64,000 nucleotides of DNA, from the NCBI RefSeq assembly GCF_016859285.1, contig NC_053407.1:18844699-18908698 (forward strand), read 5' to 3'. Source of the DNA: Xiphias gladius. Its lineage: Eukaryota > Chordata > Actinopteri > Istiophoriformes > Xiphiidae. Position numbers and translations under genes: made by a program. Positions 1 through 64,000 of the stretch are shown here, piece by piece; within the stretch, counting starts at the first letter, position 1; the number at the start of each line of letters is the position of its first letter. A model generated the notes under the pieces. The model made no database searches and was not told the DNA's origin. It was given only the letters and a program-made list of their open reading frames with translations.

Positions 1-3000
1 TGTAAGCTTTTCCCGAAGTCAATTTCATGAATACCTGATTTCTTGGTTAACGTGAGTGTAAAATGTGTTTCTATGATCGAGCGACCCAAAGTAACTTGAT
101 TCACATACAGTATACAGAGAAAACTTCATGCTGCTGTGTCAAGCATTTTTCACCCTCATTAACTTAGAAAAATATACATTAACCCCCTTTCCACAATTAT
201 TAACCATACACAGTACCTTTTGGGGATTTGGCCAAATCTGACAAGAGACTTCTTCAGGATGTTGTTGTAATTACATTAGATCCCTATGGTGTAGAGAATG
301 ATCATAGTTTTGCCCTTTTTATGTTTTACCCATTCATTGTTTAGCAGCATCATAAAAATTACAGGCCTTCTTCAACCTGCTTCTTATTTATCAATAAACA
401 CTATTAGTAGTACAGTTAGGCAGAGGAAGTACAAAGTGACTCAAAGCATACCAAGCCCAGATTTAACAGTGTCCATGTAGGCAATGTGTGTAGCCAAGAA
501 AAAGGTGCAAGAACATATAATCTGCAGCAGTGGCTGCCAGCCTCAAGTTGGGTTGTTTTATTTATATTTTTGACATTTCTCTAATCTTGTTTTTTTTCCT
601 GTCGAATACTCTATATTTTTTTTCTCTGTTAGCCTCTTAAAATATTCAAATCCAACAATATGAGAAGGGAAAGTTATTGTTTGAACTGCTTACAAATCAT
701 AGACATGCAACCTATGACAAGGGGTTGTGAGGACAGTATGGCCTCATAATACTGGCTCACAAGCAGAAACATTTGGGAACCACTGATCCAGAGCATACAT
801 GTACTTACAAAAGCACCACAGATACTTATTATACAGGTACTGTGGTACTTTATGTGTTTTGGCCCAACTAAGTAAAGCGCAACAGTCCCAGCATTCACAT
901 TTATCATCAGGGGCCTGTAAACAGCGACTTGTGACAGGATCAGCCTCGATCTGGCTCTATTAGTGCTGGACTGACTGTACTAAAGTGGATAGGGTTTTAC
1001 ATAGGGGTTGCATGTGCACATGCATGTGCATATGGTATATGAATACACATCTACACATAGACTCAGACAGACACACACCACAGACGTGACTCCTCTTTTG
1101 AACAAACGCCCTCTCAGCTCCTCCAGGGAGCGATTTCCTGTCTCACCTTCAGAGTGAAAGGCATATAGTATTAGTTCACATTTACTGCAGCTTGGAGAGA
1201 ACCGTGCTCTCTGCCAGCTGAGCAGAGATTTACCACAGCCAAATGTGTGCCACCTGTCTGACCTGTCTGCCTGCCACCAGGGCTGCTGCCTAAGAAGAAC
1301 CATTAGCAGACCTCTCTGCCACGGTCTCAGCTCTCACTGGGCAGGACAGTTAACATGTGCTGGCTCATGCACTTTTCCTTTAAGGTTAGTACTCATTATG
1401 AAGTAAGATATAAATGTATACGTTGCAGCGCTGCTTACATATTTTGATGATCTAAGAGAGATAGCAGCTGTCAGTGAAGCATTATATTGTTGTTCAAGTT
1501 TTCAAATTGCTGCTCCAAACAGTCTGCTGAGTCCCTACAATGCAGGACCTTCTGTAGCAGAAGGACATCTCTGTTATATGTGTCAGAAATGTGTTAGTAA
1601 TGTAGCTCAATAATCACGAGGGGCGCTGTAGAGGAACAAGTCCCACTGTGAGACAGATGGCAGTGGCCACAGAAATATGAGGCGTGTGCTGGCTTTGCAC
1701 ATTCACTGTAGGGGCCAGATCTCCACACCTCACCCCTTTCGATTAATCAAGCCTGCCTTGGTTATTTAAGGCCCCTGATTAATCATGCGGGATAACTGAG
1801 GTGATAGATTAGGGTTAAAGGAATGTTTGGGGATTTGAAGACAAAGGGGTTTATTCAGGGTTAGTCTGGCGCTGCAGCCAACAGTCATCTGACCAAATGG
1901 CTGCAATCAGGGTTTCGAGATCTTTTCATGCAGTGAATTTACTTATTCATCACTGACACAAATTCTCTTCAGTCATCATTACTAATGTGATATTTTGACT
2001 TAGTGAGCTGTTTCAGTGCTGCGTGTTCATAAACAGACAAAGGTCACAGACCACACAATGCACTTAAGTTACCCCCCTTCCTTAGTAAAATGGGAATTAT
2101 ACTGTGGGTGGTAATACACAGGTGTTAATACAGGGAGTGCCCTTTTTGAGTTCATTATGAAGAAATGGTGCTAAATCTTCCTTAAATGGTTTTTTTTTTA
2201 ATCAGAGGTGACATGAGTGTTAATTCATTCAGTCGGGGAAGTGAGGCAGTGAGAGTCTGAGAGCAGTGCACTTCAGCTCTCTTCACTGGTAATTTAACTG
2301 CTGTATGTGAGAGGACATGCATACATCAACACTCAACACCTCAACACTCGCAATTGGCAGGGACTGAGGGACTGTGTGTCTTTCTGCTGCTCAGCGGAAC
2401 ATTGGCATTGAATCCGCACAAGGAGCCATCAGAATAAGATTTCAGTCCTTTACTATGAATGATAGCTGATGTTCAGAGTTGAGAAATCAAAATTGCAATT
2501 AGTTGTGTTTATGAAAAATGTGTTTCATGCCTCATTGTTGGTGAGTAAGAGGCTCCCTTAAGCAGCGGGTCTATCAGTGTAATCACAGCATTAGGTTGTA
2601 CTGGATAAAGTATGTCTTGTTCCCGAGCAGGCGTTCCCTCTGCACTGCAATAACAAGTTCTTGGTTTGCTAATGAGCGTCTAAAGTGAGACAGTCTGGTG
2701 TGCTGTTAAATGGCAGGAAGAGCTGTGAGGATCTTATTCTAACACTTAAAGCTGACTTGATCTTCTGTCTTTACTCCTGCCAGCTGCTCTCTGCTCTGAC
2801 AGACACGAGCACATTCCTTGGAAAGAAGACTCTGGTTGAGCCCTTTACCTGCCAATCAAAACCGAAGGGTCACCCCCCCCTCCGGGGACAGCATGCTTTC
2901 ACAGCCTCAGCTCGTCATGCACTGTGGATCTCCAGATGAACCCTGCCGCATGTGTGTTGTTGTAGGATCATTTGAGCGTTTCAGAGTATAGGCCAGCGCA

Positions 3001-3199
3001 CAGCGAGCACACCACATCTATAAGGGGCCACAGTTAAGTTTATACTAATTAATGGGGCTGAACTTTTCAATGCAATGCATAGCTTTCCAAGCAGCAGGAA
3101 CCAAATTCTATATTTAAATCTTAGATGCGGCAGAGTTATTTACAGCTGGGAACACTATCCAACACCTCATTTTGCTAAACCCAAATGAAAACTGCCACA
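1..3199. other. Gene-free spacer, left edge
   Basis: No exon with coding character was found on either strand; the open frames are short, lack recognisable motifs and are not bounded by convincing splice sites. The only local structure is an alternating purine-pyrimidine stretch near 1,010-1,060 and a pair of ATTAATCA homeodomain-type sites near 1,741-1,785. The rest looks like ordinary AT-rich fish intergenic or large-intron DNA. Confidence 0.6.
1741..1785. promoter_or_regulatory. Paired homeodomain-type motif (candidate enhancer)
   Basis: GATTAATCA at 1741-1749 and the palindrome TGATTAATCA at 1776-1785 share the core ATTAATCA about 35 bp apart. Paired cores of this kind suit dimeric homeodomain factors. 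This is a motif observation only; short AT-rich motifs also arise by chance. Confidence 0.2.
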
Positions 3200-3815
3200 T
3201 GAGTGCAGAGGTTGGTAGACTTGAAGGATGCTTGTTTCTTCCCTTTGTAACTATATATATACAAAATTTAACTTAAGTAAAAGTACAGAAATAACAGCAG
3301 AATATACTTTAAAAGGTGCCAATTTCATTATTAATATTATTAAGGCATTAACTTGTAAACAGGATTTTTTAATTGTTCAGTCATATACATACAGACGTAT
3401 CCTGCTCTTTAATAACTAAATTTAAGCATTCTGATCAAAAATTTCCATTTCAGTATGTGAGTATGTAAAAAAAAATGTTTTTTTAATTTTTGTTATATTT
3501 TATTTAATTTTTCCTCTTTTAGACAGCTCTGAGGTTGTTTTAAGGTGCCGTTTAAGTTGTGTCTAGGATGAAATCTTTTGCATGTTTGTATTAGAAATGT
3601 TGGTTTTATAATGGCATTTCTGTTTACTTCTGACTTGGCAAATCTTTTGTTATCTGTCTAATGTTGTTTGTCTGTAACCCATGTTAGTGTTGCTTATCTT
3701 GGCCAGGACGCCCTTGAAAAAGATATTGTTCATTTCAATGAGGCGTTCTTGGTCAAAGGAAGGTTATATTTTTTTACTACAATACTTTAGTAAATATACT
3801 TTTCCACCGCTATAT
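3200..3815. repeat. MITE-like repeat with 'acttaagtaaaagtac' motif
   Basis: The segment carries an acttaagtaaaagtac stretch near 3,270 and ends near 3,790-3,812 with agtaaatatacttttccacc. This is the signature of an abundant fish nonautonomous DNA transposon whose ends read like 'gagtaaatgtacttagttactttccaccactg'. Related copies are at about 30,270-30,880 and 45,060-45,490. Boundaries are approximate. Confidence 0.5.
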
Positions 3816-4134
3816 TTACAGTATACTGTATATATGTACGAAAGGAAGGACACGCATATGGAAGCCTACTGTGACATTTCACAATAGCGTTCTAATCTGA
3901 GCTAAGGCTCTTAAACAATGTAGCACCTGATTGTTGGCTTATCGTGGGGCCGGCGGTTACTGTCGTCCAACTGGTTACCCGCTCTCTCGGGGCTTTAGTT
4001 AAGCACTGTGGCAGGGAAGGGAATGGGGAAATGCTTGCTGTGAGGGGTGGAGTGCGCAGCAATGTAGGGGTGCTGAAATTTGTGCTGTCATAAGACTCTC
4101 TCCCTCTCCCCTTCTCAGTGGGGCCCTGTTGCCA

Positions 4135-4159
4135 CCCCCCCCCACCCCACCCCACCCCC
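4135..4159 (-). other. Canonical G-quadruplex motif
   Basis: The plus strand has C runs of 9, 4, 4 and 5 separated by single A residues. The minus strand therefore reads as four G runs with one-nucleotide T loops, the most stable class of intramolecular G-quadruplex. No gene is next to it. Confidence 0.8.
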
Positions 4160-4983
4160 ATGCCTCCCACATGACAGAGGAGCCGCCGGAGCAGCTGGGG
4201 TTAGGGATACTTGTCAGCAGGGCGATCGTGTGTCCTCTGAGTCTGTCCCCTGTCTGTCCCATAGCCACGTCAACTGACAGCCAGCATCAGCTGATTATCG
4301 CCACTGTGGCAGTAAAAGAAACCCACTTTGGCAGTGACAGGCTTATGACCTGCAAGACATGCTCATATTGAGTAACCAACACTTCATCCAGAGGCTCAGG
4401 CTGTGTCACCCTAGCCTTGAGAACACATTACTGGGCGTATAGTCTGACACATTAGCAATCTGTTTAAGGTTAAAGGATAAAATCATAGCCACGGTCATAA
4501 ATTGCATCTGTTACCCGTACAAGATGTTTATGTGTGTTACGCTGTAACTGAACTTTATTGCCTCTTTGAGACACGGAGCAGAGCAACTGTACTGGCTTAA
4601 ATGTGATTCTAAACATATCTATAAAAACATGTCTTAAAAAAAAAATCATTAAACTAAAAGGTTTACTCGTCATTAAACTGATCCTTTGCTATGTTTGAAT
4701 AAGTTATATTGCTGACCAAAGGCAAGTGTGGAAACAACAGTATATGAGCATGGCACTCATAAAAGTTATTTTAATCCCTCCTGGCCAGTCGTGCTTGGTG
4801 TTTGTGTATTTTGAGAATCTCTGAGAGGTTAACACCCCCTCTGCTCAGAGGCTCAGACAGACTACTGGTGTCTGGTATCAAGCTGAATTAAAGCTATGTC
4901 AACACATTCAGTCAGCCAGGCTTACATTACAGAGGCACCCAGTCGTCCCTTATCTGAGGCACAGACATACAGTCAGCTACATT

Positions 4984-4984
<1 letters not shown>

Positions 4985-5024
<40 letters not shown>

Positions 5025-5049
5025 CGCACGCACACGCACACACACACAA
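4985..5049. repeat. (CA)n microsatellite
   Basis: An almost pure CA dinucleotide run with a few CG/TG interruptions near its right end. Confidence 0.95.
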
Positions 5050-6840
5050 ACTCACGAGATATTCCGCCGTTCCCTATGTTTATTCTCTAAATATATTTTT
5101 GTGTTGAAATTTAAATGAGTTTGGAAATCTTTCTATTGTCTGCCGTGAGGACATGTTTGCCGTGTTTACAATGCGCAAAGATTAGAAAGCACTGAAAGTT
5201 ATTATTTATTGATGGAATCAAATTAAAATTCTCATACTTGTACCCAAAAGCGTGAGCACTGAATTAAATTATTAAGAATAACTTTTTGGGGTTGTGTGCT
5301 GGCTGAAGCATTGTTCTGGAGTGGCAGACATTGTAACGTTCCTTCCTGACTGAGTGTGTTATTGTGTCACTAGCCTCAGGCCCTCATGCTGCAGACAGTA
5401 ACAGTAACTGACTGGCTCTGGCTTATGCTGTTATGTAAAGAAGCCTAGTCCAATGGGAGAGGCGGACTGCTGCCTGCCCGCCTAGTAAAGTCAGCGTGAA
5501 TGTGGCATCGTTGATGTTGTCCTCAGACTCTTGTTCTGTTGATTGCCTGTGTGTGTGGCTTGTTAGGCCGCAGAAAGCACGGTGTTTAGCCCCAGAGATG
5601 GTGGCTTGAAGGTGACATCTGTCTGGGAGGTAGAGGGGAGAGGAGAGGCGAGTGCTGCACCATGCTGCTATAAATACACAGCGGCCGTGACAGCTCACAG
5701 AGGAAGCAGCTGAGAAGAGGAGCTTTGCTATGCTGCATACCTCCCAATGACCCTGTCACTTCCACAAAGGTCTTAATTATTCTGCACTGGCAGCTCCCCT
5801 CTGCTCACTGCTGAAGCTGTGACACACAGGGGCCTGTCAGACGAAAGGCTCACACTGCTCTCTCTAACTTACTGCACCGCAGAACATGTAAACAGCAGTT
5901 TGGTTCAGCGTATATACACAGAAGCATCTACACAAATCTGTCATTTAAATAAGTATTAAGCACACTTTTTTGCAGCCTGATGCCATTTATCCTGCGATTA
6001 TTTTGTACTTACTGCATGCTGACAAACAGAAATTGTCTTTTGGCTCATAATTACTTTGGTGGCCTTGTAACTTCATTTGGTCTTGGATAGTACAATTACA
6101 TTTTCTTTGTACCCTCCCCTTGTATTTATACACAATACATTATTTATGATTACATCTATTTTATTTGCTCTAAAAAGACAGTTTTATTTGTAGAGATGTC
6201 ACCACAGAAATGATTCAGTTTGATGTGCAGTTTCTAATCTTATACTCAGGGTTGTAGTCCATAAAACAAGCCATATTTTAGCATAGTGTGAATGACCTCC
6301 GTTACCATGTGAATGACGCTAGTGGCTTTAACGACTGGTACTGGTATGGCGGTACATCTTTATCACCTTTGCAGGCTTAATGGCAACTTATAAATGGGGC
6401 TAGTGTTTCCACACTCCGGTTTCAGTGTGGTCAAGGTCACAAACTAGTTCCTGTTACTCACGCACAGATACACAACACCAACACACACATATATTATACA
6501 GTATACACATGCACATTCCAAATGTCTTTATTTTGCTTTTTTCCAAGGAATAATGATAATATCGTCCGGGTTAGGTTTCATTTGTGTGTAATCTGATTTT
6601 AAACATCCTTATAATTGCACAGGTCACATCTTTGTTAATCACATAATACCAAACAGCATTTTTGCAGTATTTTCAGTTTTACTGTGCACCACTGGCCAGA
6701 TAAATGTACACAACTCACCCAGAAATAATTCCTCATGTTGTTCCTGCAGAGACATAACCAGCACTCTGCCCTGACAATGACTGATACTGTTGTGTTTATC
6801 TGGGCCCAATTGTGTGCTTATGCATGACTCTCTCTGTGCT

Positions 6841-6844
6841 TGTG

Positions 6845-6882
<38 letters not shown>

Positions 6883-6916
6883 TGTGTGTGTGTTTGTGTT
6901 TGTGTGCGTGTGTGCG
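6841..6916. repeat. (TG)n microsatellite
   Basis: A TG dinucleotide run with occasional CG and TT interruptions. Confidence 0.95.
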
Positions 6917-7161
6917 ACACTAACTGGCACCAGTGGATAGATTACCTAATACAGTCCAAGCACGTTATTAGACCCCAGGGCGCTGGCTAACTCACTCTGA
7001 GTTCTGTTTCTGGCCTTTTAATTATTCATCAAGGTATTGCCTGGGATGTAACCTCAATTACTGTGGGCTGCGGGGCCAGGTCACGTGTTGTTAACACTGT
7101 GCTGTGATCAGAGCCACCACAGGGAAGGCTGCCAACGGGAAGAAGTGCTCTGTGGCTTGGC

Positions 7162-7194
7162 AAATGTGAGCCAACCACTGATTGGCTCACATTT
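7162..7194. repeat. Perfect 13-bp inverted repeat (hairpin)
   Basis: AAATGTGAGCCAA at 7162-7174 is followed by a 7-nt loop and its exact reverse complement TTGGCTCACATTT at 7182-7194. The arms include CCAA/TTGG cores. It could form a cruciform or RNA hairpin, or be a double protein-binding site. No T run follows, and eukaryotes do not use hairpin terminators of this kind. Confidence 0.8.
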
Positions 7195-8299
7195 AGCAGC
7201 GTGCAATCTGCGCTGAGGGCAGGGAGGGGAGGGGCATTCCTCAGATTCCCTGTTGCCACAATGGGGACAGGCGGATGCTGTAAATACTGTAAATCAAAGC
7301 TTGATTGGTGTGATCAGCGTGGTGTGAGCAGCCATATGAGGCTTAAGGAGGGAGGAGGGGAGGAGAGAGGGGAACAGCTGAAGGTTTTAATGAGCCACGA
7401 GGAGGGTGAGATGTGAGTTCTCTCTTGGGCCCACCTGTAGTGGGCAAACAGGCTGTGCACCTGCAGTCCTGGAGCCCTCAGCACACAGAGCGGTGGGGGC
7501 AAGAGGAACTGGCAACCCAGCAACACTTGACAGAAGGACACAGGGATGAGAGGCTGGTCTGATTGTAAGTGGCTGGACAGTGACAAAACTAAGGACATTG
7601 TTCATCATTGTGCCCTGTTTTCAGTGTTATGTTGTTGAAATTCTGTTATTATCTCACCTTTATTCTTCGTGTTAAAAAGAGAAACAGGTAAGTAAACTCA
7701 ATTGAACGTTTCTGCCTCTCAGTTTGCACCTGAATAAGGCATCTGCATCTCCATTTGTAATATGCATGAAGTCGAACAGCCAGAGCTGAATTTCTCTTCT
7801 TCTATCAGATTTTGTGAGAGTGATCAGACATCCCATTTCTCGGCTGATTTGTGGTGATCATGCGTAGCTGTCCCCTGTGCCTGCGTCGCTCTGACAACCA
7901 TGCCATGCATATCCAGGTAGTGATAATGAGAGCTGCTGTCATGGCGATCTATAACTAACAGCAGTTTCACGCTGTGTTAAATCAGGGCTGCTGCCTTGTT
8001 AGAGTCTACTCCCTCAGGCCACACCTACCTTTACTATCTGATACCGAGGCCTCCAAATGCACTGAATTAGAATATAAAAAGAAAGTTATCATAAGGTGAC
8101 AAATGCACAGATATTTTTACTGACAGTCTTATCTACACACTTCCTCACTGTAACACAAATAATCCACTGTCCCTTGATTTGTTACTGTAATGATCCAGCA
8201 TAGCACCTGCCAGTTCTGCCGCTGTGAACCCTGCGCACCAGTTGGGCATACAGTGTACTTAATAGTATTATAGAACTGAAATTAATAGTTCTAGAGGAA

Positions 8300-9115
8300 A
8301 AAAATCAGCAACAATTATAATAATTGATTAATGAAATATTTTTTTTGAAAGCAAAAATGGCAAATACTATCTGGTTCCTGCCTCTTAGTGTGAATACTTG
8401 CTGGTTATGTTTATCTACAATCATAGTATACTGAGTACCTTTGGGTTCTGGACTCTTGGTTGGAGAAGCCAGACTATGTGAAGATGTCACCCTGGGTTTT
8501 TGGACACATGTCAGCAGATGAATCAATAGTTAAAAAATCATTGTTAGTTGTAGCCCTACATTATTAGTGCTGGGACAATTTTTTTAATGAAATTATCATT
8601 CGATGATGTGATTTTTTCACTTCAATTCTTTATCCATTACCTGATTAATTCGCCAGGAATTTGGTAGCCTATTAATTGCCAGCCATTCACTTGTTCCAGC
8701 TTCTCAAATGTGAATATATGATGCTTTTTTACATTTGACATCATTTTAAATTGGATAGCTTTGACTTTTGGACTGTTACTCAGGCAGAACAAGCAATTTG
8801 AAGAAAATAATGATCTGCATCTTTAAGCATATTCACTTTCTTGTGCTGGGCTTTTTCTGGACCAGGACCAGGCATTTGCATACTAACAAGTAAATGAGAA
8901 ATGTTAATTAGTGAGCTTTAGAGCTGTTGATAGAAAGTTTTTGTTTTATGTTTACTTTTTAACCAAGATCAATAGCGGCAGACCCTTACAGTTAAGAAAG
9001 CTAAGACTAGGGTAAATGACTTAATAAATTAATCGGTTAACAAAAAAAAAATATTTACTCATAATTTTTTCTGTTGATAGATTAAGTGATAAACTAATCC
9101 TTTCAGCTCTAGATT
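8300..9115. repeat. Degenerate hAT-type MITE cluster
   Basis: The segment is rich in gattaat/attaatc words. It contains a block opening with tagtgctgggac near 8,566 and closing with tttcagctctag near 9,100, a degenerate terminal inverted repeat resembling the fish family 'gggctgcaactaacgatt...aatcgattaat'. Related AT-rich relics occur at about 16,830-17,175, 35,200-35,530 and 39,960-40,330. Boundaries are approximate. Confidence 0.45.
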
Positions 9116-12030
9116 AAATGCTCACCAAGGAAAATAATCGATAGCTGCAGCAAAACACCATATCAACATCTCTGGTGACAAACTGTTTTCTGCTGTGGGC
9201 AACGGTATTATATTACACCCAGAGGAGAAGAGCAGATGTCCCAGAGAAGGGCCACTACCTCCAGGCAGGCCATCCTCGGGGGGGCCAGCAGACAGGAAGC
9301 ATCTCCAGATGGGACATCCTGTGTCATAAATATTGTGTGAATTGTAGTGGCTATAGTGGCACATGCCTATTTCTGCTATGCCTCCAAGTAACCTTGACCG
9401 CAGATTTACAAGTACATCCATAAATTGCGGCAAATGATTTAGAGGCAGCGTAAGTATCAGTGAAATACGTAGACAATGTGTATGAGTTATGTTCTGTGAT
9501 AGACATATCATTTTTAATTTGTTTTCTGTGGACAAGCTTTGCTGCATAGCTGTATAGTATATAGAAGTACATGCAAGTTTTTTTCATTGTGTTACAGAAT
9601 AACGGCATAACTACTGTCAACATGAAACAAAAATGAAAATATTAATTTACTACCCGGCAGCTTTTTTCCCTTATTAGTTTTTATCTGGAGGTTTAATTAC
9701 GTCTTCTCCCTAAAGGTCTTGTTTAGATAATATATTAGGTGCTAATTAACCAGCTTGTTCTCCCACTTGTGGCTAAGGTCACAATATTGCTTTGTGCGTG
9801 TTGATCCAGCAGCTAAGCCAAAGCTCTGCGCTTTCCAATACGCTCAAAACTAGAAAACACTGAAGTAAACCTACAAAATGAATCCTGGGGCAAGAAATGC
9901 AAACACTGCACGAGCCTCGTGCGCTGAGTGGATTATCTATAGCTGCAGTCCTGCTGCCTCTCTTGGATGCTGCCTTTTATTATGGAGTGTTTTATTGCTG
10001 CCAGGAGTAAAGCTGACAAGGAAGAGGCAGCTATAAAATGAAACCTCCCATTCTTGGTTGTCTGCCACCTCCCGTGAAAGCTCTGTAGTCCGTACGCATG
10101 TTCATGTGTACAGTATGTGCATACAGGGGATTGATATACATTGTGAGCTTGTTTGTTTGTTCACGTGGTATAAAATGAAGAGCTGGGCTTCCAGAACAAA
10201 TGAGGCATCATTAATTACTCCTGTCACCGTAATCTATGTGGCTCTGATACCTAATCTGTCCTGTACTCCAACCACAGCGTGCACACAGAAGTTCATGTGT
10301 AGAAAACAGCATCAGGAGGAAGTTTTAGAAATGATTCATTTTAATGCGCTGACTGCATCTGTTTTTGGGCCGACAGAGTTTGGGCTAAAATTAAGTGTCC
10401 CAAATATTTTTCCAGAACCCACAATGAGGTAATGGCCCCATCCATAAAACAACATTTGAGCAGTGGTATGCGTTTCAGTGATCATAAAAGTGTGTTTGCT
10501 TTTTACCTCATATCTCAGTTAGTCCAAAACATCAGGATCAGTAGATACAGCTTCCCTGGTGGACAGTAGGACACACCCAGTGACATTTTTCCGAGCTCTG
10601 TCTGTGTGTGTGTGCGTGTGTGTGCGTGTGTGGTGTGTGTTTGTTTGTGTGACAGCGTGTGGATGACCATGTTCACATGCCTTGCAGTGGGGAGCAGCAG
10701 GGATCTGAGGAGGCGCAGCGCTGACAGGTTGACCCATACCAAAGCCCTCTGTCATTACAGGGATCAAACTGTTCAAGGCCACAGACTTTCACTTTTACTC
10801 CTCCCACAGAAAAAAAGGCTGTGCCCGCCCTCCTCATGTATACAAGTACAGTAACATGATCAGACAGTTTGAGGACCATATTGGTGTAAACCTGGCTTCT
10901 CGCCATTACTCTAGATGGTCCCTGTTTTTAGCTAATTGTGTGTGCATAAGTGTACATGATGCATGCTTTAGTAGATCTCAGCTTGACTGCCATTCACGTG
11001 GTAAACACTCTGTGATGCTTGAAAGTTGCGCAGCATCTATAATTTTGCCCTTGTGGAAATTATGCAGATGCTTATTTTTGAAAAAATGACTGTATTACTT
11101 TGCGGCAACATGTTGAAGGTCTACACAAAGATATTACATTTCTTCCACTTTTATGCTTCCAAGAAATTATTTTTTTCCCTTGGCTGCATTGCTTTTGACC
11201 AAAACGTCTCTGGCCTGCTGTCGTTGAGTGTTCAATGCAGGAAAATAAAGACAGAGGGGAAAAATTTAAGCTTTTTTTTTTTTTTTTTTTTTGCCAAACA
11301 TGTTTAGAGGGAAACATAATTGCTGCCTGGATTATGTATATATAGGCAACGTTTTTTCTAGTTAAGGAAGTGCTACATTTTTGTACCACACAGAAGTCAT
11401 GAGGAGATGGACAGTGGACACTGGAGACTAGGGTTCACATCTTGTCTTTAGCACCATGTGTGGTTATTTTTCGGCTTCTAAAAGATTGGGGTTTGGTTCA
11501 GAATTGTGAAATTATGTACGGCATGTCTTGTCCTTCAAGTCATCTTTTTTCTGTTCTGTGAATTTTTCTGTATTTAACCAAAGACCACAAACTTTTTATA
11601 ACCCTAACCAAGTTCTTTGAGATTCTTAACATAACCATAAAATACTGTCCCAAATCATGCTTTTCTGCTGTATAATTGCTGGGTGATAAAACAATCTCAA
11701 TAATTATATTGTATGTATAATAAATTACCAAAAAAATGCCACAATAACATTGATAAACTGATGAGTAATTTTCAATAAATGCATCTGGTCTGCAATAGGG
11801 TCAACTCTGCTCTTCACAATCAGTCTGTTAGGTTACAACAATAGGAAGAAAAAACATGCACATGTTGTTGGAAATGTAAAAGGAGCGACCATGATGGATT
11901 TAGAAATCTGAATAGGATGATGAAATCGTAGCAAAGAGAGGTCACACAACATCGATGATTTGGAAATGGTTTGGATTCCGAAACCTGGATCAACAGCGGG
12001 GCAATATGCGTTGTAAAATATGAAGATGGC
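9116..12030. other. Gene-free spacer
   Basis: No supported exon. Open frames of up to about 140 codons near 9,122-9,547 and 10,058-10,432 have no recognisable domain, no coherent splice context, and overlap frames of similar length on the other strand. The stretch includes a GT-rich microsatellite (10,597-10,650) and a long T tract (11,272-11,292). Confidence 0.5.
10597..10650. repeat. (TG)n-rich microsatellite
   Basis: Imperfect TG run with CG and TT interruptions. Confidence 0.85.
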
Positions 12031-12480
12031 CGACAAAGACAAGAAACACAACAAACCTTTTCCACCGTTTGAAAAGGTACCATCCCACTGTGTATACAGA
12101 CAGGCAAACTTTGCACTCTCAAATTACTAGCACTAGCACCCAAGCTCGCATGCAAGCCTCTAGTTGTAACATTAGTTCAAACCCCAGCAGCAGTCGTTCC
12201 TGTCTACCCTCTCAGTCATTACCCGATCTGATAAGAGCTCACAACGAAACAGGGACACAGCGAATGCAATTTCACATTTTATGGCGAAAGACATGATGCC
12301 GGTCAGAACTGTGGTAAACCGGATTTCAAAAGCTAATGAAAGACGTTGACTCTGGGTAAAAAGTCCAAGAACTGAAAAACAGTTTTATGCAGAATGCAGG
12401 AGGAAAGTGGAAGAGAGGCTTTAAACACTTTGCCACCACTACTGACGTGCCAAAGTGGCAGGGCCTTACTACTAAGGGTC
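12030..12480 (+). pseudogene. hAT-family transposase fragment (BED zinc finger region), decayed
   Basis: One plus frame reads NTTNLFHRLKRYHPTVY near 12,047-12,098, matching the C-terminal half of a BED zinc finger (the His pair in HRLKRYH). A Ser/Thr/Gln-rich linker follows. After a frame change, AKDMMPV (about 12,282) and then GFQKLMKDVDSGY (about 12,320) match the segment after the BED finger in hAT/ZBED transposases. The frame shifts show the copy is dead. The catalytic domain is not visible. The subfamily is not resolved; a domesticated ZBED gene is unlikely because the frame is broken. Confidence 0.7.
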
Positions 12481-15400
12481 AAAATTGGTACTAGTGTTAC
12501 TCCATAAGGTGCCTTTAATACATTTTTCTCATTATGTTTTTGAAAAATGTAATTGGAGCAGCACTACGCTTCTCTCAAAACATATTTGCTGATGAAAAAT
12601 TGTAGAAGGTAAATAGCATTTTCAGGGAGAGTCTTTTCATGTGTGAATGTATTCTGAAACCTCAATGAATGGCATTTATTTAGACTAAGGTGTGTCTCAT
12701 TAATTCAACTCCAGTAAAGGCAAGAAGTCACAATTAAACAAAACTGGTTCTTTAATAATGGCCTCCAGAAACAGATGAACCCATCAGAAGTTCAGCAGTT
12801 GTTGGAGCAGTTTATGTGGTGCAACAACAGAGTAAGTCGTATGTGTATGTGCGTGTTTATGTGTTCATGTTTTCTAACACTAGTGGGAAAAGGAAGGTGT
12901 CTGTGGCGAGAAAGCATGTTTTCTCTCCTCTCTCCTTCTCTGATTACTGCTGTTTTGGCAGCTGACGCCCGGTAATGGAGACCTGGCTGTCAGGAAAATT
13001 TGTAGCCGTCTGCTGTAGCACAGCTCTTCATTCCAATCAGCAGCTGTCAACCCAGCATAGGCCGTTATTAATGACGGCCACTAACTGCCTCACAAATTCT
13101 CAGCACTATTTGAGAGCCAGCGTGAAATAAGGTTACACTCTCCCAGTGTGCCGCTGTGGGTTAATGGAGAGGTCTCAAATATCAGACAACTGTAGAAACT
13201 ACTTCTGAGCCTTCTCTCGTCGTAAAGAGACATCAGACATCATATATGGAGAAAGTGTTGTGATTTTTGAATGTAAACAATAATAAAACAACAAATAAAA
13301 GTTTTGTCCTTGAGAAGACTTCAGCTGTTGGAACATTTTGCTCTTAAAGTCATTGTTGTCATGCTGGTGCCTGTATTGTCATGTCAGTATGTGCATTTCT
13401 GAAGTAGTCACCCTGCTTGATTGACTGAGATAACAGCATCATAAAAACTTCTTTATATCCTTGTATGGTCGAGGTTGCAGTAATAGAATTGTGTGTGAGG
13501 CCATAAATGCGACCACGACAGAAAAAGCATGTGTTTGTCAGCTGTTAAACATGGGGCATAGGCATTCAGAACGGCGCAGTGGGGAACAGCTGCCATATAA
13601 ATCACTCACCTATGAAATGCTGCGATTAGCTGGCCGCCCCCACCGTCACTCTGCGGGTGAAGTGAGGAGCGATTCAGGGCGGGGAGTGGCTGACACCCAG
13701 GACGTGAACCTGCCTCCCATCTGCCTGGCAGGCAAGGCAGCAGAGAACACCACCGGACACCTCTTGTTAGGTTAAGCTTGCTCCACCACCGCTTCCTTTT
13801 CTGCTCAAGGCAAAACGGTGTGGTGTGGCACCGCCCAGAAAAACACAAAGAATTTTGCCACAAGCTGCTTCTCTAGCTGGTTGCATTGACTCTCACGGCT
13901 TCCCTCCCTATCTTTCATCTGCCTGATTACTTATCCACCCACTTAGGTTGATGAGTTACACCACAAAGAAGATCAATGCTCTTGGCTATTATGGGCCTTG
14001 TAAAAGAGGGAAGATTCCTGTCCTGTGACAGGTAGCAATTAAGTCTAAAAGAGGTGTAACAAGGTCCTGGATTATCCTTGTCAGGGATCATATCAAAGAA
14101 CAGCTTCTGCTATTTGTGAGTTGCTATAGAAGGATAAAATAGATGGAGTGGAGATTGTTGGGGATTTTGTTTTTCTCTGACCTTTGGTTCACAGGTAATC
14201 CATACCTCAGGAATCTTGAGCCTCAAAGGTGTGGCTGTTTCCTACCCTCATTCACAGGACAATCTTTCCATCCCTCCCCAGTCTGCAAAGGAATGCTCAC
14301 ACCTGTAGTCCTTCACCCAAATGTGAAACCTCTTGTGAGAATTCAGCCAGGTAAACCTTCCGCTAGCACATGCTGATCACTTCTCAGATAACAAGCTGTT
14401 GTTTTGGCAACAGCCAGAATATCTGAGAAATGACAGAGCAAAAGAAGGAATGATAATAATAATAATGATAATAATAATCATAGTCACTGTTATATGAGAT
14501 GCTGGCGCCCAAGAGTCCTGCAGCTGTCTGTGGTTCATTAAGACCTGTTCACCCACTGCTTTAGTGTTGAGCCACATTCCACAGCACGTTAAGTTGTTTG
14601 TTAGTGGCTGTGTCGGAGCAGTGGAGGGTGGAGAAGGGGATATGTTTGTGAGTCAACAGCTCCACTGATTGGGGATTGAGGAAAGAGCTGTATGACATAC
14701 AGCTAACCGCTCAACCACCTGTCAATCCACACACTGTTACCATCCCGCCCTGTAGGCACATCACTGGAAGCCGTGGACAATTACAGGATGCTGTAGATAC
14801 TATTTCTCTAAGAGGAGGCACGAACAGATCGTTTCTGGTATTCTGTGGTATTTGACCCGAAGTGTCAGGTTTATAATTTAAGTGCTGCTGTGTCAGTTTT
14901 GTGTTCCTCTTTGGAGTCATCTGCCCCTGGCTGGAGAGTGACAGGACAAGAAGTGGCTGGCAGAAGAACTCAAATCCAGATTTGAGAGGTTTTCTTTACG
15001 GAAATTTCGCAGCACGCTCAACCGCATGTTAGAGAAAAGCATTAAGTGTACTTTCACATATGAGTTCAGCTAATGGTTAGTTGTCATCCGTTGTCAATCA
15101 ATTTGCCTAATTTTTGATAGGTAACAAGTAAGTGTGTGAAGTTTACTGATTTGCGTCCTCATCCTATTTTGGGTGTAATCACAGTCAGACCTGTAACATG
15201 ATGACATGTGTGAAGAGATGAAAGGGGAGAGTGATGTGACAGAAGGTCACAGAGTCTGAGGCAGTGTGGATATGGGAGAAACTTCCAGAAGGACAACCAT
15301 CACTGCAGCACCCAACCGATACAGGCTTTATGGCAGAGTGGCCAGACGGAAAGTTTGCAAAAATCCAAACTTCTTCCATGTCAGAATTATGGAGGCCACT

Positions 15401-15552
15401 GTGCTCTTGGGAACCTTCAGATTTTTTTTTAGCCTTCCCCAGATCTGTGTCTTAACACAATCCTGTCTCTGAGCTCTGCAGGCAGTTTCTCATTGCTTGG
15501 TTTTTCTCTGATATGCATTGTAAGCTGTGAGACCCTATATAGACAAGTGTGT
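12481..15552. other. Gene-free spacer
   Basis: Apart from an (AAT)n run at 14,451-14,478 nothing definite is seen. Short open frames near 13,461-13,863 and 15,185-15,472 lack known motifs and overlap on both strands. Confidence 0.5.
14451..14478. repeat. (AAT)n microsatellite
   Basis: ATAATAATAATGATAATAATAAT-type trinucleotide run. Confidence 0.85.
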
Positions 15553-15880
15553 GCGTTTCCAAATCATGTCCAATCAGTTGAATTTACTGCAGGTTGACTC
15601 CAATCAAGGTGTAGAAACATCACAGAAACGATCGAGGGAAATGGGAGGCACCTGAGCTAAATTTCAAGTGTCATAGGAAAGGGTCTGAATACTTCAATTT
15701 CATATTTCAGAATAAATTTGCAGAATTTTTAAAATTCTGTTTTCGCTTTTTCATTATGGGGCATTGAGTGTAGATTGAAGAGCGAAAAAATGTTTTCTTT
15801 TAAGTTTAGCATAAGTCTGGAATATAAAAAAATGTGAAAAAAGTGAAGAGGTCTGAATACATTCTGCATGCGCAGTAGAT
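15553..15880 (+). mobile_element. Tc1/mariner-like element, 3' end remnant
   Basis: The order of words (gactccaatcaag, gtagaaacatc, gcacctgagct, aaagggtctgaatact, cattatggggcattg, aggtctgaatacattctgcat) matches the 3' end of the abundant Tc1-like transposons of teleosts, including the terminal 'gtctgaatac' repeat. There is no transposase frame, so the copy is 5'-truncated and immobile by itself. Confidence 0.75.
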
Positions 15881-15984
15881 AGTTAACATCACTCCCTTAC
15901 TTCTTTGCTGCAGGAATATTACCAAGTGATGGTTGAATTAATATTGACATGTAGATGACTACTAGCTCTGTGAGGCTGTGCTTA

Positions 15985-16325
15985 GGCACAGTGGTGCTTT
16001 GAGTTAACAGGCTAATGTCAGCATGCTAACATGCTCAAAGCGACAATGCTGATACTTAGCAGGTAATATTTACCATCTTCACCATCTTAGTTTAGTGTGT
16101 TAGCAAGCTAACCTTTGCTAATTAGCTCTGAACACAGAGTACAGCTGTAGCTGAACCAAAGTAAAGGACAGATTTAAATTTTGACCTGATGATGGTTCTA
16201 GATGAAAAGTGAAGGGATCACCTCCACCATCACCAGTTCATCCTTTGGGGAACATGAAAGTCTGTAGCAAAATTCCTGACAATCCATCCGATAATTGTTG
16301 AGATTTCACACAACAGTAATAATTT
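15985..16325 (+). repeat. Percomorph interspersed repeat ('gctaacatgctcaa...' family)
   Basis: Contains atgctaacatgctcaa, accatcttagtttag, gttagcaagctaacc, ttgacctgatgatgg, agatgaaaagtgaaggg and gacaatccatccgataattgttgagat, in the order seen in a very common interspersed repeat of percomorph fishes. I cannot name its class securely; it is probably a LINE 3' end or a SINE built on one. Confidence 0.6.
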
Positions 16326-16829
16326 AATCCAAAAACTATGTGATTTGTCTCTTTAAGCAAAGATTCAGTGTGTCTTAAAATCTACATTTGATTAGTTTTG
16401 ATGAGAGTGAATAGAATTTGATTATTTTCAGTCCGTTCAAAGACTAAAGATGCTCCAACAAATGTGAATTGTACAACATTGACAAAACTCATTCCACCTA
16501 AACATGTCAAAGCAGAAACATGTCAAAGCAGCCGTAGGGTAGTCAACAATTGTATTTTAATGAAAAGAAACACTATAATGTGATCATTTCTATTAATCAA
16601 TACCAACTCTTCAAATCAATGCATGTGATTTTCTAACCTCAACCGGATACATTACTATGCGTTTTTACACTGGAAATCTCATCAAACAGTGGATGTTACG
16701 TACATTATGTAAGTATAAAAAACTAACAACCAAAAATTTTTTCAGTGTTGTTGACCCTGAAAGCCAATATTTAACCATTACATCTAGTTTTTGTTCTCTC
16801 CGAATAAGTTATTAGTGGATGGCTAATAA

Positions 16830-17175
16830 TTACAGCTGAAACGATTAGTCAATTAATTGATTAGTTGATCAAGGGAAAACTAATTTCTCATAATTGATTA
16901 ATTGTTTTAGTCAAATTTCAAGCAAAAATTAAAAATATTCTCTGCTTACAGTGTCTTAAATGTAAAGATTTCCTGCATTTAATTGTCTTGTGTGACAGTA
17001 AACTGAATATATTTTGGTTTAGACTGTTGTTCAGACAAATCAAACAATTTGACGACATGATATCTTTAAGAATTTACGAAGAAATCACTATAAATTACAT
17101 TTTACAGACCAAACAGTTAATTGATTATTTAAAAAACTATAAGCGGATTAATCAGTAATGAAAAAAATTGCTGGC
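16830..17175. repeat. AT-rich hAT-type MITE relic
   Basis: Starts with agctgaaacgattagtcaat and closes near ttaatcagtaatgaaaaaa, with repeated attaattgattag words typical of the fish 'CGATTA' MITEs. Strongly diverged; edges uncertain. Confidence 0.5.
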
Positions 17176-20100
17176 TGTGGACCTGAACACATATGCTGAA
17201 TTATTTCAGGATTGTAAAATGATTCTTTTTTCTTTGTCTGAAATTATCTTCTGTGTTGTTCCAGTAAATTTACAATAAATCTCTTACATGCATGATGTTG
17301 AAAGGAGATGTATTTCTTTGTTAACTAGCTCACAGAATCCCCTCCAGAGCAAATATAAGCGATGCTAGGAACTCCATGAACCTTGGTGAGTGTAACACGA
17401 GACTATTAGGGGAAATGGTGAACCTCAATTTTATACATGTCAAAAAGAAAAAAACATGATAAACAGCCATGAAGTCGTAAGGCATTAAGAGCTCACTTTT
17501 CCCACGTCGAGCTGCCACAGAGCAAGGCAAGTCTGCAGAACCACAGGACCATAACTCATGCACGCTCTGTAAACTCATCACTTGCTGGGTCTCCTCACTC
17601 TGAGGCGAGACTGTTTCATCTGTGTGCAGATGAAAAATTTGGGGTTGTGAAATTTACACTCACTCACACATCAGCCAATTCTTGAATTCTCAGGGGGGGA
17701 AGGCACTGTTCTCCTTTGCACTTTTGTGGATTTAGTTTCAGATTCATAAAATAAAATGCCTCTGTCTGGGTGTGACCTAGACTTGGGTGTCTGTAGGTGT
17801 CAAAACCGAACATCTGGATGGCTGGGAAGTTGTTTTAGCTCAGGGTCTCTAGGTGAAAAACAGCAGTTTAAGGGCACTTTCTCAAAAAGGCTGGCCTGAG
17901 TAACAACTATTTAAATCCTTCCATGCACTCACATTTAAATTCCTTTTTTGGATCACTCTGGATGAGCACCTCACAGATTGCACCACAGCCTCATATGGTT
18001 GTTTCCGCTGAGGACATTATTTGCTGAAGCGGACGTGTTTGACCTTACAGACCTTTAACTTTGTAGAAACACCAAAATGCGTCACAGTGATTTTGAAAAG
18101 TGTGTCTCACAAAGATGGACAGACTCATTCATTCACCAGAGTAAAATGTAAGTCATTGATTTATTCAGTGAAACACCGGATTGTTCATATTCTCCACGTG
18201 ACGAATGATTGAGCATCATTAGGGTCATGTCAAGTTTATTAAAAGACCTAAACTAAGTCACAGCCATGTTTTTGTATCATGTAAATAGTTTAACAACAGT
18301 TCAACATTCACAATGCCATGATGACTGGGTACTCTGTTTGTTGACAAAGATCATGCGATACGATCAAAAGCTCCAGAATAGCTACTAAACAGACCTGAGG
18401 TGACATGGTTTTGTCAAAGTTTCCATGCGCTTTTCAGAAGTAGAAAATGTAAAAATATAAAAAACACAAAAGGCCAAAAACAAAATTAAGGCATTCAATT
18501 TTAGTCACAGCCTAGAAGAATTAGAAAAAGTCAAATAAAAGTAGAGCCAAAACTGAGGAATGAGGGAATTAAAGCAATAAAGAGTAATGGAAAACAAAAC
18601 AACAGGGTTTAAAGGGATTTAAAAAGTGATACAAACTGTCAGCAGGAGTTATTAGACAGTTTCTACATTGTTCTTTAACTTTAGTTTTAAGGCTGGATCT
18701 GGATCTCTGCCTATGTTTAAGCTCATATGGGGATACATTTAAAAAAAGAGGGTAAAACTCATCGTGCTGTAAAACTTACCACTAACCACTATCCACTGAA
18801 CATACAGTTTAAAAGTTGTATCCATTCCTTAGCCCATAGCTGTCCAGCCAATTTTTAAAATAAGCAATAACTAAAGTTATTTAAATCAAATTATTAACTA
18901 CAAATATTGAAAATGTGTGCCGCAGAAGCATTTATGCACAAGACATTGTATTATTTTTGTCATACTCCCAACTTTCACTTCAAATCCTCTGAGGCTTATG
19001 TAGCCTAAATTGGCTAATGGGTAACTGCCAGATCTTAAAATCTGTTGTAAAATTAACAGGAATCTGGAATGAAGATCATGTGGCAGCTAATATGTCTCCT
19101 AATCCTCGTTAAAAGTGTGGTTGTGCTTAACCTTATTACAGCCGAGTCGTTTCATGGATTAGGTCACATTATTACAGCCCACATTTTAAAATGGTTTCCC
19201 AAAATGCACTCCTGTATTAGTTTTAAGAGTAACAGACACATTTATCATGGATGGAACACTATGTACTGCCAATAGGCTTTCATGACAGTATCAATGATGA
19301 AGTGTCATGCTGAAACAGGCTTTGCAAAGAGGCACCCACATATGTAGTGTTTTGGAATGACGGGGCTGTTAAATGAGGGTTCAAAAAATGGATCATGTGC
19401 ACCGCAGTCGGCTGACAGAGTGACACTTTGGAGACGAAGAGAAATATCTTCCCATTTTATACACAGAAAGAGAACTCTCAAACAAGAAAAGGAAACCATG
19501 GAAATTAACAATTTTGTGGCTAAGCTATTAGTGGCTTTTTGGCTGGCAATGCTAAAGATGGATAGCTTATCTGACTTTAATAGCTGGCACAGCAGCATTA
19601 GTGCTGAGCTGGAGCGAGGAGAGGAACAATACGGCACATTAGAGGAGCAGCCAGCACACGCCAGAAACTGCTCCAGACTTCTAATTAGCATTCATTAACA
19701 GTAGGGGAAAGAGCGATTATGGTCTTTAAGTAGTGCATTAGCTAATGTTGCTTTTTCTCATGTCAGCAGATTTAAATAGGAGGAGTGTGCTGCCACATCA
19801 GAGCCGCTGCTTTGTGCTGACTGGGAGGTTTTGGTTGATGTCTGTGATGACCTTAAAATACACTGCTGCTGTTTGTTTACATTAGTTATTACCGCTAACA
19901 AGGCCACAGGCTCAGTCAAACATGACTGACTGTTTGCTGCCATCGCGGCTGCAGCAGGAGCTTAACTGATGAAATGTAGCTCTCCGTGTGATCTGATCCT
20001 CGACCACATCTCAGATGCAAAGAGTCAATAATGAAATTAAATGAAACGAAATTGCAGTTCAGTCTAATGATCTGACTAGTGATCTGCAGTATACAGTATG

Positions 20101-22720
20101 TTTCAAAGAACTTCACTTTCCATGTCAAAAAAAGATCTTTCCCAAAAAGTTTTTTCTTTTACAGTCAGGGCATTATTTATTTTTTATTTTTTTTAGTTTT
20201 TGCCATTATGGATATAATTTATGATTAAAAAATTTTTAAATTACCTGACAGGTTGTTAAAGCACCTGAAAACTTGCTTCAGTTGATTTTATGGTCCCTGG
20301 GAGCACAAAATTAATAACAAATTAATTGATTAATACAAATTAATTAATAAAAATTGATATGGCAAATTTAAGTCTATTATTTTACCGTACATGTCGAGTT
20401 GGAGTCATATTTGTGTCCACCTGACAAATCGAAGTCCAAAATTCACTCTCCGTTTAGCTCTGTTTTGTTCTTCAGTCTCCTAAGCCGCTAAATGCCCCAA
20501 TATGTTCACCAGTTTTTGCTAACTACTGTTTGGTGGTCTGCAGGTGGTGCACAGTGGGCTTTTAGATTTTTATTTTGCGGAAAATAGCTGCCTGCTGTGG
20601 CTGGAATCGGGGCTGATAAGAGCGGTAGGAGGGAACAGTAAAGTTGAGGGCCAGAAAACCAAAAACAATGAATTGAAAGAAGCCATAAAGCTCCATAGGG
20701 TGTAGGGGAACTGTAGAATCGGGTTAATAGTAGAATCGAGAAGTGGGAAAGACGGCTTGTTCTTTTTTCTCCTTTCTGTTTTCCCATTTCAACAATATCC
20801 TCAATGTCACTTAAAATAGAAACGGCTTCACATAGAAAGACAGGACTCGCTATAAGGATTATACGGCTTTACGTTAGGACCACCAGTTTGAATTATTTCA
20901 ACTTTTTTTCTGAGAAATTATGTTTTTTTTCTGTCATTTTGGCATGGAGGATAAGTATAAATACTATAATACCCATGAGAAACAAAATTTCATGTAGCAG
21001 TTTTTCCTTCTTCCTATCTTGTTGATCAAATCGCGACCCTTCAGATTTACTTTCCAACCCCACGGGGGGCTCAGACCCACAGGTTGGAAACCACTGAATT
21101 AGAGTGAGACAGCTGATTGAGAAGATTGGTTATCAAGGCCCTAAGAACATGCTTACAAATAAAGACGGGAATAATCAATACACCAGCATGTTGATCAATA
21201 ACAGAATATTGTCTGTCCCCTTCTTTATTCTCGTTATTTTACTGAGATTGGCAGATGCAGAAGCTCAATAATTTTGTGTTTGTTTTCCAGAATCTGCTGT
21301 AGATTAAACTGTGCAGAACAAACAGAGGGTTCTGTTAGCTGATGGGTTTATAATTTCCTCGTATTTCACAATTGCAAATGAGGCAAAACTCAAACATTAT
21401 TCAGCTACCCTCTGTAATTAAAGCTTTATTCAGCCAGAACTATGCTTTATACCACTGCATGTTTTGTGTGCAGAAATCACAGTTAATGGTCTTTAGTGCT
21501 GACTTTCGCTTTGAGTTTATTCATCCACACCACATTTATTGAATGGAAGAATTAATGTAGTAGCTGTGCAATCTGATAGTGACAGTATCATAGTGAGGCT
21601 GGTGATATTTGCAGCTGTTTCGACCTTGAATAAACTGAAACGAACTCTATTTCAAGACTGAAACCTTCAGCTGAAGTGTTGAGATGTTCATGTGGGACTG
21701 TCAGCAAGTCTGGTCTCGACTGCACAGAGTGCCCTCGGCCAGAAGAGCGAATGAGAGAGGCCGACCACAGGAACTGTGATGTCTGACAGTAACATCCACA
21801 TAAAAGACAGGCGATGAAAGAAATGTCCCTCACGTCAAACATGGAAGCCACTGAGGAAAAAGTAAGCTGGAATTTGCTTTCTTCCTTTTTCTTATTATCT
21901 TTATTGTTATTACTGCACCGGGCGGTCAGGGTTCACTAACAGAGCACACTTAACCATGTATCCTGTCACACACACTCCCGCCTACCACCACACACACAAA
22001 ACTCTCTGCCTCTCTCCTAACACCAGCCCTGCTCTGTGTGCTCTGCTAATATTGACTCTCCTGACTAACACTGCCTCTATTGAGTCAAACACAGAACTGT
22101 TTGACTAGAATTAGAACATCATTGAGATAACAGCCATGGACCTGTCCAGGCTGGAGCTGCGGTGCTAATGTAAAGCAGAGCAGGAGAACTGCTGCTGATG
22201 ATTGTCACTGAGTGCGCTGAAGGTGCAGCGGTGGAGCTCGCAATCTGGTCCCTACGCAAATGTCTTCTCACTCTGCGACTTTTATCACCGATGCACAATA
22301 ACAGCTACTTGTGAAATGTCTGCTTGTGAAATCACACACAGCATTCTTGTTCCAAGTGGGCAAAGCTGTGTTTATGTGCTTGTGGTTTTTCTATCATTAA
22401 GCTCATTGAGTCCTCAAGTTTGTAAAACTGGCTTGTCACTGGGGCCATCGTGACATTTGTGTCCCTGTGATGAAACAAAGTGCTGTCAAATGTGTTGGCA
22501 GCAGAAGTAAGAGCTTGCATTGTTTGCCGAAGCATATTTTCAATCTGAATGCAGGTATTCAATTCTTACCTTTGGTTACACCTTGCTGCTATGATGCTAA
22601 CAACTCTAGCCAACCATAAAAAACACACATAAAGAACACGTAGATAAGCAAACCTACTCAACTACTCACCACATGCAGGTCTACCCTCTACTTTCTCTTT
22701 CTTTATCTCTCTCTGACTCT
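17176..22720. other. Gene-free spacer
   Basis: No coding exon could be supported on either strand. A block at about 19,490-19,700 is less AT-biased and carries homeodomain-like TAATTAG and CATTCATTAA words; it could be a conserved non-coding element, but this cannot be judged without comparison. The open frames that overlap there on both strands have no protein motif. Confidence 0.5.
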
Positions 22721-22724
22721 CACA

Positions 22725-23060
22725 TTTCACCGACTTTGGCTGTGTCTGAAATCCCTCCCTATTTACTATATAATACACAATATTTACCCTCTGCCTCATT
22801 TCATTTGAGTGTCCAAAATCTAGTGCCCTGAAAAAATTCCACAGTGGAACGACAAAATTAGCATCAATGGCATGTACACTACTTTCTGCCTACAATCCCA
22901 TGATGCAATTTGTGGCACTTTGTACATGCAAAAATTACAGCTTTGCAACTCAACACCTTGTTAGTGATGACACAAAAGAACGCATTTTACCGCTCACTAA
23001 AGAGTAAACCACTGAGTGTCTGTAACATAGGGAGGAGTGACTGAGTTAACGAAGGGTTAA
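22725..23060. repeat. Probable MITE ('gctgtgtctgaaatc...' family)
   Basis: Begins with tgtgtctgaaatccctccctatttactatataatac and later contains gtacactactttctgcctacaatccc. This resembles the fish repeats that read 'ggccgtgtccgaaatcgc...cactatatagtg'. Weak evidence; edges uncertain. Confidence 0.35.
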
Positions 23061-23124
23061 TCGCAAGCGTTCCGGTGGCCTAACGGCTGCCCTTGTTTCC
23101 TGTCTCTCTATACCTTCACCTGTC

Positions 23125-23415
23125 AAACTAAAATGGCACTCAGTCGAGCCAAACCTACGTCCAAGGCCAAATATTGACAAAAATGTCCAAAAGGTCCCAT
23201 CTCGCAATGGGACAAAGAAAATTCCTGGATCCAGCAGTTTTACCGGATCTACACCAAAATTGAATTGGTCCTTCCCTGGCTCATGTCCCACCCCTCCACC
23301 AAGTTCGGTGCAAATCGCTTTGGTACTTTTTACGTAATCCTGCTGACAAATATACAAACAAATCAACAAACAGACACGGGTGAAAACAAAACCTCCTTTG
23401 GGCGGGTAATAAAGG
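23125..23415 (-). mobile_element. RTE-like retroelement 3' tail / derived SINE
   Basis: Contains cacccctccaccaagttcgg, tgcaaatcgctttggtactt, gtaatcctgctgacaaa and aaaacctcctttgg. The same block occurs in reverse orientation in a kif23 intron (about 43,968-44,290), where it begins attacctctgccaagga and includes cagcaggattacac and aaacttggtggaggggt. Two copies in one window support an interspersed family. The source LINE clade is inferred, not shown; orientation here follows the presumed element sense. Confidence 0.6.
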
Positions 23416-26400
23416 CAAAGTGCTAAAAAAAAAAAAAAAAAAGGAAAAAGGGAGTGATTTTGGACATAGCATTAGTCATTTCAATCTGCAGGGAATTTAA
23501 ATGTTTTAAACGTCTGCAGGGAATTTAAACGAGCCTCTTACCCCTTACAAAATGTACAGTGAAAACCATGGCAGAATTAACACTGAAAATCTTTGTTATT
23601 TATTAGTTGGTTGGAATTATCTATGAGTCGGTTGAAAACGTTGTCTTTGGCTGAGTTTTTAATGTTTCCAACTGATTGTGGCTTCATACGAGATATTATG
23701 CTTATAGACTGAGGCTAAACTAGTAGGTCACAGGCAAAGGGTCGGTGGTTCCACCAGTTTATGATCCATGTGAAAGACATGGAAATTTTTTTATTTTTTT
23801 TTTGTAGAACTAGTCAGTCATAGTATTATAAGATGATGGGGGAAAATTCATTTTAACGTAAAGTTGTTCCGCTTCTTAGCTTACATACTTGGTAATATTT
23901 TCAGACACTATGCTACCACTTTTAACATTACAAGAGAAAAGGGCTTTTAGGACGAGGACCAACCAATGAGTTTGGCGAACCTAACACTGCTTCTGGTAAC
24001 GTTGGCTAGGGTCAACGGAGTGTGAACTTCCCCAATCCAATAACAAGGGCAGGACAGAGCTGCTAACCTTAGCCTACTCTCTAATAGCATCCAGGACCAG
24101 CTTCCACACAGTGGGGAATACTACATAGTGGACGTGGTAGTTGTTAACCTGTAAACCCGCAAACTAATGCAGTTTATTATTAATGTGTACTTTGGTCTTG
24201 GAAGTAAGGCTCAGTTACTGCTGTAGGTAAGCTAGATAAGTGGACTTACCTTTGTGGTTTACATTAGAGCAGTTAAACACAGTGTTTAATCCATTCCTAC
24301 AGTTTTGCTCTTTTTATTCTTGATTTAGATCCTCTGAAGTTTAAATACCAGGTATCTCTCGTTCTACAGCCACATGCACAATCCGGCAACACATTTTCAT
24401 CACGTTCCTGTAAATCATCTATCACTGTATTCAACTGATACACCTTGTTGAGTCCGGCCATCTGGGTCATTGGCAGGCCATGTTTGTACACCAAATGAGA
24501 GGGGAAGAGCTGAATAAAAGGCCGCTGCAGATGGCAGTGCGGAAGTCTTTTCTGCCTGTGTGGTTTCGTTTTATCCCTACAGGCCTCATGGTATTTTGAA
24601 TTGCCCTGGGTTATGTATTCACTCGGTCATGTAAGCTAAATGAACCATCCATAATGTAAATGAGAAGGAAAGAGAGATTGAGAGAGAGACAGGGATGCAA
24701 ATGCAGTGGTGCCCCTGGTGTTGGAAAGGAAGAGAAAGAGATGTCAGCGTTTTCCCACATTTCACTTTCAAATGAGCCACAGCTGACTGGAGAGTCAAGC
24801 CTTCGCACTGCATATACCAAATAGTGCAATGAGCTAGCAAAAGATTCAACAATGCGTGAATTAAAAAATCAAAAGCGTCCCAAATGCGGTTTATTCTATA
24901 ATTTATATGAAAGGGCTTCTCGTCCTTGTCTGGGAGAGATGATTCAACAGTCTCCTGCTCCATCATTTAAAGAGATACTGACTCTCCCTGATTGGCTGGC
25001 AGGAGTTATGTGCTTTTGTGTTTATTGTGGTTGAACCTCCATCCCCACTTCCTCTAGACCCACTTTGTCCCACACAAAGTCCCAAATGCACTGTTTTCCC
25101 ATTTACAAGACAGAAAGCACTTTTGTAAATAGTTAATAGCTTTCCAGGGACACGGGTCGTGTTTTGAGTGCAGAATAATCACTGTTGGAATTTCTTGTCT
25201 GCCTGTTCAAGTCACAACACGAGGTACCCACACAACAACACCGCTGCTGTCTGAACTCCATCTCGTTTTAATCAGTAATTACCCGGCATATTTGCACTTG
25301 GCACTGTGAAACATGATGCAAGTTATTTTGTGTCCTCAATGAGAAATATTTTCTGGCATTTCACTGCTTCCAAAATGTTACAGCCAATTTGATATTAGAT
25401 AAATATTTGAGCTGGCATGCAATGAAGCGTATGTCAAATGAGCAAAAAGAACTGGCACTATGGATGTATTTAGCTGCTCAAAGGGAGGAAAAAGACAAGG
25501 GAGAGGCCTTGTCTGTTCTCCATTAGAATCCACTCAATTCTTCTACAAACAGAGAGGATGCTAGCCAAACAAGCTTATTCAAGGGGGTTCTGTGTGGACC
25601 ATGTTAGCTCAGCAAATCCAGCTCCACAAACATGCTTCAAAGAATCGTGCTATCTCCACAGAGCCTTTGATGTGGGTATTGATCATGCAGCGGTCTGTGA
25701 GAAAGAGGGATGCAGTGGAGGTTTAGTATTCTGTTCTGGCTCAAATAGAATAGATAATAGCAAAAACATGCACTCCCATCACGCCGCACTGTGCTTCAGT
25801 TATGACAGCTGCACAAACATTTTCTGGCTCTGAGGTAGATGCGATTAGGAGTAAAAGACAAGGGAAGAGCAAATCAGATCATTTGCCCTGAGGACAGGTC
25901 ACAGTGCATTATGTTTACCACAGTGGAGGAGCCCAAGCAGAATCCAAATAAAGTCAAAACATGAGTTGACAGGGAAGCGCGCCCCACCGCAGGTGACAGT
26001 ATAAACAGTCTTAGATTTGTCCACCCACTTCTAAAGGTATTCGTGCATTCTCATTTTAAAAGGCCGCCCTTCATTCTCAGGAGGAAAAACAAGTACAACA
26101 AAAACACATTTTTTGATAGTTCCTGGTGTCACAGTACAGTGGCAAGAAAAGCAAAGCAAACAAAAACAAAGCCAACACTTCAAGCATCACACAGTCACAC
26201 TGTATGCTATAGAAAGACAAACAAAGTCTGTTCTTCTTAGCATGGTAAAACAACCACCCACAGCCCTGCTCCTGTCTCACACTGAGACCATTAGTCACAA
26301 TGATTTCTCTGCCAGCTGTCCTGGTGTTTGCTGAAGCTAGCCTCGCAGGCAGGTTGAGCCTCATTTGAATTCTCACTTCAGTTTATTAGGCATGCGCTGG

Positions 26401-29400
26401 ATCATTAGTATCCAGTAAGGCTGATGCAGATGTGTTCCTCAGGTAATGTTCAAATGCAAATCTGAGCGGCCATTAATCATGTGGCTAAACACACCATGAT
26501 AATAGCACACTCTGTGAATTCTATGAACGTGCAGTCATCCAGTGTTTTTGCTTCTTGGAACAACGGCCCCGTTCACCTTGTCAACAGCAGTCACAGCCAG
26601 CGCGCTAATCTCATTTGTGCACATGGATGCTGGATTCTCACCCTCTATACTCATACCTGGCCCCGTGTGATAAAAGTTGCTGCTTTATTAGAATGAGTGA
26701 ACTTTGCAATCTGGCCATATCTAATGAATTAAATAACAACTCCTTAATGCAGCACGTGTAATTGCCTACCATTTACAAAGTGCAGGGTACTGGATCAGAG
26801 CAGTAGTGTGGCAGACTATTTTAAGATAAACAGCTGATGTGTGCGTTCAAAGAGGCTTTTGTGTTTGTTTTTGCGTGGGAGTTTGTGTGTAGAGACCTGA
26901 CTGAGCTTTATGCAGATATGAAAATCATGTGCTGCTATTTCACCCTCTTCCAAATGCCACCTTCGATTGTTCACAGATAAGCCGGTTCCAGTGTGAGCAA
27001 TTTGCATGAAAGCACTGGCAGGACAAAGGTTTGAAATACCATTCTCCTTCTTTCTGCAGCAAACACGCACTCACAGATATCAGTTTAGCAGGTTAATAGA
27101 GGGTGTTTTCAGCGCTCATTTATTCTTTGTACTTGCGGAAGTGAAGCTAGAAAATCCATATGATGTGAGAAAGCTGAGTCAATATCCTCCACATCCAAAT
27201 ACCATTTAGTCATTGTAAATCATGCTGCATTCTACCATTGTCAGTACAATCATTTCCGGCAGCCCTTCTCCTTTCTTTTCATCACCAAACTGATCAAGTA
27301 ATCAGCCAACTGCACGCAAGGCCTGGTTAACTAGATGAGATCAACCACTTGTAAAAAAGCAGTCGGATTTTTCTACGAGGGACACATTGTGGTTACAATG
27401 AAAGTGAGTCAACGGAAATCAGTCATAGCATACTGTCATCAGAGTAAGGACACAGCCAGCAAAAAGTGCAGCCAAGCCACATATACTGGGCAAGGAGAAT
27501 ACACTCAACTGACAGCTGCAAGCACTTAGTGGGTTGCCAAGAACAAAGACGGGGAGGAAAAAAACACTATTCAGCCCAATTTAGCTATAATGAGTCTACA
27601 CAACAATGGCTTCCAATATTTTCAATAAGAAGTCAGTCATGACTTGAATTGCGTTTGTCAGAGGTCAACTCTCTCTGCGTGAAGGTTTAACCACAACAGC
27701 AAGCACAAGGACAAAAGGATTCCTCATTACAACTTGAGCTCGAAATGACAAACTTGGACGCGAGAAAAATTAAATGGACAGAGACAACCTTAACATCTCA
27801 CGTAGTCATCATAGGGAAAAAGTCATCAACTGCATAAAGCACGAAACCAGCTCGGCGAGATGTGTCCTGAGTGATGGATTCTGAGTGGAGCAGCTAAGTG
27901 ACATATAGGACTAAAAGTGGAGCAAGAGGAGGAGGAGGAAGCAGATGGGATGAGGTGGTCTGAACCACTAACCACATGCGCTAAAGGCTCAGAGAAATTC
28001 TCATCCAATGTGCCTCTAAGTAGCTGAAAAGAACCTAACTTTACCTCCGGGAGCTCCTGCGGGTTTGTGACTCTTTGACCCATCTGCTCGTCAGAGCCGC
28101 ACGGGCAGAAACGAGAGCGTGGGAGCTTTTACCTCTTATTAACTCTGAACACGGTGCCACATGCCTCCGCTGTACGTGTTAGTATGCATTAAGGCAGAGG
28201 AGCGTGAGGTGAGCAAGCACTGAAGAGGAGCCCCGCAAAAAGCCAGATGAGTCCCGAGAGGCTGGGAGATGGGCTGAATGACAATTGACTGGCTGTCAAC
28301 ACTCATCTGCATTTGCATATCTTTCTGGCCCGACACATTTGGCTGGCAGACAGCCAGGGCCTTGACATACGAAGACGTAGTGTACAAACCCTGCTCAGAG
28401 CTTTACTTCGGAAAGCTCTGCTCTCATGCAGTATTTACTTGTGTTTCCCACTAATTGACTTTCATTGTCAGGGCTTGTTATCCTCTGCACTAAATGTAGG
28501 CAGAAAACCTTGTAATGGGTTGTGGTTTAAAGGACAGCTGTGGCTGCGATTGAGGTACTTGCTTAAGCATGCCCTTCAACTCAGCAGCCATTCAGTTGTT
28601 GTGATACAGCTTTGGAGGCAACTGAAACCACCATCATACCTCAGATGCCCCACACAGCCAAGTATAGAGTGCCGCCGGGTAGGGTTAAGCTTTCATCACA
28701 CCTATTTAAACCCATGCCCACTTTTCACGGCCTGATTCAGTACAGCATGTTAATCATGTAAGCAGAGAAGGGTCATGAACCTGCTACTCAAGTCAAATTT
28801 ACCAAAACAAAATGGCAACATGACAGCTGCTATAATCAATGTTTTTATATTAATAATGGATCAAATGACAATGTGTAATGTGAAAAGTGTCACTCATAGT
28901 GACAAACCTATGAAGAATTATCATCCAAATCTGCATATATATAAACATATTTCCAGCAGGAGTTGGTAGAGACCAAAAACAGGGCTAAAAGGAGAATAGT
29001 GAACTAACATACATGAGGTGGACACAAACACACCTCCAAATGAATACTAATGTGCTCAGTGTCTGTGGGAAGTGCACATAGGCAACCGTTTTCTAACAAT
29101 TTCACCATATCAACTTGAGAGGTGATATGTCAGTGTTGTGTTCAAAGCCTGTTTTTTTGCCCCCATGTGACCTCAAAATCAGTTGTGGCAGGTTGAAATT
29201 ATATAGATAGGCATATCAGTAAGTAAAGCAATGTTGTGAAACTGGAAAATATAATTCTGATCAGATAAAACCTGAGGAAATGATTATGTGACATGTAAAA
29301 CAGTGGACAATGCAATTTTGAATCACTGAATTATGAATGGCCCTCATCAGCATCATAGATTGGAGTGAAAATTATTTCACCCTGCCTGTGCCAGAAGACA

Positions 29401-30265
29401 GCTTAAGACCTCTTTATCAGAGTCATTCAAGCAATGAGTCAATAAAACATTGCAATTAGGCTTGCTCTTTTAAAATGTGAGATGCTCTAATTGACTGTGT
29501 ATTCAAGTAGAACATCAGAATTTCCTCCGGCGAGTTTAATAACACTGATAAGCAGCACAATGCATAATCATAAGCTTGAAGCCCTGAAATGTATAATGAT
29601 GTATTCTTACCACACAGATTGGTGGAGGGTGATGTCTTTAGGACTGGTTTATGTTCATTGTTCGCCTTTGTTTTCATTTATTTCCCTCGAGATTCTCTTT
29701 GAAACTGGTCGTGTTGATCAGGGGCTCAACAGGAGTTTCTTAATAACACCTTTATAATGCTCACGCCACTTGGCTGTGGAGGACTTGCAGTGAGGAGCTG
29801 GGGATAATAATGTGGTGCAGCACATCAAACAGAGCCTGGTCAAAAAGCAAAGCACTCAATATCTCATAGGAGTGAATTTAATGGCCACTGGTTGCTCTGG
29901 ACTCTTGACCCTCTCCAAGAGGCTCCACGTTAGTCACTCTCCAGCGCTTTCCAATTGAGAGCCAGCCAGACTGGTAGTAGATGAGATTTCAACTGTCTGC
30001 TCAAACCTGGATGACTGTACCACTAGCTTCAGCTGGTCATTACACAGGTGATACTCCGCTGATGAGATAGTGAAACTGGACATTAACACTGTAGTAAGAT
30101 GGCGTTTTGCTAGATTAGTTTTCAAGAATAGGACTTTCTCACACTCTTGTCTGCTTAAAGTGGTTTGAAACGCAATCAATAAAAATACTATATAATATAT
30201 TATGTTTATGATATAATAGCATGTTGTGTGGTATGACATGACAAAAAGGCAAGTATAATTTTTAT
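23416..30265. other. Gene-free spacer
   Basis: No coding exon supported. The longest open frame (28,313-28,735, 140 codons) has no known motif and no splice context. A poly-A run lies at 23,427-23,443. Several low-AT blocks (about 24,850-25,520, 26,340-26,780 with an ATGCAAAT octamer near 26,452, and 28,230-28,370) look more structured than their surroundings and could be enhancers, but there is no direct evidence. Confidence 0.5.
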
Positions 30266-30269
30266 CATA

Positions 30270-30880
30270 ACCAGTGGAGAGAAATTACAGTACTGCTCCG
30301 GTACTGTAATTAAGTAAAAGACTTACTTTACTTGAGTACTTCTATTTTATGCTATTTTATACTAATACATCTAAGTTTTTCTAGTTTACATTTCAGGATT
30401 TTAAATGTCACATTTTATTTTCAAATAGCAATTTCACAATCTCAAATTTGTGATTTGAATATCCAATGTCCTTTTTCAGGTTCCTTTATGTTCTTAACAT
30501 TGAATTATGGCCTGATCATCCTAGGAACTAAAATAATAATTAATTTGCAATTTTCTCTCAATTTTCCATGTCTAGTTACTTTAAAGATCCAGATTTTATA
30601 AATTATAATGTATTATCCACAGCAATATACAAAGTAGTTAAAATTAGCTCCACCTCCACCAGCTACAACATTAAAATGCTTCTTACACAATAATTCATCA
30701 TTAAATACAAGTCAATAATCCAATCTAACACAGGCTATTTTGTCACCTAATGAGTATTTTATTTTAATACTTTAACTTCTACTAAAGTTAAATTTAAAAT
30801 GCAGAACTTTTACCTGTAAAGGAGTATAATTAGGCATAATATTGCTACCTTAATAATAAAGGATTTCAATACTTTTTCCA
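30270..30880. repeat. MITE-like repeat, second copy
   Basis: Opens with ccagtggagagaaattacagtac and includes taagtaaaagacttactttacttgagtac and tattttatgctattttatac, the arm of the fish 'ccagtggtggaaagtaac' MITE family also seen at 45,060-45,490. The far side (about 30,740-30,880) carries the diverged opposite arm. Confidence 0.55.
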
Positions 30881-31640
30881 CACATATCAATATGGGCCCT
30901 TATCCCTTCACTTGCAGACAAGTCAAAACAATATATAATAAAAAAATAGGTTATGACAAAATTGAGTTGAGAACCAACCACAGAACAGTGGAAGCCAGGA
31001 CATACTCAGGCTTTATAATGCTGGGGACCCAGCTGACTAGGCCTCAAGGCAGCCAACCAGACTAATTTAATATGGGTTTATATACAAGGTGTCTTGTTTA
31101 ACATAATGAATATCTAATCAAGCATGAGCACAGGAAAGCAATTTCAGCAAAGTAATTGAAAGCAGACTTTGTTTATATGACAGAGAATACTGCTGCACTC
31201 TTGGCACGGGAGAGGTCCAATTCGACATTAAATCTTTGAGTGTCATTTTAAAATAAAAGGGGGAGTCTCTCCTTATTACCCTATCAACACAGATGCTGAC
31301 TGCTACGGATCGCTGTCATTTAAAGCAACACAAAATTGGTCCTTGCATCAAACACTTAAAATCTGTGCTTCTCTTCAGAGACAATCACAAAGTTAACATT
31401 TCTTGTCATATTACTAACATGCATGAAGAATAGTGTAGTATGAGAGAGGCCTTATGATAGCTGTGTCAAGCATCCAGTGCTTCTCAGTTACTCCTGCGGT
31501 GCAACGGAACCCATGTTCAAGATTTATAACGTACTGCTGACATGTGCTGCCATCTAGTGTTCAGAAATTATTGTGGTGCTAGAGTTGAATGCACTGTACT
31601 GTCAATTTTGCATTGTGTTCTTTGTAAATAAATGAAACAA
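30881..31640. other. Spacer downstream of kif23
   Basis: No gene signal. The right end borders the inferred kif23 polyadenylation site. A plus-strand AATAAA near 31,627 has no upstream coding exon to serve and is probably chance. Confidence 0.45.
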
Positions 31641-31658
31641 AGCGGTGTTTAAAGGAAT

Positions 31659-31664
31659 TTTATT
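31659..31664 (-). terminator. kif23: kif23 polyadenylation signal AATAAA
   Basis: The minus strand reads AATAAA about 505 nt after the kif23 stop codon at 32,170. Cleavage would fall near 31,640. It is the first canonical hexamer I see in a suitable place. Confidence 0.55.
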
Positions 31665-32169
31665 CCTGCAAGTACAGTGAAGGCAGAGGAGCTCAGTTTT
31701 ATATATAAAAGAAAGAAAATCACAAGCTGGATTTTTCTCTACTTGAAGCTCAATATAATTCACCAAACAAGAGTCAGAAACAGCATGTCGTGGACAAAAA
31801 TAATAATAATAAAAAAAAAAATCAGTATCAGTGCAGCTTCACAATGACTCCTCATATGCCATGTAACAAATGTGACTATGTTACACAAAATGTGCAAAGA
31901 TTCTTTTCGGCTATAATAACTAAATATTTGCCACCATCCTCGACTAAATCAAGACACACGTGTTTTCTGTTGGTTCAAATACAACATATAAAATATTATA
32001 CAAAATGGCTTTGGTGACCCATGTATATACACTTTTGCATATATAAAAAGGCATGGAAAATGTTTAAATATTATCACTAGAGCTAAGTAGAAAAAGTTAG
32101 ACTATTGCACAACAGCCAGGTGAGGAAAGTGATGAGGGGAGTGATCACTGGAGCAGCTGTCGACTGCTT

Positions 32170-35100
32170 TTAGGGTTTTCTGCGCCTGTAAGAGAAAATA
32201 GAGTTAATGAACTGTGTACCGAAGAGGAAAACTAAATGCTAATCTCAGATGCAACGTATAAAGACGCCAGCCTACTTGGTGATCCCGTGATGCTCAAAAC
32301 CAGGACCCATGTTTGATCCAGCCCTCATCTCCACAGCCACAGAGCACTACAAAGAAAAGACAAATTGGGACCCAAATGTACTCTGAAGTGTTGGTGAAAC
32401 TACATCAATCTGAATGAGAAGGCCAACTGGAAGATGCATTAGCAGCAACACAATGATGATAAACACTTTGGTGTTTGACATTTGTCCATGCCTGCAGTGT
32501 TTGTGTAATGGTGAGAGTGCTACATAAAGTGGCCTGGGGCTGGATTGTGGACAGGATAATACACACATATCAAACAATGCATACATAACACCATGCACAG
32601 AGGCTAAAGTGTGTGTGTAAATAAAGCGAGTTTCTAGTTACCCTGCCCTGCAATTAATCCTGTCTTATGTAGCTGATGTTCAGTTCTTGTTAAAACTAAC
32701 AGAGGTATTGATTTAACTCTATTGTAATGTTCTGAGCCTGTTGTCGGGCAGCATTTTACTCACAATTAAAATGATAAGTGGACCAACACATTTGGGGGGG
32801 GCAAGAGTCCCTAGTTTTAGCTTCTTGACTGTGAGGATTTATTGCTTTTCTTTGTCTCATGTGATGTATTAACATTATATTTTGAATATTTGTTGGTCAA
32901 AAAAAAAAAAAAAAAAAAAAAAGTTTGACAACAGCACATCTTATAGTTCAAACTGTTCATTGATTGGTGGAGAAAAACAGATGATTTATCAGTAATTAAA
33001 ATACCTGTAGTTTGTAGCCTTTTAACTATGTTAAAAAGGTGGTTCTCATGTTTTGTCCATCTCTATAAAAATTAGAAGCGCTTAAATATGACAAATCGAA
33101 ACCGATTTTCTGACTACAACAACAGGAGACATGTGTTTGGATGTGCTTTAGGCTGGCCACCTTTCGCTTCCAAATGCAAGCAAATTCAAGGTCAAATGAG
33201 TCATCTTTCTAAACCAAAACACATATGCAATGTTAGTTTATGGAGACTAATCAATATCATCATCTTACCCTCGTCTCCACGTCAGTCCAAGCTCCATCTG
33301 TTCGATCTCCGTTGGCTGGAGCGCCTTCTGAAGATTTCCTCTTGCGGCTTCAGAGACAAATATGAAGCGAAAAAAAGATGTTAAACATCATTAAATAACA
33401 TCAGCTTAATCAGCACCTATCAACCTGCAGTTAACAGCTACCTTGGGACTGTGGTGAGCTCCTGTTTTAGAGTCTCGATGTCAGTGAATTGGACAGCTTG
33501 TCCTCCTCCCCTGGTTTTAATCACCTCACCCTAAAAATGAATAAAAATGAAGAACAAGTATGAAGTAGAAGCCAACTTTAATTAGTAGCTAATCCAATGT
33601 GAAAATTCTGTTATCTGATACTTGTGTCAGTTGATAAATAGATTAATCCCCCCCCCCCGCATAAAACACATCGGGTTAGGTTAAGTGCAGCAACGTAAAC
33701 ACTTTAACAAAGCATAAAAAAGACAATTATTCTACTGCATATTCTAACCAACATATAGGAGAGACTTTAATGGCAAGATAAAGAGTGAACCAGGAAAACA
33801 GCGACAACATGGATGAGATTGATGCAGTTGTTGGGGGAAAAAAAAAAAACAAAAACAAAACATCAACTGCTCCTAGCACAAGCTTCCATGTCAAATGACT
33901 CTGAATTTGACAAATATATTGCTTGCTGCCCCCCCTCCCCCAAAAAAAGACAGCCAGCACGAACATGATGTCAGAATGAGTAATAAAAAAAAATCAAATC
34001 ATTCTAATTATCAGGCAAAGCAGGAACTGTCTAATATCCTGTTGCAGCGTACTTACCTTAATAAGTTTGGTCTGGATCTCACCATCAGAGGCGACCTCCT
34101 GGTGCGTTAACACATATCTGTCACACTTCGACAGGGCCTTCTCGCTGGGTGCAGACACCTGGATAGCATTGGGGATCACTGGCTGCAAAACTGTACCCAA
34201 GTCCAGGTTGGAGGAGGGCTTGTGGTCCACCCACTTCTCCCCGCCGGCTGACCGGGAACGACGGTGCAGCGGGCGTACCGGTGTCGCTGTCTACTCAGAT
34301 CAGCAGGGGCAGGGAAGCAGCAGCAAAGAGGGGAAAGCAAACAACAACATCAACAAAACCAATGTAAAAATAAATAAATAAAATAAAATAAAATAAAATA
34401 AAAAAGTACATGATTACATCAAAGCTTGACAAAGATATCCATCATGAAACTGGTAGTAAACGGCTGAGGATACTTTTATTTGTAGGAACCCAAATTTGGG
34501 GAAAACCCTGTCAAATAGTCCACTTGATTAGTGGAGGTTAAAAAAAAAGAAAAATCTGCATAACACTTAAAACACCAGTGAAACCAGTTGTCACTCTACA
34601 ATTTAATTCCGCTGCCTATAGCTAACTCACTGACCCTGTAGCTTCTCTCAATTAAGTCTAGATGAAATGTAGGGGATGGGGAGCAAACTTCTTCCTCCTC
34701 TCTAGCCCAACACAGAGCTCTCCTCCTGGCCCGGCTGGCTGAAGGGGCTGCTGGGGACTGTGTCCTTGAGGGTGTACTAGGTGAAAAGCAACCCTGCCTG
34801 CCGTCCTGAGCTGCCCGCTGCTCCCATGTGGAGACGTAGCTAGCCACAGACAAAGAGCTACTGGCACTTGAGATGGGATAGGTGGGCCTAGGGTTCGTCT
34901 GAACCTCCTCATCTGTAGTGGCACTGAATGGCTGTGACCCTGGTTCTGGCTCTGGGCTGACATGGGGAGAATCAACAGGGAAGTGGGGAGCAGAGTGGCA
35001 AGACTGCACAAATAGAGTTATATTTAGATAGGGTTAGTAATAGAGATACAGAAACCACAGAAAAATTAAATTTTACAGTTGGTGGCAGAGTAAAGTGCAC

Positions 35101-38100
35101 TCTCTAATTTAAGCAAAAGGAACAGTCCTGTAATACATTCTTCCTTTGTGAGAATTATGTTAAATTTTTGTTGACAGTACGAAAGATCGTTGTTATTTTT
35201 TGAGCTCAATTAATCAATTAGTCAATAACTGATTAATCAGTTTTCAAGTCAAAATGCCAAACAATTGATGGGTACAGCCTTTCAGATGGCCGAATGTGTC
35301 TCTCTTCCTTGTCTTGTATTTTCTCAAAATGAGTATTTTTATACTTTTTACGTTTTATATCATTGTAAACTGAATTTCTTTTGGGATTTGAACTGTTGTT
35401 TAAATTAAGCACGACATCTGATGTTGTCACCTTGGACTCTTTGATGGACAATTTTCATTATTTTCTGACAGTTTATAGACTAAATGATTACACAGGTCAA
35501 TTGAAAGATTAATTGCTAATGTAGCAGAGCATTATTCCAATGCAATTCTACATCACAAAAAACAGCCTGATTAGTTGTCAGAGGGTCAAATCAACACCTC
35601 TGACACATTCTCATCAGAAATGTTAAATTGTCTGTTGCATTATGGTTGTTTTTGCTGCAAGACTAAATCGCTGGATTACATTATAACGTGCTGGTGTTTA
35701 CGATAATGTGTCAACTGCCATTGCATTCGGATTAGTAATGTTAGTCCAGTCAGGAGTATATTAGTTTATACAGAAGACCACAGTAGCTGTTAAGGGACAG
35801 AAATGTGTTTAACTATAGTTGTTACTAAACATTGTTAGATGACATGACAAGTAAATTAATCAAGAGCTACGCAGATGTTCAACATACAGGGACAGGTGAG
35901 GGTGAGGCCGATCTCTTTGCAGGAAGGCGGTCCTCTCTGGAAGGCCGCTGAGGCTGAGGCCGAGGCTGAGGCTGCGTCTGCCGCGAAGGAGGATCAGGAC
36001 GACCTGTCTTGCTCTCCGACACGATGGCCTTGAGCTGCTTCAGCTTCTCGTCTTTCACCCAGAGCTTGTTCTGCATCTCCAGCTGCTTTGCATTAACACG
36101 TCTCTCCTGCACAGCAAGAGGCATAATGTTCAAGTGAAACATCACTGATTGTATAAATGATCACTGGGAATAACCAGAGGCAGCAAACAGATTTTGCTAC
36201 TACAACAGTCTAGAGTAAACAAAAGGCTACCTAATTTGATAACATCTGAGTTATAAGAGGAGTAACTCACACATTCTTTCTCCCACTTAAACTGGGTGTC
36301 TGAGACCACACCGTGCATGCGCTGCTCCATGCGTCTCTTCTCAGACAGCTCCCTCTGCAGCCTCTGGTCTCTGGTCTCCAGCTCCTGCTGCAATGAACGC
36401 TTGTCACCCTCATAGATTTTAGTTGTTTTCTGCAGAATTTCAATCTGGAACAGAACAATTTGGGACATGAGAAACTAAACATATCTACAAACCAGCACTC
36501 TTGAGGAGGTTTGAATGTTTGTTACCTTGTGTTCTTGCATCTTGGTTCTCTTCTCCAAGCTTTCAATCTCTGCTTTGTTGGTCTGGATGAGTTTGTCTCT
36601 CTGTACCAGTTTGCCATTTTGTTCATGAATAAAGTTTTCCTTGGAAATGAGGTTGTTGTCCAGTTCCTGCAGCATACACTTCATCGTGTTGGCTAAAACA
36701 ATATGATGGAGACAAAATGTGAGCCATGAAAAGAGATCAAACTTTTAAAGTAACCTAAACTTTCAAAGCCACAAGGTAAGAGTTCAGCTAAAATGAGGAG
36801 GCACCTGCTTTGTTGTATTCCTCAATCATCATCTGCCTGATCCTGTGTCTATTCTGCAGAGCTTCAATCAGCCTGGGCAGGGTGATGTCATCGTGAGGGT
36901 CGTTCAGCTCAGAGGAGGGCAGAGGTGGGAGGCTGTTCACCAGGTGGTTTATAGCAGAGGGCACGTCTGCAGAAACAAAGATGAACACAACTATTGAAGG
37001 CCACTTTGTGTTTCAATGAGCAGACCAAATATTTTTTAGATAAACGTTTACAAATAAAGTATTGTAAACACAATCCTGCGTATTTTTGTAGAGATTATGT
37101 TTGCAAAAGTTGGGCTGTCTTCAATTTGAAGACAAATGTCATTGTGCATTCATATGAGCTGAAGGTGCATGTAAGAGTTTTGATATGAGTGGGAGTACAT
37201 GCTCATGAATGAGTATTTACATGTAGGTTATTAAGCTGGGAAAAAAAAAATAAAAGATGTGAATCGACTATTTCATGCTGATTCTCTCTGAGATAATACA
37301 CTTAAAATTAGAAATGTCAGTGGGCTGTGGTTTGCTGTGATTTAATGACAGAACTCAATTTAATGTTTTTATTTTTAGTTATCGTTTTCACCAGTTTACT
37401 ACAGACTATCTATTTTTTTTTTTTTTTGGAAATGTGACAATGCATGTATATGTTTCTTATATCTGCATGTGTTGTCCTATTCACAGTGTTTAGAGTGTAA
37501 AACAGTTAATAATCCTGTAAATCAGGCTCTTCTTATATTTGGGTCAATATGGTATTCTAGAAAAGCATCACAATCAATCACAGTCTTGTTTAGCACTTTT
37601 GGCTTATGCGGTGTACAACTGTTACCCCCGTCTATTGGACCGCCGAGCTCCTCCAGCTTGCGAGAAAGTTCCTCTTTAAAGGCGTGGTGTCTATTACGGC
37701 GGCCTGGAGTGAAGCCACAGATGGGCCTGTCCATTGGCCGAGCTACCTCCACCTCCTGAGTCATCTCTGCAAACCGCATCACCAGCTGCAAAAGCAGAGC
37801 AAACCTTGTGTGTCAGACAAAACTTGCAAATTAATAAAAAAAAAAAAAAAGTAAAAGGCACAGTATAGGTCTGGCATGAACCCACCAAGGTTTCCTCGTA
37901 GTCATCAGCCTTAGGATTGACACAAACGACCATTCTGACTTTTCCCTCTCCATCAAAGTAGTTCTTGAACAGATGGGTTACTTTAGAATCTCTGTAGGGG
38001 ACCATCTGTAATAGAAACCCATATTATCTACATGGTCCATCAGTGAATATAATGACAGTGTTCAGCTTTAGTAATTCATTTACTAAGTAATTCACCTTGT

Positions 38101-41100
38101 TTGTGCCACACATCTGGTTCTCTCGAAGTATCTCAATGCACGTCCGCAGATTCAGCAAAGACTGATTAATGTTACCTGCAAGGGAGGTTGTTGTTAAATC
38201 TCATCCGAACCTCAGCTAAGGGTAAAACCAAATCTGGATGTTCAGGAAACAAACCTGCTTCACGTATACGAGTGCCTTCTGCCCCCGTCCTACCAGTGCG
38301 CTCACTTCCTGCCAAGTCCACCAAGCATAGCTGACTGACGTTCACCTGGCTCTTATCCTGACAAACAAGATCAAAATATTCTTATACATCAAAACAAAAA
38401 ATTCATCCAAATATGAATTACAGAGCTGCACTCAACTCTTGAACCAGAATTTGGTTTAGATTCAAACTGACCTGGAGAATGTCGTCGCCATCTGCATCAA
38501 GAGGAGCCTGAGCCAGTTTAATAATGAACACACCGTGGGAGCGGCTGGACTCTCTGTTCAGCCGGGTGTTTGCAATCTTCCTCTTCTTCTGACCTGGAAC
38601 AACACAGTAGATGCAATTTTTCAATGTTTACTGAGGGTTCTCTGCAGGGTTTATCAAATTAAATATAAAAGAGAATAGAATGAAATGTGATACCCATATC
38701 ACAGTCATACTGGCAAATGTTTGAAAGATATCAATGAAATCAATGGAGATTTATTGACATTTATATGACATTTTTGTCAATTCGTCCAGGCTGTATACCC
38801 AATAATATCATTAATTTATCATTAAACACAGACCAGGAGCTGGAAAAGCAGCAGAAAAGAGATGGATAAATGGACAGAAAGAATAACCAAAACAACAACA
38901 AAAACAACAAAAAACCCCCTGTTTATTTAAGGTTTACGTTTTACATAACGCCAGAGGTCTAGAACAATTGTACCGGAGATTCTCCAGCCGGGCTTTGCTA
39001 AAATCACATCCAAAAACATTTTATAACTAACATTAATGCTAGAAAAAAAAATATTTAAGACATTTGTAAATGAAATTCAGGAGTTTAATACTGTTAAACT
39101 GAATAAGGATAACTTAAGACCTGCAGATACCCTGTTTTTCACACATAGCATCTTCACATGCAATTTCAACTACTCTGAACTATTTCAGGCACAAAACTCT
39201 TCCATTAGCTGCTCAGAGAGAAGATTAACTGAGGTCATTTCCCAGTCAGAGCTGACTTGGAGGCCAGCAATACCAGGTCAGTCACATCTACGATCATCAG
39301 TGCAGTGTCTTTCCCTTCCTCTTTTCCTCCCTTAAATGTGACCCGATCATTTCTAACTGCAGATCTTACAGCAACTTACCTCTCCAGAATACCTGAAATG
39401 CCTCCTCAGCAGACTTGACTTCGACTTCCATACAACCAGCCACATACATGTTGTGATTCTGATCCTCTCTGAGGATTTTAGACTGAGGTGGTCTACAATG
39501 AGAAAATAAACCTGTTAGTCAGTGAAGACATGGAAATGCATTTTTCATGCAACAGATGTGGGGTGTGAAACATCTGAAATGGGGGACATTAATGTTGCTT
39601 GATTGCAGCCATAGAAAGTAATCAGACAGTTGCAAACATGAAGCGACATTCAAAGCAACAGAAAAGACAGTCAGACTACAAGCAGCAGGGGGGTAATCTA
39701 ATGATTTTTAGGACTGAGGAAACACTCATCAATACTGGAGACATTATTTGGTGTGACCGTCAATGAGCGGTTCTGTCAGTCTTGCTTTTTGGTAGGGCTG
39801 GGTATCAAACTTCCATGTTTTCTTGGTACTGGTAGTGTATATAGAAAAGTACCACAATCTGTTGAATGCTTGCTCAGATTCATACTTTATATTCTTTGAT
39901 CAGACCATTTGATTTAAAATTGTATTTTTTTCCCCCTAATTGGACTCAATGATTGCATGCACTAATGATTATTTTCATTATCCATTAATTTGGCCTGCCA
40001 ATTTTTGGATTAATTGATTAATCATTTCATATATAATATATACTTAGAAAAGAATAGAAAAATCACAAATTCTTAAAGCTAAAGATGACATCTTCAAATT
40101 GTTTGTTTGCCCACCAACAGTCCAAAACCTTTAATCACATAAAACAAAGACAAGAAAAATTCTCATCATGGACATGCTTGAATGAATTTTTGGCATTTCT
40201 GCTTAAAATTTACTCAATCGAACAATTATTAAAATATTTACAGATTTTGTTGATTGACTAATTGTCAATCAGTTGTAAAAAATTATTAGTTGTAAAACTA
40301 ATAATTTCAGCTATATTTCGCTTTTTTAAAACATAAGTGTTTTGTCAAAAAACTGGGACCATATATAAGGTATATATATAAAGTACTGTTTTATCAGTAT
40401 TGAAATTCTGGTTTCATAATCAGTACTAGTACAAAAAAAATCTCAAGCGATACCACACCCAATGTTTCAGTAACTTCCTGGTTGTTGGGATTTTGTTGTT
40501 GTGAGGTTTGGAATTGGATTTTTTACTGCAACGAATAAACGTTTAACCATATCATACACCAGAATATTGGTGTAACTTTGAGGATGTCACCAGTGTTGAC
40601 GACATTTCATTTCCAATCAGTGCATTTGTGTGTAACAGGAAAAGTTCATCTAAAAATCAGGCCACTACTCGGATGTCTGATGTACGAGTATTCACTGGTC
40701 ACATACATGAACTCAGTGTTCTGGCGCACAGGTGTGCCTCCACCATTCCACCTAGTAAAAAGAAAAGATCATTTTGATGTTCAGCTACTCTGATATTGAA
40801 AAATTACTTCTAAATCCCGCTACATAATAACATAATATATTTCATATCTGACTGCTCTTAACAGTTAAAACATGATGCTGGGTGCAGATTCATATATTTG
40901 GATTATATTCCTTTTGGTTTACATTTTTTGAACTCACTTTGGTTTGATTGCTTCTTCCTGAGTTTCCTCCAGGAGATCATAGATGTAGTTGTTGTAGATT
41001 TCTATGTAGGAGACGAAGATGCTGTAGCTGCTGTCCTCATCCACACCATCTGCTTTGTAAGCCTCCTCTGGCTTAATCATGTCAGCAATTTCCGGATCAG

Positions 41101-44100
41101 GCTTTTGTCTAAAATAAAAGTTGTAAATTATTCGTCACATATCAAATTACATACATTACAGCAAACCACTGCCATTTTCCAGAACTCAGACCTACCTTGA
41201 AGAGGTCGTTTTAGGAACAGGCAAGTTGTTTTCCCGCCTTTGGCGCTCCAACAAAGCGTCGACTTCACTCTGGACCTCCATACCATTTTTATCATCTGTC
41301 TTAAAAACCTGAATAAACGGGAATTAAATTAGATAAATATAGATTTCACAAAGTGTTATTAAATTATGGGGGTACAAAAGATGATCAAAACTGTTCTTGG
41401 GTTATACACACTCACATATCTTTTGGCCTGGTAGGGGCCTATACTGTTGAAAATCATGTCGAGGGATCGAGGTAGAAGTCCACCCTGGCCTGGAGAGCCA
41501 GTCATGGTGAACGTCTTTCCACTTCCAGTCACACCGTAAGTGAAGAGCAGGCCTGCAACAACCAGTAGAGAGAATCAGCTGCCAATAATACTCTCAAAGC
41601 TAAACAGTTCTTGGTGACTGCGCATGTTTACAATACAGTTAAGGAAAATTCAAAGGGGGCAGTAGGAGAAAATAGAGCAGAAGTGTTGATGTGAAGTACG
41701 AAAATCAGGTAGATGGTGGTAGTGAAAGGGTTGGTTTATGGTCTCTCAGAACGTGCTGTCCAACCACGTCAGAAATCAAACGTGTTTTTACTTGTTGCAA
41801 ATGGCCACATTCGAAGGTGGTGTGAAAAACCGGCCTCGATGGGGGGGATATTGTTTAAAAACTGGGATGATGGCAACGGTGCCGACTTCCATAGTGCTGC
41901 ACTCATTTTTTCACATAACCAGTGCCACAAACAGTTGTGTAACAAATGGAAAAAAAGGAGCTGGACAGAGAAGTTCAATCACTGACTCCTCTCTCACCAC
42001 CACACAGCTAGCCAATCACAGCGTGGGGTGGGGTGGGTGTAAATGTCAGGTCGTCGGTTTGGAAATTTATAGAAAATAATTGGACACGGACACCCCATAA
42101 CCGAAGACAAAATGTGTGAGTGTTTATGTGTGTTCCACCGCTCTGCCATACGGTTCAGACAGGGTAGAAATCCTGCTTCACCGTTATTGTTTTTAAAAAA
42201 AAATCAGTTAGCCTTTGTTCTTACCATTTTTCCCATGGATGAGGTCATCAACAAAAGGTTTGGCCACATACTCAAACAGCTCCATCTGAGATACTGAAAC
42301 CCCAAAGACTTTTTTGAAGGAATACTGTGTCTGAGAAGCAAAAGAGAGGGGTTTAAATATTTAGGGGAAGCACATTTGATTACATTAAAGGATGAGGCTG
42401 GTGTTAGATATTTTTGCTTATTGTCAACTAATCACATAAAAAGACCAAAATGTGCTATTTTGTCTTTAAATACTTTGATTTCCCCAGCTTTTCTATTGCA
42501 CTCAGCCCCAAGCCCAGTGGTTGAAAAGACAAATTCTTTAAAAACAGATCATAAATATATAGTTTAGTTTTTACAAAACGGGGTCTCCTTCCACTTGTTA
42601 GTGTCTGTAATAGCTCCACAGGGAGGTGCCAATTATTATGGGATGCCCACATCACTTCAACTGGCTCCTTTCAATGCAAAGGAGGAGCGGCTTTACTTTG
42701 GCTTTACTTCGAGCTCCTTCTGGATGTTTTAGCTTCATGCTGGATGGATTACGTATCCCATCTAGCCTGGGAAAACACTTAGACCTCCCCAGAAGAGCCG
42801 GAGGACGTGTATACGGAGAAGGACATATGGGCTACCTTGCTGGGCCTGCTGCCACCGTGACCTGGACTTGGTCAAGTGGCGGAAAATGGATGGATGGACT
42901 TTTACAAAAGGCTAAGTAATTTCCTAAAACAGCCAGGCACTGCAGTTTTTAGCAAGTGTTTCTCAAAACAGTATTAAGTAGTGCATTTTTTGGGAATCAT
43001 TTTCAACCACTGATTAATGTACAAGTGAGTGTTCTTGTGAGTATTTACAGCGGTGGGATGGTATTTTGATTTAATCAAAGTAAAAGTGTTCATCATAATC
43101 AAGGAACATGTCTTCCATTGCAATAGTGTGGCTCACTGATGTGTTTCTGGTCAACAACGGAGCTATATGGCACAGAGGAATAAAGTATATCAGGCTTTGC
43201 CTATACAGACAATACTTGTTTGATCATTTCATTGTTGGTTTTGGTTTTTTCATACAATAAGGAAAATGCAGAATATTGCCAGTCCTTGCAATCTGAACCT
43301 CTGAAAATGGCTGTACTAGTACAAAAGGGGGGAAATAACAAAGCCTACTCCTGGTTCACTACATAAGTTACCTCTTTATACTCCCCATTGCGGTTTGTTT
43401 TGAAGCCTTCAGGGGCATGCAGCTGCATGGTACTGCTGCTGATCACCTCAATGCAGCACTCTTCATCCTCCACACCCAGAGGACGTACACGGCAGTACAC
43501 CTGAGTAAAAATATAGAAGTCAAATGTGCTCCAAAGGGATGTACTGATTCGTTTACTACTCTTTGATCATTGAAACACTTGGAAAATGATTAAATTAGTG
43601 AAAAGCTTTACCTTAAAACTACAACTTGCTGAACAATCGCATATCACCTCCCAAAAGTAATGAATGCTACAGTTTGTGTTGTTAGCTAATTCTTTGATAA
43701 TTCATTGACACTCACCCCAACTGGGTCTTTCTGGTTGCTGGAAGGCTTTTTTGGAGGAGGCCTGCGGGGGGTTTTACCCTTCCTGAAATAAAAGACATCA
43801 TTCACTTTTAATTAATACAGTTCACAGGATTTCTGCAGGTTCACCAAGTTAAATTAAAACTTTTAGAAACCTTTTGAATACAGCATAGAATGCAATTTAT
43901 TACCCGTTTCATGATCGTACAGCTCAAATTATAAAAGTACGAGAGAAAATAAATGTGGACGATATGAATTATTACCTCTGCCAAGGAGTTTGTTTTCAAC
44001 CATCCCTGTATTTTTATTGGTTTATCAGCAGGATTACACAAAAAGTACTGAACCAATTTGCCCCAAACTTGGTGGAGGGGTGGGGTATGGTCCAGGAAAT

Positions 44101-44683
44101 AGGTCATTAAATTTTGGTGCTGATCTGGTGAAAGGGGCAGATCCAGGAATGTTTTAAATAATTTATGGATCTTGATATTTAATTAAAAAAAAAAAAAAAA
44201 TTATACATATTTATAGTGTTGAGATCTATGAGTTTTTTAAAATTTGGTGCAGATCCAGAAAATAATCCAGATCTGGTGGGGGGGGGGGATGCTCAATGCT
44301 CATGCTTATAACTATCCGAAAAAGGTCAATTACACACAAACATTTTATAACCAATATTACTACTCACAGCAGGCAAGAGGAAACGTTTAATTTAATTTAA
44401 AACTTTTTAATACCCTCCGAGGCCTTTTTTGAGCGAACTAACTAAACTGACTAAAGCTTCTTAAGACTTTAATACCTGCGCAATACCCTGTTAGCATTAG
44501 CATTTTTCAAAGCCACTGGCTAGTCCCCGGCTAACGTTACGACTAAAGCTAGTTAACTTGTTTGGATTCGCTGTACAAGCCAGTGAACTGTTAAAAAAAA
44601 CAAACATCCAAAACATTCAAAACAATACACTTATAATAAGATAGATGGAAAACATTAAGCTGTACTTACGCTTGTCTGATCAT
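32170..44683 (-). CDS. kif23: Kinesin-like protein KIF23 (MKLP1/CHO1), 24 coding exons
   Basis: Plus-end-directed kinesin-6 motor; with the CYK4/RACGAP1 Rho-GAP it forms centralspindlin, which bundles midzone microtubules and drives cytokinesis. Exons: 44683-44670, 43782-43716, 43500-43372, 42330-42225, 41552-41416, 41308-41196, 41108-40938, 40751-40707, 39492-39380, 38593-38472, 38357-38255, 38175-38096, 38005-37886, 37785-37626, 36966-36805, 36692-36526, 36444-36271, 36106-35888, 35003-34635, 34290-34057, 33530-33442, 33347-33269, 32346-32276, 32185-32170. All phases agree, giving 1,019 codons plus stop (human about 960). Visible motifs: [12 protein letters not shown] at the motor start, P-loop GVTGSGKT (exon 5), switch I NRESSRSH (exon 10), switch II DLAGSE (exon 11), an alpha-helical coiled coil (exons 15-18), the Aurora B/14-3-3 motif HRRSRSAG (exon 20) and a basic C-terminus KRRKP. 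Exons 8 and 19 can each be skipped in frame. Recognition by motif and human similarity is very secure. Confidence 0.97.
32899..32922. repeat. Poly-A tract in kif23 intron 23
   Basis: A run of 24 A residues on the plus strand (poly-T in the kif23 sense). Confidence 0.9.
34362..34405. repeat. (AATAA)n microsatellite in kif23 intron 19
   Basis: aataaa/aaaat pentamer-like repeat, in the intron between exons 20 and 19. Confidence 0.85.
34635..35003 (-). CDS. kif23: kif23 exon 19, CHO1-type alternative tail exon
   Basis: A 369-nt exon (123 codons, phase 0 to phase 0) in the position of the human exon that distinguishes the CHO1 isoform from MKLP1 and carries an actin-interacting region. The anchor [14 protein letters not shown] matches human SSISVASCISEWEQ, and RARRRALCW is the basic patch. 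Elsewhere it is Ser/Pro-rich and poorly conserved, as expected for a disordered tail. Skipping it fuses SPSPVP to [16 protein letters not shown] in frame. Confidence 0.8.
35200..35530. repeat. AT-rich MITE relic in kif23 intron 18
   Basis: Words attaatcaattagtcaataactgattaatcag on the left and gaaagattaattgctaatgtagc on the right resemble the diverged 'CGATTA' hAT-type MITEs. Confidence 0.45.
39793..40461. repeat. hAT-like repeat with nested AT-rich MITE, kif23 intron 8
   Basis: Starts tagggctgggtatcaaac and ends gcgataccacacccaatg, whose reverse complement begins cattgggtgtggtatcgc; together these form a degenerate terminal inverted repeat. The centre (about 39,960-40,330) is a second, attaattgatta-rich MITE inserted inside it. 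No coding capacity. Confidence 0.5.
40707..40751 (-). CDS. kif23: kif23 exon 8, 45-nt optional cassette in the motor domain
   Basis: Encodes [15 protein letters not shown] plus the split codon for Ile. It has a TAG acceptor and a GTATGT donor, starts and ends in phase 2, and is divisible by three. Joining exon 7 directly to exon 9 gives IKPKPPQSK, the human form I remember; including the exon inserts 15 residues before PPQSK. It lies in the long insertion of the kinesin-6 motor head (loop 6 region), before the SKILRED segment. Skipping is inferred from phase. Confidence 0.75.
42625..42905 (+). mobile_element. LINE 3' end fragment with TGGA tail, kif23 intron 3
   Basis: Reads cacttcaactggctcctttc, gagcggctttactttgg, cttcgagctccttctggatg, gaagagccggaggacgtg and closes with gcggaaaatggatggatgga. 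This is the diverged 3' end of a common fish LINE (L2/Rex1-like) with its short TGGA terminal repeat. The clade is from memory and may be wrong. Confidence 0.6.
43968..44290 (+). mobile_element. RTE-like retroelement tail / SINE, kif23 intron 1
   Basis: The words attacctctgccaagga, gtttatcagcaggattacac, ccaaacttggtggaggggt and ttaaattttggtgctgatctgg are the reverse complement-type counterpart of the copy at 23,125-23,415. It lies opposite to the kif23 sense. Confidence 0.6.
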
Positions 44684-44745
44684 TGTAGCTAGCTGCTAGC
44701 TGATTTTATTTTTTTTTTTTTGTTTACCGTTTCTGTTGCTAAAGG

Positions 44746-44808
44746 TTTGAACTTTCCCTCCTCCTCAAATCACAGGACGTTTTTACAAAAGAGCCGGCAG
44801 CAGCCAAT
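44746..44808 (-). promoter_or_regulatory. kif23: kif23 promoter: CHR-like element and CCAAT box
   Basis: TTTGAA at 44746-44751, 63 bp upstream of the start codon, matches the cell-cycle genes homology region, and a CCAAT box sits at 44804-44808. CHR plus NF-Y sites are typical of G2/M genes repressed by DREAM and activated by MMB-FOXM1; mammalian KIF23 belongs to that set. Only single sites are seen, so the assignment is inference from motif plus gene identity. Confidence 0.4.
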
Positions 44809-45059
44809 GAGGATTCATAACAACAAACACGTGTTTTCGCCGTCACTTCCCGAACCTTTTATGGAAACAACAAAAATGTCGGATATGCAAAGACTCACCA
44901 CATTAACTAAGATACCATGAGAAACCAGGCAAACAAAAATAAACAGCAACAAAGAGAACTGGAATTTTCAAAATGACAATATTCTCAGTATTGTCACCCT
45001 TCTTTATGTTTTAGATAATAACAGATAGTATAAATGGATATCTTTAAATGTAGGATAGG

Positions 45060-45490
45060 GTTTTTTTTTCAGATGGTCCAGTGATGGAAGAAGAACTTAC
45101 ATCCTTGTACAAACTTGTAGTTTGTATAAAATGTCTCTTTGCTGTAAATGAAACAAAACTAGAGACATCTGAAACACGACAAGGCTCCCAAGCTGTTTTT
45201 TTTTTTTTTACAAGGGTTCACAAGCCAGAACCATTTGTTTAATCTTTAACATTGCTGCTTGTAAGCTTAACACATGTGTTTTTATGTTAAATCTTGATCT
45301 GTAGAGTAACAAGTAACTAAAGCTTTCAAATAAATGGAGTAAAAAGAACAATAATGTCTGCAACGTAGAGGAGTAGACGTATAAGGTAAGGTGAAAATGG
45401 AAATACTCAAGTAAAGTTTAAGTACCTTAAAACTGTACTTAAGTACATCACTTGAGTAAATATACTTAGTTACTTTCCACCACTGTTTTA
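45060..45490. repeat. MITE-like repeat, third copy
   Basis: Opens near agatggtccagtgatggaag and ends acttgagtaaatatacttagttactttccaccactg (45,450-45,487), the diagnostic end of the fish 'ccagtggtggaaagtaac' family. Confidence 0.65.
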
Positions 45491-46329
45491 GTCATACTAA
45501 TGGGAAATTACGATTACACGATTACAGCAGCTACATCACCCAAAGGAATCCTAAAAATACAACATAAGGACACTCATAGAGGGCGATAAGAAAGAATATA
45601 ACACAAACATAATTAAACTAAGTCTTAACTACAAATGCAATGAAAACTAAAACTAAAACCTAGGACCGTATTACTCTAAATATAAACTATAATAATGCTT
45701 GATAATATGCTGTACATGTATAGTGCAAATCTATGCCATAGAGGTAAAGGCTTTTTAAACAATGTTTCGAAAAGATATTTTAAGGTATCAGTTGCATATG
45801 ATATTTAAAAGTTTAAAGTAAAAAAATATATGCTGATATAGTTTGACCTAAAAATAATTAATTTATTTTGTTACTATACCAGAGATGATATGTTATTTTT
45901 GAATAGTAACAATGTTTGCCAGTGCCAGATGATCCAAGAAAAAAAAAGAAATCAAATAATGAAGACATAAAAATCTGAAAATTTGAATCTATCAACTGCA
46001 ACTGGTATTCACCAGCACTTAATACATCATGTGTTTATGTATTGTTAGCTGCGAAGTAAATAAACCTACTATAAGTATTATTATATTATAATTATAATTA
46101 TAATTATAATTATAATTATTTGTAGTAGTACTATTTACAAAGGTTAAAGGAAAAGTATAAAACTTTTTCTTCACACGCCTTCACTCTTTAGTTATTCAAC
46201 TGATAGCATTGTTTACTAATGTAATCTGTTCGATTTTTTCATCTGACAACCTTTTACTGCCCTTTATTGGTTTTAGGGCTTCCTTAAGTGTGTATGTCAT
46301 AAACAAAACGCCGCAGCTGAAAGCTGATC
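45491..46329. other. Divergent spacer between kif23 and ddb2
   Basis: AT-rich, with an (ATTATA)n microsatellite at 46,081-46,120. No exon seen. The two genes start about 2 kb apart in opposite directions, too far to call a shared bidirectional promoter. Confidence 0.6.
46081..46120. repeat. (AATTAT)n microsatellite
   Basis: Hexanucleotide-like aattat run. Confidence 0.85.
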
Positions 46330-46395
46330 TGACGTCAGTTTGCAGTCCTACCCTAAACACCAAACATGGCGTCCACCGACATGGCTTGTTGGTAG
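46330..46395 (+). promoter_or_regulatory. ddb2: ddb2 promoter: perfect CRE, YY1-like site and short uORF
   Basis: TGACGTCA at 46330-46337 is a perfect palindromic cAMP/ATF response element. AACATGGCGTCC (46364-46375) resembles a YY1 site of the kind found at TATA-less start sites. The ATG at 46366 opens a nine-codon frame closed by TAG at 46393-46395. The first, non-coding exon seems to end at 46538 (CACAG before GTAAGA), and the coding exon begins at 46651. The true transcription start is unknown, so the uORF may or may not be transcribed. Confidence 0.45.
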
Positions 46396-46659
46396 ATAAG
46401 CGCCGACACCTACAGGCCGGCAGCTGTAAAACACGCAAGTTACAAAACAGGGACTTTTGCAATCACGTGCACTGCTGCGTTATACAAACACGGGAGTTCC
46501 CACTCTTGCGCTGCAGCACGCAACCCTGAACACCACAGGTAAGAAGCGAGTTTGAACCCCACCGACGCCGACAGATCAGTCGGATACCGAGTCAAATGCC
46601 ACGCGTGGCGATGCACAACGCGAGTCGTCTTCTTTTGTTTTTTTTTCTAGGTCGGGGAA

Positions 46660-47158
46660 ATGAAAAGCAAACCCAGGAAGTCGGACGCGTCGGATTCAAA
46701 GGCTAAGGCGAGGAAAAGACCCGCGGAGAACTCTGCTCCAACTCTTTCAAAAAAACTACGAGACAAGAAAGATGGAGAAACATCCAAAGCAGGTGCGGAT
46801 TCCCCGACGGGACCGTGTCAGCACAGCGTCGGTGTACGCGAGTTACACTCTTGTCACGTCGGTTGATTGAGCGACGGGTTTGTCTTTACAGGGCCTCCTC
46901 CCAAGTCTGCGGGAGTCCAGAGGAGAGGTGGGCATGGGAGCATCCTGCACTACATTTACAAGAGCACCCTGGGACAAAGTCTTCACTCGCAGATGAGACA
47001 GGTGAGACTGCTGGGATCCAAGAATGGGACAGAGGAAGGGACTCTAAGGAGTAATCGAATACCGACACTGATAAAGTGTAACCTGAAGTGAAGCCATAAC
47101 TCTGTTTAAAATACATGCGAATACAGGGAGGAACTCGAGGCACATTTAAATATACAAG

Positions 47159-47230
<72 letters not shown>

Positions 47231-50200
47231 GCATGCGCGCATCATCTAATCATCTAATTATCTAATTGTTTATTGTATTGAAATATGCACTTTATCAGGT
47301 CCGTCTGTACAATTTAATGCAATCCAATACAACCGATCTGCCAAAAATTCTGCATTTAGGAAGTTTACAATATTCAGTTTTTGTTGATTCTGTCAGAGAG
47401 GTGTTGATTCAACTAATATGATTATTATCAAGGTCGTACTTAGTGGTGGTGTTGTATCCCCCCCCCTCATGTTTGTAGTTGAGGTGGGCAAAAAATTACA
47501 GACACCTGTCAGGTTAATGCAGTCCACTTCAACACCACTGCAAACTACAACGTCAATAATAAACATATCGTTGAATCAACACCTCTCTGCCAGTATCAAC
47601 AAAAACTGTAAATTGTAAACTTCCTAAATGCAGAATTTTTGGCTGAGCTGTTGTATTGGATTGCACTGGATTTACAGGTGTACCTAATAAAGTGGCTACT
47701 GAATTGTGGAGGAATATTTTTTTATAGACTACAAGATTAATTAATTAGTCAATCCTTTGAGGACACATACTAAAGGACAGAAGTTGGAAACTCATATGCA
47801 GTATGTATCTGAAATGTATAGATCGGTTGCCTTTTATCATTTCCATTAACTTTAATTGGAGTCAAAACACTCATACCACAGCTCAGCACCTGGCAGGTTG
47901 TATTTTGTTACCTCCTGTACAAGGTCAGATAGTCAGTCGGGTGTATGTCGAATCTCCTTATATAGAAAATATATTTCCAGTGCGTAACGGTGAGCAGTTG
48001 TACATTTAACTCTCTTTCAGTGTCTGCAGGAGCCGTTCGTTCGCTCTCTGTCGTCCTATCATTTCCACAGCGCTTCCAGCCCCTTCGACCGCCGAATCAC
48101 CAGCCTGGAGTGGCATCCCACCCACCGCACCACTCTGGCTGTGGGGTCCAAGGGTGGAGACATTTATCTGTGGGACTTTGAGGTCCCCACAAATAAAACT
48201 TTTATTCAGGGGGTGAGTTCCTGTATGGTGGTGGTGTTTGTTTTACCTGATACTTGAATGATCCAAAGTGTGAGGTGTTCAACAAGTTAAATTTTTTTTA
48301 AATTTTTTTATTTTTTCTATTTATTTATTTTTTAATGTTGCTTTATCCAACACTTGAGGAAACAATTACATTTTGAGTCTGTAGTTAATTTGAGAACTGT
48401 GCAATTTAGATTTATGTGACTTCAAACTCTCATTGGTTTTCTGCTCAGATGGGGGCTGGAGACTCAATTACAGACATGAAGTTTAACCAGTTAAATCCGA
48501 GTCAGCTGTTCACCTCGTCTATTGGGGGTATGACAGCACTTCGAGATTTCAATGGGACAACTCTAACAGTGTTTGCCAACACAGACACACTGAAGTAAGA
48601 CTGAATAAAATAAAAATTCAAAAAAGGTTTTAGGTTTTCGGCCTGATCAGTCTGGCATCAGTCTTCTTTTCAGGTGGCCCCTATTGTTTTAATGCTACAC
48701 GTGTGTGGTGTATGTAGGGTGTGGCTAATAACTGCCCTGTGATCGGCCTGCATTTGTGTTTGTGTGCAACAGAATGGTGCGGGAGACTTCATTGGAGGGA
48801 TGAAGTTTTGCCCCATGGACGTTTCAAGAGTCTATGTGGCCTCTGGCGAGGGCACACTGACCATGCAGAGCTTTGAGGGCCGCACACCCACCATACTGTC
48901 CAGAACCCAAGACTGTGGCCATGATCACCACAATGTTTGGTGAGAAAACTGCAGAGAGGACTGATGCTCAGCAAAGAGAGATGATTTGATCTTTTTATTA
49001 ATTTGATGCCAGCATTTAACGCTGCTGTCCAATAAAAATCACGCTTTTCCAAAATGTCAACGCATTTCTTATCTTATTGTATTATCCTACTATTAGTTTA
49101 AAAAAAATATTTAACCAAAAAAGAAAAAATCCAGATTTTTAGATGTTCGATCAGGAAATTTTCCTCTTTTGTATCATCAGTTTTACATTCATTTTTTCTT
49201 TGTCGTATCCAGTGAATTCACTATGTTCCTTGTTGCCTTACACAGTTATTGGTACTGCTGTGTGGATGTGTCTGTGAGCCGACAGATGCTTGTGACAGGA
49301 GACAATATGGGACAGCTCTTACTCCTGGGCTTGGATGGACAAAAGGTGTGTGTTTACTCCTCAATGAAGTAGCTAATTCAAGTGCAAAGAGAGTAATCTT
49401 CTGTCTGTATTTTAGTGAGGCAACAGCAGCCTCCTATTGTCTTTTGAGGCATATTATTCATATTACTCATACAAACCAGAACATATTTTAATAAAAACAA
49501 GAATAATGGGTATTATATTTGTTCAGAGCCTTGTTTTCCATTTCAACATTGTAGATTTTCAGTAACAAGCTGCACAAAGCCAAAGTGACCCATGCAGAGT
49601 TCAACTCCCGATGTGATTGGTTGTTGGCGACGGCCTCAGTTGACCACACGGTGAAGCTTTGGGACCTGAGGAACATAAAAGACAAGAAGAGCTTCCTGCA
49701 TGAAATGCCTCACGAGAGAGCTGTCAACTCAGGTAACACTCTCTTTTAGAAATGAATTTTTCTTACTAATGTCGATTTAAAGTTTAGTCTTTAAGTCTTT
49801 CAGTCTTTGCAGCATACACTGTTTTTCAGAAATTCAGCAGTTTACAAGCATTAAGACATTTGTGCAATATAAACTATTTAAATATAAACTCTATGTAGTT
49901 TAACATCCTGAGTTTTGAAGGGACCTCTAATAATGTCATTTTTGGTAGAAGATGCAAGTGATTTCTTTGTTGTCCCATTTAGTCCAAGTCTGAACTTAGT
50001 CTGTCTTCTGAATGAGTTTATGAAGAGATTAGTTTGAAAAAACCTAAAAGACCTTTACGGCCACGATTTGTCTTACAATTGCTACGGCCACTGGTCGTAA
50101 AGAGAGAATTTTGGCAAAACTGTTACTGTCGTCTCCTCACAGCCTTCTTCAACCCGCTGGACTGCTCCAAGTTGCTCACAACAGATCAGTACGACCAGAT

Positions 50201-51773
50201 CCGCGTCTACTCGTCCCCTGATTGGTCGAAGCCTCAACATATCATTCAACATCCACACAGACAGTTTCAGCATCTCACACCCATTAAGGTTGGTTTCTTC
50301 TCCAGGTGTGTGTGTGTGTGTGTGTGTGTCCTCTTGTAACTTCTGCAGGAATTAATGACTTCAATCAACCCGATGGAGAGAAAAACATAACTAACAAATA
50401 ACCTTTTATTTGCGCATGCGATCGAAGCACATGCACAAACAGCATGTGAATAAGACACAGACATCATTACATATGTCCACGGTTAAAAGTTTAAATCCTG
50501 GGTTGCGCTGTGGATAGTTTTGATGTTGACATTGTTGTTGCAGACAAGGCACATAATAGACTTTTTTTTTTTTTTTTTAATGGAATGAGCAGCATTCATG
50601 TAAAGGATATCTCCGTAGTCAAGCGTGGAGAGGATTGTCGCGTCAAGAAAAACATGCTTTACTCTGATACAACATCCTTTTTTATCTTTACAGCCATCTA
50701 ACAAAATTTCAACCTGTTTCCAAGACTGAAAAGCCTTTTAGCCCATGAGCTGTAAAAATGGAAGAAAAGATATTCAGTGAAATTACTGGTTCTTTTGAAT
50801 GAAACACATTTCGTCATATCTGCATTCAGTACAAGTTTGAGAGAGGGCGGAGATGTCTTAAGAAAGTCAAATTGTAATCTAGTCATGTCTTGACGGGAAC
50901 AGCCAAAGGAATATGCTGCTGTGCCATTCGTCTCCAAACGGGTATAAGAAACATTTGGAGAAATGATATTATTATTCGTGTAATTTATAGATAATACTGG
51001 ACCAGGTGGTATTCGAAGAGACGTGCCGGGGGGGAAGCAATATCTTATCATTTGTATGTGCTTGATCAATTTTGTAGTATACCATTTGTGACAATATAAT
51101 ACTGTTATTGTTTTGTAGGCCACATGGCACCCGGTATATGACCTGATTGTTGCTGGCCGCTACCCTGATGAACGTGTTTGCTCCGGCGATCAGAGGACCA
51201 TCGACATCTTTGATTCCAACACAGCAGAGCTCGTGTGTCAGCTGCACGATCCCACTGCTTCGGGGATCAAATCTGTGAGCATCCTTTTAAAAACACAAGA
51301 AAAAATGTAAAGACGCTAAAACTGAAGTTATTACACCTGGAATTCTGTATTTTCAGATCAACAAATTCAATCCGATGGGTGATGTGATTGGATCCGGCAT
51401 GGGTGAGTTTTTCAGAAGCACATTATCGATAGATGTGTTGTTCTGATGACTTGCTTTAAATCAGCTCTGTGAGAAAATGTAAAATTGTCTCACCAAAGCC
51501 GCATCACGTTCACTCACAGGTGTGACTGTGCTAGTCTGGGACAGGAACGAGTCATTGATCAGCGATCGGCAGACAGTGCATGAGGACAGCCCGACCTCGG
51601 TGGACAGTCTAAGAGGGCGGAGGAGTCAGCAGCGCTCCAGTAGGGACCGGAGGCGTCCCGCTGTGGATGCAAAGCTCAAGAAGAAACTGGCTTCTCTGGA
51701 AGAATCTGAGACCAAAACCAAGACCAAGACTGACTGTACAAAACAAAAACAAGTGCAGATGAGGAAGAAGTGA
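46660..51773 (+). CDS. ddb2: DNA damage-binding protein 2 (DDB2/XPE), with alternative exon 5
   Basis: WD40 propeller that recognises UV photoproducts in chromatin and recruits the DDB1-CUL4-RBX1 ubiquitin ligase, starting global-genome nucleotide excision repair. Coding exons: 46660-46792, 46892-47001, 48021-48212, then 5a 48449-48594 or 5b 48773-48939, then 49246-49345, 49555-49732, 50143-50288, 51119-51274, 51357-51402, 51520-51773. Phases agree throughout; the product is 486 residues with 5a or 493 with 5b (zebrafish about 496, human 427). Visible: basic N-terminus; the helical segment before the propeller ([12 protein letters not shown]); FDRR and SKGGD (counterparts of human R112 and K132 at the DNA face); the lesion-wedge motif FQH at about residues 328-330 within [15 protein letters not shown] in exon 7 (the human R273 region, DDB1 docking). 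The start is set by the acceptor at 46,650 and the first ATG after it. The C-terminus carries a basic extension after the last WD strand (VLVWDRN), absent from human. Confidence 0.96.
47160..47238. repeat. (GT)n microsatellite in ddb2 intron
   Basis: A long, almost pure GT run about 160 bp after the donor of coding exon 2. Confidence 0.95.
47287..47705. mobile_element. Foldback (palindromic) MITE in ddb2 intron
   Basis: The left arm (47,287-47,440) and right arm (47,535-47,705) are near-perfect inverted repeats: aaaaattctgcatttaggaa at left pairs with ttcctaaatgcagaattttt at right, and gagaggtgttgattcaac with gttgaatcaacacctctc. Outer ends read cactttatcagg and cctaataaagtgg. No coding capacity. 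A longer, more diverged relative with the same ends lies at 55,285-56,128. Confidence 0.8.
48449..48594 (+). CDS. ddb2: ddb2 exon 5a (canonical version of the duplicated exon)
   Basis: 146 nt, phase 0 to phase 2, acceptor CTGCTCAG, donor GTAAGA. Starts [12 protein letters not shown] and ends FANTDTL plus a split Asn codon. It aligns with human IGAGGSITGLKFNPLN and with zebrafish MGAGDAITGMKFNQFN, so it is the standard form of propeller blade 2. Confidence 0.93.
48773..48939 (+). CDS. ddb2: ddb2 exon 5b, candidate mutually exclusive duplicate of exon 5a
   Basis: 167 nt, acceptor GTGTGCAACAG, donor GTGAGA, phase 0 to phase 2, exactly like 5a. It starts [12 protein letters not shown], continues [17 protein letters not shown] and ends [12 protein letters not shown] plus a split Cys codon completed by the same downstream exon (YWYCCVDVS). 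There is no stop in frame, and about a third of residues match 5a over the alignable 37 positions. Joining 5a to 5b shifts the frame and meets a TGA ten codons later; omitting both also breaks the frame. Real use in mRNA is inferred; the intact frame and splice signals argue against a dead copy. Confidence 0.75.
50305..50328. repeat. (GT)n microsatellite next to a ddb2 donor site
   Basis: Pure GT run beginning about 17 nt after the donor of the exon ending at 50,288. Confidence 0.9.
50480..50960 (-). mobile_element. LINE reverse-transcriptase fragment, decayed, in ddb2 intron
   Basis: On the minus strand [16 protein letters not shown] (about 50,790-50,850) matches the LINE reverse-transcriptase segment '[15 protein letters not shown]'. 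Downstream, in another frame, [17 protein letters not shown] (about 50,590-50,640) matches 'LPILDYGDIVYMNA' near the end of the same domain. Frame changes and stops show it is dead. Probably an L2- or Rex1-like LINE, antisense to ddb2. Confidence 0.65.
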
Positions 51774-51927
51774 ACTGTAAAAATCCAGGTCTTAAAAAAT
51801 CCATGCATACATTTCTTTGTTTACTGTTTGTTGTGTCTCTTACTGCAGGAATCGTTTGAATGTGTAACAATGTTTAAGATATTCTTTTATAAACCATTTT
51901 AAAACTGGCACTCTTGTATGTTCACAC

Positions 51928-52427
51928 TAGGGCTGCCCCCGACCAAAGATTTTCCTAGTCAACTGGTCGCTGTTAGTTAAAGCCATTAATCGACTAGTCC
52001 TCGCACCTTTATGATACTAATTTAATAATTTAGATATATATTTTTGGGGGGCATGAGAAAATGGTTGGAGTTCCAGGCCTGAGAAAGAATGTTGTAAGTA
52101 ACATTGTTAACACTGTGCTGCATTACAGAGAAATACAAAACTAATAATAATGAGCCTTTAAAATATAACTTTTAGGCGAGTTTTTGCCTGCAGAGTTTGT
52201 ATCTCAGCCTCTTGGGGTCGTGCTTAACCATCTCGAAATGATCCCACACTGTAGATTTCCTGCCAGACGAATGTAATTACTGGCTAATAACAGCAGGGAC
52301 CAGCCATGTAAACAGTGTCTGTCTGTGACTTACTGAGTGTCGCCACTTCCCGTGGAGTTTAATTTTTCCTTTTGCTTTCGACCAACCGACCAGTTGCAAC
52401 TTGGTTGGCTATTAGGTGGCAGCCCTA
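51928..52427. mobile_element. 500-bp nonautonomous hAT element in the ddb2 3' UTR
   Basis: The ends are the 10-bp inverted repeat TAGGGCTGCC / GGCAGCCCTA, flanked by 8-bp sequences GTTCACAC (51,920-51,927) and GTTAACAC (52,428-52,435) that differ at one base. An 8-bp target duplication is the hallmark of hAT transposons. Subterminal sequence cgaccaaag / cttt...cgaccaacc is also complementary. It has no open frame. It sits between the ddb2 stop and its polyadenylation signal, so it is probably transcribed as 3' UTR. Confidence 0.85.
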
Positions 52428-52458
52428 GTTAACACAGAAGTTTTTTCTACTGTATGAC

Positions 52459-52464
52459 AATAAA
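52459..52464 (+). terminator. ddb2: ddb2 polyadenylation signal AATAAA
   Basis: AATAAA 686 nt after the ddb2 stop codon, just beyond the hAT insertion. It faces the minus-strand signal of the neighbouring gene about 110 bp away. Confidence 0.6.
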
Positions 52465-52567
52465 ATGTTCATGTTTTCTTAATGATCGAGTCCTTCATTT
52501 ACAAATTTTTTGACCACATACTGAATAAGTTATGAATACACATTCCAGTAAGATTTAAGGCAAGTGA

Positions 52568-52573
52568 TTTATT
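52568..52573 (-). terminator. FAM180 gene polyadenylation signal AATAAA
   Basis: The minus strand reads AATAAA 40 nt after the stop codon of the FAM180-type gene. The two convergent transcripts nearly touch or overlap. Confidence 0.55.
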
Positions 52574-52612
52574 GCATGCTCTTTAATTTCATACAGACTG
52601 GCAATCGGTGTA

Positions 52613-53386
52613 TTAAGCATAACTGAAGAGATAATTTCCACGTAGTTGGTGGACCGTAACATTCGCCAGCTGGAGGAGCACTCCACCCCAGGCCTCCTGT
52701 TCCTCTTTTCTCTCCTGATGCCCGGCCTGGTGGGCAGAGTAAACCATGCTCAGGACAAGACTTTCAAACTGTGTCTGAGTCAGCGGCCTCTTCCTCTGCT
52801 CCTCCAATGTGGTCAGCATCTGTACCATTGAGCTCAGACTTCTGGGAATGTTGTCATTGATCTGAGACAGGAACGCTCGCCCCGCCCTCATCGAAGCCAT
52901 CTCCTTATCAAGCAGGACGATGTTGTTGTCCTGGTCGATCTCTACCCCGCCCAGCAAAAACTGCACACAAGAAAGAAAAAGAAAAATCCATCAATTACTA
53001 AAGTAAAACATTGCAAGATGTTTAATTTATCTGCACGTAGACTTGTAGAAAGTACCTCAAACATCCGGTCTGCATCAATCATTTGAGAAGTTGGACCTTG
53101 GCCTGCAGCCACATCTAAAGTAGAAAAATACTGAAGTTTAACCGAGGCGTAAATGAAATAAGTTACTGCAGATAAACTGTCAGTGCTCCCGGACGCTAAA
53201 ACTAGAAATCTGTTTTGCTAGTTTTAATGCAAATTGCACAAAGCATGCAGTACCATTATGTAACAATGTTCAAAATTTCTGTCCACAGAACCGTTTGAAA
53301 ATCCTCAGTTTCTACTTACCCTGCAGCACTTGTTTAGACCAAAGCCACAAAAGGACCTGGAGGCCGATTTTAAGTTGTAATTTCAT
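52613..53386 (-). CDS. fam180b: FAM180 family secreted protein, probably FAM180B
   Basis: Three exons, 53386-53320, 53114-53056 and 52960-52613, with matching phases, give 157 residues plus stop. The N-terminus MKLQLKIGLQVLLWLW is a plausible signal peptide; a start two codons upstream (53,392) is also possible. The body matches FAM180A from memory: EFLLGGVEIDQDNNIVLLD resembles [20 protein letters not shown], followed by ASMRAGRAFLSQINDNIPRS and TQFESLVLSMVYSAHQA. The family's function is unknown. The B form is preferred because human FAM180B is near KBTBD4 on 11p11.2. The gene is tail-to-tail with ddb2 and divergent from kbtbd4. Confidence 0.85.
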
Positions 53387-53392
53387 GGTCAT

Positions 53393-54780
53393 TTTCTTCT
53401 TTATTATTACCGATAGATACGCCACCACATCCCTCTCACCTCTGCTTTCCCTCGCCCACTTTTGAGAGTCCAGGAAGAGGCAACTCAGAACGAATACCAT
53501 GCATTTTTCCATCTTGGAAAAATGCACCAAAAGCCAGTTGGCTGTGCTGCAGAGCCGACTGCAATATTTTTGAATACTGGTTCTTGCAAACCTTTGAGCT
53601 AGCAGGGCTAGAAGTCCACAGAGACAATGAACTTTGTCACCCCTTTATTGTGCAAAATTCAAACATTTAAGTCATCACTTGAATCATAAATTTCACCAGT
53701 ATATTCATATCAATCAATACAAAAACAAACAAAAACAAACATCCATGAAATCCATGAAATAACTAAAGTCAAATAAAGAAAAAGAGTTTAAGCCATTTTT
53801 GTCCTTCATACACTGAGAAGATTTTACAAGTAGATTTAGTTCTATTTGTTTATTCGGGGGGTATTTGTGACAATAAATAAATGTTAAATCAATATGATCT
53901 GATTATTTACCACATGATCAGTTTTTTTCTCCTTCATAAATACTCCAACTTTTATAGACACCACATTTAGTGGATGAATATTTAAGATTTTGAGATTTAT
54001 TTTGTCTTTGGCTGAGACAAATATATAAAACAACCCTAAAAACCTCACCCAGGTGGTGAACATTATATACAGTACATGCTGTAACAAAGGCGTTGTTTTT
54101 TTTTCCACAACATTACATGAAGTCACTAGTTATGTAGCTAATTAAGAAATGAGCTTTCTGTCTAAACTACATAACTGACTCCCAATTATATCTTGTGAAT
54201 TGAGTATCATACAGCATTATTTACATTTAGAAGAAGAGAAATTACCACATGCAAGGATCAGCTCTGTGCTTCAATGTCAGTTCTGAAGACTTGAAGACCA
54301 CTCATGGACTATCTCCCAGGAGAGTGTAAATTTATTGTCAAAGGGACTTTGTTTTTCTTGGGCTGGAAACGTTCAGAACAGAATAGTGGTATTGGACACA
54401 CTCACTTGGACTAATGCTGGGTCAAAGGTGACATGAACAATGGTAGATGGATATGAACTATGGGATGTATATGAAAAGAAATATGTGTTTTTGTTCTTGT
54501 CTGGACCGCTTTTGCATTGCTTTTGTTATTGATGTTGTTGTTGTCGTTCTAGGTTGTTTCTTTACTGTGTCTGTACGTTTTTTATTGATTATTTGTATAT
54601 TCATACATGTTGTAATTCTTCTTTCACCTTCCTAAAAAATAAAACTGCTTATGGGAAAAAAAAAATAAATGCAATATTTTATCATTTGTATCAAGTAAAT
54701 GAAGTAAATAGACACTTGTAGTATCACAACTCCACCACAGGGAGGCAGTAGCAGCAGTTGATTCCAGTGAGGCGAGTTTA
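53393..54780. other. Spacer between fam180b and kbtbd4
   Basis: AT-rich with no supported exon. The stretch 54,430-54,668 ends in AAATAAAACTGC followed by a short A-rich tail and may be the 3' end of a retroelement; this is weakly supported. Confidence 0.45.
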
Positions 54781-54836
54781 TTTACTTCCGGTGAAGAGTT
54801 CAGCTGGTCCTGAATGATAAAGTAGTGAAGATAAAG
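54781..54836 (+). promoter_or_regulatory. kbtbd4: kbtbd4 core promoter and non-coding exon 1
   Basis: ACTTCCGG at 54,784-54,791 is a strong ETS-factor site of the type found at housekeeping start sites. Just downstream, AAAG before GTAACG at 54,836/54,837 is a good donor, suggesting a short untranslated first exon spliced to an acceptor near 56,161. The transcription start itself is inferred. Confidence 0.5.
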
Positions 54837-55284
54837 GTAACGGCGCTTGTTATTGTGTATTTAAAAAAACAAAAAACAAAACACAGCTTTACGACTATTG
54901 TGACTAACGTGCAGTCCTAGTAAAAACTCTACCTCCACGTGTTTAATTTTCACACGAGAAGGAGCGTTAGCCAGTTAGTCGCTGTGGGTGCTAACGCTAG
55001 CTAGCTAATCACAATCACGTAAACACGACGTAGCACATACACAGTTGGTAAATGTGAACAGTCGTGTGGACGTGTGACTTATTTATACAGTATCCAGTTT
55101 ATCTATTGTCCATTGTATTAAAGTTCAATTAAATTCATGTTAAAGGGGACATCAAAAATCGTGCAGAGATCTCGATTCTGACTGTAAAAGCATCTCAGTC
55201 ACTACAATACAGTATGTATGAACCATCGATATCCGTTCATTTAATGGAGAGCTGTCTCTGTGTTCTTGTATTTTATTATGTTAT

Positions 55285-56128
55285 ACACTCAGTTGCCAGC
55301 TTGGAAGATAAGTCTAGCTAGAACTGATTGCAATAGACCTGCAATAAATCCTACATTCATTAAGGTTATAATGTTAAGTTTTTATTAAAACAGTTTCAGA
55401 CTGGTATTGATTCAACTTCATGGTGATTTTGGTGAGATGGTGAAAGGTTGCAGTTTGTGATTTTGTTAAATTATATTGCGTTTTACTGATCGATCTCTAA
55501 TACTTAGTCTCTCCTAGTTGATACAAATGGTGTGGACAAATGATTAGAAACACCTTTTAGTATAACGCAATATAATTTAACAGCACCACAAACGACAACC
55601 TCCCAACCCCCCATTAAGGTGTATCAACACCATAGCTAGGGGGATACATCAACAATGCCAATATTATCTTATTTTAGAAGTATGATTTTGGCATATCAGC
55701 TGATAAGTAACAAGAAATTGCAGTAGAAAAATGCCAAAAATGGTTTTACATAATTTAGAAACACCGTCATCATTACATAGTTTGCACATTAAAGACTACT
55801 GACAAACTTCTTTTTCAACTGTAGAATGCCTAATTCTGTACATATCGTTGTAACAAAATAAAAAACAAATCGTTATACAGGATTTTGTGTATCTTATTAT
55901 TTATTTAAAAAAAAAAGATTATTGGCCGATATATATAGTTATCAGATTTTTTTAAGTGTAACAACATCGACATCCATATCAGCCTCCAGTATCAGTCGGG
56001 CTAGAATCAGCACCTCTCTAGAAAAGTTTTGACAGCAACTGAACATTATAACCTTCATGAACAGGACTTTTGCATTAGAATACATTAGTGTTAGCTAGGT
56101 GTACCTAATAAACTGGCATCTGAGTGTA
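55285..56128. mobile_element. Diverged foldback transposon copy upstream of kbtbd4 coding exon
   Basis: The left end tacactcagttgccagc and right end ctggcatctgagtgta are inverted repeats. The right end also has aggtgtacctaataaactgg, matching the element at 47,287-47,705 (aggtgtacctaataaagtgg). The interior contains a further inverted pair, 55,465-55,482 and 55,564-55,581. The right terminus lies directly before the first possible ATG of kbtbd4 (56,130). Confidence 0.65.
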
Positions 56129-56174
56129 AATGGCTGACATGCTGTTTGGTGGCTTTGTCAGGAAAGCAGCAAAG

Positions 56175-58472
56175 ATGGAGTCCAGTGAGGAGGGGGGCCT
56201 CAGTGTCGGGGGCTCTATGGGAGAGGAGAACTACTTCTTGGGATACACCTTCACCGACCGCTCCCACTCCAGCCGGGTGGTGAAGAGCATCATGGACCTG
56301 TGCCTGGAGGACGGCCTGTTCGCTGATGTCACCATTACTGTGGACAGCAAAGAGTTTCACCTTCACCGACTCGTGCTCTCAGCGCAGAGCAGTTTCTTCC
56401 GCTCCATGTTCACCTCTAACCTTAAAGAGTCCCACAACCGCGCTATTGAGTTGAAAGATGTCAGTGCCACTGTCTTTCAGCTGCTGATTGACTACATCTA
56501 CCACGGCACAATTAAACTGAGGGTAGAGGAGCTGCAGGACACTTATGAGATGGCAGACATGTACCAGCTGACGGCTCTGTTTGAGGAATGCTCCCGCTTT
56601 CTCTCACGGACAGTGGAGGTCAAGAGCTGCCTGCAGGTAAGTCACTGTTTTAAGTAAGTCTCTGCTACTTAACAGTGATTGTGTAGGGTCAGTTTTATGA
56701 TTACCTGTTTTTTGTTCAGGTGATGTGGCTTGCAGACAGACACAGTGACCAGGAGTTGTATACTGCTGCTAAGCACTGTGCTAAAATCCACTTGGCCCAG
56801 CTGCATCAGACTGAAGAATTTCTCAATCTGCCTCTCTGTCTGCTCTTGGACATCATCAAAGGTATAACTGTTTGTGGTTCTGGCACCATGTGCCAGGGTA
56901 ACTAGTGTTATTGCATATTAAGACCATGTACTACATTTCACATACACTTAACCGAACTGTTATCCTTTCTCCTAAGCACACCTTTCTTTTTTATGTGTTG
57001 GAATTTATTTCTTCTTACCTTCCACAAAACGTTTAGTTTGTATTCATTTTGTATGATATAAAATAATGAGTAAGAGAATCTTGAAAGTTGCTTCATATAG
57101 GTAATCATTCATAATAAATATTGTGTCCATAGTGTCTATCTTTGCTTTTGTCAGACTTTAACCTATGTTAAAGAATAGTTCGATTTGAAAGGTCTTAACT
57201 ATGTTATCATGTGGTGGTAACAGAAATTTGATCAAAACAAAAGTAGAAATTATGTACACTGTGGTGGGTTACCTTTCTCAAGTCAAGTTTCATGCCTCTA
57301 CAAACAGATTTTCATACTGTACCCAGTTAACTCAAAACGAGCAGCTTCATGAATTTGATTCAAAAGGTCTTGTGTTTGTGGTCAGATGGCGTTCCAAGCT
57401 CCCAGAATCCAACAGTGGCAATCGAGTCGTGGATAAACCACAACAAGGTGGAGAGAGAGGAGTTTTCTTGTATCCTCCAAGAAAATCTCAAGGTTTTCAT
57501 TTTTTCATTTAGAGCTGGAAAATATTTTTGAAGCAGGTGCATTCATTTAATTTGTGTTGAAATGATTTGTATCTGTGATATATGATATCTCTTTATCTTC
57601 TATCTCCTCAGGAAATTGGTGAGAATGTCCACATTTACCTGATCGGTAAAGAGGAGACAAGGACTCACTCCTTGGCTGTGTCACTTCACTGTGACGAGGA
57701 TGATGCGATCAGCGTGAGTGGCCAGAACAGTTTATGCCATCAGATCACTGCAGCCTGTAAACACGGAGGGGACCTGTACGTGGTGGGGGGGTCTATCCCT
57801 CGCCGCATGTGGAAGTGCAACATGCACACCATGGACTGGGAGCGCTGTGCCCCACTGCCCAGAGACCGCCTCCACCACACCATGGTCTCTGTCTCTACTG
57901 AGGATGCAATCTACTCACTAGGAGGTAAGACCTTGCAAGACACACTCTCTAATGCCGTCATCTACTACACAGTGAAGGACAACATGTGGACAGAGACCAG
58001 CCAGCTGGACACTGCAGTGTCCGGGGCTGCTGGCGTTAACCTGGGAGGTACCATCTACCTGCTTGGAGGGGAGGAGAATGACATGGACTTTTTTACTAAG
58101 CCATCCCGTCTCATTCAGTGCTTTGACACCTCCTCCCAGAAGTGTCAGATCAAACCTTACATGCTGCCGTTTGCGGGCTGCATGCACGCCGCTGTCCACA
58201 TGGACGTGATCTTTATCGTAGCAGAAGGAGACTCCCTTGTGTGCTACAACCCTCTGCTGGAGAGCTTCACCCGCCTGCGCTTCCCTGAGGTGTGGAGCTG
58301 TGTCCCTTCACTGTGGAAGGTGGCCAGCTGTAACGGCTGCATATATGTCTTCAGGGACAAATGCAAGAAAGGTGACGCAAACACGTTAAAGTTTAACCCG
58401 GCTACATCTGTCGTCTCCGTTATAAGAGGTATAAAAATCCTCCTCACAAACTGGCAGTTTGTTCTGGCCTGA
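56175..58472 (+). CDS. kbtbd4: Kelch repeat and BTB domain-containing protein 4
   Basis: Substrate adaptor for a CUL3-RBX1 ubiquitin ligase; the human protein targets chromatin co-repressors (CoREST) and is mutated in medulloblastoma. Exons 56175-56636, 56720-56861, 57386-57492 and 57612-58472 give 523 residues (human about 518). The BTB domain is at about residues 30-145 (SRVVKSIMDLCLEDGLFADV, HRLVLSAQSSFFRSMF), then BACK (about 150-245, including VPSSQNPTVAIESWI), then kelch repeats (DLYVVGGSIPRRMW, AIYSLGGKTL, TIYLLGGEENDMDFF) to the stop after LTNWQFVLA. The start MESSEEGG aligns with human MESPEEPG. An upstream in-frame ATG at 56,130 would add 15 residues (MADMLFGGFVRKAAK), but an acceptor-like TTTGTCAG at 56,154-56,161 suggests it is intronic. 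The donor after LQENLK is GTTTTC, which is weak. Confidence 0.96.
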
Positions 58473-60348
58473 ATTGTCCTTTGGATGTTCACACTGTGGT
58501 CCACACACTCACCACAGAGAATCAGGGAAGACTGTTGGATAACTTACCATGACTTCAGGAGGAGACCTGTTCTAAATGTATTTACTCATCTGGTTTCTGT
58601 GTCACTCATTCCATTCAGACTCCACCATCCGACCAGTAAAAACCATTCAGTGGTGTGCATCACTTGCTTGTGGTACTGTGTGTCTCATTGTGGATCCCTT
58701 AGCTGAGAAGTTGAACAGTTTGTGGTGATGCTGTAACCAGTGATGAACTAATCAACATTGTTTTCCTGTGCACTGCTCGTTTATTGACACGCATGAACAG
58801 CTTCAGCGTAAAAACTTAACTGAACATTAAAACATCCTTCAGTATATTGTATGTGAACAAGTGTATCATGGTGATGTAGGCTGAATATCCTCAGATGTCA
58901 TATTTCAAGTCAGTGTGCATAAACATGATAACAGAGGATGTTTTCTAACTTTTCAAATTTTCACAGTTTCTTGTCTTAAGATTGTATTTTTTGATGTACA
59001 ATGTACATGTTCAAGTTAAGCTGTTAACATAAATGTCAAATATATCGCTGTAGCTTCAAGTTCTCATTGTTTGTTTTGATATTGATGGTCCTTTAGCCTT
59101 TATGCATTAATTGTCTCTTGCTATTATTAATATGTTTATTACCAGAGATTTAGGATATTTTACTGTAGCAATTATACAGTGATGCATTAAGAAATGGTAC
59201 ACCTTTCTGCTGTGTAGCTATTGAAAGCTTTGTCTAAACAAAGACATAACCTCTAACCGTATTTTCTTTGGATTGGTAATGCATCTTGTGAATGGTGAGG
59301 TGGTAAAGGTGCCTGTTTGTGTCCTTGGGGGGGGTTGATGGGTGGGTGGGGTTGAGGGAGAGAAAGCTACTACAGACAGGCCAAAACTTTGATCCCATTG
59401 ATGTGTTTCATGAGGCTGTGCAGCTGAAACCCAAGCCCAGTAACATGTCAGACTTTGTGAACTATTCTAAGCATCAGTTGCTGACGCCGAGATGAGGGGT
59501 GGGGGTTTCTGTGGGCACATATGCGCCTCCATAAGAGCTCCCAATAGGAATTGGTGGCCGCTATGAGCACCGTCTGACATGCTGTCCCTTAAAGTTGGGA
59601 AATAAAGCTGTTTATAGCCCCCATATCACAGTTCACAGTCCCGGATGTGAGAGTCTGGTCAGATCCATTTGTGGTGTGCGAGTGTGTTTTTAATGCTCCA
59701 AAACGGTCTTGTAGTCCAGAGTTTGGTCCAAAAGTGAGGATTAGTGCAAAGGCAGATCGCTAGGAGCTGTAGTGACCTTGGGACTACTTGCTGAGGGCAG
59801 GACAGAATTCCTGAAGGGACACATGGTCTAGAGTGACAAGGCCATCTGCTGTAGCGCCAGCAGTAGGGAGCGAGGTGGAGGGGGTTGTACACCGGGGTGC
59901 TGAGAATTCCTTTCGCTGGGGTGTGGAGGGAGCAGATATTCTGGGATATCACTGCTAGCACTCCACCGGGAAATGTATTTCTTTCGCGTTTTTCAAATGG
60001 AAATCTGAGGGAGAATTTTTGTACACTTGATGGTGAGTGGGGATCATTGCAGGGTTAAATGGGGAAGATATTTTTCTGGCCCTCCAGCTCTCCACAAAGC
60101 AGTTGGTGATAATGGTCTTGGTGTGTCGCTGTTTTACTTTTTTGGATCCAGTTTCCTTTCCATCTCAGCACAGTCGGAGCTGAGAGAGCGGGATCCGGTA
60201 GGCCTTCTGGCACCAGCATCTCAGAGGATCATCTTCAAGGGATCTTTGGAGTTGTGCTGTGCATGGCGAGGATCTACTTTCTTGCTGCCTCACTGAAATT
60301 GCATGGCCTAAACGAATGAATATTTTTATGAGGCGCCTTTCACCAGAG
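58473..60348. other. kbtbd4 3' UTR and spacer to rapsn, including rapsn upstream region
   Basis: Candidate kbtbd4 polyadenylation signals are ATTAAA at 58,826 and AATAAA at 59,601. E-box-like CAGCTG (59,419-59,424) and CATATG (near 59,518) lie upstream of rapsn and would suit muscle bHLH control, but single E-boxes are common by chance. No other exon is seen. Confidence 0.45.
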
Positions 60349-63300
60349 ATGGGCCAGGACCAAACTAAGCAGCAGATAGAGAAGGGCCTGAGGCTGTATC
60401 AGTCCAATCAGACAGACAAAGCCCTGCATGTGTGGACAAAAGTGCTGGAGAAGACCTCAGATCCTGGAGGGAAGTTTCGGGTGTTGGGGTGTCTGATCAC
60501 AGCTCACTCAGAGATGGGAAAATATAAAGATATGCTCAAGGTAAGCCTCAGTACAACAGAATGCTACATACAATAACTTAATGCAATTTAATTAAACAAA
60601 TAACATATAATCAGTGTATATTGATGAGTATTCTTAAAAGTTTAATTTTGGGATAATGTGAATCTAAGCGATGCTAGATTTTGCTTGTGTAAAAAGTTCA
60701 TTAATATTCCTACTCTGAAAAGCTTTGTGATCACTTGGTTTAGATAATTCATGTCAAGACATTTGTCACATTTTTAATACTGCGTGATCATTTCTCACGT
60801 TGTGCAACCAACAGTTGGGTGTGTATGTGTGTGTGTTATTGAGTGAGGTTGCAGTCCTAATGAGTGAATGCCACTGAATATCTCATCAGTTTTATATGTC
60901 GTCATGTCTGCTCGGGACTGGTACAGTTCACGCTGTTGTAGCATTTTAACATTCCTGCAATGTCCAAGTGATTATTGATCGACAAGAGGTCAAGGGGTAC
61001 TTTCTTTCGTTCCATTTACAGTGATCTTGAAGAGCATGGGTTAATTTGTGGCTTCCACACGATGCAGAGTAAATAAGTGCCCTGCAACCTGAGTATCAGT
61101 GTGGGGTGTCTTGTTGACATAATCATCTTTACTCAAGCAGCACCCACTCTCTCTCACCTATAGGACTTTATAAAGTAGGGGCCTTATGTCTTTGAATTTG
61201 TCAGATCATTTCTCTTTTATTCAGTATTTATTTGAATTTAAGACTGCCCATCTTATTATTTGCATTTGCCTGCAAGTTTTCCATCACCTTACTCTCGCTC
61301 TCTCTCCCCGCAGTACGCCCTCGATCAAATCGACACAGCCAGAGAAATGGAGGACCCAGACTACCTGACAGAGGGCTACCTGAACCTGGCGCGCAGCAAC
61401 GAGAAGCTGTGCGACTTCCAGAAAACTGTCTCCTACTGTAAGACCTGCTTAAACATGCAGGGCACCACGGTCAGTCTGCAGCTCAATGGACAGGTATGTC
61501 TTAGCATGGGCAACGCCTTCCTGGGCCTCAGTGTCTTCCAGAAAGCTTTGGAGAGTTACGAGAAGGCCCTGCGCTACGCACACAACAATGACGACAAGAT
61601 GCTGGAGTGCAGAGTGTGCTGCAGTCTGGGAAACATCTACGTCCAACTTAAGGTACTCAATATACTGCTTTTAGTCAAATGAGATTTGATTGTTCTAAAT
61701 CTGGCTGTAAGCTGATTTTGATTATCTTAATATGTGCTGCTCTGCAAATACAATCCCAGTCTTTGTTCTTTTATGAGACGTTTCAGATAAGGAGACTGAA
61801 TAAAAGCCTACTAAAAAAATCTAAACCACTCAGATAGTTGCAGACTTCTGAGCTATGTTACTTTGGCAAACATTCATTGGACTGCACGTGCAATTTGATT
61901 GCGCAATCATTACCGATGTTGCCAGTGTATTTGTAGAGTATGATAACACTGCAGAGCATCCAAGGGAACATCATCAATGATTAGCTCATGTAGTACTGGG
62001 CATTGTAAAACAAGGGTGGAGCGAGTAGGCTGGCTGGCTGGCTGGCAGGGGGGGTTTATGTAGTACCCTTGACATCAGAGATTTGTAAGAGTAATCCCCC
62101 GGCTTCCCAGGGAGGATTGGTTTCAATGGGGTTGTGGTGAAGTGGTGTTTGAAGAATGCACTCATATGTCACATTATTTTCTGAAACAAAAAATATAATA
62201 TGGTTGTTGGTGATCCTGGGGCATGCGGGCCATCAAACGCTCACAGTTTCTGGGCAGATTCTTTATTTTAATGCTGCCAAAGGTTGAATCGTCATGGAAA
62301 AAAAATTGCAAACCAAAAAGTCCATGTCGGTAGTAACTAAATAGGATGTAGTTCCATTTGTGGGCAATTTTGAACATAAGAGGTCTGACTCATGGTTCAC
62401 ATCTGCCAACAGGACTATGAGAAAGCCCTGTTCTTCCCCTGCAAAGCAGCTGAGCTCGTCAATGACTATGGCAAGGGTTGGAGCCTCAAGTATCGAGCCA
62501 TGAGCCAGTACCACATGTCTGTAGCCTACAGGAAACTGGAGCGCCTGCCAGACGCCATGGAGTGCTGTGAGGTATTGTTTTATAACCATCCAACACGTGA
62601 TTGCTGTCCTCAGAGACAAACTTACATAACTTATGGAGAATGTCACAGTTTTGGTTTCCCCACCCAACCCGCTGTCCCCCGATGCCTTTGGCTGTTCTGA
62701 TGTTGGAGCTGCAGATACAGTAGATGTTGTGCCGCTGACAGGTGCAAGTGCCAGTTGCTCTGTTGTACCAGGCCTTAGACCTCTACAGAAATATGCTCAC
62801 AGAGGCACTGGTTTAAAGTGTTAATGAAGAGGGTGGGTTTAGTATTTACTCTGTTCTAATTATGTACTCTGGGTGAAAAATAACTTGATGACATTGCCTT
62901 GAAGTGTAAAAGTATAGTAACAAAACAGCAGGAACCATTTCAGATTTATACTTGCCAAAAACATTTAGCGAATCAATTTACACGTCTTGTCATATTAGAA
63001 TACCAGAGTACAAGAGGAGTCCTAAGAGTGAGACAACAACATCTCACATTCCCCATAACTTCTCACTGTGGCTCAGTTGAAAATATAGTGATACTGAAAC
63101 TGCAAAATTTAAATTACTGAATGAAATATGCAACTGTAGTTCACTGGAATTATTTTCAGGATTTACATGTTGTTATTGTGATGGTAAACAATTCTGTGCT
63201 AAAGTTATAAGGCAAAGCATTCTGAAGAATCTTCGCTTTAATTAGCATAAATCATGAAGGTTAGGGTTTTACGCTAAAATTAAGTACATTATAAACATAT

Positions 63301-63880
63301 TATACATTATAGTACTGCCACTGGATGAAAATGCACTTGCTAATAATACATCTAATTCAGAATCAAGGTTAATTAATTAATTTCCAGTTACATCTTCGCA
63401 GTATGTTGGTGTCACAGGTGACAGGGTAGGGCTCCTGTTTAATTTTTTTTAGTTTTTTTTTTAATTACCTCTGTCTCCTGCTTCGAAAGGAATCTATGAA
63501 GATTGCTCTGCAGCACGGTGACCGTCCTCTGCAGGCTCTGTGCTTACTAAACTTTGCAGACATACACCGCTGCAGGCATGACACTGATGTAAGGTGCCAC
63601 CGTTTTTCTGGTCTTTAAGGATAATTAATATCTTTGCTTTTTTAACCTTTTTGAAAGTCAAATGTTTTGTCTCTAATATTTACATTCAATCATCTGGTCA
63701 CCCGGACTACTACAGTATGTGGTAAACCTAATTTGGTATTTATCTTTTTCTTCCCAGAAAGCATTCCCTCGCTACGAGTCTGCACTGGGCATCATGACTG
63801 AGATTGGAAACCGTCTCGGGCAAGCACACGTCTACCTGGGCGTCGCAAAGTGTTGGCTTCTGCAGAAAGACCTTGAAAAG
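60349..63880 (+). CDS. rapsn: Rapsyn (43-kDa receptor-associated protein of the synapse), 5' part, runs past the window
   Basis: Peripheral membrane scaffold that clusters nicotinic acetylcholine receptors at the neuromuscular junction, acting downstream of agrin-LRP4-MuSK. Five exons are present, 60349-60540, 61314-61652, 62413-62571, 63490-63588 and 63758-63880, all phase 0, giving the first 304 residues of a protein of about 412. [14 protein letters not shown] at the N-terminus carries the Gly2 myristoylation signal. Tandem TPR repeats follow ([71 protein letters not shown]). The last TPR part, the coiled coil and the RING-H2 finger lie beyond position 64,000. The match to human is strong throughout. 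Two weak in-frame ATGs lie upstream (60,316 and 60,328); the 60,349 ATG has a better Kozak context (GAGATGG) and is required for myristoylation. Confidence 0.97.
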
Positions 63881-64000
63881 GTGCCTATAATTATACATGT
63901 TTGTTTTTTTTTTTTTTAAAAAGCAGCCTGGCTCCAGACTTCTGAACCGCCACCAAAATATCCGATTTGTTCAGCAATCCATACAAAATATAATGAATGA

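Follow-up and report, generated by a model that had tools for sequence, protein, structure and literature searches.

Mutually exclusive duplicated exons are already well described; in human, 236 tandem duplicated exon substitution events are annotated, most of them ancient and more than 90% common to bony fish, and their key functional residues are reported to be usually kept, their sequence changes to be mostly conservative and the events to be enriched in brain and muscle functions (PMC9741552). Another well-placed comparison is the pair of OGDH exons 4a/4b, a mutually exclusive vertebrate pair with a short intervening intron; in human, its exclusion is enforced by branch points lying 25–41 nt from the donor (PMC7969005). 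The pair of exons analysed here, 5a and 5b of a fish ddb2 gene, resembles the human events in having adjacent homologous exons, the same phases and a full protein from either exon; unlike them, exon 5b alters residues aligned to lesion contacts and inserts seven others, in a DNA-repair sensor, and the use of the pair is a prediction. It is also like the OGDH pair in its short intervening intron; its exclusion is a prediction. We consider the ddb2 pair to be real, probably functional and situated in an unusually telling place.

DDB2 is a main sensor of cyclobutane pyrimidine dimers (CPD) in chromatin, and its gene is defective in xeroderma pigmentosum group E. Splicing variants of human DDB2 were reportedly described as dominant-negative by Inoki et al. 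in 2004; these are said to lose parts of the protein, with no homologous exon swapped in. What they have in common with the fish pair is that both represent alternative DDB2 splicing, which in the fish is a prediction. Among the papers listed by literature searches on DDB2 splicing, fish exon duplication, fish DNA repair and 5b-like peptides there was no mutually exclusive or duplicated DDB2 exon pair, in agreement with an earlier note on this DNA whose author knew of no description, and Ensembl/NCBI gene models may already predict both exons. The main text of a zebrafish/cavefish ddb2 paper (PMC7891740) is without “splic”, “isoform” or “intron”.

The window, that is, the whole 64-kb stretch of fish DNA analysed, contains a complete ddb2 gene on the + strand at 46660–51773, with its ATG at 46660 and a stop codon ending at 51773 (Table 1). 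Judged by its full-length similarity to DDB2 of known structure, this gene is DDB2: the 5a isoform matches PDB DDB2 chains with E values of 6.2e-184 (4a08_B) and 1.7e-133 (9j8w_L), the similarity covering residues 51–414 of 486. In the gene model, exon 5a is the fourth coding exon; the names 5a, 5b and 6 are kept from the earlier note. Downstream of ddb2, between 52613 and 61682, lie open reading frames for a FAM180 protein (52613–52966, - strand), a BTB + Kelch protein (56130–58472) and a TPR protein (61260–61682; weak Rapsyn_N match). These neighbours resemble the surroundings of human DDB2 at 11p11.2 (FAM180B, KBTBD4, RAPSN). Intron 2 of ddb2 carries a long imperfect, MITE-like inverted repeat at about 47300–47660, before exon 3, where a control placement from 47251 scored 143; a long GT microsatellite at about 47160–47225 adjoins this repeat.

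Table 1. Features of the fish ddb2 locus, in window positions
Feature	Position	Strand	Description
ddb2 coding exons	46660-46792, 46892-47001, 48021-48212, [5a or 5b], 49246-49345, 49555-49732, 50143-50288, 51119-51274, 51357-51402, 51520-51773	+	both isoforms open; PDB similarity; tblastn
Exon 5a	48449-48594	+	146 nt, phase 0 to 2; 48 residues + (N) across junction
Exon 5b	48773-48939	+	167 nt, phase 0 to 2; 55 residues + (C) across junction
Exon 6	49246-49345	+	common downstream partner, begins YWYCC; Trp aligns with human W203
39-nt direct repeat, copy 1	48446-48484	+	CAG of the acceptor and the 36 nt of 5a after it; 74% identity between the copies
39-nt direct repeat, copy 2	48770-48808	+	CAG of the acceptor and the 36 nt of 5b after it
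Candidate stem, 5' arm	48655-48673	+	84% complementary to 3' arm; ends on AG of acceptor-like site at 48674
Candidate stem, 3' arm	48949-48967	+	starts 10 nt past 5b end
Candidate 5b branch point	48724-48730	+	CTAAT, A at 48728; 45 nt from 5b acceptor, 134 nt from 5a donor; pattern match only

The intron between 5a and 5b is 178 nt long, and the GT/AG dinucleotides are in place. Exon 5a alone gives a protein of 486 aa and exon 5b alone one of 493 aa, both open to the stop at 51773 and joining exon 6 as ...TDTLN-YWYCC and ...HHNVC-YWYCC, respectively. Inclusion of both exons brings in a TGA ten codons past their junction, for a product of 203 aa in total, and the omission of both shifts the frame so that a stop follows after 181 aa. 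The earlier note had given the same coordinates, lengths, intron and phases, the same two junctions with exon 6, a stop about ten codons into the double inclusion and a broken frame upon skipping, and all of this is borne out, as is its description of a phase-matched tandem duplicate with two coding-like copies whose swap exchanges most of one WD40 segment. What is seen here of the features that define mutually exclusive exons is the common origin of adjacent exons, the same entry and exit phase fitting the neighbours, and joint inclusion or skipping that is unproductive. In sequence terms, this is a real tandem exon duplication in this fish ddb2 gene, both copies of which look protein-coding.

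That 5b is a genuine copy of 5a is best appreciated against what the window offers by chance. The control comprised 701 acceptors on both strands that open a phase-0 exon of 120–200 nt and of length 3n+2, in 1116 acceptor-donor pairs. In local BLOSUM62 alignments, the 5b peptide scores 76 with fish 5a, 85 with the human and 78 with the zebrafish peptide. The best of the other candidates reach 34, 37 and 35, once 5a itself, the form of 5a extended upstream and a sub-frame within 5b are set aside. An open AG-to-GT stretch could resemble a WD40 blade by accident, since weak patterns are common to such blades and unrelated open stretches in the window reach 37; the scores of 76–85 lie far from this, and 5b matches DDB2 specifically. 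A phmmer search of 177,635 PDB sequences with the 5b peptide yields 12 matches with E <= 10; DDB2 takes the first 8 places (E 2.5e-4 to 3.3e-3), and the remaining 4 have E >= 0.094. Against 5a, 5b scores 76, and against all other parts of this protein at most 29, no better than shuffles, which average 27 and reach 47; 5b is therefore a copy of the 5a exon and not of another blade. The 39-nt start of 5b is 74% identical to that of 5a, and the homology extends beyond this DNA-similar start, as codons 14–41 score higher than every one of 20,000 shuffles, whichever of the three references is used. An accidental likeness is, to our judgement, extremely improbable. To the 5a peptide, these 8 sequences are much more similar (E 4.3e-15 to 1.2e-11). 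The earlier note gave human and zebrafish DDB2 the 5a form alone, a statement supported for these PDB constructs only; the entries taken to be zebrafish are presumed so, as the match table names no organism.

That exon 5b is maintained is favoured by its coding bias, by its splice sites and by simulations of drift. Its frame 0 carries 0.32 bits per codon, a value reached by 0 of 1340 overlapping non-coding windows (maximum 0.10), with 0.21 for 5a. Caveats are that this very gene supplied the training data of the coding model, that G+C is far lower in the introns and that the two remaining frames of 5b are not markedly negative. With a splice-site matrix of approximate frequencies, the 5b donor scores 7.13 within the range of the gene's ten donors (4.12–11.35), and the 5b acceptor scores 4.94, among the weaker of the ten acceptors (4.10–8.75). 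It outscores 89.7% of the 4160 AGs in the window (97.3% for the 5a acceptor). Over 41 comparable codons, 5a and 5b agree at 45 of 82 first and second positions and at 10 of 41 third positions (Fisher p 0.0019), the pattern expected if the amino acids were conserved and silent sites became saturated. The NG86 method gave a dN of 0.70 and no dS, so that dN/dS is not computable because dS is saturated. Third positions are identical in 8 of 13 cases in codons 1–13 and 2 of 28 in codons 14–41; the age or history of 5b is thus uneven along its length, its start having been held or converted by local constraint or gene conversion. In simulations of neutral drift, the frame and the AG/GT dinucleotides were kept in 173–198 of 4000 runs at 37% amino acid identity, and at 0.6 substitutions per site 74, 16 and 11 of 3000 copies survived with 0, 0.05 and 0.1 indels per substitution. 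Because 680 of 3000 drifting copies survive a low divergence of 0.2 per site without indels, selection on 5b is inferred and not measured. Our reading, as seen from one genome, is that the duplication is old and that selection has kept it coding.

How the cell would choose between the two exons can be proposed in outline. Spliced in singly, either 5a or 5b leaves exons 4 and 6 in frame, and both or neither truncate the protein. The decay of messages with such premature stops is established knowledge; nonsense-mediated decay would remove the unproductive products, leaving surviving mRNA that carries one exon or the other. In addition, a 19-nt stem between the introns on either side of 5b may loop this exon out, together with its branch-point candidate and acceptor, and make 5a the default. 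This stem forms in the minimum-energy fold of 48595–49245 with 18 of 19 bases paired; by ungapped score, 1 of 500 shuffles is as good for that intron pair, one of three tried, and the 412 control placements across the window include 3 as high; in terms of duplex energy, 9 of 200 shuffles do equally well. For another pair, intron 4 with the 5a-5b intron, the count is 19 of 500 shuffles, and by itself the 178-nt intron shows no unusual structure (z -0.31). As a selector between 5a and 5b, the stem is suggestive.

The 5' arm of the stem coincides with a strong acceptor-like site, CATCAGTCTTCTTTTCAG followed by G (window 48655–48674, exon start 48674), which scores 10.29, the best in 48213–49250 and above all ten real acceptors. 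An exon 5b lengthened to this site would run into an in-frame TGA, reached after 22 codons from exon 4, and the site is possibly a decoy or a poison extension of 5b. Just upstream of exon 6, two further acceptor-like sites at 49181 and 49213 score 7.58 and 8.75 against 7.85 for the real one. Steric exclusion by too short an intron is unlikely, the best-placed branch-point candidate lying 134 nt from the 5a donor; a CTGAT exists at 52 nt from this donor, but later AGs intervene before the 5b acceptor. The mechanism described for human OGDH (PMC7969005) is consequently not indicated, and exclusion would need the frame, through unproductive double inclusion, and/or regulation.

Two other accounts of 5b draw on these same observations. 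It could be a decaying relic of the exon duplication, recently dropped from use and open by luck; its weak acceptor (4.94) fits with this, as do its long branch, of 1.0 substitutions per site in comparison with 0.2–0.3 for the three 5a forms, and the stem and decoy acceptor that obstruct it. Yet the open frame, both splice sites and the 3n+2 length persist where few neutral copies would retain them, and the codon signature of 5b is as strong as that of 5a, which makes a relic unlikely in our eyes. Alternatively, 5b could be a regulatory “poison” exon, its own protein being irrelevant, that when joined after 5a lowers DDB2 via decay triggered by the TGA. The 203-aa product does stop with several junctions downstream, and the strong acceptor at 48674 would lead to a premature TGA as well; however, a poison exon needs none of the features of 5b, neither the long open frame 0, nor the similarity to DDB2 protein, nor a donor phase fitting exon 6, nor conservation at codon positions 1 and 2, and regulation by double inclusion is compatible with a coding role. 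We regard a purely regulatory 5b as improbable to about the same degree as a relic. The preferred reading, which we hold to be likely, is that 5a and 5b go back to an old tandem duplication in this fish ddb2 gene, that both have been retained as coding exons and that each message uses just one of them.

As to the age of this duplication, 5b is identical to the fish 5a, zebrafish and human segments at 15, 14 and 16 of 41 positions, respectively, and these three are identical among themselves at 21–26 of 41. The best tree (four sequences, 56 columns) places 5b outside the pair formed by fish 5a and zebrafish, i.e. the duplication precedes their split; the alternative with 5a and 5b as sisters is 2.8 log units worse, a difference that is not significant (p-AU 0.21). 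At fixed fish-human differences, 5b sides with fish at 2 columns, with human at 3 and with neither at 3. If the duplication predates the split of this fish from zebrafish, the latter should have, or have lost, 5b. Searches of viral and prokaryotic contigs with the 5b isoform (421 aa, without its C-terminal tail) and with an alignment returned 11, 86, 33 and 49 pattern-matching stretches, none encoding a relative; being made up of viruses and prokaryotes, the collections are uninformative on fish.

The segment being exchanged is of direct relevance to lesion reading. In the cryo-EM structure of human UV-DDB bound to the nucleosome (9J8W), described in 2025, the CPD is in direct contact with DDB2 residues G154, A155, G156, I200, N201 and W203; the two methyl groups of the dimer are read by I200 and N201, a pair that lies away from 6-4PP or abasic lesions (PMC12606344). 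By alignment, human residues 153–201 are the equivalent of the exon 5a segment, so that five of these six reported contacts (G154, A155, G156, I200 and N201) lie inside it, the sixth, W203, being encoded by exon 6 and common to both isoforms. Of the FQH hairpin and the R112, K132 and K244 backbone-contact region expected outside exon 5, one 13-residue stretch was mapped, and both isoforms have it. Exon 5b keeps the GAG, inserts the seven Cys/His-rich residues DCGHDHH between the positions of human 198 and 199, and has V-C at the positions of I200-N201. Lesion-contact positions vary among 5a forms too, since 200–201 are W-D in zebrafish and L-N in the 5a of this fish, and 155 is P in zebrafish.

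Going by alignment to the published structure, the 5b isoform would thus be a DDB2 in which the GAG turn and the exon 6 Trp are kept and I200-N201 is replaced by V-C behind a seven-residue insert, with an altered CPD-reading loop as the predicted outcome. The earlier note had proposed altered lesion recognition; this idea is strengthened, in that the segment contains five of the six CPD contacts and 5b changes the last two and adds seven residues, and the effect on binding is a prediction. The swap is expected to affect CPD reading, in whatever direction and to whatever extent, and the Cys/His content of the insert suggests a putative metal site. A bolder version would make of this gene two UV-damage sensors, with a usual CPD pocket from 5a, a Cys/His-rich loop at the lesion pocket from 5b, placed immediately ahead of YWYCC, that is possibly metal- or redox-sensitive and gives another lesion spectrum (e.g. 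bulky, 6-4 or abasic lesions and not CPD), and a switchable RNA stem choosing between them; taken as a whole, this is doubtful and we would not give it much credence.

In marine medaka, DDB2 is one of 274 genes reported to be under positive selection (PMC7493909). Comparisons of fish DDB2 proteins that mix both exon forms could mimic rapid evolution, and if the underlying models mix 5a and 5b forms, the medaka signal could be an artefact of exon choice.

What is new here is the mapping to the swapped segment of five of the six human CPD contacts reported in the structure paper. If both exons are used, one gene could make two different UV-damage sensors; if true, this would amount to a natural substitution experiment on the damage-reading pocket of DDB2, in which lesion specificity would be testable with two natural isoforms.
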